From: Watersipora subatra
Taxonomy: Eukaryota; Bryozoa; Gymnolaemata; Cheilostomatida; Watersiporidae
Reading direction: 5' to 3'
Assembly: GCF_963576615.1 (NCBI RefSeq)
Contig: NC_088708.1
Span: 67,538,672-67,602,671, forward strand
DNA length: 64,000 bases
How positions within the stretch are numbered: position 1 is the stretch's first letter; each line of letters starts with the position of its first letter. A program made the position numbers and the translations under genes. Positions 1 to 64,000 of the stretch are shown here, piece after piece. The notes below the pieces were generated by a model that was given only the letters and a program-made list of their open reading frames with translations, searched no databases and was not told where the DNA came from.

Positions 1-2658
1 ACCAGTAGGGTCGTCATTGTGGGCGACGAGAATCGTCAGATCACTTCTTGCAGGTCTCCTCTCACTAAAAACACAAGCAACTATGCCAACTTATCCTCAA
101 CACAGTCTTACATGCCTGACACAAAAGGAAAACAACAAATGCATCCTATTACTGTATACCAGATAAAAGTTTCAACAAGGCATGTATTTGAAGACTTTAA
201 AACATTTAGAAGTTGGATTATAGGTATATCCCATACTAAATGAATGCCCAGTGTTGCCTGGGTAATAATAGTTTTTGCGCAAAAAATTATTTTTATTTAA
301 CGTATACAATGTTTACCATTCTAAATTTTAAACGTCCTATCACAAGAAAAGTGTTTTGTGCAATTCAAACAAATTTGGATGAAAAATAAAACAACAGTAA
401 AGGTGTTTAAATGTGAAATAATTAGCAAGTAATGGCTGAATAAATTTGGTCTACTACAATGATTACAACGAAAAATAATTTGATACTCACACAATTAATA
501 CGAACTGAAAAAACAAAATAAAAATCATGAATGTTGAATTAATAAATAATGAGTATATAGAAGTGGTGTATAAAAAAGGTTAGGCCTACTGTTGCAGGCC
601 TTCCTTGTTAAAAAAGGTTAGAGCTACTGTTGCAGGCCTTCCTTGTTAAAAAAGGTTAGGCCTACTGTTGCAGGCCTTCCTTGTTAAAAAAGGTTAGGTC
701 CATTTTTGATGGATATTTTCGTGAAAAAAATTGCTTATATACTTACAAACACACATCAAATTGTAGTCTAACCAAAAGCATATATAAAATGTGGACAAAA
801 ATTTTCCATAAACATCTTTTAAAGCAGGATATATCGACGGTGTAGTAAACTTAAATATCAAGCGAGATATTCTAAAGAACAAACTCTATGAAAAGAATGG
901 TGGCACTGAAAAAGGAAGCAGGAGGAATAACTCCCAAGAATGACCCTATTTGGATGCTATCGGTCCCAAGGATGTCAGGCACATCGAGGCGCTTCGGACA
1001 ATCGACGTAGAAAAGCCTAATAGACTGATCAGAGGAAAAGGCAACTTAGGCGATATATATTGTAAAGAAGGTACTTCTAGGACCGTGGTTGACCTAGAAA
1101 AGATAACAGATGCCATATATTAAGATTTTTACGCAATGAACAATCTTTTATAATTTGTTTCTTACTGTTCGCTCGTTTGAAGAATTTTCTTGTGTTTAGT
1201 ATAATCTAGGTTATGTGTCAGTATAATCTAGTTTTTGTCGCAATTAAGTATTAATTGTTTAAATGACGTAAATAATATTGTTTCCGTTTTTATTCATACG
1301 TTTTCTCGAGATAAGATTTTGTAATTAGCCCTTGTCATTATCAAAATGTTTTACTGTTTTGTTACGATTACTGTTCCCTATCTAGTATATGTAGAATTTT
1401 CTGGGCTTTTTGTTAGTGTTTAGATTGTTACACTGCAATGGCTCATTGTCTAGCAATAATTTGTTATTGTTACGAATATGAAAATTTTTAGAAAGTCGGC
1501 AGTCAGCAAGACGATATGATTGGTCGGTTTGAACGATAACCGTCAATTTCTAGGCCAATCGCTTATGTAATATAAATATTGCCACAAATTTATAGGCAGT
1601 TCAGCTTGTATTTTGCTTATGAAATAGACACTTAATATTATTGTTATAATAAAACTGTTTTACTTCTCGGAGAAATGTTAATTCTAAGCGTTACTACAGA
1701 CTAGCAGCAAGCTCAGAAAAATTATAACAAATAATTGAATTACTAAAGAGTTAAAGTTCTTAAAGGAGTTGTGTTCTATCCTGTTGGGTTCAGCAGGTTG
1801 TAGCGTTGGCAGTGTTGGTTTCAGCAGAGCACAAGTGAGTTGGGTTCAGCCCCCTCCTGTTTGTTACAGCAAGTTTTACTATCAGCAGAGTTGGGTTCAG
1901 CAGAGCACAAGTGAGTTGGGTTCAGCTTCCTCCTGTTGGTTTCAGCAGGTTGTACAGTAGGCAGCGTAGGGTTCAGCGCACTCTGTTGGGTTCAGCAGAG
2001 CATAAATGAATTGGTTTCAGTTTCCTCTTGTTAGGTTCAGCAGGTTGTGGAATTGGTTACAGCAAGTTGTGGCGTTGGTTACAGCACAGTGACTAGAGGT
2101 AAGGGTTGTCCCCACCACACTCTTGCGAGTTTTCTTCAACACTCCATTTTTGAACAAAAGGCTCATACCTTTTCTCGCTAGCAGATGCAGTTTGAAAGAT
2201 AATGATGGTTTTAAGTGGCCACAACACCACTTGCTACATAGCAAAGGAAGCTAGAATTCGTGCGCCTATCTTGAAGATTTGTTGAAATCTTGACGATTTG
2301 TTGATACCTTGACAAGTTGGTAAACCGACTTCAAACACTCGAAATGGCATAGCATACTGTAGATAGTAACAACATATCAAATCTAAGCGATGATTTCGAA
2401 AAAAAAACTAACTACTAGCTTTAACATATTAAGCCTTTCAAAATTTGCACAGGATCATAAATGAGGTGATTAGTCGTGTTGTTGAACAATGTTGCCATAC
2501 TGTACCAACCTCGGCTTATCACCAAATTGCTGCTTAAATTGATCTTGGGTTTGATCCAATTCATCCTGTGTAACAAGATAACCTCGATCGTGGCACAATT
2601 GCATCACAGTCTTTCTAATTTTCCATAATTTGTATACCTCTAAATCGTCGTCAGCCAT
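1..2658 (-). CDS. POLR2E: RNA polymerase subunit RPB5 (POLR2E), 5' part
   Basis: This is the shared RPABC1/RPB5 subunit of RNA polymerases I, II and III, which works in the nucleus in the jaw of the enzyme. Exon 1 is 2658..2510 (49 codons plus 2 nt) and begins [16 protein letters not shown]; the core [17 protein letters not shown] is nearly identical to animal RPB5. The donor is GTTGGT. Exon 2 starts at 64 after a TTTTTAG acceptor and reads [20 protein letters not shown], the expected continuation in phase, then leaves the window at base 1. Together they give about the first 71 of the family's usual 210 residues; the assembly and C-terminal domains lie to the left of the window. Intron 1 (65-2509) holds an interspersed repeat, a 38-bp tandem array, a solo LTR and a degenerate repeat. 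Identification is secure; only the missing 3' part is unknown. Confidence 0.95.
236..580 (+). repeat. Interspersed repeat R1, copy 1
   Basis: About 345 bp matching 39770-40140 along its length. Both copies start with a GC-rich head (GCCCAGTGTTGCCTGGGTAA here, CCCGGCATTGCCCGGGTAAT there) and share AATAATTAGCAAGTAAT, ACAATTAATACGAACTGA and GTGTATAAAAAAGGTT near the end. It lies in RPB5 intron 1. The GC-rich head beside (TA)n in the other copy suggests the end of a non-LTR retrotransposon or SINE-like family, but I cannot assign a clade. Confidence 0.75.
570..700 (+). repeat. 38-bp tandem repeat, about 3.4 copies
   Basis: The unit has an A6GGTT run, then GGCCTACTGTTGCAGGCC, which is itself a short inverted repeat, then TTCCTTGTT. 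It sits exactly at the 3' end of the R1 copy, whose relative at 40130 shows only the first bases of one unit. The array therefore probably grew from the repeat's terminus. Confidence 0.85.
1462..1729 (+). mobile_element. Solo LTR (fossil retroelement)
   Basis: A 268-bp segment starts TGTTATTGTTACG and ends ATTATAACA, so the ends form a TGTTAT/ATAACA inverted repeat. The 7 bp AATAATT lie immediately outside both ends (1455-1461 and 1730-1736). Inside are a TATA-like GTAATATAAATA and an AATAAAACTG poly(A) signal in the order expected of an LTR. No matching second LTR or internal region was found, so it reads as a solo LTR. The family (Gypsy or BEL-like) is uncertain. Confidence 0.6.
1770..2095 (+). 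repeat. Degenerate GTTGGGTTCAGCAG repeat
   Basis: About a dozen imperfect copies of a 14-18 bp motif close to GTTGGGTTCAGCAG, with variants such as GTTGGTTTCAGCAGGTT and GTTGGTTACAGCA. It begins about 40 bp after the solo LTR, within RPB5 intron 1. Spacing is irregular and there is no coding signal; the short open frames here are by-products of the repeat. Confidence 0.7.
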
Positions 2659-3570
2659 GCTTCTTTCTTTAACAGCAACACTTTGAAAACTTAGTGTTAG
2701 CGGAGTTAGTTGAGCATAAACTATTTCTTTTGAAACTACATAAATATTTAAAGTATTTATAAAAAATATGCGTATTAATATTTTTTTAAATTATTATAAA
2801 TTAATTTTATTTTTACGTAAATTGTACATGTGTTTATATATAAAGAAGCGAAACAATGCCGTAAAAGACAAAGCGGTCAATACTAAACTCAAAAACCCCG
2901 AGAGGTTAGAGCTAACCCTCTTATACATGAATGATCTTTATTGCGGTAAGCAATAGTCATGTTTTACAATATGTTTTCTACAAAGTACTACAGAGAGTAA
3001 ATTAAATAGCAGTGTACAGAATTTAAAAAAATTAATGAGTGGTCGAACTAATATAATAATGTTGGAACTGAAAGCATGAAATATGTAAAAAGCAAGCTTG
3101 AGGATTGATACGAGTATCGTTTAAACAAAAAGTGGTCTAGTATAAGCTCTGTGAAAATAGTCATGCATATTTATTACAACCGATTTTTTAGTTATGAAAA
3201 TGTTAAAACAGGCTATGTAGGCTATATGGTGAATGTTATTGTTAGTCAAACGATAGTCTGACTACGTTTTGACTAATTATATCTGAGACTGTCTAATAAT
3301 AACTGACTAATAATAGCCTTGAGACTCTGGCGAAATCTCTGCAATTCTGTAAGCAGTAGGATGAGTTTTGTTTTAAAAGATTGCAGAGAAAGAGTTCTTA
3401 GTGCAGAGGCTATTAAATGAATTTAGTAACTTGTTACTGTTGAGTTTGTTGTGGTTTATGGCTCTAGGTAATTTAAATCTGTTCCTGGCTTTGTGATCAT
3501 AGTTTATGGTTTGAACGCTATAGCTGAAATCTTTAGGGCAGTTAATGTTGAGTTTTGAAAGAGCAGTGAG

Positions 3571-3759
3571 CAGACCTGCCAACCCAAGAGTGGGGCAATG
3601 CGTGAGATTTGGTTTTGGGGCAGTTGATGTATCAATGATAGTATATATAAAGTTGTGGAAATTGGGGCAAAAATCTCACGCATTTCTCATGCATTTTCAT
3701 TTTTTCTTTGGGGTGATTGCGTGAGTCTCACGCCCAATGCGTGAGAGTTGGCAGGTATG
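3571..3759. mobile_element. hAT MITE, CACGC family, copy 1
   Basis: A 189-bp element with terminal inverted repeats CAGACCTGCCAAC and GTTGGCAGGTATG, flanked by perfect 8-bp target duplications GCAGTGAG (3563-3570 and 3760-3767). Eight-bp duplications and CA...TG ends are typical of hAT. The interior is rich in TCACGC/GCGTGA words. Copy 2 is at 27414-27761. No transposase is encoded, so it is non-autonomous. Confidence 0.88.
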
Positions 3760-5029
3760 GCAGTGAGGCAGGTAAAGTACTGGGACTCTTCAAAAACAAC
3801 TCGAAAACAATTGTACTCTACAAAACAATTGCATATTGTATATAAAATAAATTAAAAGTAAAATAGATTAATCAGAGCAAGGACAATATTTTTGAACTAT
3901 TGAGCTTTGTTTAAAAATTTGATCAACATTAAAAAACGGTTTTGGCAAAATTTATATTTGTTAAGTGTAGTAATTATTAAAGAGTATTGTAAAGCTCTAT
4001 GTAAAGCTCTATGTAAAGCTAATTGTTCAATTTAAATAGGTTAGGCTATGTCTTACATCTTTTGTAAAGCACCGTTGCAAAATGACTCTGTTTTTTTAAA
4101 TTAACCGGTAGGCCTAATTATCTCAGAAAAGTAGTAATTTAGCAGCATTGCGAATGAGCACTGAGCTCTGCTGTGTGATAGTGGCTGTTGTAGAGGTTGG
4201 CCATTCCACAAAAATCACCAACTCATGAGCCATGTTCCAATGATATTTAAATTGATGAGTCTTTATTGTATGAGAATAAAATAGATGCCTTACCAATTTT
4301 TTCATCACTGTTCTCTATTTGGAGATCGTACATATGTGATAATATGTTAGGGGAAAGCGGTATCATGCTAGAAGCAACATATTAGCCTACCTGTTTGTTA
4401 AAATTAGATTTCTGAATTTAAAAAGTGTGTCAAAGCTTAATTGAGAATTATTCATAAATTTTTAATGAGTAAGCTTACATTGCAGCAAATGGTGATGGCC
4501 ATTTTTAGCCATTCCAATTGTTGATGGCAAAATTTTTATACTTAGTTTTTGATTTAAACGAGTTTAAGGTTTATTGGCGTCAGTGGTTTTTCTCAACTAC
4601 ACCTCTCTATGAGTTCGCTTTTGACGAATAGCTTTCTGATAAAGTTGAGTTTTAAACACCTTTGTCTAAACACCATTGAAAAGCAACTATCATGTTAACT
4701 AGTGGTTTCAGCTCATTCATTTCTTTGAAATTTTGTAAAAGTTATAAATACCACAATATGAAAATAATAAAGCACTTATTTTAGTTTTTAATACCAAGCT
4801 TCATTCACTTGTTAAAGATCTAATTATAAACCAAGGTTAGCTTTGCATTTGAATGTAGACAGATGGTAACACAACCTTTATATAGCTAGCTGTACCCTAA
4901 TATTGTTGTTTATATGCATGTTTCAAACAAATTGGTTCGAGATGTTGGTTTTCTCCAAGTGTGCCATACAATGGGAATTACATAACACGAGCATTTTTTT
5001 ATATTAAAAGGCATTAGTACCCTGACAGA

Positions 5030-5270
5030 TTAGTGTGCCGTGAGAGATCGTCAGGCATGCCAATAAAGCCAGAGCTCAAGTATCTGCACATTTATTCAGA
5101 AATCTCAAGAGGGGGTTGATTGGTGCAGGTGCTAGAATGTCAATCTACCAACCTGAATGTCATGAGTTTGAGTCTTGTTGAGAACAATATTTTATTATAA
5201 CCTCTTACACTGGCTTTGGACAGACGGACAAATAGGCAGATAACCACGATTCTTATAATTATAGTAAAGA
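5030..5270 (+). mobile_element. tRNA-derived SINE, family A, copy 1
   Basis: A leader with GTGAGAGATCGTCAGG is followed by a tRNA-like segment: box-A-like TTGATTGGTGCAGG, then box-B-like GAGTTTGAGTC at about 5164. After it comes a tail with ACAGACGGACAAATAGGCAG. The same leader and head occur on the minus strand at 11815-12003, and the head recurs at 32603 and 46830. It is a SINE rather than a tRNA gene because no cloverleaf closes. Confidence 0.75.
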
Positions 5271-5271
5271 T

Positions 5272-5395
5272 TTGCCGAACGCCCAGCGGTGCACGGATAA
5301 TAAAGTGTTTGCATAGAAAATTTATTTTTTATCGGCATGTACAACATTCACTATTTTAACTTTTAAATGAAGGTGTTTAGTTCATTATTGTGCTC
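5272..5395 (+). repeat. Interspersed repeat R1, partial copy
   Basis: CGCCCAGCGGTGCACGGATA is followed by GAAAATTTATTTTT, a region around ACAACATTCACTATTTTAAC and AAGGTGTTTAG, in the same order as the first 120 bp of R1 at 236 and 39780. It abuts the end of the SINE just upstream, so the two may be a composite or a nested insertion. Confidence 0.6.
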
Positions 5396-5621
5396 ATGTC
5401 TGTGTAAGTCATACTGTACCGGCTGCTGTGCCTACAACAGCTTTAAATTGATTGCTATAGTCTTGTTGGCCAGGTGATTTTAACCAATTTTACTTCACGT
5501 ATGCAAGTGCATTGTTTTTCTGGTATGGCTTTGCACATCTTTAGCTGCAGTGTGCAGATGCAGTGAAGCCATGAAAGATTGGCATGTATAAGTATGCGCC
5601 CAATTTATTCCATGGTATTGC

Positions 5622-5790
5622 CAATTGGACAGTGTAGTGTATTGGATAAATGACTGACCGTAGAACTGGAGGTTGTAAGTTCAGATCCAGTTCGCAGCAG
5701 ATTTTTTCATTCTTAAAAAATTATCGCTATAGCTGGACAGACTGGTGGACAGACAGACAGACAAACATTGAGATTTATATCCGTACATGT
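5622..5790 (+). mobile_element. tRNA-derived SINE, family B, copy 1
   Basis: The head has box-A-like TAGTGTATTGGATAAATG and box-B-like AAGTTCAGATCC. A shared body follows (GCAGATTTTTTCATTC, TTATCGCTATAG) and then a tail of ACAGACAGACAGACAAACA plus TGAGATTTATA. Copies 2 and 3, at 14500 and 14922, share head, body and tail in the same order. Confidence 0.78.
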
Positions 5791-6226
5791 ATATCGATTG
5801 TTTAAAAAGCTAAAAATACAATTAGACAATACGTTGAACTTGTTTTCTGTAAGTTCCTTATTAACAATGGAAGCTCTGCTCAACCGAATGTAGGAATATC
5901 TATACTTGTAGTGCAACTTGGAAGCGTAATACCATCAAACCCTGATGAGTTTAACCAATAAACTGAAAAGTGTTTCCCGAATGTCTGCGATAGTTTTGAA
6001 AAAGTGGATTAGGTGGAAAAATTTGTATTGAAATATGCGCATACAGTGTCATTACATGGAAAGACACGTGTTAATTTTTTTGTTTCTTTAAATTTCTTTT
6101 GTAAATTTATCAGAAAATTTGTGGTTAATAAATATCAACTTTTAAATAAATGTCACCAGTCATACCTGTACATTTGGGTATAGGTTTGTATTCATCAATG
6201 CTGGCATGTTATATGTATTGTAGGCA

Positions 6227-9200
6227 ATGACCAAAGCCTGGCAGCTCCTTATCTGCACTGCAGCCATTTTTATACCTGGATTTTGTAGAGATTGTCAAGA
6301 TCTGCGGCTGGGACAGTATCCTTAATGATGTCACTATAGTATTATTTTGTCATTTATATTAACTTACATTTTATTTATAAGGTCAAACCCCCATCTATAA
6401 ATACATCACCTCAACAAATCAGCAAATCCAATGCTGACGTAACGGAAGAGCGTAAGTAGTTAGCGAATACATGGCTAAGCGCTATTCCTTCACTAAATTT
6501 TATGACAGATACCGATGTGAAGATGAAAGAACTACTAACACTGTTGGAAATTTTGTAGAAAGTTGTGAGGTGCTGGATAAAAACCGACCAGAAGAGTATG
6601 CTTGGCGTATGTCTTATATTTCTATTCTTTTTTGCAATATGTTGCTTGGACAACTTTGATGAATAGCGCTAAAACAATATAAAAATAGTAATATTTCCGT
6701 ATGATAGGAGTGTGTTGAGCTGAAGTGAAATGCGAGTCTCTCATGGTAATTCAAGTAGTGGTCATGTAAGAATAATGCAAAACTGAATCTCTCCAACCTG
6801 ACATCTCTTTGTAGGTATTTTGTGTTACCCTGCTCCTGGCATAAGCTGCAATGATAAGGTATTTGATGGAGAGACAGTTGGTTTCAACTACACAGTTACT
6901 TGTAATAAAAAGTAAGTTCAGTGTTAGTGTAATGCTTCCACTTGTTAGAATCGTATCCTAGACTGAGATCCACTCGAGCTTCAATAGATTGCCTAAGGAT
7001 TTTGTTGGCTCTGTATGTCTGTTCATTAGTATGTATCTACAGGATATTTCATATGCATTGATGAAGAGAGATTGCTGCATCCAGTTCAGCTTCTTTAAAG
7101 GTTGGCTTGCAACAAAATTCACATTACAGTTATTTGATATCAAAAGATTCACCATGTCTTACTATGCTGTGTTGTAGGTGCAAAATATGTGGGATTGTGA
7201 TTACAAGCTCTTAAAGGCTCAAAAACAAACAGTTAATCGCAGCCATCACAAAACCGCCGTAGATTAGAATATTTTTTCTAAAACGGCTCAATTGGGATGT
7301 AGATGAATGAGATGGCTTCTGTTTACACTTTCATGCAACCTCATTCGTCGAAGAATTTTCACAAATATACTTCACGCATTCGATAAAACCATGTCTATTG
7401 TTCTTACGCGTCTGTTTTATCGTCATTGTAATGCTCTCACTTTTAGCAGTGATATCTTATAACTTACCGTAAGAATTCATTTAATTTTTTAACCTTACCT
7501 CGAAGGTGTACATACCATAGAGTAATCTCCCCCTAGAGTGATAACTGTGCATTCAACAACACGAGCGTTTCCGGTGCCAACAAGGAGCGTTTAGGCCACG
7601 CCCCTTTTTTGTGCTAGTCAATCGTAGTAATTGACAGAACGATAACATCAGCCATGAGAATGATCATGAATTTCCACAGTTAAGATAGTAATTATTGCTC
7701 ATATTAAAGAATTGATGATTATAGTTTATTACTCTAATATATGCTTATTATTTAAAGCAATTCAATACCTACATGCCTTGCAAAGGCACTGAATAGATAG
7801 TGTTAAGTGAGTTAATGCAATCAGTTACTCCAATGATATACAACCCCCACACATGGGGGGCTGTATATCATTGGTTACTCATAGATAGGATAGATAGTCA
7901 TACTGGGGTTGTATTACATTAGTGTGATGGGAAGCTAATCGACTGCCATCAACTATGATTCCAATCAGAGGTTAGCTTTCGAATGTTTAAAAGACATTTT
8001 GCTATGCTATTTTGAGTCATATTATTAATTAAGGAACTACACTTCATTGCTTTAAGATTTTCTAGTATGTATAAATACTTATAATACGGTAGTTATTAAT
8101 AATAATAGTTATTAATAATAATTATTATTAATAATTTAAATAGGAACTGTTGTCTCTATCACTTTTTGACGAGTATGATTGACTTTATTTTTCACAAAGA
8201 AGTGACATTTGTTTTTACTATGATTCTGCAAACAGAGAGAAACACCATATACATGTATATTCTTTATATAGAGTTTAGAGTAATAATAATTTTCTACTTT
8301 TCACTGATTTTTTAAGTTATCAAGAAGAAAATTTTTTGGACCTGTTTCATTGGTTAAAATTGTTAATAAGACTGTTCTTTTCATTATAATATAATTATAA
8401 TTACATTATAATTATAATTTAATTTCTACAGATCAACAATTTATGATAACTTTTCAATAAATTCTGCATATAGTTAGATATGGCAATAAAACAAATACGT
8501 TATATAAACCAAATGTAATAACTATATTCATGAAATCAATAAAAAGAAGATTCTATTGTTATTTTACTACAAGTGAGCAGAGGTGTAAGTGCGGTGAAGA
8601 AGGCGATGGGTGGTGCATCTTTAGAGGTGGTGAGAGAGATGTGTAATGGAACTCACTCTAAATAAAATAAGTGTATGTAGTGGAACTCACTCTAAATGAA
8701 ATAAATGTATGTAGTGGAACTCACTCTAAATGAAACAAGTATATGTAGTGGAACTCACTCTAAATGAAACAAGTATATGTAGTGAAACTCACTCTGAATG
8801 AAACAAGTATATGTGGTGGAACTCACTCTAAATGAAACAAGTATATGTAGTGGAACTCACTCTAAATGAAATAAATGTATGTAGTGGAACTCACTCTAAA
8901 TGAAACAAGTATATGTAGTAGAACTCACTCTAAATGAAACAAGTATATGTAGTGGAACTCACTCTAAATGAAATAAATGTATGTAGTGGAACTCACTCTA
9001 AATGAAACAAGTATATGTAGTAAAACTCACTCTAAATGAAACAAGTATATGTAGTGGAACTCACTCGAAATGAAACAAGTATATGTAGTGGAACTCACTC
9101 TAAATGAAACAAGTATATGTAGTGGAACTCACTCTAAATGAAACAAGTATATGTAGTGGAACTCACTCTAAATGAAATAGGTGTATGTAGTGGAACTCAC

Positions 9201-12200
9201 TCTAAATGAAACAAGTATATGTAGTGGAACTCACTCTAAATGAAATAAGTGTATGTAGTGGAACTCACTCTAAATGAAATAAGTATATGTAGTAAAACTC
9301 ACTCTAAATGAAACAAGTATATGTAGTGGAACTCACTCTAAATGAAACAAGTATATGTAGTAAAACTCACTCTAAATGAAACAAGTATATGTAGTGGAAC
9401 TCACTCTAAATGAAACAAGTATATGTAGTGGAACTCACTCTAAATGAAACAAGTATATGTAGTGGAACTCACTCTAAATGAAATAAATGTATGTAGTGGA
9501 ACTCACTCTAAATGAAACAAGTATATGTAGTGGAACTCACTCTAAATGAAACAAGCATATGTAGTGAAACTCACTCTGAATGAAACAAGTATATGTGGTG
9601 GAACTCACTCTAAATGAAATAAATGTATGTAGTGGAACTCACTCTAAATGAAACAAGTATATGTAGTAGAACTCACTCTAAATGAAACAAGTATATGTAG
9701 TGGAACTCACTCTAAATGAAATAAATGTATGTAGTGGAACTCACTCTAAATGAAACAAGTATATGTAGTGGAACTCACTCTAAATGAAACAAGCATATGT
9801 AGTGAAACTCACTCTGAATGAAACAAGTATATGTAGTGGAACTCACTCTAAATGAAATAAATGTATGTAGTGGAACTCACTCTAAATGAAACAAGTATAT
9901 GTAGTAGAACTCACTCTAAATGAAACAAGTATATGTAGTGGAACTCACTCTAAATAAAATAAATGTATGTAGTGGAACTCACTCTAAATGAAACAAGTAT
10001 ATGTAGTAAAACTCACTCTAAATGAAACAAGTATATGTAGTGGAACTCACTCTAAATGAAACAAGTATATGTAGTGGAACTCACTCTAAATGAAACAAGT
10101 ATATGTAGTGGAACTCACTCTAAATGAAACAAGTATATGTAGTGGAACTCACTCTAAATGAAATAGGTGTATGTAGTGGAACTCACTCTAAATGAAACAA
10201 GTATATGTAGTGAAACTCACTCTAAATGAAATAAGTGTATGTAGTGGAACTCACTCTAAATGAAATAAGTATAAGTAGAGGAACTCACTCTAAATGAAAT
10301 AAGTGTAAGTAGAGGAACTCACTCTAAATGAAATAAGTGTATGTAGTGGAACTCACTCTAAATGAAACAAGTATATGTAATGGAACTCACTCTAAATGAA
10401 ATAAGTGTATGTAATGGAACTCACTCTAAATGAAACAAGTATATGTAGTGGAACTCACTCTAAATGAAATAAGTGTATGTAGTGAAACTCACTCTAAATT
10501 ATACTAACTAAACTTTGAATAAATTCACGTAGCTTATCCATTTACTGTTAATTTTGTAATTTTTTTGTGTTCTTGTTTTAGCCTTGAGTCATCTCCTTCA
10601 ATTATAAATGAACGCTGCATTGAGAACTTTCGAACATCACCATAGGGTGTACAGTTGAATATTTGCTTGATTTTCACATCTCATGTCAGAACATTTGTGT
10701 GTTAAGAGGTAGAGGTTTGACTGTATTTAAAAAGTAAACGTGAAACATTGTGGTCCATAACAGTCCATAGCAGTGCTGGTCTTGCCTAGAGTAAATATAT
10801 AAGCATAAAAGCTATTAGTGAGTAGCCCACGGCATATATAACGTGCCCCACAACACATTAAGTCGCATAGCTTATCATGTCCTGGCTGGTTGTCAAGTTC
10901 ATTATTTAAGGTATGTTGTACGATATGATCATCAAAGAATGACTTTATTTATAATACATAAGTTACGCTTTGATTGTTGAGCTAAAATCATCAAGGATAA
11001 AAAATGTGATTAACACTGAAAAATGGCAAAAAAATATTAAATGGTATTTCGTGAGCCCGTGGTACATGTTGTTGTGGTCGAAGTAGGATTTTCATTCTGT
11101 GTTTGTTTTCTTCTGTAGGAGTGAGAAATCTTTAGAGACAGCTCTATTGTTGTCAATATTCCTCGGCATGTTTGGAGTGGATCGCTTTTACCTTGGCTAT
11201 CCTGCTATTGGTGAGATTTCTCTTTATATCAACTTTTCATGCTTCCTCTCCATATGACCCTATCAACATTGGTGGCTTTTCATGTTACCATAGAGACACA
11301 ATCAACAAGCCCTTTGGCTACTTCGACTCTTGCTATACAGAAATTTTAATTCACAATTAAAGAGAATAGCTAATAATAATCTTTACCTTAAAGACTGGTT
11401 CACGCTATATCGCCAAATGTTGGAGTTGTCCTTTTGACGTTCATCGTCGACTATCTGCCGTTACGTTGGGAAAGTTGCTGCTGTCAAACATTCCAGAGGT
11501 TTCGCCGAGCATCGACGACAGCCTGTACAGTGTGAACCATTTTGGTGATAGTAATTCGTGGTCGTGGATAGCATGACTTTTTTTGTCCGTTTTTGATAGT
11601 TGCTGTGGGACTATTGTTTGATTCAATCGTGCGAAAACAGAGATTTCTTTGAGAAAATTAAAAAAAAAATGAGAATACTACATCATGGAGTATTTGCTGA
11701 TGTAAACGCGGATGGGTTTGTGATTGTGTGAACATTGTTATCTTCGACAATCACCGAAGTATTGTGGCATCAACACCGAGATACGGTGTGATATAGTGTG
11801 AACCAGCCTTAATAAGACCTGGATCATACTGTTCGTCTGTCTGTTCATTTGTCTGTTTGTCCGTTCGTCTGGACAGGATTCAAACCTTTGGCATTCAGCA
11901 GGTGGACTGACACCCTAACACCTGCATCAATCAACCACCTTACTTTATTCTTTGTGTTTTATCAGCGCATCTGATGATCTCTCACAGCGCGCTAGACGCC
12001 AATTTACTAGTTATTACAATAACTTACAATGTTTTGCTCCTCAACTACCAATCAAGAATATGGAAGGGGGTATGTTATGAGAGCTGTAAAATAATATTTG
12101 TGAGTCTGAACTGAAACTAAATTTTGATTCGTTTCTATGTACTTACTGACGATTCCCTCAACGATGTATTCAAGAGATGCTGATCACACAATTTCAACGC

Positions 12201-13029
12201 TGCCTGTGCTGTAGTTGATCAGTTCATGTAAGCGTGTATAAAAAGATAATTGAAAAAATCACGCTGTTTTGATGCTTTATTCTAATTGAAGATTCAACTG
12301 TTTTTTCACAGGATATACAATGATGTGTTGTTTAAAAATAGTACAAACCTGATCAGTTCAGCTTTGCGGACTTGACATGTTTACAAATCTTACAATAAAC
12401 AACTAACTGGATTTACCGTGATTGACAGCAGACACAGGAGACCCAAATCAAATGAGCTCCTTTATCGGGTCAATACATGTTCAATGCTGTATCACTAAAA
12501 GCTATTGTAAACTAGGTCCTGTGAACGCATTGCAAGCGAAAAATTGCGCATTCATTGGTGCACACGTATATACATGTATATAGGTTTTGTAGTTATACAC
12601 TTATCTCATAGGGTGAGTGCACTTTGTTAGAACAAAGTTGTCTTCTAAAAGTCAATATCAGAAATGTGTTTGTATTTGCTGCCTTACATTCTTTAATGGC
12701 TACATCGACAGACTTTTGCGTCACTTCATTGACATGCTGGTTGTTGTAGGTTTGCTAAAGCTGAGTACATTCGGGTTCATGCTGGTGGGCCAACTGGTAG
12801 ACATTATACTTATTGCTACGCAGGTCAGTTGCTGGTCTGAGTTAACACAGTTTCATCTTGTCTCTCTTAGGAGCTAAGTTTTAACTAGTAGCACATCTTG
12901 GACTAGTCCACAGATCACTGTTCTGTTCTGTAGGTTGTGAAACCTGCTGATGGGGGAGACTACACAGTTGACTATTTCGGTGCCCGCATGTACCACTCTC
13001 CAGACAACTTATCATTTCCTGTACCCTGA
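6227..13029 (+). CDS. TM2D1: TM2 domain-containing protein 1 homologue
   Basis: Small membrane protein of the TM2D (almondex/amyloid-beta-binding) family; relatives act on Notch signalling and at endosomal or surface membranes. Exons: 6227-6315, 6509-6606, 6815-6911, 11119-11210, 12750-12823, 12934-13029, in phase throughout, with consensus sites such as GTATGT and GTAAGT. The product is 181 aa. It has a signal peptide (residues 1-20, MTKAWQLLICTAAIFIPGFC) and a cysteine-rich lumenal part with CQDLRLGQYRC and CYPAPGISCND. The TM2 domain has two helices, ALLLSIFLGMF and LLKLSTFGFMLVGQLVDIIL, around the hallmark GVDRFYLGY (DRF) turn. It ends VDYFGARMYHSPDNLSFPVP. The intron before exon 4 is 4.2 kb and carries a foldback-element arm and the 34-bp array; intron 4 carries a MITE and a SINE. 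TM2D1 fits better than TM2D2/3 because of the CxDLxxGQYxC motif. Confidence 0.94.
7087..7530 (+). mobile_element. Foldback-element arm, copy 1
   Basis: About 440 bp closely matching 63078-63500, starting with GGCTTGCAACAAAATTCACA and ending around ACCTCGAAGGTGTACAT. The partner element at the right edge of the window is a long inverted-repeat element whose two ends carry this same start. Here only one arm is seen, in TM2D1 intron 3. No transposase is visible and the superfamily is unknown. Confidence 0.75.
8641..10499 (+). repeat. 34-bp minisatellite, about 55 copies
   Basis: The unit is GTAGTGGAACTCACTCTAAA followed by TGAAACAAGTATAT, repeated for 1.86 kb inside TM2D1 intron 3. Variants (AAATAAATGT, AAGCATAT, CTCTGAATG, TAAAACTC) recur in blocks. 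The CTCTGAATG variant occurs at 8791, 9573 and 9811, spacings of 23 and 7 units. TAAAACTC at 9021 and 10007, and AAATAGG at 9175 and 10161, are both exactly 986 bp (29 units) apart. So the array grew partly by copying long blocks. Confidence 0.97.
11392..11809. mobile_element. MITE with TAA target site (PIF/Harbinger-like)
   Basis: A 418-bp element with inverted ends AGACTGGTTCACGCTATATC and (from the other end) AGGCTGGTTCACACTATATC. TAA lies outside both ends (11389-11391 and 11810-11812). A 3-bp TWA target is characteristic of PIF/Harbinger elements. The interior has GTCGAC-type words and no coding potential. It lies in TM2D1 intron 4. Confidence 0.75.
11815..12003 (-). mobile_element. tRNA-derived SINE, family A, copy 2
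   Basis: Read on the minus strand it has the leader GCGCTGTGAGAGATCATCAG, the head GGTTGATTGATGCAGGTG, box-B-like GGTTTGAATCC and a GACGAACGGACAAACAGACA tail, the same order as the copy at 5030. It starts 6 bp from the MITE, within TM2D1 intron 4. Confidence 0.75.
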
Positions 13030-13274
13030 GCAGAGAAAGATTTACTGCTAGAGGCTGACTATGTGATATGCCGTTCATTGGTTATAGCGTAATGCTGTTG
13101 GTTTGGGAGAGTGTCATAGATTATATATTATTTGTATTGCTCGTCAGTGTGCATTTTGATAGTGGAAGTGTACAACGTCCAGAAATGCAGAATTATGCTT
13201 GTGATGGTCATGACCTATTGGGGTGGGCGTGGAAAAGTGTAAGATAGCACAATTACTAACTTTCTGTTATTATC

Positions 13275-13280
13275 AATAAA
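13275..13280 (+). terminator. Poly(A) signal of TM2D1
   Basis: AATAAA lies 246 bp after the TM2D1 stop codon, the first canonical signal downstream on the plus strand. Confidence 0.6.
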
Positions 13281-13447
13281 ATTTTATACTGCTGTTACAG
13301 TCACATCTAAATACCGGCCTTCATGTTTCCGGTCGTTGAAATTTCTCATAAAAAGAGAACTCCCATTGTAAATAGGGCTCTTTTGCAAGCGTATGTGACA
13401 ATGCTAGGTTGCTCCAGCCATCTCTGCATATGAGACTACACCCCTTT

Positions 13448-13888
13448 TCATCTTAATAATTCTAGTACTGCCACCTTTGAATATCTCGTTACACCCCTTC
13501 TCATGGCATCATAGTAGTGGGTGCGTAAAGGCTGTTTGTGAAACGCTTTCTTTCTCTGTGAAACCTCTCCCCAACTCTCTCTGCCCTCACACCTGGTCAT
13601 TGCGTTCTCTCTGACTGCAAGTTTTAATTCTATGCTTCCTCCGACCCTTTGCTCTATGCATACACTTATAATTTTTGTATGTTCTGGGGTTTGATCACCA
13701 ACAACAACCAGGTGTCTCCTTGCAAAATTTGTCATTGATTTTCTAACATACTGGCCCACAATAACCACATCTAGGCAATAAATTACCTCTAAAAGTGATA
13801 AATGTAAATGTCTGAGAGCTTCTTCAGAGCTTTGTGATAGTTGCCCAGGAAGTGTTGCTAAAGACCAGGCACTAATCAGTCTTACCAA
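13448..13888 (-). CDS. Unrecognised 146-aa reading frame
   Basis: The longest unexplained uninterrupted frame outside arrays and known genes, beginning MVRLISAWSLATLPGQLSQS. Composition looks protein-like: mixed hydrophobic stretches (LLEVIYCLDVVIVGQYV) and a basic C-terminus ending SKVAVLELLR. I recognise no domain, signal peptide or transposase motif, and no flanking splice sites force it to be an exon. It could be chance, an exon of an unknown gene or a transposon remnant. It lies 420 bp past the TM2D1 stop, on the opposite strand. Confidence 0.25.
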   Translation of the reverse strand: MVRLISAWSLATLPGQLSQSSEEALRHLHLSLLEVIYCLDVVIVGQYVRKSMTNFARRHLVVVGDQTPEHTKIISVCIEQRVGGSIELKLAVRENAMTRCEGRESWGEVSQRKKAFHKQPLRTHYYDAMRRGVTRYSKVAVLELLR

Positions 13889-14499
13889 GTCACCCGTTGT
13901 TACATCACGTTCTCAATTGCTCGGCAAAACTCCTCACGTACTGAGCCGTTGCCTATGGAGACAGTGGGCATGCAAATGGTGACCTATGATGGTCAGTACA
14001 AATCCTACAGTTTAGAAAGTTCAGAGTCCAATAAAAAGGCAACCTGTATTTCATAATAAATACTATAGTATATACTTTTTTCATTCTTTTTTTTGTTTCG
14101 ATATCGACTGTCTTAAGGTCTTAACTTTATTGTTAACTTTCGTACAACTCTGTTAGCTACGAAGCAATAAAAGCATATTTTGAATAAGGATGAGGTATAT
14201 AGAAACCAAAGAACAAAATTGAGGTTAACACCAGTTCATATACAACAACTACTGAATTCCCGGGGTTGTGCAGGTAATAATATAATTCATAAACATAATA
14301 CCAATGAATTGGAGTAACTTACCTGGTAGGCTAGTAACTTTGGCTAGCAAAATCTTTACTACAGCAAGAGCCGCTTCAGAAGCCAGCTTAATAAACGTTA
14401 TGTTATGCATAATGATCAAACCAATATCCAATAACATTTTCTCAAGAGCGCCTATTTTAACCGATTGGATGAATATGGGCACTATTATTAATCGTTAGA

Positions 14500-14665
14500 G
14501 CCAGTTGGACGAGTCAAATGGGTTGGCTCGACTGTCAGCCGACCTGAAGGTTCTGAGTTCAAATCTTCTGCAAAGTGGATTTTTCGTTCCTAAACGTTAT
14601 CACTATAACTGAGCAGACGGATGACAACCAGACAAACACTGAGGTTTATAGCTTAAGATACTAGC
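14500..14665 (+). mobile_element. tRNA-derived SINE, family B, copy 2
   Basis: Contains box-B-like GAGTTCAAATCTTC, then GCAAAGTGGATTTTTCGTTC, TTATCACTATAACTGAGCAG and the tail CAGACAAACACTGAGGTTTA, all in the same order as at 5622. It lies only 260 bp before copy 3. Confidence 0.78.
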
Positions 14666-14921
14666 TAGGTGAATGCTAATAAAAAAAACAGCTATTAAAC
14701 AGTGGCAGGTAATGTAGTTTCCATTGGCTAAGTTGACTAATTAGTCAATGGCAAATTGGCTAATTTGAGTAACTTCAGCTATGATGTCGCTAAACTTACT
14801 GCAATAAGAGTTGTGAGCTGTGAAGTCAGCTCATGTGACATTGAGCGTTACACAAAGTCATTAAACGTATTTTAACCAATGTAATGGCTATTTGCATAAT
14901 TAATTAATTATATTGCAAATA

Positions 14922-15085
14922 GCCTGGGTAGTTTAGTGAATAGAATGTCTGCTAGCAGACTTGGAGGTTTCAAGTTCAAATCCAGTGCAAAGTGGATTTT
15001 TTGTTGCCAACACCTTATCGTCATGACTGGAAACACGAACGGCAGATCAACAAAGGACAAACACTGATATTTATATATGGAAGAA
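14922..15085 (+). mobile_element. tRNA-derived SINE, family B, copy 3
   Basis: Head TAGCCTGGGTAGTTTAGTGA, box-B-like AAGTTCAAATCCAG, body GCAAAGTGGATTTTTTGTTG and tail GACAAACACTGATATTTATA. Same family and orientation as the copies at 5622 and 14500. Confidence 0.78.
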
Positions 15086-15978
15086 GATTGTTGTTATACT
15101 AAAAATATGAGATCGATGAGATGAGAAACTGAAAGTGGCTTCATCTATATATCCAGTAACTGTTAATTTTGCTTTTACGGGCTGCCAGTTAGCTTATTGA
15201 TAATTATTTGTAGTCAAGGTGCGTGCGAGCACCATAATTAGCTGATGTTGGTTGCAGTTGCTTCAAAATGGTTTTATACCAAATCAGTAAGAGTATAAAC
15301 AGTATACTAAATGAATAGCAGTATGATTAGGTTACCAGTTTTTGAAACATATCTGATCAACTCACTCAGTAATTCCTGATTTCTGTCTTTTCACTTCTTT
15401 TTTGTCATGTAACGGAAAACATCATTTTGTTGATGATTAGGTAATAAAAAGTTATTCATACAAACAATGGTAAACAAATTGCTATGCAATCTACTAAAGG
15501 TTTTGCTACTGGGTGACTATAGATTACCAAAGGAACAGTGTTTCATGCCAATGGTGTGAACAATCACAGGTCAAAAAACTTTGTGAAGGAACTAAACTGG
15601 TGCCAAAACTGAGGAGCCCAGTATTAACAGTGCCGCGTCGAACAAAAGTTAAGTTATAAAAGGCAAAGCTCTATTTTGAACATGGCCAAGTTCATTCTTC
15701 ACATAAATAGTTCATTCTTAAAGTTTATAGTCTGTTAAACACTTCCAATATTAAAAAAACTTTTGTGAAATTTTAACATAGCCATATATAAACTGGTTTT
15801 TTACGTTATATTACACAACTTTTTCTGGACAACTTAAGCGCTAGATTATTGCTCAGCTTAATTAAAAAAATTCTACACTCCTCTTGGCTAATTTGACGTC
15901 AACTTTAATAGATTCTATATGAGGTTTTTCTTCTTTCTTAATTATATATCAGGACTTAAAGTATATTCTGAACAGTCT

Positions 15979-17988
15979 CTAATCGTTCCATGGGATGTCT
16001 GTACTGTAGCCGAAGAGTTCAAAGTCATCATGGTACATAAGCTGAAGTTGGCTGAGTTGACGCTGATTGAGTTGACGGTATAACGACATCTGAGGATTGG
16101 TTGGGTTTAGTTTTCTTTCTTTCTTCACCAACATCTGTCGGAGCTCCTTTGTGTCTCCTTCCAGAAGGGTTAACATGTACTCCATTTCTGGCAGGAAGCT
16201 CTCCATCTTCACTAAAATCAGTCAAAAGTTTCTTTTAGCAAATGTAGAGGTAGTTCAGCTTTCAATTTGTACTCCAGTAAAGTAGATTCAACTCTCGGGT
16301 TTGAAAGAGAATGTTTCTCTTTGACTGACAACAATATTTGCAGATCAAAACCTTTCAATACAAAAGTAACCAATATAGTCAATGATGTAAGTTGAGTGTT
16401 AAGTATAATATCATTTGTACCACTCTTTAAATATATTTTACTGTAGGCTTTAATATACAGTGTATATTAACTTCATGATACTGAATAAAATATTATAATC
16501 CTTGGGTCATAGCATAGTATTTTAACCTTTTTATTGTGTAAGTTTATCAGACTTTTTTCACAAACTTAGCCTCGGCTTACTGTCGTTATGCATATAGTAT
16601 GCAGCAGTGAAAGTCATGCTACTTTCATCTCCCTTGGTTTGAAACAGTCGAACTTCCGTTGCATGTTTTGTCATTATTCAATTATCGCATCAAAAGATGT
16701 TCCTGTCATCATGATTTCTTCATGATACTGATAACCGAAGTAGCTAATGTTTTTATAAAGTTGTCTAATCATCGCATCTAGCCAAAGTGTTATTAGCCAT
16801 GGAGCATTATTCCCATGAACTTCCTTATTAACAGAACCTTTCTAGAGCTCAGTCTTGTTAATATATCACATCAATCCTTACAGATTATAATCGTCATGTC
16901 ACCTGTTCGAACATCTTTGAGCACTGGCATGTTTTCATTTATTTCATACAAGTATCAGTTTGTAGTATCAGTTCGAAGTATCAGTTCGAAGTATATGTGT
17001 AATAAATATGGTAGCGTGTCTTAAATTCAGCATTGTTTTGACTAACCTTCAGCATGCTTTTTACGAGAATTGGCGTTGATTAAGCTGGCTCTGTTTCTAT
17101 CAGGTTGTTGGGTTTGCTAAAGGGTTGAAAAACAACAATCTTGTTGAAACATGGAGCTTTATGGCTACATATTTATGTTATTTTTATCTTACCTATGATA
17201 TCATACCGAATGAGGCATACGGAACAGAGCTTGCTCATAGGAACTATATGGTCATTGTAGAACGGAGTTTTTAATAAATGGTTGCTCAACACACAGTCTA
17301 TATATTCTGAGAATGTCACCAACGGTACTTTCTTATTTTTCTTCTGTACTCGCAGATGTTTCTGTATCTGATCCCAGGAAATATAGTCATTGCAGAATCG
17401 GCGAAGATGCGTAAGATCTTTAGCATTGTTGACTATTTTGTCCTGATACGCAGAAATGAGTCGACTGTAGGGATTCCGCACAATGATAAGGCTATGCTGA
17501 GCTGGCTGCTCTGTTGCAAAAGGATTCCTACGAGACCTTGCTAATGGAATATTCGCCATCGATGATCTACCATTCCAGTCACTCAGACTCAATACATACA
17601 ATGCCTGTTGATGTATTTCAGTTGTATCAGCTACCACCGTTATTCCTAGTGCTTCCATTAAACTCTTTTTCATCGTAGTGCTCGCTACCTTGGGCGCACT
17701 GCAGTAGAACAGATCGTACAACGGAGTATACATCCAATCGTAACCAACAAGGTTTTTTCTTGCGCTTTCATAGTCTATAAATTTGGCTGCTCCAGTGTGA
17801 TTGCACCAGTTAGTCACATCCTGGTGTCTATTTTTAAGTGTCACCTCCATATTTCGGACTAACTCTGTGTCCGTTACCTCCACTTGGTAAGGTGTAGAAA
17901 TTTGAATACGATAGCAGACAATCCTGTAACAGCATGTAGCTGCTGCAACAGCTAAGACTAACTTGCAAATTCTTCCTAGCATAGCCAA
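15979..17988 (-). CDS. Carbohydrate sulfotransferase (Sulfotransfer_2 family)
   Basis: Golgi enzyme moving sulfate from PAPS to a glycan, of the HNK-1/chondroitin/dermatan (CHST8-14) type. Exon 1 is 17988..17193 and exon 2 is 16211..15979, joined in phase (G + TG), giving 342 aa. The start MAMLGRICKLVLAVAAATCC is a type II signal anchor with a short basic tail. The 5' phosphosulfate-binding motif SAPKVASTT is at residues 97-105 and the 3' motif RNPYSRLISAYQDK at 171-184. Exon 2 gives KMESFLPEMEYMLTLL, matching the family's conserved KxExxxxxxxYxL step, and ends DDFELFGYSTDIPWND, the usual YxxDFxxFGY close. The size matches the family (about 340-430 aa). The exact acceptor sugar cannot be told from sequence. 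Confidence 0.9.
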
Positions 17989-18760
17989 AAATATGGTCTG
18001 CAGTACCCACCACTATTGACTCTTACTTGTCGCCAACTAACGCCTCAAGACGCTGAAGTCATTACGCAGGTGTCTGCCACTCCTTATGCATGAGTGCATC
18101 CTGCAGATAATCCTCAAGACATCGTCTGACCATATATTGCCTAGAAAACCGCTAATATTTGTCATCCTTTTTCCCTACTAGTTAAGAAGTACAGCTCATC
18201 TTACCAGCAAGCGTGGGCAACAAGGCTTAGCCTTGCCATAAATAAGGAAATGTTTGCGGAGATATAAATTTACCTTCTGAATAACCAATGCAACTACTTA
18301 AATACTATATCAACAAATTTGTGTTACAAACAAAACATTCTAGTCACATGAACTCTTACGGATTGCGTCCTAAAAGCAGCTTTAGTCTTGAGCCACCGGC
18401 TCTACCATCCCTTTGCCGGAAAGAGACAACATAATAATAATAATCATATACCAAGTTTTACAGCTAAAATTGAAGACTTTATTGCCATAACAAAATAAAT
18501 AATTGCGTGATACTAAGTTAGCATATAAGCATTATTACTAACAACACTGACATTTCCAAGTAATTTTTAATACAAATGTTAGGCTAAATTATATCAGGCA
18601 TTTGCGTCGATACAATAGCAAACGTGTGAATGAGCCTGCACTTGGAGACACTAGAGAGGCCAGAGCGGGACAACAGTATGCCACCAACATCTCTTGAAGA
18701 GCAGGAATTAATCTGACTGATGAGTAAAGGATGTCTAGTAATGTCTGCCACATGGAGGAA
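17989..18760. other. Short gap between sulfotransferase and UBC12
   Basis: Both neighbours are on the minus strand, so this 772 bp holds the 3' UTR of UBC12 (poly(A) signal at 18483..18478) and the upstream region of the sulfotransferase gene. No other feature is seen. Confidence 0.6.
18478..18483 (-). terminator. Poly(A) signal of UBC12
   Basis: AATAAA on the minus strand, 278 bp beyond the UBC12 stop codon. Confidence 0.6.
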
Positions 18761-21127
18761 TCACTTCATACAGCGAGGAAAGTATGTGCTGCCAACATAG
18801 CCTCCTCTCAGTGACTTGTGTACATTCTGAGCAAATACTTGTCTATTGGATGACAGGACTGACGCAGCCTCTTTGTTAAGAGGATCATCAGGGTTGGGTT
18901 CCTGCAGCAGCAGAATAGTTTTATGCGGCGTATGATCACTCAGCAACAGCGTTGACAGTAAATAGTTTAGTTATTCTCCTAAAAGTTAACCTTTGTCTCG
19001 AGAGATGAACGACAATAAATGGCATCCAAAATTAGTTCGCCCATAGAGCTTTTGGTTTGAGTCAATCTGCATCAACATATTCTATGTATTTCTTGGACTA
19101 TCTAAAAGCAATTGCTTATTTAAACTCTGTCAGTAACTAATACAGGCAATCGAACAGACAAACTATTGTGCATGATTCCCAGAAGCCTTAAAAACCTAAT
19201 TACAGCTATTCCAATACTGCAGCATGCGTGTTTATGTTAGCTTGATGCAAAACTTTTTAAACATGTATTTGAACTTAACAATGTAAAATTGGCAATTTTA
19301 GGTACACATGCAATAAGTGCGCGCAGCCAGGAAGCTGCTTAGAAAGCTGCTGTACGCTGATTTGATGAAAGTAAACAACACTTAGAATATAAATATTAGA
19401 AATCCAGTTAACATGACAAATAAATTCACAAAGTTATACCACAAAGGAAATACGTTTGTATCATTTTACACTGAACAATAAATAATAATGTGGTAAAATT
19501 GTATACAAAAGTTTTAATAATGACGAAAAAAACTACAATTATTGCACCCTTTACTGCAAGATTTCTGACTGGATGAGTTGACCAGTGCTAACCAAGCTGC
19601 ATACTTGACAGCAACAAGTAGGTATATCAACCAGTGCAAAGCAAGCTGCATACTTGACAGCAACAAGTATATCAACCAGTGCTAACCAAGCTGCATACTT
19701 GACAGCAACAAGTATATCAACCAGTGCTAACCAAGCTGCATACTTGACAGCAACAAGTATATCAACCAGTGCTAACCAAGCTGCATACTTGACAGCAACA
19801 AGTATATCAACCAGTGCTAACCAAGCTGCATACTTGACAGCAACAAGTATATCAACCAGTGCTAACCAAGCTGCATACTTGACAGCAACAAGTATATCAA
19901 CCAGTGCTAACCAAGCTGCATACTTGACAGCAACAAGTATATCAACCAGTGCTAACCAAGCTGCATACTTGACAGCAACAAGTATATCAACCAGTGCTAA
20001 CCAAGCTGCATACTTGACAGCAACAAGTATATCAACCAGTGCTAACCAAGCTGCATACTTGACAGCAACAAGTATATCAACCAGTGCTAACCAAGCTGCA
20101 TACTTGACAGCAACAAGTATATCAACCAGTGCTAACCAAGCTGCATACTTGACAGCAACAAGTATATCAACCAGTGCTAGTTGTAATGCTGACCAGTAAG
20201 TTATTAATATTAACATTAGACGAAGCAAAAGAAACCCATTGCTAGCATATACAATCTGATGTCATTATCAGTGTATTTTTGTGCAAACAAATTTAGTAAA
20301 ATAGTTGCTTTAGTTGATCGAGTATGACTAATCTCGCCAACTTTCACCAAACAATGAGTCACCAATAGAGCTATTGTAAGAATGGATAGAAAGGAAGATG
20401 TAATGAGCACCAACACTTACCAAGAAGAGATACTGTAGACCATATATTATAGAATTAATAGTGAGCACCGGCTTCCAATCCTCTCTATATAAACACAATT
20501 TAGACATGAATAAGATTTGCAGAGGAAACGAAACATCTAAACTAGTAGGTTGGACTAGAGCAAAGTTAAACAAGCACCGTGTGTTTGGTCATAATAAATA
20601 GAGACATCCGAGGTCAGAGCGGCAGCAGCATCTTGAGAGGTGCTATCCGCTGCCGAATAACTCCACACCACCTTCACCGCTGTGGTGACATCCTCAGACA
20701 GAAGCCAGCTATAGCTACATATCTAAAGATGACCAGCAGCCTGCAGCTGTACATTATCATTATCTCACATGTCTAGTAGATAATTACTAGCTATTGTGGT
20801 ATGTTACAAGCCTCATGACTTTGGCTTATCCTACACGCTTATCCCCGCTTAACACTATATGTACATCATCTTATCAGATATCTAAACAATGGGCAAATTC
20901 CTAGAATAAATGCGGGACAGAATACCACTAACAATCCAAACAGTGTATGACAATTCTGCACAACAGACAATGCTAGGGAACTCAGCACTGCCTTCAAATA
21001 TAAACTCTGCAACAAGATTTCACCAATAATATAAATATGTCTATATATATATGTCTATATATATATGTCTATATATATATATATATGTCTATATATATAT
21101 GTCTATATATATATGTCTATATATATA

Positions 21128-21161
<34 letters not shown>

Positions 21162-24100
21162 ATAGATAAGTGGTCAGGCCTACTGCTAACAGCACTCTAC
21201 GCTCTAAAAAGTGCGGAGTGTTATAACTAACTAGAGTGTGGAATAGGGGAATATATATATATATATGTTTATAGCTATGTCTATATTTATGTTTATAGAT
21301 ATGTTCAAGAAAACACTTTTGTATATTTCTAAATATTCCAGCATCAACACCAACTATGGTCAGTAATTTTGAAATTAGACTAGCTGGTTTGGTTGGTCTG
21401 TATCACTCTAAACAGACAAAGTGTTAGGCTAGTCGATCTAACAGTCTCACAACTTAGCAAGCTACTTCTTAGACTCAGTTCCAATTAGAAAAGACTGAGA
21501 ACTATAATAAACATAGCTAAGGCTTCATCAAAAAATAACCCGCGTAAACAATACATAACGATGGTTTTACCTGAGGATATTGAGACATATGTTGCCTTCC
21601 AAATCTATATTTGGGTGGTATACAAGTGTTTCACACTTGACTTTTGGGGCTTCATGTGGGTACTCATGACCAACTTTGAAACTGAAGTGAAATTGCCCGT
21701 ATTTGTAGAAACCCTGAAAATTGAGTCAAATTATACATTGCGAAAAAAATTCGTAACAGCATATTAAAACACTCCCAAGTCTGATATAAACAAGCTGTGT
21801 TCATGGCAAGCAGGCGGTAGTGCAAACAGAAAAACTATAAGTCAATGTTGTTAACTCTAGCTAAAACATTTAAAGTAGAGAGAAATTAACCAGATGGAAC
21901 AATATAAGCACCTCAAGACTAAGCACTGGATAAAACCGTTAAAATAGGTTTAGAAAGTTTTATGCAGCTGGACTAATCCTAATAACAATAAAGGCCTTTT
22001 CTCTGTGTTTCTCAGCAAAACTGGCAGCCACATGCACAGTTGTATAGCTTTGGCAAATAAACATTCACGTCTGAATAGGCGCCACTCATGTATTCGTCAA
22101 TTTATTTGCGTTTTAATAATTGACAATAGGCAAAAAACTTTTATGAAAAAACGCCAACTTTATTTTTACAAAATTTCAACTGAAGGTTTGGCAATAAACT
22201 CCCTTTTTTGCAACTTCTAGTAGTTCTCCAATTATTTTCAGACTTCCACCTCAATAAAATAATTAAAGAAAATTGCAATATTATCTTCAATGTTGACGAA
22301 GGTCAATGGTAGTCAGTTTAAAAATGAAAAAAAAGAAGACTTCACAGCACTTGTTCTTCGCTACAATGAATACAATGTGAACAGTAGAAAAGCATCACTT
22401 TGATATGTACATTGCATCTCTAGTGGGGAAGGCAAGATTACAGATACAATGTAATAGCAAACTACTAGTAGCCTACATACATGGGCATGAAGAGAGGTGG
22501 CAAGTGTATTATCAGTTTTCTTACCTCATCTGGTGATATGATTAATTTAAAATTCAACAAGTCGTCTGGATCTGGAAATTCTGTTTTACACGTGGGTGGA
22601 AGACTGAGCTCATTTATATCTGCAAGATAAAAGAGAACAAAACAGTTACAAGTTACTGCATTCATAATCTCACAGGATCTGTCAAATCTACTAGACTTTG
22701 GTCGACACACTTCACTAAAAATATGATACCAGGTAGTAATAACTAATAACTACATGTATAATACTACTATGTAGCAAATAGAAAACAGCAGGTAATCTAA
22801 GTTATGTAAGTAATGGAAGTAAGATCATAAAAATACTTATATCAAGTTTGGTAAGTCAGCATGGCTAAGCCGCAATTTCCACTTCAGAACTTTCGCTAAC
22901 GAATGTTAGATAGAGATTCCAGATAACATTACAAAAATTACAATCTGGTTCTCCAAAACCCAGCGAAGACAAAAAATGAAATCCGTAAAAATAATCTACT
23001 ATACTAATTAATTGTAAAGTTAGCACTGAATAACACAATTTCTCCACAAATAGAAACTCATTGCTTTTTTGAAAAATTACTGTATATAACTGTTTGTCTT
23101 TGAATGAGGAACTTTAACATGAGCTTCCTAGGAAGTATTCCATAACCTCATCAATATGAGATGACAACTCGAAGTTTTAACCTAGTACAAATGCTAAATC
23201 ATAGCAAGTACCAAATGAAGGCTGGGTAGTACTAAAACTTGACACAAACAACTGCATCTCTCTAATGTTGTTGTTGGCAACCCCTCGAAGGTCAAGTATG
23301 TTATCTACTTGCGTAGCTAGCAAGCAGAGACTGTGCACTGCTGTAAGAGTATTGTTGCACAAATGACTCCATAACCTTGGCTAGATGTGTTTGAATCCAG
23401 TGGCAAGAAAAGCTTAATAAACAGAGACATGGCCAGATCCTGGTCCCTTCCAAACATTCACATTGCGCTTGGTATAGAAAGCAATGTGAAGCTGGCTGGC
23501 TGCCTCCTTTTGTCACCACCAATAACCTTTCTAGGAATTGAACCAAATTGGAACCCGACCACTTATTTTCCAATCAAACACTCAGCAATGACCACTTTTA
23601 ATATGACAGAATTAGACCAGTGAACATGCAGGTAAGATTATAATGCAGATAAGCTATAGCAAGCAAACAATGTTTATACCAAAAAATGTAAATTTATCGA
23701 TATTAATAACTCCCACATTGTGTGTGTCTGTCTATTAATCTGCGTAACCAAAAATTACAATCTGGTTCTCCAAAACCCGGCGAAGACAAAAAATGAAATC
23801 AACAATAATCTACTATTCTAATTAATTGTGAAGTTAGCACTAAATAACACAATTTCTCCACAAATAGAAACCCATTGCTTTTTTGCAAACTTACTGTATA
23901 TAACCAGTAATCAGTAAGAAATGTGGAAACTATGTGTTTCCACATTTCTTACTGATTACATCTAAACTTCACACGCATATACTCCGTGCCTTTCACCTTT
24001 TCAGTAAAAACATTTGTTTTCAAAACTTCATCTGGTTTCTGAGAACCAGCCTTATAAACACCCACCTGCTGACTATCTGATTGAAAATGGAAGAAATCTC

Positions 24101-27100
24101 GCGCAACACCGAATTACTTCGAGTTGGAGATACACATTTTTGACATTTGCTGCCAACTAATGTGTAGTGACACTATGACCCCATGGCTGTAGATAGCTGA
24201 TAAATAGTCAAGCATAAAGGGGCCAAGGACTGTTGAAATTCAATGAAGCCTCATCTAAGTAATTTGTTCTGGAGCATGCTATTTGGAAATCAGTTGCCAA
24301 TGTGGAAAAAGAACGCATCTGAAGTAATCATAAAGCCTAATAAGACTTAATAATATAACTTGACTGTCACTTTTGGCTGCAAATTGATACTGCAAGGCAA
24401 TAACTAATATGCTGTGGACAAGTCTGTGCATTTACCGCTGCAACATCTGATCATTTATCAGTAGGGGGGAATTGGGTAATGTAGACAGTTTTTCTTTTCG
24501 TTACAGTTACTTCTATTCTTTTAACTTTAGAATACTCTAAATGATATCTTTAGCTTGCAGAGTTTGTTGGCTCTCTTTCCTAAATTGCATGCTTTGTAAT
24601 ACAAGCAATAGTTTTTCCAGAATCCACCATATTGTAAACCACAAGATTGTACACATTACCACCCATCAGTGGGTAATGTGAACAAGTATACTGGTAATGT
24701 AAACATGTCATTTTTTGTCATTAAAAGTAAAAATTTCTCAGATATTTAAATAACTACAAGTAATATATGCATTTGGTTATGTTTAATTTAACGTAAACTG
24801 TCCAGGAATAATTCAAATCTGACAATATAACATAATAATTTTGCTAAGTCATAGTAATAACTCAGATTGTCTTTTAGTGTTGTTGGTATAACAAATTATT
24901 TCTATCTTAAATTGAATGCTGATGGCTTAAAACCAAATATGAGTCCACTTCTGGCTCTTTCTGTATTTCCCTGTAACAGCGGCTTAGGTAAAACTAATTC
25001 GAGCTGGCTGCGACTCACATATTTACAATCTGGTAGGTCTGCCTCAAAAAACTCCCCACTCCTGTGTCAGTAAAAGTCTACTTCCAACTCTTCACATGCA
25101 ATAGTTCTAATTAAATCAAGGCAAATACTTTAACATTCATTTTCTAATTACAAAATTTTAAAAAATTCGCGTCTACTAATCACAATCAATGGATGGTGCA
25201 AAACAACATTCACATTTGCATTCGTAGTTACTAGCAAATAATTGTTGGACTGAGAAATTTACATGTACGTATATTAGTAAATTACCAGTTAGCCTAGTAG
25301 TAGCAGTAACAATTTAGACATAACATTGAAACTAGCAAATTAAACAGTTTATGTCATATGCCTTGCAACACAGGGTAATTTGGACATGGCATAAGGGTAA
25401 TGTGAACATGTCCACATTACCCCATCTTATATATTATTACAAATTTTGATAAACATCAGTCGTAGTCAGGAGTTACCTTCTGACAATCAATAGGGATAAA
25501 CAGCACAATATGCTTTGTTTGTGTACATATTGCCCCAAAAGTTTCAACAACATTCACACTACGTAACCCAGGAAATTAAATTAAATTAAAAATTACTATT
25601 TGTATGATAAATATTAAGATGCTTACAGATTGATGTATGATGGATAGAGACTTCCAAATTAGCATGGGACTTCTTCTAACAGGTAAAGGAAAGGTTTTAT
25701 AATATGAAACAAGTGGAATTGGTTATAAACTATAGCTAATAATTTAACTGTCCACATTACCCAGCTGTCCAGATTACCCATACCTGAACTCCCATACCTC
25801 ATTTTTGGTCAATTTGATTTGAATGAGGATCTCAAAAGTGCGTGGAGAATATAAAAATACCAAAGTAAACATGATCTAAAAATTTAAGTGCCTTAGAAGT
25901 TGCTCTAAAATGGATTTTTGCATGCAACATGGCACTGCGAAAAAACTTGTTTATTATGGCATTAGATCCATGAATTTCTCCTATGCACAGACAGCTGTCA
26001 TATGCATAGATGCGAACAATACATGTTAAAAATGATAAAACCAGAGTTGGTTTTAACCAGAGTTGACTCATCCAAAAAAAAATTATGTTTGATGATTTTT
26101 GACTTTTTGATTTTTTTCATGTCAAAAAATGGGACTTATAGAGGGTCAACTGTGAATATGAACTGCACAATTTGGTCAAATTAAAATAAAAACAGCTTTT
26201 AATAAATTAAGTCATGCCAAGTTGTTTTGTTATGTTACTAATGTTTTCATGTGGCACACTTCAGCAAAATAAAATAGTATGTTAGCGGCCATGAAAATAA
26301 GGTTTATAATTGATGTTTTCAAAAAAGTCCGATTTAAATGAAAAAACTTGATTTAAATTATAAAAGAACACAAATTTTTTGAAAAAAATCATCATTTGTT
26401 TTCCAACCCTGGATAAAACCATTACTATCAAGCATTGTATGAGATTAGCTCCCATGTTATTAATGTATTGCCACACAAGTAATGCCCCCGTTTTTGCTCT
26501 ACATGTTGAATGTTCTAAACACAATGAAAACTCCAATGAGCAATTGAACACCTCTCAAGAGACCTTGCTACATTAAACTGGTTCAAGTTAATATCACAAG
26601 ATAACCTTTGAAGAATACTGATAGAAATTATATAAGTAATTGTGATATAATAACCTTTTGTTTCTAGTGCAATTAATATAGAGATTGGCTCAAAAAACAG
26701 AATGCATGGAGTATAAGCTCTAATAGTATAAAATCTACTGCAAGCTTTTAGTCCTCAATTTTGTTGAGATGTTCAGAATATGTTCTAATTGTTGTACAGC
26801 ACTTAAAAGACTGCAACTAACATTTACTCAGAATCAGATAATATTTTTTGGAGTTAATTTTATAGTTTGAAAACAGGAACAGCATTCGAACATAAGAAAT
26901 ATTTAACCAAAACAACTAAACCGAATAAAGCTGGTAAAGTGACAAGCTTAAAGCTGGTAAACTGGCAAGCTAGTCATAATCTACTGGTAAAGTTGGTAAA
27001 CTGACAAGCTTTATAGCCTAGTGCAAATGTGTTAAATAAAAATATAGTTTTGTCAAGCTTTATAGATCTGCAACTATAGGGGTCCATTGCACATTCAGTA

Positions 27101-28233
27101 TTAAGGTACCTAAGCTGATGGTCATGGTAATGGGCATCGCAACACAACATTTTATATAAATTGCTTATTTTAATTACTGGTCTACTTATAACCAGAAAAC
27201 CTGATAGCAGAATAATTAAGTTGGAATGTGATAGCAAATAGCTCCCGTTGGAAACCATAATTATATCAATTGCTAAGTAAAACCTATGTACATTTTATCT
27301 TGTCTTAATTTAAAAACCTTACTAAAAGTTTCAGCTGTCTACATAAACAAAAGATGAGTATAATCTACAAATAAACACTTATATAGTCAAATTAAGTGAA
27401 CAAGATATCTGGACATCTCACGCATTGGGAGCGAGACTCACGCAATTGCCCCATGCCTCACGCATCTCACGCCCGTGTCACGAAATTGCCCTTTTTACCC
27501 AAGCAAACCTGTTTTTTGCCCCAATCTTCAAGTAGTAATCATATAATTACTACTAATAAACAACTATGTATAAACATATTTGTGGCATTCTTATCTATCA
27601 ATAACCTCCACGACATTTGGTTTCCATATGGAGTTATATTATCTTTCGCTGTGGTGTTTTTATACGCTATGAAAATTTACCCCAATTATCAAATCCTCGC
27701 GTTTTCATTGCTCCCAAAATAAACTCTCACTCGTTTCCCCACTCTAGGGTTGGCAGGTCTATATCTGGACAACAGACCATATGCTTGAAGGTCAATTATG
27801 ACTAACGACCATATCATTAATAAAATCAAATAGCAAAGGTTGACAGTTAACAATAAGGTAATGTGAGTTACCAGTAGTATAAAAGACAATACTGAAAATA
27901 TATCTCGAAGAACAACTTAAAAGTTTCGTTCTGTGTTATAAGGACATGAGAAAAAGCCAAATAAAAGAGGGCTGCAGCACAACCATTCATTTCCCAACAT
28001 GGTTTCTCTAGCAATTATTATTTGAAAAAAATGAACGTCCTAAATGTCGACAAATCATCATAAAATCTTTGTTTGAGAGAACCATGAAATACGTTGCTCG
28101 ATTTATCAAACACATTTTATATACCTTTCGTGACTCGCAATTGAGCTGCAGAAGCTTTTCTTTGTACACTACTACTAGAAGCTGTAGAGGTTCCATCTTT
28201 TTGTTGATTTTTCAAAGAAAAAAGTTTCAACAT
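18761..28233 (-). CDS. UBE2M: NEDD8-conjugating enzyme UBC12 (E2)
   Basis: E2 enzyme that takes NEDD8 from the NAE E1 and passes it to cullins, controlling cullin-RING ligases in cytosol and nucleus. Exons: 28233..28125, 22619..22525, 21713..21571, 20484..20421, 18901..18761; all junctions are in phase and the product is 183 aa, the length of human UBE2M. The N-terminal docking tail starts [14 protein letters not shown], whose leading Met-Leu and Phe suit the UBC12 peptide that binds the E1 groove; [20 protein letters not shown] follows. The UBC fold has [18 protein letters not shown] with catalytic Cys111, then [19 protein letters not shown] and [13 protein letters not shown]. The C-terminus is [15 protein letters not shown]. 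Exon 3 overlaps a plus-strand open frame that is only its shadow. Intron 1 (5.5 kb) and intron 4 (1.5 kb) are full of repeats. Confidence 0.97.
19581..20179. repeat. 45-bp minisatellite, about 13 copies
   Basis: The unit is ACCAAGCTGCATACTTGACA followed by GCAACAAGTATATCAACCAGTGCTA. After the first two, copies look identical, so it expanded recently. It lies in UBC12 intron 4. Because 45 is a multiple of 3 and one frame on each strand lacks stops, it yields long open frames: 15-residue [15 protein letters not shown] on minus, [15 protein letters not shown] on plus. I take these as by-products. Confidence 0.97.
21030..21165. repeat. (TA)n / TATATGTC microsatellite
   Basis: Runs of TATATATATGTC change into GTGTGTATATATATATAT. 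It is in UBC12 intron 3, about 400 bp from exon 3. Confidence 0.9.
22935..23090. repeat. 155-bp direct duplication, copy 1
   Basis: Starts AATTACAATCTGGTTCTCCA and runs to CTGTATATAAC. It matches 23750-23905 at well over 90 percent by eye, in the same orientation. The second copy lacks a few bases near AATCCGTAAAAATAATC. Both lie in UBC12 intron 1, about 815 bp apart start to start. Confidence 0.85.
23750..23905. repeat. 155-bp direct duplication, copy 2
   Basis: Second copy of the segment at 22935. It ends immediately before the 51-bp hairpin at 23908, whereas copy 1 has no hairpin there. The sequence between the copies shows no transposon signature. Confidence 0.85.
23908..23958. repeat. 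Perfect hairpin, 23-bp arms, 5-nt loop
   Basis: The arms begin TAATCAGTAAGAAATGTGG and are perfectly complementary across the loop TATGT (23931-23935). In UBC12 intron 1. No T-run follows, and the intron is transcribed from the other strand, so it is not a bacterial-type terminator. Confidence 0.9.
24474..25780. mobile_element. Possible DNA transposon with GGGTAATGTGGACA ends
   Basis: GGGTAATGTAGACAGTT at 24474 faces AACTGTCCACATTACCC at 25746, with a second inverted GGACAGCT/GGGTAATCTGGACA unit at 25764-25780. More copies of GGTAATGTGAACA lie inside near 24670, 24692, 25374 and 25396, in both orientations. One pair forms the palindrome GTGAACATGTCCAC. No transposase motif or clear target duplication is visible; a 68-codon plus frame at 24867 is unrecognised. 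It is in UBC12 intron 1. Confidence 0.5.
27414..27761. mobile_element. hAT MITE, CACGC family, copy 2
   Basis: A 348-bp relative of the element at 3571. Perfect 8-bp target duplications TATCTGGA flank it (27406-27413, 27762-27769). The right end is GGGTTGGCAGGTCTA. The left end keeps the first CA, then jumps to TCTCACGCATTGGG, so about 11 bp of the left terminal repeat are missing while the target duplication is intact. It is in UBC12 intron 1. Confidence 0.88.
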
Positions 28234-29754
28234 GGTATATAAGATGTTGTTACACTAAAGTTTGTAATTGACAATTAAACTGAAGCGAGTTTTTTTCGGA
28301 ACAAAACATTGGGTAGCCTGTGGCGTCGTAATACCTGCGCATTTGTAATGTCCCACAAAAATTGGCTTGCAATTTTTTTTAATTTTTTAGAAAATTTATA
28401 AAGATTAAAAAATTATGCAGATCTAAAAAATTGATTATAGCCCAAACAAGAGTAATTACTGACTTCATGTCTGAGACTGGTCCACTTGAGGTACATATGT
28501 ACTTAAGAATCGTGTCTTTGTATCCATTGTCATGTCGAACCAATAGACTTGCATACATATATACGGTGTACTATTGCTTCAGCAAGCAAAGGAACATGCC
28601 TGTACGTTTTTATGCTTAGAGTCTCTGTCGAACACCCAATTAGTATATTCTGGAGTTATGTTACCTTTATGTTTTAAATGTCTGTTTTATACTTTGGTAA
28701 ATTATAATGATCTCCACTAAGTAGCTCTTTGTGTTAAGTAACCGTGTGGCTCAAGAATATTCAGCTGACAGCTGACAAGGTTGCTTTTGAGTCGGTAAGT
28801 TTTTTTCGCATGAGATGAAGTTGCAATCAAACAATTATCTATGACCCGATGTAGAATATACATTCAGATATCAGACAGGATAAAAGGTGTAAGACATTGA
28901 TTAATAGTAGACAGAAGTTAGAACTATTGAACTACTACAAATCCTAGGATTGATACTCTCCCCAAAAGGCCCATTAGGCTCGGCCCAAAATCAAGTTTAG
29001 GGAGGGTTTTCAGACCATGGGGCCCTGTCAGTGAATTTGCTACTTTAGGGGGCAAATAAAATTTGAATGGCTTGCGAAAGATGGTGATTTTCTGAGTTTT
29101 CTTTATCAGAAATAAACTCTTACCTGGTTTGATTGATAGCAAAAGTTAGAAGCATTGATGCAAGAATCTGGAGAAAAACTTACTCTGGATCACTTTGAAA
29201 ATTTAAGTGCTGGAGGCATCTAAAAACTTGTCATGTGATAGAGTAGTCATGTGACTAGATAGAGTAGTCATGTGACTAGATAGAGTAGTCATGTGATAGA
29301 GTAGTCAGATCACCAGGGATTAAAGCAATTAATATTAGCAATAAATTCACAACTGTGAAAATTCAAATCTTCTTCAAATAAATTGTAAATGTAATAAAAA
29401 AGAATCATTGGATTGGTTGTGAAAGTGCGATGCTACAGGCAGTAAAAGAAATGTACTTAGAGGATAAGTTCACAATAAGTTTAGGCTTACTTAATCATGT
29501 TATTAAGTCTGATTACAATTGTTAAATTAGTTACTAGAACTGGTCACAAGCAACCCATAACGTTTAAAATTGACCTTTGAGCATTTGTCAGCTACATCAT
29601 GGTAAAGGCAGGCAGCCAATAGCTGGTTGTACAGTTGAAGTTGTATTCAAGTGTTAAGGGGAGATGAACTGTCAGTTACAATCTGGCAATAAAAACATAC
29701 ATGGCTGAAAATATATGTATATATATATATCTAATACTACTAGATTGTATCTCG
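28234..29754. other. Intergenic region upstream of UBC12
   Basis: Should contain the UBC12 promoter. A 21-bp tandem repeat (GAGTAGTCATGTGACTAGATA, three copies) lies at 29241-29303. A (TA)n tract precedes the LINE fragment at 29755. Nothing else is recognised. Confidence 0.55.
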
Positions 29755-30790
29755 ATAGGAAAGATGGCGGTAGGGGACTCAAAAGTGTACAGCAGAGAGT
29801 GAAAGCGGAAGAGCGAAGGCATCAAAGCCTATGCAGCCTCCATGGCCACTTCAGATAAGTTGCTAGCTGAATTTCAATCGGCTGCTCTTACAATGGACCT
29901 TCGCCCTGATGATGAGGAAATTGACTGGCACACGAAACCTCTTCATGGTGCTTACCACCGACAAATATCTAAGGTTGGCGATCTCCACCAGACATATATG
30001 TGGCTGAACAAAGGAAACCTAACGGCCAATACAGAGTCGCTAATCATGGCAGCCCAGGAGCAAGTGCTCCCAACAAGGCAACTCCAGACAAAAATCTATC
30101 ACACTAGAGACGATCCTAGATGCAGACTGTGCAAAGATGCACCGGAGACCATCCAACACATCATCAGTGGATGCAAGCAGCTAGCAGGAAATGCATACAC
30201 TGAGCGGCATAATAATGTCGCAGGTGTTGTGTATAGAAGTCTGTGTGACGAGTATGGCCTTAATAAACCACAACACTGGTGGGAAGCTCCTGGTTGAGGT
30301 CAATGAAAAGGAGAAAAAAGATGAAAAAATGAAAAATAAGATCCTCTGGGACTTCTACATTCGGACTGACAAGCATGTCCTGGCAAACCAACCAGATATA
30401 GTGGTGGTGGACAAGGAGAACAAGAGAGCTACTATAATAGATATAGCAGTACCCAATGACTGCAATATAGCCAGCAAAGAAAAAGAAAAGGTAGAGAAAT
30501 ATCTCCCTCTTGGAGAAGAGATTGAAAAATGCTGGAATGTAAGAAAAACTGTAATCCCAGTAGTCATTGGGGCACGGGTGCAATAACACCGGCACATAAA
30601 ATGTGGCTTGCCCAGATACCAACAGCAATCAGATGAGTTGCAGAAAAGTGCGCTATTGGGAACAGCTAAGATCTTGAGGCGAGTGCTCAAACTCCCAGGT
30701 CTCTGGTAGGAGACCCGAGTTAGAGCAGAAACTACCACCCATACGGGTTAACCGGGATGAGGAAACAATTTTATATATATATATACATAT
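29755..30790 (+). mobile_element. 5'-truncated LINE with restriction-like endonuclease
   Basis: C-terminal part of a non-LTR retrotransposon polyprotein. Reading frame 29842-30297 has the post-RT region, including LNKGNLTANTESLIMAAQEQ and the zinc-knuckle CRLCKDAPETIQHIISGC. A frameshift near 30290-30300 moves the reading to the next frame, which carries the endonuclease core LWDFYIRTDKHVLANQPDIV, then DKENKRATIIDIAVP, with the PD...D...K layout. Its stop at 30585 is followed by further family sequence (TAKILRRVLKLPGLW) in another frame. The copy ends in a (TA)n tract at about 30770. It belongs to the RLE-type LINEs (R2/R4/NeSL group); the exact clade is uncertain. At least two frame breaks make it dead. 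Confidence 0.85.
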
Positions 30791-31005
30791 ATATATAGAA
30801 TATATATATATTTTTTTTTGGTACTAAACTAGAGGAGTATAGAGTGACGTTGGACCTCTCATCACTGTTTAGTAACCTCTTCGTTGACGGTTGCAGTTTC
30901 AATTAAAGTATAAACTGTGTCAGCAATGAGAGAAGTAGTGCTGCAGATGCGCTGACTCGTTACACTCATGGCAATACAGTATTGAGGAAATTAAAGACTT
31001 TAGAC

Positions 31006-31320
31006 CAGTGGTTCTCAACCTTGTTAGTTGTACTGAATCCCACCAGTTTCATATGCGCTTTAACTGAACCCTTCTATATTGAAAAATAAAACATGATTGT
31101 TTTCACATTCAAGAAATAAATGCACAAAATGAACTGTGCAGTAAGATCAAAGAACAAAACCAATAAAATGCATGAGCTCACAACAAATTATATCTTTTCA
31201 TAAATGCATGACCTTGTACACGGTATGTCTTCTGCTGCTGCCTTTGAAAGACCACCTATGAGTTTTGACCTCCGCCAAACTTTTGAGACTGGCTCACTGG
31301 ACACCTAAGGTTCGATCCGA
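31006..31320 (+). mobile_element. Fragment of a hAT element (left end only)
   Basis: CAGTGGTTCTCAACCTTGTT is a classic hAT/Charlie-type terminus, and ACTGAATCCCACCAGTTTCA follows it. There is no complementary right end and no second copy of the 8 bp before it (CTTTAGAC) within range. The right boundary given is approximate. Confidence 0.5.
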
Positions 31321-32602
31321 ATCAAGATTAAAAATGACTGCTTTTAAATCAAGAATCACGTTCATAGAACAGTTCACTTCAAAAGATGCCTACCTTAAGA
31401 AGATGGTGACTGCATTACAATGACGAAACTTTACAGAAAGTATTGAGTTTTATAAAGAGCTGACCTCCATACTTATCAGTGGTCAACAAGTTACTACAGC
31501 CACGCCTTGGATAGCAGTTCCTTTGATCAGTGAATGAAGGTTTCCTTATGCTTGGCACTCGTTTAAATTAGGTCTTACACCATGGTTGCAAATTGCGAAG
31601 TTTTCAAGTCGCGGATTATTTGTCTATGAACTATTGCAGGCTAATATTTGTGACAAATTGCTTGTGCTGTCTAACTAGGCCTAAAGATGTATTAAAAGAA
31701 CAGTATTATAGGTACTAGCTGGATGTATCAGATTCACCTGATTCACCGGAGCTATGGCGACAGGTGGCTGGCTCAGCTTTACCACTGCAGAGTTATTCAG
31801 ATTGCTTAGAAATGAGGCTGCCTGTGGCTAGACGCAAAAATGTAAATTTGTGGTGTCAGACAGCAGACCGCAATACAGTGCAATAGAATTTTCATAATTT
31901 TTTAAAGAATACGGAATCATACATATCACTAATAGTCTATGCTGAGACATATGGAGTGACAGAAAGTCATTTAGGTTGTTAAAAGAGCGCTATAGAAGGT
32001 ATGTGATCTATATTTGGCTTTCTTTGTCTACAGTAAGGGGCCATAAAACGGGCAATACTCTTCTGCCGAGCTTCTTGTGGGCGAAAATTTCTGAACTGTG
32101 ATTAGACATACTAATAATCTTAAATACAAATTCCCAAATTATAATACGTATTAAATAACATAATAAAATTTATCAATTCTAAATCAATGATGAGGAGATG
32201 GCACAAAAATTATTCACAAACGCATTTCTTATACCTATGGCTTCTATGATAGTCTGCGATACTCAGCAAACAGGAGTCACTCGCGGCAGTTTAGGAAGTA
32301 TGGCAAGGAAGTTAGAAGTTGTCACTGTCTTGTTTTAGAGTGGTTGCAATATTTGCTAGAACAGCTTTGCAGTGATCCCTACCCATGTGATTGTATTTAA
32401 TTTAGTTACGACAGACAAGTGAACTGCTGTCATATATCGTTGATTATGCCTGTGGAATACAGCAACCAATAAGCAGCCCAAACAGCTGGTAGTTTTTAAA
32501 GACTATCATTGATACTATTACCCTATCAGTATTGTCAGAGATCATCAAATGGGCCAGTAAAGCAGAGAAAATGAGAATGTGGCATGTGCTCATCTACTCT
32601 GA

Positions 32603-32740
32603 CATGTTGGATAGTGGTTGATTGATGTAGGTGTAGGAGTGTTGGCCTCCAAGCTTAAAGGTGTGAGTTCGAATGACGTATGAAGCAATCTTTTATCCTA
32701 ACTCTAAACGTGGATCCGAGCAAACAGACATGGCTAGTAC
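32603..32740 (+). mobile_element. tRNA-derived SINE, family A, copy 3
   Basis: Head TGGTTGATTGATGTAGGTGT, box-B-like GTGAGTTCGAATGAC, and remnants of the GAGCAAACAGACA tail. It lacks the long leader seen at 5030. Confidence 0.7.
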
Positions 32741-33990
32741 TGTAGTGAAGATCAAATAGTACAAGTTTTTGTCTCTTGTTTACTAGCCATTTTGTTGAAC
32801 TAGTGAAAGACAGCTTGTTTGACCCAAAAAGACAATATTTATTATTTCATAACTCTAGAATTGCAAACTTATATTGTTATTCCCATATGGTCATGTCAGT
32901 TTGCAATATAGGAAATGATGCTTGGGAAGATACAAGGCTTACAGTATGAGCATCCGCAATGTTAGAACCATCTTCGATGTTGGCCCACAAATCTTAACCA
33001 TCTGGTACATACATTGCTGCCCATACTATATAACCTTTTGTAAGCGGTAGAGCAACGATACTGGCAGGGAGTACAGATGAGTAGTGTGGTGATAATTCTG
33101 GAATAGATGCTTCGTAATAGAGTATGCATTGCACTCAAGTAGCAGAATGTTTAAATAACCATTATTTCTACGATGTTGAGTAGAGACGAGGTGTAAGAGC
33201 AATGAGATGACTAGGGCCTTCTTATCGACTTAGCCTACTTTATTGAAGTTGCAAAACCAGCTTCTTAACACCCACCTGATTGGAAACTCCAAAAAGCACC
33301 TTCGCAGGCATTAGGTGCAATTGTCCTCAATGAAAGTGTTTATGGATTGTTGTGACAGCGGTGTAGAAATTTGCGTGGAGAGTCTACATTTTTAACGCTG
33401 ATTAAAAATGCCAGAAATCGTGGGTAGCACCAGGCTTAATGCTAGTCATTAAAATGGTTGTTGCACTTTCTAGACGGTCTGCGCTTCTGCAACCATTCTA
33501 CTTCCAATTTTGCTGTTAGCCCAGCTACAGAAATTATGACCCATCCTCAAAACAAGTTTGAAAGAAAATTTTGTAACCCTTATAGATTTTGTTAAGCTTG
33601 TATGACAGCCAAACAATCATTGCATTGCTATAGTGTATGATGTCTTCTATAACTGTTTTTAATCAATGTGTTCACTTACTACACCCTCCCACATATGTCA
33701 TGTATGTGAAACAAGTACTGAGGTAACCAAAAGTCAAAATTAGTTAGCTGCCAGCAAGAAGCAAAGGATTTGGGATTTTTCGGAATATTTTCAAACATAC
33801 ATGGAATTGGTGGATTGGAGTAGATTAGCGACTATAGAGAGACAATTGTCAGTTTGCAAATTTATCCTCCATGTGGCAAGCGATTCAACCCTATACCTGG
33901 ATTGCGAAGAAGTTAAACCTCACCCACAATGCTTAGTAACATTGGTCATTGGTGACATTACATAACCTACTATGTATTTGAAAATTTTCC

Positions 33991-33996
33991 TTTATT
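33991..33996 (-). terminator. Poly(A) signal of DNMT2
   Basis: AATAAA on the minus strand, 83 bp after the DNMT2 stop codon. Confidence 0.65.
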
Positions 33997-34078
33997 TATC
34001 ATGTATTTGGAGGATTGTTAATATCATCAGCTGTCAAATTATAAACATGGTAAAAATAGAAAAAAACATTGAAAATAA

Positions 34079-36916
34079 TTACTTAGAGACCATCAGCCTG
34101 ATCAGGTTGGCAACTACATAAACATTGAGACTGTTTCCCAGTGCGCTGTACCTTTGCCTGCGGCTAATATTTTCTGGAAACTCTGAAACGAAATGATAAG
34201 GAATTACCCAAATGCTCGATGCAAGAGTCTTATACCATGAAATCAGCAAAAATGAGACAGAGAAATGCCTTACTAAGCTGAGGAAAACACATGAGGTTGG
34301 ATATCTCATCAGGAGTGAAGAAACGTACTTCTTCTCTTCCATCCTCTAGATGACTGCCAGTTGATAAGCAACTTCCTGAACCAACATGAAATCTTCCGTA
34401 TCTAAAAAAGATCGCAGCATTAGCATTTAAATATATGACTAAATCAAATGGCAATACAATCAATCAATCAATGCAATCAACACGCAATACAACGTTACAT
34501 CATACTACCAAGAGGCTGACCCTCTTAAATAATTTTCTGTGTGTAAATTAAATGATATGAAAATTAAACCGGGATTTCAGTCCTTCAGAACACTGATATA
34601 ATGGCGTTAGACTGCCAATGTGACTGGCCATTCAACAGCTTGTAAAAATCCCTGTATTAAAGAGAGGGTAACTATAAAAAGCTATCAAGCAATATAGTGA
34701 TTGACAAATCACTATAACATTAAAAATAATTCACCTAGGTATCGTTTTGATCAAGTAATTAAAAAAGAAACCAAATTTGTGATTGCCTATCTACACCTAA
34801 TTTAAATTACACAACACATATTATAAAGACAGAAGAACACATTTTTAAAACAAAACTCGACACAGAAAGAAAAGGCTCAAGGCCCATTGGTATGTAGATG
34901 TGTAAGTAAAAGTAAATAAATGTTCAGGTAAGAGTTACTGTGTGGTAGAAGTAACTGTAGGTACGTAGAAGTAACTGTAGGTAGAAGTAAGTAAATGTTT
35001 GAGTAAAAGCAAACCAACCGCTTAGTAAAACAGCAAGAGTTTCTAGAGCTAGGCTTTCTGATATCGAGTCCCTGATAGTACTCCATAGCCTCAGAACTGA
35101 GTATATAGTCTGTGCTGTTAGGAAGCAGGTATTGAGCCAATGGTGCTATCCTTTCATCACTATCTAAGGCTGCAGTCATCTCTTGACCAGTAAGATTGCT
35201 TGTGAGATTTTCAATGTCTATATAGCTGTGTTTACTGAGCAGGGTGGGTTGGGCTGCTGAGGGAATTCCCAACATAACCTGGATGAAGCAAACACTCAAT
35301 ATACAAACAAGGACACACAGTTTAACCCGAGACTTCCTTCTCATACTAATAGGTTGGTCCGCGGTTACTTATAGTTTATGATGACACTTTGCTCTAATTC
35401 AGTTATCTGCCATCATATTAATATGAGTGAGTCACCATTATAAATCATAGTTTAAAAGTATTTCGGATTTGGGTTTTCACATGACATATCACATTGACTT
35501 TACAAACTGGAGCTAAATAGCTGTATACCTAAAAACCTTAGGGTCTCCATGCACTTCACCCTCTTTATGCATATTTGTACCTCCAACAAATTAAATATTA
35601 AAAGCCTGTGACAAAGTTAGAACATAGTACAGTAAATGAGCGTGATAATTTCAACATGCTAAACAAGAATGCAAAATACCTCAGGTTGGTGGGCAAATAT
35701 AAAGTTGTTCCCTTCCGATTTATGCTTGGCAATACAGTAATAGCGAAGTCTTGAGTTGGGAATACTAAACTGGAGAGGGGTGAGTAAAAACTCCTGGTAT
35801 ACATAATCACACTTGTTTAATGTCTCTATAAGAACATCTCTGGTGCTTGACTCCTCAAATCCTTTAACATTCTCCACAAGGATGTAAGAAATGACATGAG
35901 CCTGTCTGGAAACACAACAAGATAATAATTGCTATAATACTACTACACATAGCTAGACTACTAACGACTACTATACATAGCTAGTACTCCTACTACTGAC
36001 TACTAGACAACTAGTACACCTACTACTGACTACTCTAGTACACCTACTAATGACTACTAAACATAGCTAGTACTCTTACTAATGACTACTATACATAGTT
36101 AGTACTCCTACAACTGACTACTATACGTAGCTAGTACACCTACTTACTACTGACTACTATAGATACCGACTAAAGTACATAACTTACCCTCCTACTACCG
36201 GCTAAAGTACATAACTTACACTAATGCTACGATGTGGCCAAGTTTCACCAATGAAGCCTATTAACACACGACTAACTGCAAACTAAACCATACCTGTGAC
36301 AGGTCTCAATGAGTCGTAAAGTTGCTATGAAGGCATTAGTCCTATCATCTTCTATATCTTTCTTGAGTCCAACTCTAGTGAACGGCTGACACGGGGGACT
36401 CATCAGTATTACGTCAGCTTGTAACTTCACAAACTCTTCTGTTGTTAAAGACTGTCAGCAAAGTACGCATAGCGAAATTCATTTCCACTAATCCTAATGT
36501 AATATGTGATAGTAAACACTTTTGTAGTATGGAATGGGAAATGCTTACCTTAATTTCACGCTGTAGTAAGTTAAGTTTGGGAAAATTGGTACGATAAATA
36601 GAGTTGGTGACTGTGTTAATATCTACAGCAGCTTTCACTTCAAATTCAACTCCTGACTCTGAAACAGGAAACAAAGGTATGTTTAACCTTCATAGACATA
36701 AAACGACATGGATTTAAGATAACCTGGTGACTAGTTGGCATATGTCGATAGCGAATGAAAGCACATATCCGCCTGTTTAAACACTAGCACCGGAAGTGTT
36801 GTCAAAATCAATTTCATTCATAAAATCGGAAACAACAAACCTGTGAGTGCCCAGTGCATACCCCCAATGCCACAGAACAGTTCCAAAACATTCAGCTTGG
36901 GAGGTGGAGATCCCAT
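34079..36916 (-). CDS. TRDMT1: tRNA (cytosine-38-C5) methyltransferase DNMT2
   Basis: Methylates C38 of tRNA-Asp and a few other tRNAs using SAM; structurally a DNA cytosine methyltransferase. Exons: 36916..36841, 36658..36549, 36451..36294, 35905..35680, 35278..35019, 34401..34274, 34182..34079; phases agree at each junction, 353 aa. Motif I is [15 protein letters not shown]; motif IV is [10 protein letters not shown] with catalytic Cys83; motif VI is [16 protein letters not shown]; motif VIII is [10 protein letters not shown]. The DNMT2-specific CFTxxY motif is present as [16 protein letters not shown], spanning the exon 5/6 junction. Motif X is [20 protein letters not shown]. It is about 38 residues shorter than the human enzyme, with the loss in the variable region after motif VIII. 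All catalytic motifs are intact, so it looks functional. Intron 3 holds an imperfect CTACTACTGA repeat. Confidence 0.97.
34900..35005. repeat. GTAGAAGTAACTGTAG imperfect tandem repeat
   Basis: Several copies of AGTAACTGTAGGTAGAAGTA-like units in DNMT2 intron 5, right beside exon 5. The same motif recurs at 37555-37740 upstream of the gene. Confidence 0.7.
35935..36190. repeat. ACTACTATACATAGCTAGTA imperfect tandem repeat
   Basis: About six diverged copies, 40-48 bp each, of ACTACTATACATAGCTAGTA plus CTCCTACTACTG. Fills DNMT2 intron 3 between exons 4 and 3. Confidence 0.8.
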
Positions 36917-38120
36917 GGTTGAAAGATTATCTGGTAGTTGAAGTACTACAGCGCATTCTGTCTATCTTTTACTGAGGATATCACAATAGAGCTGTGATCC
37001 TTCTTATCAATGGCCACATCTCTATCTTCACTTTAGACAATTCTATGAATTAACAGCAACAACAAAATCAAGACATGACAAATAGTATACGGATGATTAT
37101 ACATGTATATTATATTAAGTTGTCCGGGTTTCAAAAACCACCAACTTGGAAAAAATTGAGATGAAGAGCTCAAGTCTAACAACTAAAAATTTTCAAGCTT
37201 TAATCATTTTATCAAACTATCAAGCTACAAACATAGCTACAAACTATCAAATGTCTTGTATAATACCCAATCATATCAGACACACTATCAAATGTCTTGC
37301 AGCAATGCTACAAGACATGCCTATTTAAACATACTTATTGAGAGAGGGGAATTGTTTTTGAATGCGTAATAATATTAAGAAATGAAAATGTGCTTGCTTT
37401 GCAAAATTAAATTGATACGCAAAGTGATTTATATTTCGGTGCTGTGTTATTGAAGTCTAAATAAAATGATGTATATGTACATGAAATAAAACAATTAATG
37501 AACAAATTCTGATCGGCTGATATGAGTGCCATAAAGACTGCAACAGAGTAAGTATTCTGTGTGGTGGAAGTAATTAACTGCGTGGGCAGAAGTAGTAACT
37601 GTGGGTAGAAGTAACTGTAGTAGGAGTAACTTAGTAGGTAACTGTGGGTCAAAGTAAGTGACTGTGGGTCAAAGTAAGTGACTGTGAGTAGAAGTAAGCA
37701 ACTGTGAATAGAACTATGGGTAGAATTAACTATGTAAGTAATACAGTAAGGCTAGTTTTAATCAGCAATACTAACAGACAAATTTGATCTTGTTCTAATT
37801 GACCAATTAAACCTGACTGCAGCACATTGTATTAGCTTTATGCATGACATTGAATAACATAGCATTTCAACTCTATGCCAAGCACAGCCAAAGTAAGTAT
37901 ATACAGGATATGATGACACTAACTCAACTTCTTGGCAACAAAAGTTTACTTGCAATAAATCTACCAGATGGTTATTGAACTGTAATGCTTTGCTTTAGTA
38001 GATTTTACAAACCTATTTGAAAGAGACACTTTAGTGAGATACAGAATTACAGAAATGGGCATGCAATTCTCTGCGTAGAGGCCTTTTTGTGTTCAGCTAC
38101 GATAATAAGTTCGGCTAGAC
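36917..38120. other. Region upstream of DNMT2
   Basis: Presumed DNMT2 promoter region. It contains an imperfect repeat of AGTAACTGTGGGTAGAAG type (37555-37740). No exon was recognised; the short open frames have no family resemblance. Confidence 0.55.
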
Positions 38121-38698
38121 CAGTGGTTCCCAACTGGTGGTCCATGGACCCCTAGGGGTCCATGGACCACCATGGACCCCTAGGGGTCCACAGGAAGTTT
38201 TGAGGGGGTCCACAGGCTGGTTCCAGTATTGGTTTTTCTAACTAATTATTTACAGCTATTTCTGTCTTATAGTAGTTAGATCAATGATATAAAACCCTAA
38301 AAGGATAGGCGACGGCTATCATATGGGCGGGGTTTACTGATCGAGCTCTGTTGGGGATGTGGTAGCCTGGGTTTCGAGACTAATGCAATTCCCCCGGGGT
38401 GATGGCGTTGTCTTGTTAGGTTTTTGGGTCCAGATTTTTATTACGCATGTGCATCAATCGCTGGATAGTACCTGATTTCCGGTTAGTAGTACAAAACAGA
38501 ACCTGTAACCAGCAAACACGTAATTCTCTCTCTCCCTCTTCAATTTCAGTGATATATTAAGATCAACGGAAAATAAAACATTTCAATTTACAATGCATTG
38601 TTATAAACACCATATATTATGATGTTTATAAAGGGGTCCGTGACTTTTAGATAAGGAGCTCAGGGGGTCCATGACTCCAAGGTAGTTGGGAACCACTG
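38121..38698. mobile_element. hAT MITE with GGCTAGAC target duplication
   Basis: A 578-bp element with ends CAGTGGTTCCCAACTGG and (from the other end) CAGTGGTTCCCAACTACC, and perfect 8-bp duplications GGCTAGAC at 38113-38120 and 38699-38706. Just inside the left end is a perfect 38-bp palindrome with no loop, centred on CCCCTAGGGG, and a partial third copy of TGGACCCCTAGGGGTCCA. GGGGTCC words also sit near the right end. No transposase. Confidence 0.92.
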
Positions 38699-39726
38699 GG
38701 CTAGACGAATGGTAGTTTCATTTCTGAAGCCATATAGCCGTAGTACATTTGCAATGATTTCATATGCTTTATGAAGTCTTATTTCCGTGTCCTTCTAATA
38801 CACGCTCATTTGAGACTGACGAACTATTGCAAAATCACCAACAGATTGTAACAAACAAGGGTAAAGCATGCTATGCCTATTACAATATGACTCATAAACT
38901 ATATAATTCGTTTGCTAATAAAAATACGCTAATATATATTCATATTTAATTCGCTTACTTCTAGAATTAGTTATTCAATCTAATGCAAAGATATATATAG
39001 CACGAGTATACGCTCCCCTACTTCGGTTTGGTTGAGCTCTCTGTGAGAGGCGCGGCACTATTAGCCTTCGTGCATTGGTCATCACTTTTGTGATTTGAGC
39101 ACTCAGGTGTCAGCACATTGACTTTCTAAAAGTCTGTGAGGCAACTTAATTGCTTCATGGAAGGAAATCAACTGTTATTGGCAATGGGATTTGTCTCCCT
39201 TGCCTGCTCTGAGCTGATGTGGTTTCAATAGCCAAAACGGTACTGTCTGAACCGTGAGTTCAGACAGTACCGTTTTGGCATATTTCTAAAAATTTGGTGT
39301 ATTTCTCATATATATATGAGAAATGTTTATATAGAATTTAGACTTATGTAGACTTTGAGGAATATATATATATCTCTCTAAAAGTCCTTCTCTGGAACTA
39401 TCTGTCTGCATTCCTGCTATAAATATTAAAATCTTGGAATAAAGACTCCGTACCGAAGTAGATTTGATCTCGGACCCTCCCATTCACCAGTCCAAAGTTG
39501 TACTAATTAGGCCACAGAGATTGATATCTTTGTCAGCTGATATATTTCGCTATATGGGAGCAAATACCCAACGGCTTTGCGTACTACGCAGGGTGATTGC
39601 GTAACGTGAGACGAATAACTCTCATTAGTAAGCTTACTAAAATTTTCCATTGGTAATGTGCAAGGCTAATAGCAAATGGCAGGCAACTCTCATTACTTCT
39701 CATTGTTTATAAGCTGATTTTCAATA
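38699..39726. other. Intergenic region with one perfect hairpin
   Basis: Holds the hairpin at 39231-39279. On the minus strand, 39530-39440 has a tRNA-like TGGCCTAATTAGT box A and a GGTCCGAGATCAAATC box B, probably another SINE head. No exon is recognised. Confidence 0.5.
39231..39279. repeat. Perfect hairpin, 22-bp arms, 5-nt loop
   Basis: Arms begin GCCAAAACGGTACTGTCTGA and are perfectly complementary across CGTGA. No homologous arm was noticed elsewhere, so it is not obviously a transposon end. Confidence 0.9.
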
Positions 39727-40140
39727 CCCGAGCAAGGCCGGGAAGCACAGCTAGTATATATATATATATATACTAGCTGTACAACCCGGCATTGCCCGGG
39801 TAATAAAAAAATAAAAAAGTCTTTGGACAGAAAATTTATTTGTATTTAGCTTATAACAACATTTGCCATTGTGACTTTCAAACTACATATCATGAGGAAA
39901 ATGTTTTGTGCAGGTAAAATACTTGAAAAAAATAAGACGACTATAAAAAGGTTTAGACGTAAATGTGAAATAATTAGCAAGTAATAGCTAAATTAAGTCG
40001 GTTCTGCTACGATTACAGTAAAAAATGATTCGGTAATGATACAATTAATACGAACTGAGAAAACAAAATAAAAACTCTCAATATTTAGAACTAATAATAA
40101 CAATTCTTGCATAGAAGTTTGTGTGTGTATAAAAAAGGTT
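39727..40140. repeat. Head-to-head repeat pair with R1 copy 2
   Basis: ACCCGAGCAAGGCCGGGAAG then CACAGCTAGTATATA (39727-39760) faces TATACTAGCTGTACAACCCG then GCATTGCCCGGGTAAT (39768-39806) across a (TA)n tract. The right-hand part continues as R1 to 40140, matching 236-580. Two related termini therefore meet at one (TA)n tract, as when one copy inserts into the simple-repeat tail of another. Confidence 0.75.
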
Positions 40141-40236
40141 ACTGTTCCACCAGAAGCTATTCATCAAAACTTTGAAAATGACGATACTGGTACCTCTCGA
40201 TACTGGTACAAATGTAAAAATGAGATATCGTACTCT

Positions 40237-40360
40237 CTTTGTCTGACCGAACGGAAAGAGAATGTCGACACTCTTCCTGTGGAGATAATACAATTGTTCT
40301 TGTGAAAAGAATTGGCCTTGACTACGATTTTTAGCAATCAAACCTTACGAAAAACCGAAA
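40237..40360 (+). repeat. Diverged tandem segment, unfilled copy
   Basis: CTGACCGAACGGAAAGAGAA through ACCTTACGAAAAAC is a diverged copy of the segment that begins CTGACCGAACAGAGAGG at 40441. That second copy is interrupted by the 1.79-kb element and resumes at 42281 to about 42350 (AAGAATCGGCCTTGAT, ACCTTACGAAAAATA). The copy here lacks the insertion. Confidence 0.75.
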
Positions 40361-40404
40361 ATAGAAGTTCAAGAGAACACGAAGAAGCATTGTGTTTCAA
40401 AAAA

Positions 40405-40435
40405 TTAATAGAATTCATAGGATGAATTCTATTAA
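40405..40435. repeat. Hairpin, 14-bp arms, 3-nt loop
   Basis: TTAATAGAATTCAT, loop AGG, then its exact complement. It lies between the two copies of the diverged tandem segment. Confidence 0.85.
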
Positions 40436-40930
40436 CTTTACTGACCGAACAGAGAGGTAATGTCGAGGCTCTTTCCACGGAGACAATATACCGTACAGGA
40501 TGAAAATATCCGATGGATATAAAAATTCGCGATTTCGCGAGCAGTCAACTCCGCGAATTATTAATTTCCGTGAATAATTAGTGCTATTTTTTATCACAAG
40601 GGAGAATAACTACTGCATCAAATTGAAAACTAGTCGCTAGGCTAGTTTTTAATATAACTACTAAACGTAGGTGAGTTCCAAAACATTTTTAAAATCATTG
40701 CCTAGGCTTTGAGCTAACACCATTGCCAATGCATCACATTTATTTACAAAATTATTCAAGGTTGTCACAAGATAGGCAGAATGGCGTCATAGCGAAAATA
40801 GCCACTAGGCAGAAGTACTAAACGTAGCCGAGTTCCAAAACTTCTTTAAAATCATTGCCGGGGTTCCGAGTTTTATTGCCATTGCAGCAAACTTTACAAA
40901 ATTATTCAAGGTTTTTACAAGTAGTTCGGC

Positions 40931-41235
40931 ATGGCTTCATCATCGCAAAAAAGCTCTCCTAGTCGTTATACATTGAAATCAACTCCATCAATCTCGAATA
41001 CCGAAGTTGAGGACGATCATGATTCTGATCTGGACATTATGGTATGTATTTGATGTGCAGATACGTTTTTCCATTATTAACTGCATTAGTTAATTCTTTT
41101 GTTTAAAACTGATCGCTTTCATTAAATACTTCAGCTATTGTTTTTGTACTTCTTTGACACTTGTTAAGATTTTTTTCTTTTTTGTGTTTACTGCAGATTG
41201 AGAATAAAACAACCTACTCCGATTACGAAAACTAG
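40931..41235 (+). CDS. Two-exon mini-gene inside the TA element
   Basis: Exon 1 is 40931-41041 (37 codons, MASSSQKSSPSRYTLKS..., ending in an acidic DDHDSDLDIM). The donor is GTATGT and a polypyrimidine TTTTTTCTTTTTTG tract leads to a TGCAG acceptor. Exon 2 is 41197-41235 (IENKTTYSDYEN, stop). The product is 49 aa, Ser/Thr-rich then acidic. AATAAA follows at about 41408. About 150 bp upstream a duplicate of its 5' region ends in ATGGCGTCATAG, a start that stops after three codons. Not recognised; probably a remnant of a longer element protein. Confidence 0.4.
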
Positions 41236-41635
41236 AGACAAGTAGTGATATTCATCAAGACAGGAATATTGGCAGAGAAGCAACCAGTCAACCTAGACCC
41301 CTTCATTGACAACAACTCCTTGATATCGCTGCAGCAAACATGATTAAATTATATATTTTATTTCATGTATAGATATATTATAATTTATTACAAACTTGAG
41401 TGTACAAATAAAATTTTACAAACGATGAATGGAGTAAATATAAACAGTTTAGTCTATATTGCGGTTGTCTAGAGCAAAAAAATTAAACTGATACTCTTGA
41501 TAAGTGAATACTAGCGTGTAATGGCGCTCTCTGACTAGTTATTTTGGTAATAGCAGCTCTACATCGCTGTTACTGTCTTGGGTAGATGTTAAAGGCGATT
41601 TTCTTGCTACTACATGGCTGGTAAGGAAGTTATCA

Positions 41636-42004
41636 TCAGAACTCTCCTCGTAGCTTACTATTGCAAAGTTCTGCCGGCTGGCCAAAGATTTGTGCTCGTA
41701 AAGGCGTTTTTGCTCTTTTTTTTAAATCAGCTATATTCTCCTCGTAAGTAGCTGCAGTCACTTCTATCTGAATTTCCAGACTTCCCTGAATGATTCGTGA
41801 TCTTCTAAAAATGACATACACCACCCTTGCAATCATTGTTCTTCCGTGTATGATGAAAAATCTCTCTCTCACACTAAAACAAATAATGAATTGGTAGGGA
41901 TGGAAAACATGAATATTGCGTTTTACCGAAGAACCAAAGTAAGATTCAACTAATTTAGTAAATGTGAAAAACTCATTACTTACCACAAATTGTTGGTTCA
42001 TCAA
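41636..42004 (-). CDS. Unrecognised minus-strand frame in the TA element
   Basis: A 122-codon frame, starting MMNQQFVVSNEFFTFTK, with a charged stretch TAATYEENIADLKKRAK. Likely splice sites inside (GTAAGTAATG donor near 41985, TTTTAG acceptors near 41880 and 41810) suggest that what looks like one frame is two or three exons with introns. No known domain. Opposite in direction to the mini-gene at 40931, so the element would carry convergent genes. Confidence 0.3.
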   Translation of the reverse strand: MMNQQFVVSNEFFTFTKLVESYFGSSVKRNIHVFHPYQFIICFSVRERFFIIHGRTMIARVVYVIFRRSRIIQGSLEIQIEVTAATYEENIADLKKRAKTPLRAQIFGQPAELCNSKLRGEF

Positions 42005-42282
42005 AGGCCTCCAAATCTGTGAATATTCGTGAAAACTTCTGAACGCAACAAAGAATTAATAGCTTAGTACGATCCACCCGTAGTTGTAAGCTAAATAGAA
42101 AACGGAACGCGCAATGCGCGCAGCCGCGCATGCGTAATGTTAACTCTATTGCTAGACGTAATAGAGTTAACTTTTCCTAGAGAGTGGCAGTTTTCAGCCG
42201 CGAATAAATTCATCCGCGAATATGCATGGAAAGACAATTTTCGCGAAATATAACTCCGCGAATAAATTCATCCTGTACGGTA

Positions 42283-42649
42283 ATTGACAGTGAGAGAAGA
42301 ATCGGCCTTGATCCCAGATATAGTATTTGAACCTTACGAAAAATATTTCTTGACTGAGGCATCGTAACGTGTGGCCACATTGGCAAAATAATCAGCATGC
42401 GCTATAGATCTATAGCTGGACGCACCTGCACACCAACACTCAGAAACATATATACGTATAGATATATATCTATATACATACATGATGATCCATTATGCCT
42501 GTGGGCCTTACATAGGTATTTACTAAAATAATAATAAATAAATAAAATTAAAGAAATAAAACACTTAGTTTTCCTTTTCTTTTTTTGACTTTTTTCTCAC
42601 TAAAATGAAACAAGGAATTATTCACAATTTACTATGATGACGCTTGTGC
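42283..42649. other. Stretch after the TA element
   Basis: The first 70 bp complete the interrupted tandem segment; the rest has a TATATATCTATATAC run near 42455-42480 and AT-rich sequence. No gene seen. Confidence 0.5.
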
Positions 42650-43240
42650 CAGTCTATCTAATAAAACACTAATTCTATTATAAAATGAGAACTTGAATCG
42701 GTCCTACCGAAAATGAGGAGCAACAGTACCTTTTTGGATAGAATCTGGTTTATCAAAAGAGATATAATAATTTATGTCAATGTCGTATTGACCAGATTCA
42801 ACTTTTTTGATAAAGTTTTATCTAACTCCTGTCAACGAGCCTCAAGCATATCTATAGCATGCTCTTTCATACAGCTGGTGACACTTTCTGATTACCCGTC
42901 TAATGGCACGCATCTGGATAGTTTCTAGCATATTTATTAAGCACCTATTATATGGCAACCAGACCTGACAGGTGTATTCAAAAATTGGCCTTCCAACTGT
43001 TTTATGAGCAATCAGTTTGGTCTAACAGAAAGTGTTAAAAAGACTTTTTTTTCTTATCAAGCCCAGGGTATTGTTACCATTATTGACAACTTTTGATATG
43101 TGTTCATGCCATTTGAAACTATTTTCTATAAAAAATCTCAAGTATCTTACACTTGGCTTGTGGAATAGGAGCACTATTTAGCTCTAAAGTAAAGCTGGGA
43201 ACGTCCTTCCCTACCTCCAGATAAACGTTTTTTGCACAAA
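42650..43240 (-). mobile_element. LINE reverse transcriptase fragment 1
   Basis: Minus-strand translation in one frame, with interruptions, gives FFIENSFKWHEHISKVV, NTLGLIRKKSLFNTF, KTVGRPIFEYTCQVWLPYN and LETIQMRAIRRVIRKCHQLY. This is the thumb region of jockey/CR1-type reverse transcriptases (R-P-x-L-E-Y-x-x-x-V-W, then LExxQxRA). Several stops break it, for example after the QMRAIRR block. It is a 5'-truncated dead copy. Confidence 0.75.
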
Positions 43241-43697
43241 GATAATTTTAAATGCACACAAACAAGTTACATTTTTATACTTTTTGTCGCATCAATGATA
43301 TCGGATCGGGTTTTTCCCACTGAAAGCCTCTCGCAGGAGGCAAAATACGTGGGAACTCTTTATTTTAAACAGTATACCAGCAAAAATTTTCCCTTCCCTT
43401 CCTCCTTTCTTTCCTCTCTCTTCCCCTTCTTCCCTTCTTCCCTTTTTTCAGTGTTTTTAATTTTGCTTTCGGCTTGTATTTGTATCTAAAGAGTATTGCA
43501 ACAATATTCCTTCGATATTTCATATTTACATCATATAATATCTATTTCTAATACTGCTATGTGAATCAAAAAACAAAAAAAAAGAAAATGAATTAATGAA
43601 TCAAATGCCATATACAAAATATTTACAATGATATAAATACAACATTGATTACAATGTCCCCGGGCCAAAAGTTGCCAAAAAGGGTGTGCCGAAATTA

Positions 43698-44018
43698 TCA
43701 AATTCCATCTCTGATTTCTCGAGTGGTTCTAGGCCAGAAAGAATTAAAATAAGCTTTGGTTTTTATTGATGGTACATACAACCCTCCCTCTTGACGAGTA
43801 TTATAGATTTGTTCGGGCTCTTGCTTATATGTATCTTTAATCACCCCACTGGCTGTAGCTTTGCAAAACAAATTCACTCTTAATTCCTTTCGTCTATCTT
43901 TTAGCAATTGTATATTACTACTCTCCTTTATAGCAGTGTAGCTAACTTGCCCTCGTAAATCAAAGATGAATTTCACAGCCTTATTTTGTAACTTTTCTAG
44001 TTGTTTGATATACAGCAT
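43698..44018 (-). mobile_element. LINE reverse transcriptase fragment 2 (C-terminus)
   Basis: An uninterrupted 106-codon frame starting MLYIKQLEKLQNKAVKFIFD, then LLKDRRKELRVNLFCKATAS, and ending WPRTTREIRDGI. It is the typical LEKLQNKAxxFI post-RT tail of jockey/CR1-like LINEs. It has the same orientation as fragment 1 but overlaps it in domain content (both include the LExxQ helix), so the two are separate insertions. A T-rich/C-rich tract at 43390-43460 lies between them. Confidence 0.7.
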
Positions 44019-47000
44019 TCATTCATTAAAAACTTCTGATAATCATATAATACCTGCAGAAACTACTGTTTTCACGTTTACCTGTAATCATATAAAAAGA
44101 TAACTATGAAACCAGACAGGCAACATGCCCGGCACCCCTGGAATTTTCCACAAACTAAACATTTCATCACCAAAGCTTTGCACCCCGAACTTCACGTAAC
44201 CTGCGTGGCTATGATTAAAGGGCACTAACTATTTATTTGCATGTCCATGTGCAAGCGCTTTTTCATAGAGCAGCATCTGATTGATGGCCTTCTTTTACTC
44301 GGCCCCGGGGCCTAAAGGCTCTATTTAAACCTAGACCTAATGTAAAAGTTTAGACGAAAACTAAAGCGTGTTGTCACATACGAAAGATGAGTATAAGGGA
44401 TCGCTGTTAACTGATTGACCAATGGCTTGAAGTATTTTATGTCGCGAGCCAATTGATGAAGGTTTCATACCACAATCTTACAACGATCTCCAAAAGCCGG
44501 CACGCCTCGAGCTGCCGTCAAATTCGCAGACGTGCGCAGAGGCTCGTGCTAGACATACAATGTATATACATGGATCTGCAACAAATTGAAATAATATTAT
44601 AATGAAAACTTTTGCTGTAACCAATAGGCCTATTATTTGTATAGCTTGTTTTATGTAAATTTGATTGACTTCTTTATTTATACACGAAAAGCATATAAAA
44701 CTGTAAGCTTCATGGTTTCTACTTGATTGAGTTCACAATGTTAAATTTTGTGTAGACGTGACTAAAATATTTACTTTATAAAACGGATAACTTATGACAA
44801 TGGAATTACATTTTTGTCATAAGTAGACGTTATATAAAACAAATTATAATGTTTGTGTTTCAGCCGGGCTTGTTGGGTAGTATTCAACGCATAATGCGTG
44901 TGTAATCACGCCGAACCGGCTTATTGTTTTTTGTTCATAAATAAACCAACCACCTGAAAACGCTTCAATTTTGTTTCATTTTTAGGAGCTGTTATTTTTA
45001 AATTTTAGGTAGTGGGTAGATATTTTTATAACTTAAATCGTGTTTGTTCTGAATCCTCATGCTGTGTTATCTATGTTGCACCACCCTTTTGCTCCAGTGT
45101 CATGAGCCTGATAGACTATGTATGGGTTGGTCAGAATAGTGGAGTATAGGAAGATCTTGATGTATTTTTGTTAACATAAGATTAAGACTACTGTACTCAC
45201 AAAAAACATGCCAGTTTACATTGGCAGATAGTATTCAAATTATATGACCTCTTAGGCCTACTATTTTAACTTGCAATAATCTGGTAAACCAACTATTAGC
45301 ATACTTACTGAGGCATAGGTGTGAGACCACCTCTAAACATTATTTGAGAATTCTCTCAAACATTATGCAAAGTTTGTAGAATATTTTGACCCATTGATCT
45401 TATATTTATGCTCTAGTATAGAGGTACTGCTAAACTTACTGAATAGTGCTGAGGAGTATCTTCATAAACTCAGTATTAAATTATTAATCATGAGTTGCTC
45501 AGTAAGTTGTTATATTATTGGTAAGCACGTCAACATGTTACTTGTAGAACTTCTACAACGTGCTTCTTTATTTGTTACCCAGTCATCATCATATGAAACC
45601 ATGTAAAGAACTAAATTAATAGAATAAAAATCAATAAAATAGCTTTTTATGTTAGGTTATCTTAGCAAAATGCGAATGAAAATTCAGCTCAGTGATATAA
45701 GTTTAGAGTAACGTTAATCGCTGTAGGTTGGCAATTACTTCAGGAATAGATAGAGTATATGTGCTAGTTTCGACAGTCTGTTAGATAATACACATGTCAA
45801 GGTGATCTTAAGTAGGGATTTGACTGTAGTCATATTTATTATCAGCTGACTGGCGATTAGGACAATAAGGCATGAGAATCAAGGCTGACCTCTCAATGTA
45901 TTTTAGTTATTTCATTAGAGACTTCTACTGAGAGTTTTCAATAATTCTTTTAGCAAAGAACGTACACTATAGGTTACAATTAGTGTAACTATGATTGAAA
46001 TCTTTATTTCAATTGTGCGATTTTAAATAGTCGGTACTAAGATGTTTACACAGCATTTAGAAGAAGCTAATATGACAAGTTTTTAATTTTCCTTATTGAG
46101 GCGTTTGAGACATTGATAATAATGTATCTGTAGCTGGATTTAAAATTTTATTCTAGCCAACATGAGCAAATACAAAATAAAATATATGCCAATAGAGCCG
46201 CGTAGGACTAGATTTTTATCGCAAATAGCCGATGTAAATACGAGATATATTGACAGATATATCACGTGTGACATCATTTTGGGCAAGTCTGGGCATGTTT
46301 TTTTGGCCTGAGCGTTTTTACCTCGATCAAATTTTTTTCGATTTTAATCTTCAAATATATTGGCAATAAGATCGCCTAACACAACAAACAACATATCAAC
46401 TGATAGAGAAAAAAAAATTCTTTCTTTTAGGATCAACTCAAATTTGACACAACCACATCTTTAACTTTATGAAACTCCTTATTGTAGCTGTCAATGTAAC
46501 TTTAACTAATCATCTCCAACTTATTTCTATCATAATGAAAATTAAACAGAAGTTCAACTTGTTAACTTGTTAACTCAATTTGTTATCTTTTTGAACATTT
46601 TGTAATTGTCTTAGCTCAGTAATTAATCTGTAATGTCTGTTGGATACTCTCAGGTATTTACATCTTCATTTTTGATACATTCACATCTTTGCTATAATAA
46701 GAGTGGTTTTTATCAGTCAGCACACTTGAAACATTAAGAATGATATTATGCTTTGAATGGTATTTGAACTCATGATTTCTGGTTAGGTAGATCTACTCTC
46801 TACCAACTGCACCAATCAACCTTCTAGTCATAGTTTGAAATAATTGTACTGTTAGTTATTACAGCTGCTGATATCTCTAAAGCGACCCTCCTTTATACAT
46901 GTGAGAATATTGCTCTGATCAACAATCCTCTACAAGCCTTTTGCAGTTTGACCTACTGTGATTCTGCATGGAGTAAATAATAGATACCTTGCTAGGATGC

Positions 47001-47075
47001 TGATTACTTGATACTCTGTATGATTACAGTCAGCACAGACTTTATTGGGTGGTGTTCTGTTACAGAGAATAGGAG
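44019..47075. other. Intergenic region upstream of phosphoglycerate mutase
   Basis: About 3 kb with no recognised exon. It includes a minus-strand family A SINE head (46750-46830). A TGTTACAG acceptor-like site at 47058-47065 lies 10 bp before the mutase start codon, so a 5' UTR intron probably crosses part of this region. Confidence 0.55.
46750..46830 (-). mobile_element. tRNA-derived SINE, family A, copy 4 (head)
   Basis: On the minus strand: GGTTGATTGGTGCAGTTGGT (good box A), then ATGAGTTCAAATACC (box B). It is the most tRNA-like of the heads here, but the stems do not close into a tRNA. Confidence 0.7.
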
Positions 47076-50000
47076 ATGGCTTGCTATAAAATTGTTTTAA
47101 TTCGGCATGGAGAGAGCGAGTGGAACAAGGTCAACCGATTTTGTGGCTGGTATGATGCAAATTTATCAGAGCTGGGAGAGGAGGAAGCCAGGCAAGGTGG
47201 ACAGGTAAAGTCTCACAATATCAGTATTTAGCAAGATCATTTGGAGCTACCGAGCATTACAACATTTATTGTTAGAATATTATCTGCATGCCACTTTAGA
47301 TGCTATGAGTATAACTTTCGCAAACATACATCGTCGCCATTATTCTATTAACCATTATTTGTCAAACATTTCGAGTCTAGTATGGTTTCTCAGCTAGATT
47401 ATGATAGAGAAGACAATTCCATTGTGCTAACACTCACATACCTACATGTAAATATGGCAACATTGATTAATCGGTATCTCTGTGGTAATGCATGTTTTAT
47501 CATTAGCACTAATTTAATAAATATTATAAAACATAATTATAATATTAATATACATGTATTAATATTATATTAATGTAATAATATAGTATTATAATTATAA
47601 TATAGTTATAATATTATATTAATATAATATTAATATTATATTATAATATTATAACTATATTATAACTATATTATAATTATAATATTATAAATCATAATAA
47701 ACATTATAAAACATAATAAATATTATAAAAAACATGCAATAATTTTTGGTTGTGAACAACAACTGTTCACAACCAAAAATGATTGTACGTTTTTTCATTA
47801 TTTTACTATATTGTCTTCATTAATATGGAGCATTAAAAAACTTATGACTTCATTTTACAGCTGCTGAAGGAGAATGGGTACAAATTTGATGTTGCGTACA
47901 CGAGTGTGCTAACTCGGGCTATCAAAACTCTCTTCATACTACAAGATGAGCTTGACCTGCACTGGATTCCAGTACATAGGCACTGGCGACTGAATGAAAG
48001 GATGTATGGGGGTCTGACTGGCCTTAACAAATCTGAGACAGCAGCTAAGCATGGGGAAGCCCAAGTGAAAGTAATATACGCGTTTATCTGTCTTTATTGT
48101 CATGATAGCTGATCATTACTTCTGTTTCCTCATTTTACCTTATCGTTCTTTTTTCCTGTATAATCAAGTAGTCACAACTGTTTCCTTTTTACTAGAAGAA
48201 AAGCATCTACCTCTATTGCTTCAGTTTAATTGATCAAAATAATTGTCAGCTATATAGCTGTGTTTGTATTACATTAACTGCAGATATGGAGACGATCATA
48301 TGACGTCCCACCTCCTCCCGTAGAACTCTCAAGTGAGTACTGGCCTGGTCATGACCAGAGGTATGCAATGCTTGACAAATCGGTCATCCCGAGAGCCGAG
48401 TGTCTTAAGGACACGGTTGTTAGGACTCTGCCATATTGGTTTGATCACATCATACCAGCTGTCAAGGTTTGTGTGCTTTCAATTCCCCGTTCGCACTTCC
48501 TGAAATTTGACTGCTCAGACAGTTCTGTGATCAGTCCATCTGTGGTGAAGCTTCCTTATTCTGCCAGTTTTATTCATTTTGTATAGCGTGGTGAAAGGGT
48601 TCTTATTTCTGCTCATGGAAACAGTATCCGAGCCTTGGTTAAACACTTGGATAATGTCGCGGATGATGCTATCTCTGAGGTCAACATTCCCACAGGTAAC
48701 TGTTTTCTGGTAAATACTGTCAAGCCTCAATGCAAACAGGTTTCTATTCTTTTTGCTTGTCTTTTTAAGTAAGCATATAGCTTCTTACAGGAATGTAGTT
48801 GTGTTAATTAGAAATGCAGCTGTTTTAATTTCTGATAATAGCTTGGGTTGAGTTAAATCTCAATTAATTTTGTAATTTTCAGAGGTATTATGATTAGCTG
48901 CTAAATTTTACTGCAGTCCTTCAATTGCTCCGACATTGCCACTGTACCATGTTTCTACAAATAGACACGACCGTTTAATAACTTGTACTCGGAATCCACA
49001 TTAATGCATCCTATTATCATCATCTATCCATTTTTGCAAACATCATTTATAGTGTTATCACAAGAAACAATAACCATATATTATTACTATAACATAAGTA
49101 GCAGCCACTGATTCAGATAAGTGAAAGTTGATGTTTATCTGAAGAACCCCAATCGTGTCCAAACCCAATCCACTTGAAGCATTTAATAATGATTAATTGG
49201 TGCCTCAAAATGTGTTTGTAAAAGATTCTTCTCTTTGAACTATTTTCCCTCCAAACTGTCCACTCTCTTCAAAAACCATCCTTCCTTTTTAAAATCATTT
49301 TTTAAACCATCCCCGTTCTTACTGTTCTCTTTCCTCCAAACAATCTTCTCTCCTCCAAACCCCTCTCTTTACCAAACCATCCTCCTTCTACCAAATCCCT
49401 CTCTTTACCTACCCTCTACCCTCATCCTTTCTCTATTAAACCAACCTCTCTCCAAACCCTCCTTTGCATACAAACAGAGGAAAATTCTGAGCAACTTAAC
49501 CATCTGACATTTTAGGTTTTTCTGCATGTCGTTAGCAGCTTTTCTTATGAAATATCAGCCTTTGATGGATTGTCCATCATATCCTATCACAACATGACTT
49601 GAAGGCTGGATATTTCTACTAGTTACTCTTCACAGCAAGCAAAAATCTATTCGCTAGCTTCTTGTCTCAAGGAGGCATGTAGGTGCCTTGTAACATATCA
49701 TTCCAAGAAATATTAACAGCAAGACAAACAGAACAACTTGCTCAAAGTTAGCTCAAGTTAATTAATTTGGGAGGTGAAAGAAATTTGACTTCGGAGATCT
49801 TGGTTTTCCAAAGTGTGTATTATCTTCATGACTCATCATCAGTGTCTGTTACTGTATGTTTTGTAAACCCTTGCACAGGTACATACGGAATTCGTTATAC
49901 ACAGCTTAGCTGTTGGTATATTCAAAATTTCAAATCAAATGCAACAGTCATTGCATGATAATGTTATAAATAGGAATACCTCTGGTCTATGAGTTGGATG

Positions 50001-50095
50001 GAGATCTCAAGCCCATCAAGCATTACTATCTGGCTGATGAAGCTAAAGTGAAAGCTGCCTTAGATAAAGTTGTCAACCAAGGCAAGGCAAAGTAA
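47076..50095 (+). CDS. PGAM: Phosphoglycerate mutase (2,3-BPG-dependent)
   Basis: Glycolytic enzyme interconverting 3- and 2-phosphoglycerate in the cytosol through a phosphohistidine. Exons: 47076-47204, 47861-48070, 48284-48466, 48587-48695, 49974-50095; all in phase, 250 aa (vertebrate PGAM1 has 254). The active-site RHGESEWN gives His11, followed by [43 protein letters not shown] and the second catalytic block [12 protein letters not shown] (His184) are present, and the C-terminal loop [20 protein letters not shown] is complete. AATAAA lies at 50274-50279. Intron 1 has a long AT palindromic tract (47510-47700) and a hairpin at 47742; intron 4 has a C/T-rich stretch (49240-49460) with chance open frames. 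The family also includes BPGM, but the match is to PGAM. Confidence 0.97.
47742..47780. repeat. Perfect hairpin, 17-bp arms, 5-nt loop
   Basis: ATTTTTGGTTGTGAACA, loop ACAAC, then the exact complement. In intron 1 of the mutase, just after the AT-rich palindromic tract. Confidence 0.88.
49240..49460 (+). repeat. C/T-rich degenerate tandem tract
   Basis: Imperfect repeats of TCTCCTCCAAACC, CTCTCTTTACC and ACCATCCT in intron 4 of the mutase. The 90-codon open frame here is a product of the skewed composition. Confidence 0.7.
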
Positions 50096-50273
50096 TGCTG
50101 CCAGATTTGTTTCCCTGCATCACAACAAACTGTCATAAGGTTGTGTTACTATTGAGTTTATTGAAGTCCATTTTTTGTGGTCAACTTGTCCTTCCGTCAG
50201 TGTTAACCTACCATGGTTTGAGAATTTTTCTAGGGTGTAGATTTATGATATAGTTTTTTACATTATTCTATCA

Positions 50274-50279
50274 AATAAA
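50274..50279 (+). terminator. Poly(A) signal of phosphoglycerate mutase
   Basis: AATAAA, 179 bp after the stop codon and 170 bp before the hAT element. Confidence 0.65.
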
Positions 50280-50450
50280 TGTGTTGTAATGCATTATCAA
50301 GACATATTTGTCTCAATACCAACACCGAGTGCATTTGAGAGAACTTTACTAACAATAATTTGTATGCTATTGTTGTTCGAGATTGGAGTTATCTGCTTTT
50401 TTCTTACTTTCATTGGACTTGCACTCAACACAAGAAGTGATCCTCTAGTG

Positions 50451-52944
50451 CAGGGGCGGGCAACGTGCGGGCCGCATGTGGCCCTTTGCCATTTATTGTG
50501 TGGCCCCTCAACTCATCCCAGGATGTTTGCATATATAGATGCGTTTGAATTAGTACAATGCACTAAATATAAAAAATGCTACATAGTGGTGAAATTTTGT
50601 TGAAAGCATAGTGTAGTGTCTCTCACATCAACTGAAATCTTCAGTTGGCTTTAAACTTTAGCAGGTAGTGTTATATAACGTACATACATGTACTTACTAA
50701 AAAGATGCCATCTATTTATCATTCAATTCGTGTTCTGTGATATTTCTATACATGTATTTAGATCAAAGTTACAGGTTTGTCTTACACATAGCATACACTG
50801 CAATAATGTAGTTGTTTACAAATAGCCATTCCCTTTCGATGATTGGTGTTTGTTTTTGCCCGTTATTGGTCAATTTACTTTAACAGTTACCTAACTGTTG
50901 ATTAATAATTAAGTGCTGTCTAGTCATGGCTACTAAAAGAAAAAGAACTGTGGCTGAAGAAAACAGGAAATTCAATGCTGAATGGCAGGATAAATACTTG
51001 TTTACATCAGTCCATAACATGACTGTATATTTAATCTGCTAGAAATTAGTAGCTCAAACCAAGGAATACAACATTAGAAGACATTTTGAAACAAATCATG
51101 GTGAAAAGTATGGCAGATACAACACAAAGGAAAAAAGACAACTTGCAGAAAAGTTGACAAAAAGCCTGTAAGCACAGCAGCAAGTATTAACTCAATCATG
51201 TGAGGTTGACATTGACAATACTATAGTGAGCTTTGAGATTGCGAAAATTCTCCCCAAACACCAAAAGCCATTTTCTGATGGTGAAATAGTAAAAAAGTGC
51301 TTACTGAAACTTGCTGAAGTTAAGTGCTCACAAATGCTAAAAAGTTTTTCAGATATTTGTATCTCTTTCACGCCGCACAACAGTCAGACGAGTAGAAGAT
51401 ATGGGCTCAGACATACCATATCAATTAAAGGTAAAGCTGGGTGATATTGAATGCTATTCACTTGCATTTGATTAGAGTACAGATATCAGGGACACAGCAC
51501 AGCTGGCTGTATTTATTCGAGCTGTAGATAAGGATTTCAATGTAATTGAGGAACTGCTCGACTTAAACCCGTTGAAAGGTACTACAAAAGGTGTAGATAT
51601 ATTTGAAGGTGTTCAAGCGTCACTACAGAAAACGGGAATTGAGGACTTCAGCAAATGTGTGTCACTGTGTACAGATGGTGCACCATCCATGATAGGGTGT
51701 CACAATGGTCTTATAGCTTAAGTATGTGCGCTTCAGCCAGATGCTGTTGCAGTTCATTGCATCAGACCCCAGGGAAACCTGAGCGCAAAAATTATCAATA
51801 TGGATCATGTCAACTCAGTAGTAAAAACAATAAACTACATACGCTCACGAGGACTAAACTACAGAGAGTTTCAGGAGTTCTTGAGACACCTGAACAGCTA
51901 GTCTGGGGATGTTGTTTATTTTACAGAGGTTTGCTGGCTTAGCAGAGCATCAACATTGCAACGTTTCTGGCTATTACTAGATGAGATCATTTTATTTCTG
52001 CAGTTGAAACAAAAGGAGGCTCAAGAACTGTGTGATCCTCTCTGGCAAATGGACTTTGCGTTCATGATATCTCTCAAATATTATCTCAACTCAATGTGAG
52101 GCTTCAAGGACAAGACAAGTTGGTACATGACTTGTTTAAGCACCTCCAAACATTTGAAAGAGATCTTCAGCTCTATGAGCAAAGTCTACGTAAAAAAAAG
52201 TTGATCACTTTCCCACCCTTGAATCTGTCTTTAATGGCAACAACGAGATCCTGGATAGCTATGGTCAGAGAGTGGCAGTCCTTCGAGAGGAGATTTCCTC
52301 TCGTTTTACAAAGTTCAGAAGTCTCAGAAGTGAAATGACCATCTTTTAATTGTCTTGTACTTGTGAGATAAGCTCAGCAGCTATCCAGCTCCAGCTTGAA
52401 CTGAACGCGCTGCAACAGGATGACATTCTCATCCAAAATTTCAAAGACATGCACCTAGTTGACTTTTATAAGCCCTTACCAACTGCAGATTACTGTAATT
52501 TAAAGCAGTTTGCCAGAAGGTTTGTCTGCATGTTTGGAAGTACATATACCTGTGAGCAACTGTTTTCCAAAATGAAGCACATCAAAAGCAAACTGAGAAG
52601 CAATCTGACTGACAGTCATCTGCTGCATAGTTTCTGTCTGTGCACATCAAGAATAGAACCTAACATTAACGAATTTGCTAAAAATATCCAACACCAAGCT
52701 TCTCACTAACTAAGAATATTATAAAAATATTTCATATCTCCATACTTTATCTACTGTCTGCTGTCATTTATAAATCCAATACATACACGTTTGTTCTTGT
52801 ATTGTATTCAAGTTGTATATTATATGCTACTTTATGAAATTTTAATAAAGACAGAAAATACCAAATCAGGGTTGTATGATGCGGCCCTCGAGAATAGTTA
52901 CATTTTGCAAATGGCCCTTTTCTTGAAAAGGTTGCCCACCCCTG
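50451..52944 (+). mobile_element. Decayed full-length hAT transposon (GTF2IRD2/Charlie-like)
   Basis: 2494 bp with ends CAGGGGCGGGCAAC and GTTGCCCACCCCTG, and near-perfect 8-bp target duplications CTCTAGTG (50443-50450) and CTTTAGTG (52945-52952). The transposase remnant starts at 50926 (MATKRKRTVAEENRKFNAEW), with a BED-like finger further on (TKEYNIRRHFETNHGEKYGR), SLCTDGAPSMIG in the catalytic region, FTEVCWLSRASTLQRFW, and the C-terminal dimerisation block TYTCEQLFSKMKHIKSKLRS (52350-52709 frame). Reading requires several frames, and stops occur at about 51041 and 51168, so it is inactive. The right end lies only 78 bp before the start codon of the next gene. Confidence 0.93.
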
Positions 52945-53022
52945 CTTTAGTGGCATGAATGAAAATTCCACACATATTATTACATGCATATAAAAAACAC
53001 CCTCAGTCTAACAATCACCAAA

Positions 53023-55200
53023 ATGAGTACGGATTCAGAGGTAGGTATGCAATTATTTCTCTGGTCACTTAGTGGCCGCTGGATTGGGAAAAGAGATTAT
53101 GAAAGCTGTTGCTGCTATATATTCACATAGCATTTCCTAATTTGTTATCGATTTCTAACGATCAAAATATCTAACGATTCCTAAATTCAGTTGCTTTGTA
53201 ATTGCTAGAATATGACAAATAGGAAAGTGTAGCTATAAATAGTAAACTCTTTCATGAATGTTGGCTGTTGCCAATGACCTACTGCTTTTATCTGTATCTT
53301 ATCTTTTATCTGCTTTTTATTTTTTATCTTGTCTAACATTAGAAATAAAAGCCATGTTTTGGATCTTGTGTAGTCAGTGCTGAGTCAGCTGAAGCGCGTG
53401 AGAGTTTCTTTGGAGAAAACTAAATCCATCCTCGATGCAACAACGGTAAGTGTTGTAATACAGCATGGTAACAGTAAACATAACTTCGATCATTGTGATA
53501 TGTCCGGGAGTGCCATACGTGTATAGTTTGAGCTAACCTGGATGACACCAATGTCTGGTCACACACTTGTTTTATTAGACTTCCTGTGATGAATGGAAGC
53601 TTGAAGAATGTGAAAAAATGTGATTTCCTGCATATGCGCGTGTAGATTTAATTTTGCTCTATAAATATATACCATAGAGTAACCACTTTTTGTGGAATTT
53701 TCCAATTAAGTGTTATGATTTTATTTTTGCAAAAAAACAGATAATCGAAGTTATTAAATTTTGCTTGTGAAATTGCAACATGTGAACAAAAGCTGTTGTC
53801 ATTCAGATACAATCAAGTGAGAATTCTAGGAAGCCATTTTACATTCGTGTTGAGAGTCGTCCTGTGAAAAAAGATCGACAAGCATATTTACTTGCACTAG
53901 AAAAGGAAAAGCAGCGGTTGCGAAAATTAAAAAAGCAAGTTAAGGTTACGAGTGAGCAGCAAGATGGCCAAACTGGATTCACTGGAGCTCCTTTCAGAGT
54001 TCAGTCAGAACGGTGAGGTAAACCTATAATATGCCCAGCATGTAAATACATCCTTACTGTTAGACTATCATAGAAAGGAATTTTAGTGACAACTACAGCT
54101 TTTGCTGCAAGCAGAAATTATTTCATACAAGCAACCAATTAAGTGACAGTGCTATGGCAAGATATAAATGGTACTACCTTGGTATAAAGCTAGTGTTATA
54201 AACAGTACTACCTTGGTATAAAGCTGGTGTTATAAACAGTACTACCTTGGTATAAAGCTGGTGATATAAACAGTACTACCTTGGTATAAAGCTAGTGTTA
54301 TAAACAGTACTACATTGGTATAAAGCTGGTGTTATAAACAGTACTACCTTGATATAAAGCTGGTGTTATAAACAGTAGTACCTTGGTATAAAGCTGATAA
54401 ACATCAAAGGTACATAATCAAAATGCCCAACGAATGCATCACAAATTTAGCGGTGGGAGGAAACACAAGATATCACGGCGAGTTGCACTACTTGCCTAAC
54501 TCAAAATTTTCAAGTCCCACAGGAAGTTGTTTGCAAGAAATTTCAAAAGCTTGCAGTTGTTCTGATTTTCGGTTATGAGCAAAATAGAATATTCATTCAA
54601 CGTTGCTATGATTAGGATTATCTAGCATCTTCGTCTTTGTCTAATCTCAGAGTTACATTTTTATAACAGCTCAGTAGAGTTTGTTATATCAAATGATTGG
54701 CTGTTAGCTACTAATATCATACGACTGATTAATTCTATGTAAAACACTGCTTAGTAAATAATTCACCGAGTATTATCTTTTAAAATCAAATGATTCTGTA
54801 AAAGATCAGTAAGTTATTATTCTTTTCCTTCTAAATGGTTTTTGAAAATGGCCTTCATACATGATCTCTCCTACTACTAGCTAGTGTATCACATTTAACT
54901 TAAAACAAAGGCTATCATCAAGTTCGAACTGTCAATGTGTGTTGGCATCAGCCTCATGCTACAAGTTAAAACACTTATTTCATTCGTCTCAGCCTTATTT
55001 AGCAGGATGTCAGAGACTGCATTTTATCTATATTGACAATGTTCAAGGATATTCGCCCAGCATCAGGTTTTTGTTAAACAAAATTATTCTTTAGTTTACA
55101 CCCAAAATGTTGTTGATGACTGTATTTTTTCTCTAGACTTGTTGTTGATAACAAGGATTATAAAATAGGCCAGCTTCCAGGATATGATGATCTGTCATGA
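53023..55200 (+). CDS. Unrecognised 119-aa coiled-coil protein gene
   Basis: Exons: 53023-53040, 53374-53445, 53807-54012, 55137-55200, with consensus sites (GTAGGT, GTAAGT, GTGAGG donors; GTGTAG, ATTCAG, CTCTAG acceptors) and consistent phase. The product begins MSTDSESVLSQLKRVRVSLE, continues with FYIRVESRPVKKDRQAYLLA and a basic coiled coil LEKEKQRLRKLKKQVK, and ends DYKIGQLPGYDDLS. Charge pattern and clean splicing argue it is real. I do not recognise the family. No poly(A) signal is seen before the next gene, which starts 50 bp on; because that neighbour is a sperm/cilium-type protein, a role in the same structure is possible but only inferred. Intron 3 contains a 34-bp minisatellite. 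Confidence 0.7.
54171..54393 (+). repeat. 34-bp minisatellite, about 6.5 copies
   Basis: Unit CCTTGGTATAAAGCTGGTGT followed by TATAAACAGTACTA. In intron 3 of the 119-aa gene. Unit length equals that of the array at 8641 but the sequences are unrelated. Confidence 0.93.
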
Positions 55201-55250
55201 CATACAAACCATGTTGAGGGATTTTACAATAGACTTGACTAGTGGTCACC

Positions 55251-58200
55251 ATGTTATTGTACGAGTGTGCTCAATGTTTAAGATTTGTTCCGACCGGACT
55301 ACATCCAAGATTAGCCCCACTTAAAGAAAAGACACCTCACAAGCAAAAATCAAAAGTATCTGCTTGTGAGGGCACTTGTCAAGCTAAACAGTGTCAGGCT
55401 GTCAGCCTCTGGAAGGTAGGCGTAACTACTGTATACCATGCGTATAACTGTGATGACTGTCTTACTTCTGTTGCTAAATATTAGATGTTTCACTGTTGCA
55501 TGACTGGCTAAGTGGTTTTTTGTAGCCCAAGGGCTACGTTAAAAATGCGGTATTGGGCAGTGATCAGATAAAGCTGAAACAAACCCAGCAAAAGATTGAT
55601 GATAATAGAGGTCCTGGCTATTATAATTTACCTGCCTTAACTGAACCCAAGTCATGTAAGTTACTTCTCTAAGATTAGTCATCTGCATAAAAACATTGAT
55701 AACAATATCGCATAAAGATATTAGTAGCAGATAAATCTAAATACTGCAGTGCTCAGTTAAAATGCATATAAACATAGAGAAAAATTTTATACAGTATGTA
55801 CTTGCTAGCGTGTTGTACTTGAATATACCTTGAATGACTTATTTACAAAAATGATATTAATGGTATCAATAAGAATAGCACATTAATAATATAGAAAATG
55901 ATACATTCTAATATTTAAATGTTTTGTGCATTTTGAGAAGAGATTCATTTTTAACTTTTAGTTACAATCATGACGAAAAAATCTAAATGTGTTCACTAGT
56001 TTTCTAGTTACAATAATAAAGAACAAACCTAAATACATCTACTAACCTGACAGTTACAATCATAAAGAACAACTCTAAACACATCTACTAACCTGATAGT
56101 TACAACCATAAAGAACAACTCTAAATACATCTACTAACCTGATAGTTACAATCATAAAGAACAACTCTAAATACATCTACTAACCTAATAGTTACAATCA
56201 TAACAAAAAAACCCTGTATGAGTCTACTAGGACTTCACCAGAGCTAACTACAGCTATTTGCAACTGCGAATGGAAGCCTCTGAAATCGTTCACTGCTATA
56301 TTTTAACTTAGCTGCTACAAAACCTACATCAAAAGGTGAAGTAATACGAGGCCATTTACACAGAAGTCTGGTGAAGAGAGTAGTTGTGACCCCAGGTCCG
56401 GGCACTTACCAACCAGAAATGCAGCTTTGTCAGCCACGAGATGGTCCGCCAATATTTGAAAGCTGTAAGTGTAGCACTTGAATATGTGTAGCACTTGAAG
56501 CTGAGTTTATCAAAAGAGTATAAAACTAACTACAGTTAGAGTTTACTGAATATAGTAACGAGTTAAAACAGAGGTCAAAGGTCATATTTTGTTTAGCTCA
56601 TTGAGCACTTTCTCTTCCACAGCAAATGGCAACTTTACTAAGCTTATCTTATAGTCACTTGCTAGGAAATAAGGTATAAAAGTGATTTACTATGGTTTCA
56701 GACTTTCAAACGGAATTTTTTAAATTGTTAATGAATCTTTTAAAACGGCATCTTTGAATTGATACCGTTCACAATTTTAAATGAATTTGTACAACAACCA
56801 CTTTAAAATAAAACTGTTATTAATTATAGCTTTAGGACATCAACAGAAGTACACAACTCTAGGAAGTGGTTTGCCACCTGGACTTCATAACACTGAGCAA
56901 GGAACAATAGGAGACCTGGTGCAAAAGCAGGTCGGAACAAAAGGACCATTTTATACCTGTTCTGAAAGTAGATTTTCTAACACCTGCAACAAAGGATGCA
57001 TGGAAAATACCAAAACTCCACATCTTGGACCTGGTAGGTTAATTTTTGCAATGACTCTCAACTATCGGGTATGCCCACCCAATTTCATCACCAGGCCAAC
57101 CACATCTTCTTTAGAGTTTTAGAGCAGTGCAAGAGAAATAAAATTTACTGGCTATCCCCCTGGGCAAATGCTTTTGTGTACAAGTGTAGGATATTAGCAA
57201 GTTTACGAGCTCCAAACTGCTCAAACTGGATCAGTTTACTGCTAAAATAAAAGTTTTAAATGCAGAGTTATCAGCCCCTAGAGTTATCAGCCCCTAACAC
57301 TGGAGTACGTGTATTAATAATGCTGTATTTGGATGTGCTATGGCAGCGATCAGACAGTTTGCATATTTTGTAATATAGGCACTTACGATCCAAAGCATCA
57401 CTATAAAGAAGAAAGGGAGGATTTTCGAAGAAGAGACAGAGAAAATGGCATCATGATAAGAAACTGGGGATTTGCACGTCAGTCGACATCCTTGAACCTA
57501 GCCAAAAGTAAGTGGGCAATTAAGAGAATTAATAAAAGGCCTTAACCTTCTGCTGGATTGTTTATAAATTGCATCACAAGGAAAATATGTTACATATTAT
57601 GTTTTTGAGATAAATAAAGTCGGGCGTTTGCAGCACAGAATTTATGTTTTTTGCCACACCAACTACAGAATGATGTGATTATATTGCAGATTCTAAATCA
57701 AATTATGATCAAACTACTCAACAACAAAATCAGAAGGGTCCTTTCACAGCAAGTGTCAAGCAAAGCGGACTAACACAAAAGGTCGGTTTATATTGGCTTA
57801 TAAATGCCAAGTTAGTACAACTAGCACTAAATGTTACACAGACATCATTGCTTCACTAATAGCATATTGTTTCAGTTAAATACTAAAATATAAACACATA
57901 ATATAAAACTGTGTACTGTATCATCTTACATGAGTACCATACATTCTGGTGTAGATTTGCTGGGCAAGTACACGACGCTAAATCAGCAGACAATTGATCA
58001 CAGTATGTCAGTCAATAGGTTCGTAGCGCGTGTGTTATGAGTGTGTGGAGCTCATGCTTGTAAAACACGTCCATAACATGTGTCTAGAGCAAATGTCTAT
58101 AGCATATTCCTGTAACGGATGACTTTGGTCCATGTCTGCAGCATATGGTCACATCTCAATTATAATACATGCTTTTGGAAAACCTGCAACACACTCTTAA

Positions 58201-60336
58201 GGTCTGGCCACATGTAACGAATTATTCGTTCAATCTGACCAAATTAACGAATTTCACAGAATTCACAGATTTATTCAGCCGAATATCACAGAATCGTCTG
58301 AGCTGTGCATGCACACCGAATTCGTCAACGAAACGCTTTTAATTGGCTTACCAATTTTTTAGCGAGCACGATTCTAGTAGCGTTGACAAGTGGTATAGTC
58401 CAAGACAAGTACGACGACACACAATAAAAGTATCACCGCGATATGACTTGATACATACAATGCAACTGCCTATATGCGCTAGAGATAGCGACTGTTTTTG
58501 CGACGGAGCTTTTGCTGCATAAAAGAAAATTACTATTATTTAAAAAGAAACAATTTATAGCTTCTAAAACATCTAAAAGAAAATACTGGATTCACGATGA
58601 GAAGTTCCTGTCATGGTGAACCAACGAGAGAACAAACAATAGCGCATATAGGCAGTTGCATCGTATGTATCAAGTCATATCGCGGCGATACTTTTATTGT
58701 GTGTCGTCGTACGTCTTGGAATATACCACTTATCAAAGCTACTATAATCGTGCTCGCTAAAAAAATTGGTAAGCCAATTAAAAACGTTTCGTTGACGAAT
58801 TCGGTGTGCATGCAGGGCTCAGACGATTCTGTGATATTCGGCCGAATAAATATGTGAACTCTGTGAAATTCGTTAATTCGGTCAGATTGAACGAATAATT
58901 CGTTACGTGTGGCCGGACCTTTATAGCATATATGAAACCATTAATCATGCTTGCAGCAAACTAAACAAGTGTGTGTGTATGTATAAGCTATGAGTATTTC
59001 TGATATCACATTTTAACCAAGGATATGAATCTAAGCGGTATATGAATAGCTTATGCTTTTATTTTATTTTAAGCAGTATATGAATAGCTTATGCTTTTAT
59101 TTTATTTAATTTTAAGCGGTATATGAATAGCTTATGCTTTTATTTTATTTAATTTTAAGCGGTATATGAATAGCTTATGCTTTTATTTTATTTAATTTTA
59201 AGCGGTATATGAATAGCTTATGCTTTTATTTTATTTTAAGCGGTATATGAATAGCTTATGCTTTTGAAAAAGATAAAATTAGAAGCGAAGGCACATTGTA
59301 GTTGGCCCAGAGCCCAAACTAACACAAAGTTAAAAAAATGTGAAAGGATTCGAGGGCAAAATGATCAAAGCCACTTAATGTGCAATCTTGACTCATGTAA
59401 TGGTTAGCTTTTATAATCATGCACGCTCACAGATGCTATGAGAGTGTGTTGCAGGTGTTCTAACAGCATGTATTATAGACGGGATATGAGCATATCCTAC
59501 AGACATGGGCCAAAATCATTCATTAAAGGAACAATATTTAACAGCATGGGCTACATACACTCATAACACAAGTGCTACAACATTTTGGCAGACATGCTAC
59601 AACACATACTCTGATGAATTGTCTTCTAACTGAGTGGCATGTACTACCTAATGAATATATTGCAGTCAATGGCACTTGGAGTGAAATGGACTGACAAACT
59701 CGGATTTCTAAGCAGCAGCAAATTAAGAGACAAAATAATAGCAGAAACTTGGCCAATGAACAACTACATGACAGGACCTGGAAGGTATGTATCTCTATAC
59801 ATGACAGGACCTGGAAGGGATGTATTTCTATTCATGACAGGACCTGGAAGGTATGTGTCTCTATACATGACAAGATTTGGAAAGTATGTATCTCTATACA
59901 CGACCTAGAAGGTATGTATCTCTATACATGACAGGACCTGAAATGTATGTATCTCTATATGAGACAGGACCTGGAAGGTATGTATTTCTATTCATGACAG
60001 GACCATGAAAGTTCAAATTGCAGTACAAACCAAGATGATCATGCATGGCTTTCTTGTAGGTATTTCACAGACCGCTATGATCGTTTTATGAAGAATGAAG
60101 TGGGACATAAAGCAGTGTTCAAATCTAAAAACCCTCAACGAATGGAGTTTGGTAACAAAAACACTTTACAATTGGCACAAGAACGGAACAAAGCTAACTT
60201 CAAAAGAAGGAAGGCGAGGTTAGATAAAGCGATAGCAGCTGAAATAACATCCCATAAAAGGCGAAGAATGGCAACCATAGAAACCGATTCAACCTTTTCT
60301 TTTTTCAGCGAACGACAAAAGATAGGATCATTGTAG
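55251..60336 (+). CDS. Sperm-tail PG-rich (SHIPPO) repeat protein
   Basis: Family members associate with microtubules of sperm flagella and cilia. Exons: 55251-55415, 55526-55655, 56312-56464, 56830-57033, 57379-57507, 57690-57781, 59666-59784, 60060-60336; every phase agrees, about 422 aa. PG repeats: RGPGYYNLP, TPGPGTYQPEM, HLGPGTYDPKHH (across an exon junction) and MTGPGRYFTDRYD (also across a junction). The N-terminus has CxxC pairs (YECAQCLRF); the C-terminus is strongly basic (NFKRRKARLDK, SHKRRRM). Several repeats are split by introns in the same place, GP-G|xY, suggesting growth by exon duplication. The ATG at 55251 is the first in frame; an upstream GTG at 55242 is not used. AATAAA lies at 60412. 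It resembles STPG/LEXM-type proteins, but I cannot name the orthologue. Confidence 0.85.
55960..56215 (+). repeat. 46-bp minisatellite, about 5 copies
   Basis: Unit GTTACAATCATAAAGAACAA then CTCTAAATACATCTACTAACCTGATA. In the second intron of the SHIPPO gene; the first copy is the most diverged. Confidence 0.93.
58200..58920. mobile_element. PIF/Harbinger-derived foldback element
   Basis: 721 bp flanked by TTA on both sides (58197-58199, 58921-58923). The ends read AGGTCTGGCCACATGTAACG and (other end) AGGTCCGGCCACACGTAACG, and the arms stay complementary for about 290 bp. The central 150 bp, on the plus strand, encode ATVFATELLLHKRKLLLF... then TSKRKYWIHDEKFLSW and a stop, which resembles the RRxxWVHP step at the N-terminus of Harbinger transposases. 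So it is a deletion product whose second arm runs over captured sequence. It lies in the intron before exon 7 of the SHIPPO gene. The open frames at 58597-58857 (+) and 58611-58811 (-) lie largely in the right arm. Confidence 0.85.
59033..59265 (+). repeat. 38/43-bp minisatellite, 6 copies
   Basis: Unit AAGCGGTATATGAATAGCTT then ATGCTTTTATTTTATT, with or without an extra TTAAT. In the same intron as the Harbinger element. Confidence 0.93.
59766..60007 (+). repeat. 33-bp minisatellite spanning an exon's 3' end and donor site
   Basis: Unit ATGACAGGACCTGGAAG|GTATGTATCTCTATAC (bar marks the splice site of the first copy), about 7 diverged copies. The first half of copy 1 is the end of SHIPPO exon 7. 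As 33 is a multiple of 3 the frame stays open through four units (MTGPGRYVSLY repeated) to a stop at 59906-59908. Donor-like GTATGT occurs in frame at 59785, 59851 and 59884; copy 2 has lost it (GGATGT). Confidence 0.93.
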
Positions 60337-61091
60337 ATGTAATTAGAATAACTGACCAGACCAAAACAACACTAGTCATAATATAATACCCTCCATTCTT
60401 TTCTTTTTTTAAATAAAATACATTTTTATTTGACCAATAGCTCCCCCTGTTACATAAATCCAACCAATCCTTAAAAGCGCCAGTAATCAATTCAAGAACG
60501 CTATATAGATATCGCTTCCAAATTTATTTGGACATGATCGAATCATATAAATTTGCTGGAAGAAATAAACATAACTTCATTACAATACTTGAATACCATC
60601 AATTTTTTACAAATACAAAATTACAAAACACTATCATCACAACATTTCATGGACCCCACTGCCAAGCCTATCCAATACAGCTATTAAAAAACAGCTGGTT
60701 GAGGAAATTTTGTAGAAATTGCTACATAGTGACAAATAAGGATTTTCTAAAGTTGCGCTCATCATGATCTTAGACAACAGCACATAACATAGTAAGCTCG
60801 ATGGGCTACATAAATACTCAGCAGTTAACTGTAAAACTTGAAATAGACTGTCATCCTAGTGGTAAGTATTATTACTAATTTGTTCTCAGCTGGTAATCAC
60901 CATTCTGTGTTATATATCGGACCCAAGGCAACGCCTGATAACCGCTTTTCTCAATGATCTTCAAGTAACGGACCTACAATAAGTGAGTATGAACAATTAC
61001 ATCACTGTGGAGAATAAGTAATAAGTTGGGTTATTTGAAAGATAACATCTGAAGATAAGAACAAACTTGTGAGTTAGAAAATGCTAAATCT
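60337..61091. other. 3' flank of the SHIPPO gene
   Basis: Contains the poly(A) signal at 60412 and AT-rich sequence; no further gene recognised. Confidence 0.6.
60412..60417 (+). terminator. Poly(A) signal of the SHIPPO gene
   Basis: AATAAA, 76 bp after the stop codon. Confidence 0.65.
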
Positions 61092-61590
61092 GCTTCTCAT
61101 TCACCTCCTAGGTTCTCATTCACCTCCTAGGTTCTCATTCACCTATTAAGTACTCATTCACCTCCTAGGTTCTCATTCACCTATTAAGTACTCATTCACC
61201 TCCTAGGTTCTCAGTCACCTCCTAGGGTTCTCATTCACCTCTAAGGTTTTCATTCACCCATTAAGTACTCATTCACCTCCTAGGTTCTCAGTCACCTAGG
61301 GTTCTCATTCACCTCTAAGGTTTTCATTCACCTCCTAGGTTCTCATTGACCTGCTAGGTTCTCATTGACCTCCTAGGTACTCATTCACCTCCTAGGTACT
61401 CATTCACCTCCTAAGTTTGCATTCACCTCCTAGGTGCTCATTCACCTCCTAGGTTCTCATTCACCTCCTAGGTGCTCATTCACCTCCTAGGTTCTCCTTC
61501 ACCTCCTAGGTTCTCCTTCACCTCCTAGGTTCTCATTCACCTCCTAGGTTCTCATTCACCTAGGTTCTCATTCACCTAAGTACTCATAAT
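61092..61590 (+). repeat. 19-bp minisatellite, about 26 copies
   Basis: Unit TTCACCTCCTAGGTTCTCA, containing the palindrome CCTAGG. Variants include ATTAAGTACTCA, CTAAGGTTTTCA and a short CACCTAGGTTCTCA. Lies between the SHIPPO gene and the piggyBac remnant. Confidence 0.95.
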
Positions 61591-61801
61591 GACCTTGTGC
61601 ACCTTTGAATGTATAAGCCCTGTTTTTCCTCTTCTAAAACGATAATAAGTGGGGTTGTCAAAAAACTAAAATCAAATGGGTAACCTCGAGATACATTTTA
61701 TGGGGGGAGGTAAAACAAAAAGTAGCAATGTGGTCGATTTCAAATTCTGAATTTCATAAATACCATGGTCACGCGAGGAAGTGATCGTAGAAAAATCTTA
61801 A

Positions 61802-63073
61802 CCCTGTATAACCCCTCGTAGCGTATATGCTACATGTACATTGACTGGTCATAATTCCTATAATTCAGAAAAAATCATAGTTTTTAAAGTCATGACCGAT
61901 ACCCAATGTTGGGTATACGCTACATGAAATGGCAGATTTGCTATCGTGTGACTAGTTTGGTCATGTGACTTCCATTTCCTGTAATGGCTGCCCCAAAAAT
62001 GTTCAACTAGTATCTTGGTTATTTCCCTGTTCTTATTTCTACATAGGAGAAGGTAAATTTGCTTGGACATTTACTTGTTTTAGGGGAAAGAATATATTTC
62101 TGATTCATTTTGATGTGTTGGGAAGTGGGTAATATCCAAGCTTGGTGATTTTTTAGGCATCAATTGAGGTGTGTAGCATATATGCTACACTGGGCACTGT
62201 TTATACTTTTCATTGGTTATTGTGTTTTTTTGAATAATTAGTTTATGTAATTGTTAGTTATTGGCATTACTAATTGGCCTAGTATTAATTGCTGCTAATT
62301 ATGACCTTCAGCAGTAATACTGGTGGCCTTATTGACATTTTCAAACTACAATGTAGGCCTACCTTACTATGGCCCTACCAACTATACCAGGCCTACCAAC
62401 CAACAGGATACCATAATTGTAATAATATACCTATCATTTTCTACTACTGTACCTGTAGTGGTGCGGTTTATCATAGTATTTCTCATAGGCTACACATACT
62501 GCTTGTAGCTTGAGCTGATGCAATGATTGTAGAGCCTATTGTTGGGTTCAAGTTTTTCATTCATGTTATACAGAACAACTATGGCTAGTAGTAGTAGTCG
62601 ACGCAACCAAGGGCGAAGACATTTGTCAGTTTTCAAAACAACAATTTGTGTAAAATGCTATGTTCGGCTTTGCTTCACGGAGGGCCGTAACTGTTTCACC
62701 GAGTATCACATATAGTGATGACTTTATTTAGATTGTGCACGCAAAATATAGCTCATTATCTTTCAATGCTTAGTCATGGATACTACTTACTAATTTTTTT
62801 GTGTAATTATGGTGTAAATCTTGTTGTATAAATAATAAATTATTTTTAAAATTGTTGTGAATGTCTGTTGGAAAAAATTGTTTTGCATGCAGTGTTATAT
62901 GTCTAATGTCATTTCCTGCCCAATGTTGCGTACGCGCAACATGTTGAAACTACCCTAAAAAATCATATTTTTAAATAAAATTCTATGGAATTGTGTTCTA
63001 GCTGTTCCTCTTGCACAGGAAACTGTTGGAGGTAGTTTTCTTATCATCTGTTCTATGGTTGGGTTTTACAGGG
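61802..63073 (+). mobile_element. piggyBac transposon remnant
   Basis: 1272 bp between two TTAA sites (61798-61801, 63074-63077), the piggyBac target. Ends are CCCTGTATAACCCC and (other end) CCCTGTAAAACCCA. Subterminal palindromes GTAGCGTATATGCTAC (61818), GTAGCATATATGCTAC (62173) and GTTGCGTACGCGCAAC (62925) are present. The plus-strand frame at 62581 reads MASSSSRRNQGRRHLSVF then CVKCYVRLCFTEGRNCF and TEYHI, like the cysteine-rich C-terminal finger of piggyBac transposases (CxxC...LC...CFxxYH). The catalytic core is deleted, so it is non-autonomous. Confidence 0.88.
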
Positions 63074-64000
63074 TTAAAAGTTGACTTGCAACAAAATTCA
63101 CATTACAGTTATTTGGTATGAAAAGATTCCCGATGTCTTACTCTGCTGTGTTGTAGGTGCAAAATATTTGGAAATGTGATTATAAGCTCTTAAAAGCTCA
63201 GAAGCGAACAGTTTATCGCCCCATCACCAAACTGTTGTAGATTAGAATCTTGTTCCAAACCGGCTCAAATGGGACGTAGATGAACGAGATGGCTACATGA
63301 TGTTTACACATTCATACAACCTCATTCGTCGAAATATTTTCACAAATATACTTCATGCATTCAATAAAACCATGTCTATTGTCCTTGAGGCTTATGCGTC
63401 TATTTCCTCATCATTGTAATGCTGTCACTTTCAGCACTGATATCTTATAACCTACCGTGAAAATTCGTTTAATTTTTTAATCTTAGCTCGAAGGAGTACA
63501 TATCATTCTCTGATAAACATGACGAACCTGTTGGTCACATGTGATAATCGAAAAATGCTGCAGAAATTCTTTGCGCTGTTTGGCAGGAAGTATGGGTCAC
63601 ATGATCAGATTACGACTAGACGATGAGACCAAGCCGAAACAAAACTGTAAATGAGACAGCATCTATAATTGATATGGGCTCTTCGGTAAAACCCGAAGTG
63701 TTTGTCATAAACTAGTGCTATGAGAAGTTTTATATTGAGCCTTTTATTGGCCTTTCCATTTACATGAGAACATCACGTGTCAAAACAATAACCAAATGGA
63801 TTGACTACGTCAGAGAAATAAACTGATTCCAATCTACGGCGGTTTCGTGATGGCGGCGATTAACTGTTCGTTTTGATCTTTTAAGAGCTTGTAATCACAT
63901 TTCCACATATTTTGCACCTACAACACAGCAGAATAAGACATTCTGAATCTTTTGATACTAAATAACTGTAATGTGAATTTTGTTGCATGTCAACTTTCAA
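63074..64000. mobile_element. Long inverted-repeat element, copy 2 (cut by window edge)
   Basis: The left end TTAAAAGTTGACTTGCAACA and the right end, read from the other strand, TTGAAAGTTGACATGCAACA begin arms that stay complementary for about 190 bp (to near 63260 and 63810). The left arm continues to match 7087-7530 to about 63500. The interior includes CACGTG-type words and no coding signal. The right terminus reaches the last bases of the window, so target duplications cannot be read. It abuts the piggyBac remnant, sharing the TTAA. Confidence 0.75.

Follow-up and report, generated by a model that had tools for sequence, protein, structure and literature searches.

A 33-bp minisatellite across an exon-intron junction lays out a ladder of candidate splice donors in a SHIPPO-repeat gene

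The window, a 64,000-nt stretch of Watersipora subatra DNA, carries a SHIPPO (sperm-tail PG-rich) repeat gene that we modeled by hand as eight exons, with one frame open across all seven junctions and GT/AG at each of them (Table 1). The 422-aa model matches the SHIPPO-rpt family (PF07004) at 27.9 bits and E 4.5e-06, above the curated cut-off of 20, and contains four spaced GPGxY motifs, at residues 84, 127, 216, and 328 (spacings of 43, 89, and 112). A search for a solved relative returned none up to E 1. Intron 7 interrupts the GPG motif at residue 328 (AG|G in GPGRYF), and the junction 59784|60060 proposed in the first-pass annotation restores GPGRYF and keeps the frame open in the eight-exon model. 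Further upstream on the + strand, at 53807-55201, lie what appear by eye to be exons of another gene, ending ~50 bases short of the SHIPPO gene's start codon; these exons and the SHIPPO gene may belong to one transcription unit.

Table 1 Features of the SHIPPO-repeat gene and of the minisatellite at its exon 7-intron 7 junction, in window coordinates.
Feature	Position	Strand	Basis or remark
Eight-exon SHIPPO (sperm-tail PG-rich) repeat gene, predicted 422 aa	55251-60336	+	hand-made model, including the start codon
Exons 1-4 of the gene model	55251-55415, 55526-55655, 56312-56464, 56830-57033	+	hand-made
Exons 5-8 of the gene model	57379-57507, 57690-57781, 59666-59784, 60060-60336	+	hand-made
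Exon 7, ending in MTGPGR with a phase-2 donor	59666-59784	+	gene model
Exon 8, beginning with the remainder of GPGRYF and bearing the C-terminal tail	60060-60336	+	gene model
33-bp minisatellite of seven units, each with a donor position, plus part of an eighth	59765-60012	+	TRF, pattern searches, shuffles
First donor AAG|GTATGT, presumed canonical	59785-59790	+	U1 duplex -8.8 kcal/mol
Unit 2 donor position, GT lost (GGATGT)	59818-59823	+	sequence
Unit 3 donor, same 9-mer as the first; would add 22 aa in frame	59851-59856	+	
Unit 4 donor AAA|GTATGT, weak; its use would insert 33 aa in frame	59884-59889	+	
In-frame stop closing the readable part of the array	59906-59908	+	
Unit 5 donor, identical 9-mer, out of frame, past the stop	59912-59917	+	28-nt spacing
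Unit 6 donor AAT|GTATGT, weak, past the stop	59945-59950	+	
Unit 7 donor, identical 9-mer, past the stop	59978-59983	+	

The junction between exon 7 and intron 7 is crossed by a 33-bp minisatellite at about 59765-60012 on the + strand, with 7.4 copies of the 33-base period, 81% matches, and a Tandem Repeats Finder (TRF) score of 333, compared with a top score of at most 60 for periods of at least 15 when the window was dinucleotide-shuffled 20 times. Only the final 20 nt of exon 7 (59666-59784) lie within the array; the remainder is in intron 7, where it takes up 228 of the 275 bases. The units repeat the end of exon 7 (…MTGPGR), the splice donor, and the first bases of the intron. TRF and pattern searches confirm the first-pass annotation in placing the start of the array inside exon 7 and in reading its units as copies of the exon end and donor; the 16 intron bases that it assigned to each unit are correct if the unit is begun at MTGPGR, but become 13 if it is begun at 59765, where the similarity starts. 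Unit 1 straddles the junction and is identical to unit 2 over the exon-like 20 nt (20/20). Searching the whole 64,000-nt window with 19-base pieces of the unit, with up to three mismatches allowed, gave six matches for the exon-like piece and seven for the donor-spanning piece, all within the array (shuffle means 0.02 and 0.01, respectively). Unit 5 lacks 5 nt, which breaks the frame. Self-identity of the array is 0.653 at an offset of 33 bases, 0.649 at 127, and 0.640 at 160; that the two longer offsets score as high as the 33-base one suggests additional duplication of multi-unit blocks.

Sequence on either side of the array is no more similar to the unit than shuffled sequence is. Among 1000 mononucleotide shuffles in each case, 963 were as unit-like as exon 7 upstream of the array, 970 as the start of exon 8, and 867 as the 47 nt that close the intron; the array is therefore confined to the exon boundary and the 5′ part of intron 7. 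Such dissimilar flanks are in keeping with growth of the array in place at the exon 7 boundary and speak against birth of the intron by tandem duplication. Elsewhere in the gene, the end of exon 4 has GGACCTGGNAGGT in common with the array unit, with equally good matches in 4 of 1000 shuffles; both sites encode a GPG motif beside a donor, and the likeness may mean nothing more.

Tandem arrays are plentiful in this DNA. With a period of at least 15 and a score of at least 75, the window contains 20 merged arrays that cover 5339 bases (8.3%), and introns 2, 6, and 7 of the SHIPPO gene have one array each. Given this richness in the window and in the gene's own introns, an array that crosses a junction is not very surprising. 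The dominant period is divisible by three in six of the 20 arrays, or in seven if the array at exon 7 is counted by its 33-base period instead of its best-scoring row, 127. The longest TRF array in the window, at 8642-10499, has a 34-bp period, 54.6 copies, and 92% matches, and a 45-bp array at 19581-20179 (13.2 copies, 98% matches) is open on both strands, for 196 aa on the + strand and 236 aa on the - strand. Intron 2 of the SHIPPO gene contains a 46-bp array at 56005-56203 in which TACTAACCTGATAG, a branch-point-like motif followed by AG, occurs four times within one mismatch; this array is possibly an acceptor-side mirror of the donor copies in intron 7. Inverted repeats are also present. 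In intron 6, nested inverted repeats at 58194-58926 have arms of 167, 52, and 73 nt that are 92-97% complementary, giving a foldback or MITE-like appearance, and another inverted repeat, whose 130-nt arms are 91% complementary, extends from 63074 to the end of the window at 64000.

The array presents seven donor positions, at 59785, 59818, 59851, 59884, 59912, 59945, and 59978, spaced by 33, 33, 33, 28, 33, and 33 nt. Four of them (59785, 59851, 59912, and 59978) have the identical sequence AAG|GTATGT and equal U1 duplex energies. Donor strength was calculated as a plain duplex with the 5′ end of U1 and provides a rough ranking rather than the output of a splice predictor. By this measure AAG|GTATGT forms a duplex of -8.8 kcal/mol, which is equaled or exceeded by 0.64% of the window's 3723 + strand GT sites (those of the array included), and the gene's six other donors range from -5.6 to -9.2 kcal/mol. 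The donor of unit 4, at 59884, is weaker than each of these six, at -4.2 kcal/mol, with 21% of GT sites in the window equal or stronger, and the donor of unit 6, at 59945, reaches -3.6 kcal/mol (31% equal or stronger). The donors at 59912 and 59978 match the first in strength, but sit past the stop at 59906-59908.

Joining each donor to exon 8 in the gene model gives the predicted product. Donor 59851 would add 22 residues in frame, with two more GPGR sequences, one followed by D and the other by Y, and donor 59884 would add 33 residues in frame, with the last unit reading RFGK (RFGKY). From 59912, 59945, or 59978 the frame meets the stop at 59906-59908 and the product would end early. Among the three downstream donors that equal the first in strength, then, one keeps the frame and two lose it. 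These joins reproduce the in-frame additions of 22 and 33 residues in the first-pass annotation, which also had the stop in the right place and noted that a 33-nt unit, as a multiple of three, keeps the frame over the early units, as seen in the 33-nt spacing of the first four donor positions. Its choice of 59851 and 59884 as the usable donors holds for frame but not for strength, 59884 being a weak site, and the extra GPGRY motifs that it foresaw come down to one of two, with the other reading GPGRD and unit 4 reading RFGKY.

We consider the best explanation of the locus to be neutral slippage across the exon 7-intron 7 junction that left a series of donors in competition, some of which may see leaky use, and assign this reading a probability of about 0.7. 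In this process, slippage or unequal exchange would have extended the minisatellite from the boundary of exon 7 and intron 7, a direction of growth that we infer from a single sequence. With a donor region carried in every unit, intron 7 would come to open with a ladder of rival 5′ splice sites that includes four identical ones. Most transcripts are probably spliced from a single donor, for which the first is the simplest candidate. Occasional use of 59851, possibly in particular tissues, would place a 22-residue insert in frame, and use of 59912, 59945, or 59978 would yield transcripts with early stops, of the kind that nonsense-mediated decay probably clears. For the array itself, neutrality or a slight cost is most likely.

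The first-pass annotation saw here a protein repeat being born, with the array adding copies of the family's own repeat. For the array to be an emerging protein repeat, 59851 (and 59884) would have to be regularly used to supply two extra GPGR sequences, with copy number varying between individuals. Several features are in keeping with this idea: the 9-mer at 59851 is identical to that of the first donor, the 22-aa insert is in frame with two more GPGR and 33 is divisible by three, GPGR and the frame are retained in the first three units, and the read-through of intron 7, at 121 nt, is the longest among the gene's seven introns (the others being 14, 14, 35, 66, 75, and 86 nt). Against it, unit 2 has lost its donor, unit 4 has a weak donor and no longer encodes GPG, and two downstream donors as strong as 59851 lead to stops. 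The chance of an open in-frame unit is also ~1/5, from ~1/3 for the period and 0.61 for a stop-free unit. An open frame was rejected as a sign of coding, as a second forward frame over the array has no stop between 59695 and 59931 and extends further than the coding one, and reverse frames over the array are long too.

Units 2-4 differ from unit 1 at seven codons, six of which change the residue, compared with ~67% for random single changes, although seven differences give little power. Mean identity among units 1-4 is similar for the exon-like (0.875) and intron-like (0.885) parts, and over all seven units the exon-like part is the more varied, with a mean identity of 0.774 versus 0.919; when unit 5 is omitted, 9 of 20 exon-like columns vary versus 3 of 13 intron-like columns. 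This comparison of the two parts favors neither reading. The 11-residue period of the array is unlike the motif spacing of 43-112 residues elsewhere in the gene, and differs from the repeat spacing of SHIPPO1, for which the excerpted source gives six PGP repeats within 254 aa (PMC3454368). The isoform with the 22-residue insert scores 24.1 bits against PF07004 versus 27.9 bits without it, both above the cut-off of 20 and both with two matching stretches; the units are not recognized as further SHIPPO repeats by this score, although a length effect may account for part of the decrease and a 33-position profile could miss a short repeat. Searched by itself, the read-through frame of exon 7 had no Pfam match up to E 10. 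We regard an emerging protein repeat as unlikely. Overall, the sequence favors neutral slippage over a selected protein repeat, with low-level use of downstream donors possible.

A related proposal is that the array works as a length switch, in which alleles with additional units, combined with leaky donors, would give a range of ciliary proteins that carry two or three further units of 11 residues, or none. We consider this quite unlikely; if it were true, intron slippage would pass new repeats straight into coding sequence. The donor ladder could instead act as a regulator, with 59912 and 59978 diverting transcripts to stop forms and array length tuning the amount of protein. That two of the four identical donors lead to early stops would suit such a role, but the sequence gives no sign that the balance among donors matters, making this proposal decidedly improbable. 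It is more doubtful still that intron 7 owes its origin to an exonic AGGT segment duplicated in tandem, with the array as what remains of that event. AG|GT at the donor, GT at the opening of exon 8, and the 228 of 275 intron bases filled by the array would agree with such an origin, but the acceptor sits within 47 nt that do not resemble the unit, and exon 8 does not begin with a recognizable copy of it. Birth of the intron from the array was set aside, as neither the start of exon 8 nor the end of the intron resembles the unit better than shuffles do. Finally, it is very improbable that the gene model is off, either because exon 7 ends at another unit or because an acceptor at 60023|60024 adds 12 residues, as the TTGCAG at 60018-60023, directly after the array, gives an open in-frame join but has by eye a poorer pyrimidine tract and would break the GPGRY motif that the acceptor at 60060 restores.

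If the downstream donors are used, the locus would offer a clear view of an intronic minisatellite entering a protein, and array length could be tied to isoform length within one species. If they are unused, it would provide a natural test of how a choice is made among four identical donors within 200 bases.

Several known systems resemble the array in part. Prawn Rlec lectins have coding tandem repeats of 33/30 bp in the second exon, in 1 to 9 copies, the number of which is thought to shift through slip mispairing according to the excerpted source (PMC7536079). They share 33-bp units in an invertebrate gene with the array described here, but their repeats are exonic, whereas the SHIPPO-gene array is mostly intronic. 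Intron gain by tandem genomic duplication, as excerpted (PMC4974935), similarly links tandem duplication to a splice junction. It differs in that neither the acceptor nor exon 8 of the SHIPPO gene holds unit copies; were they derived from the duplicated unit they should resemble it, but the start of exon 8 and the end of the intron matched it no better than shuffles did. The MSY2 minisatellite upstream of human DDX3Y lies, like the SHIPPO-gene array, inside a transcribed, alternatively spliced region and contains a transcription start, but in the portion of the source consulted its splice donors are downstream, outside the units (PMC3039753), whereas those of the SHIPPO-gene array are inside the units.

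The SHIPPO-gene array resembles a kind of donor-supplying minisatellite already known from human IFI6 (6-16, G1P3). Turri, Cuin and Porter in 1995 (Nucleic Acids Res. 23:1854) reportedly described the IFI6 (6-16) minisatellite as having multiple splice donor sites, and it is said to have a 12 bp unit and to be placed at an exon end. In the SHIPPO gene a donor-bearing array likewise lies across an exon end, as placed by the hand-made model, and more than one unit has a good donor sequence (AAG|GTATGT in four of seven). Among the matches listed from the open-licence literature, as excerpted, no comparable donor-copying array beyond IFI6 was found. In IFI6, two downstream minisatellite units act as donors and three mRNA species result, according to the excerpted account (PMC4526556), and the IFI6 minisatellite is cited, in another source seen in excerpt, as a case of minisatellites interfering with splicing (PMC3618361). 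In both genes, minisatellite units supply splice donor sequences. The two differ in that donor use is reported from transcripts in the excerpted IFI6 work and predicted from sequence for the SHIPPO gene, and in that they belong to different gene families, with the frame break in unit 5 belonging to the SHIPPO array.
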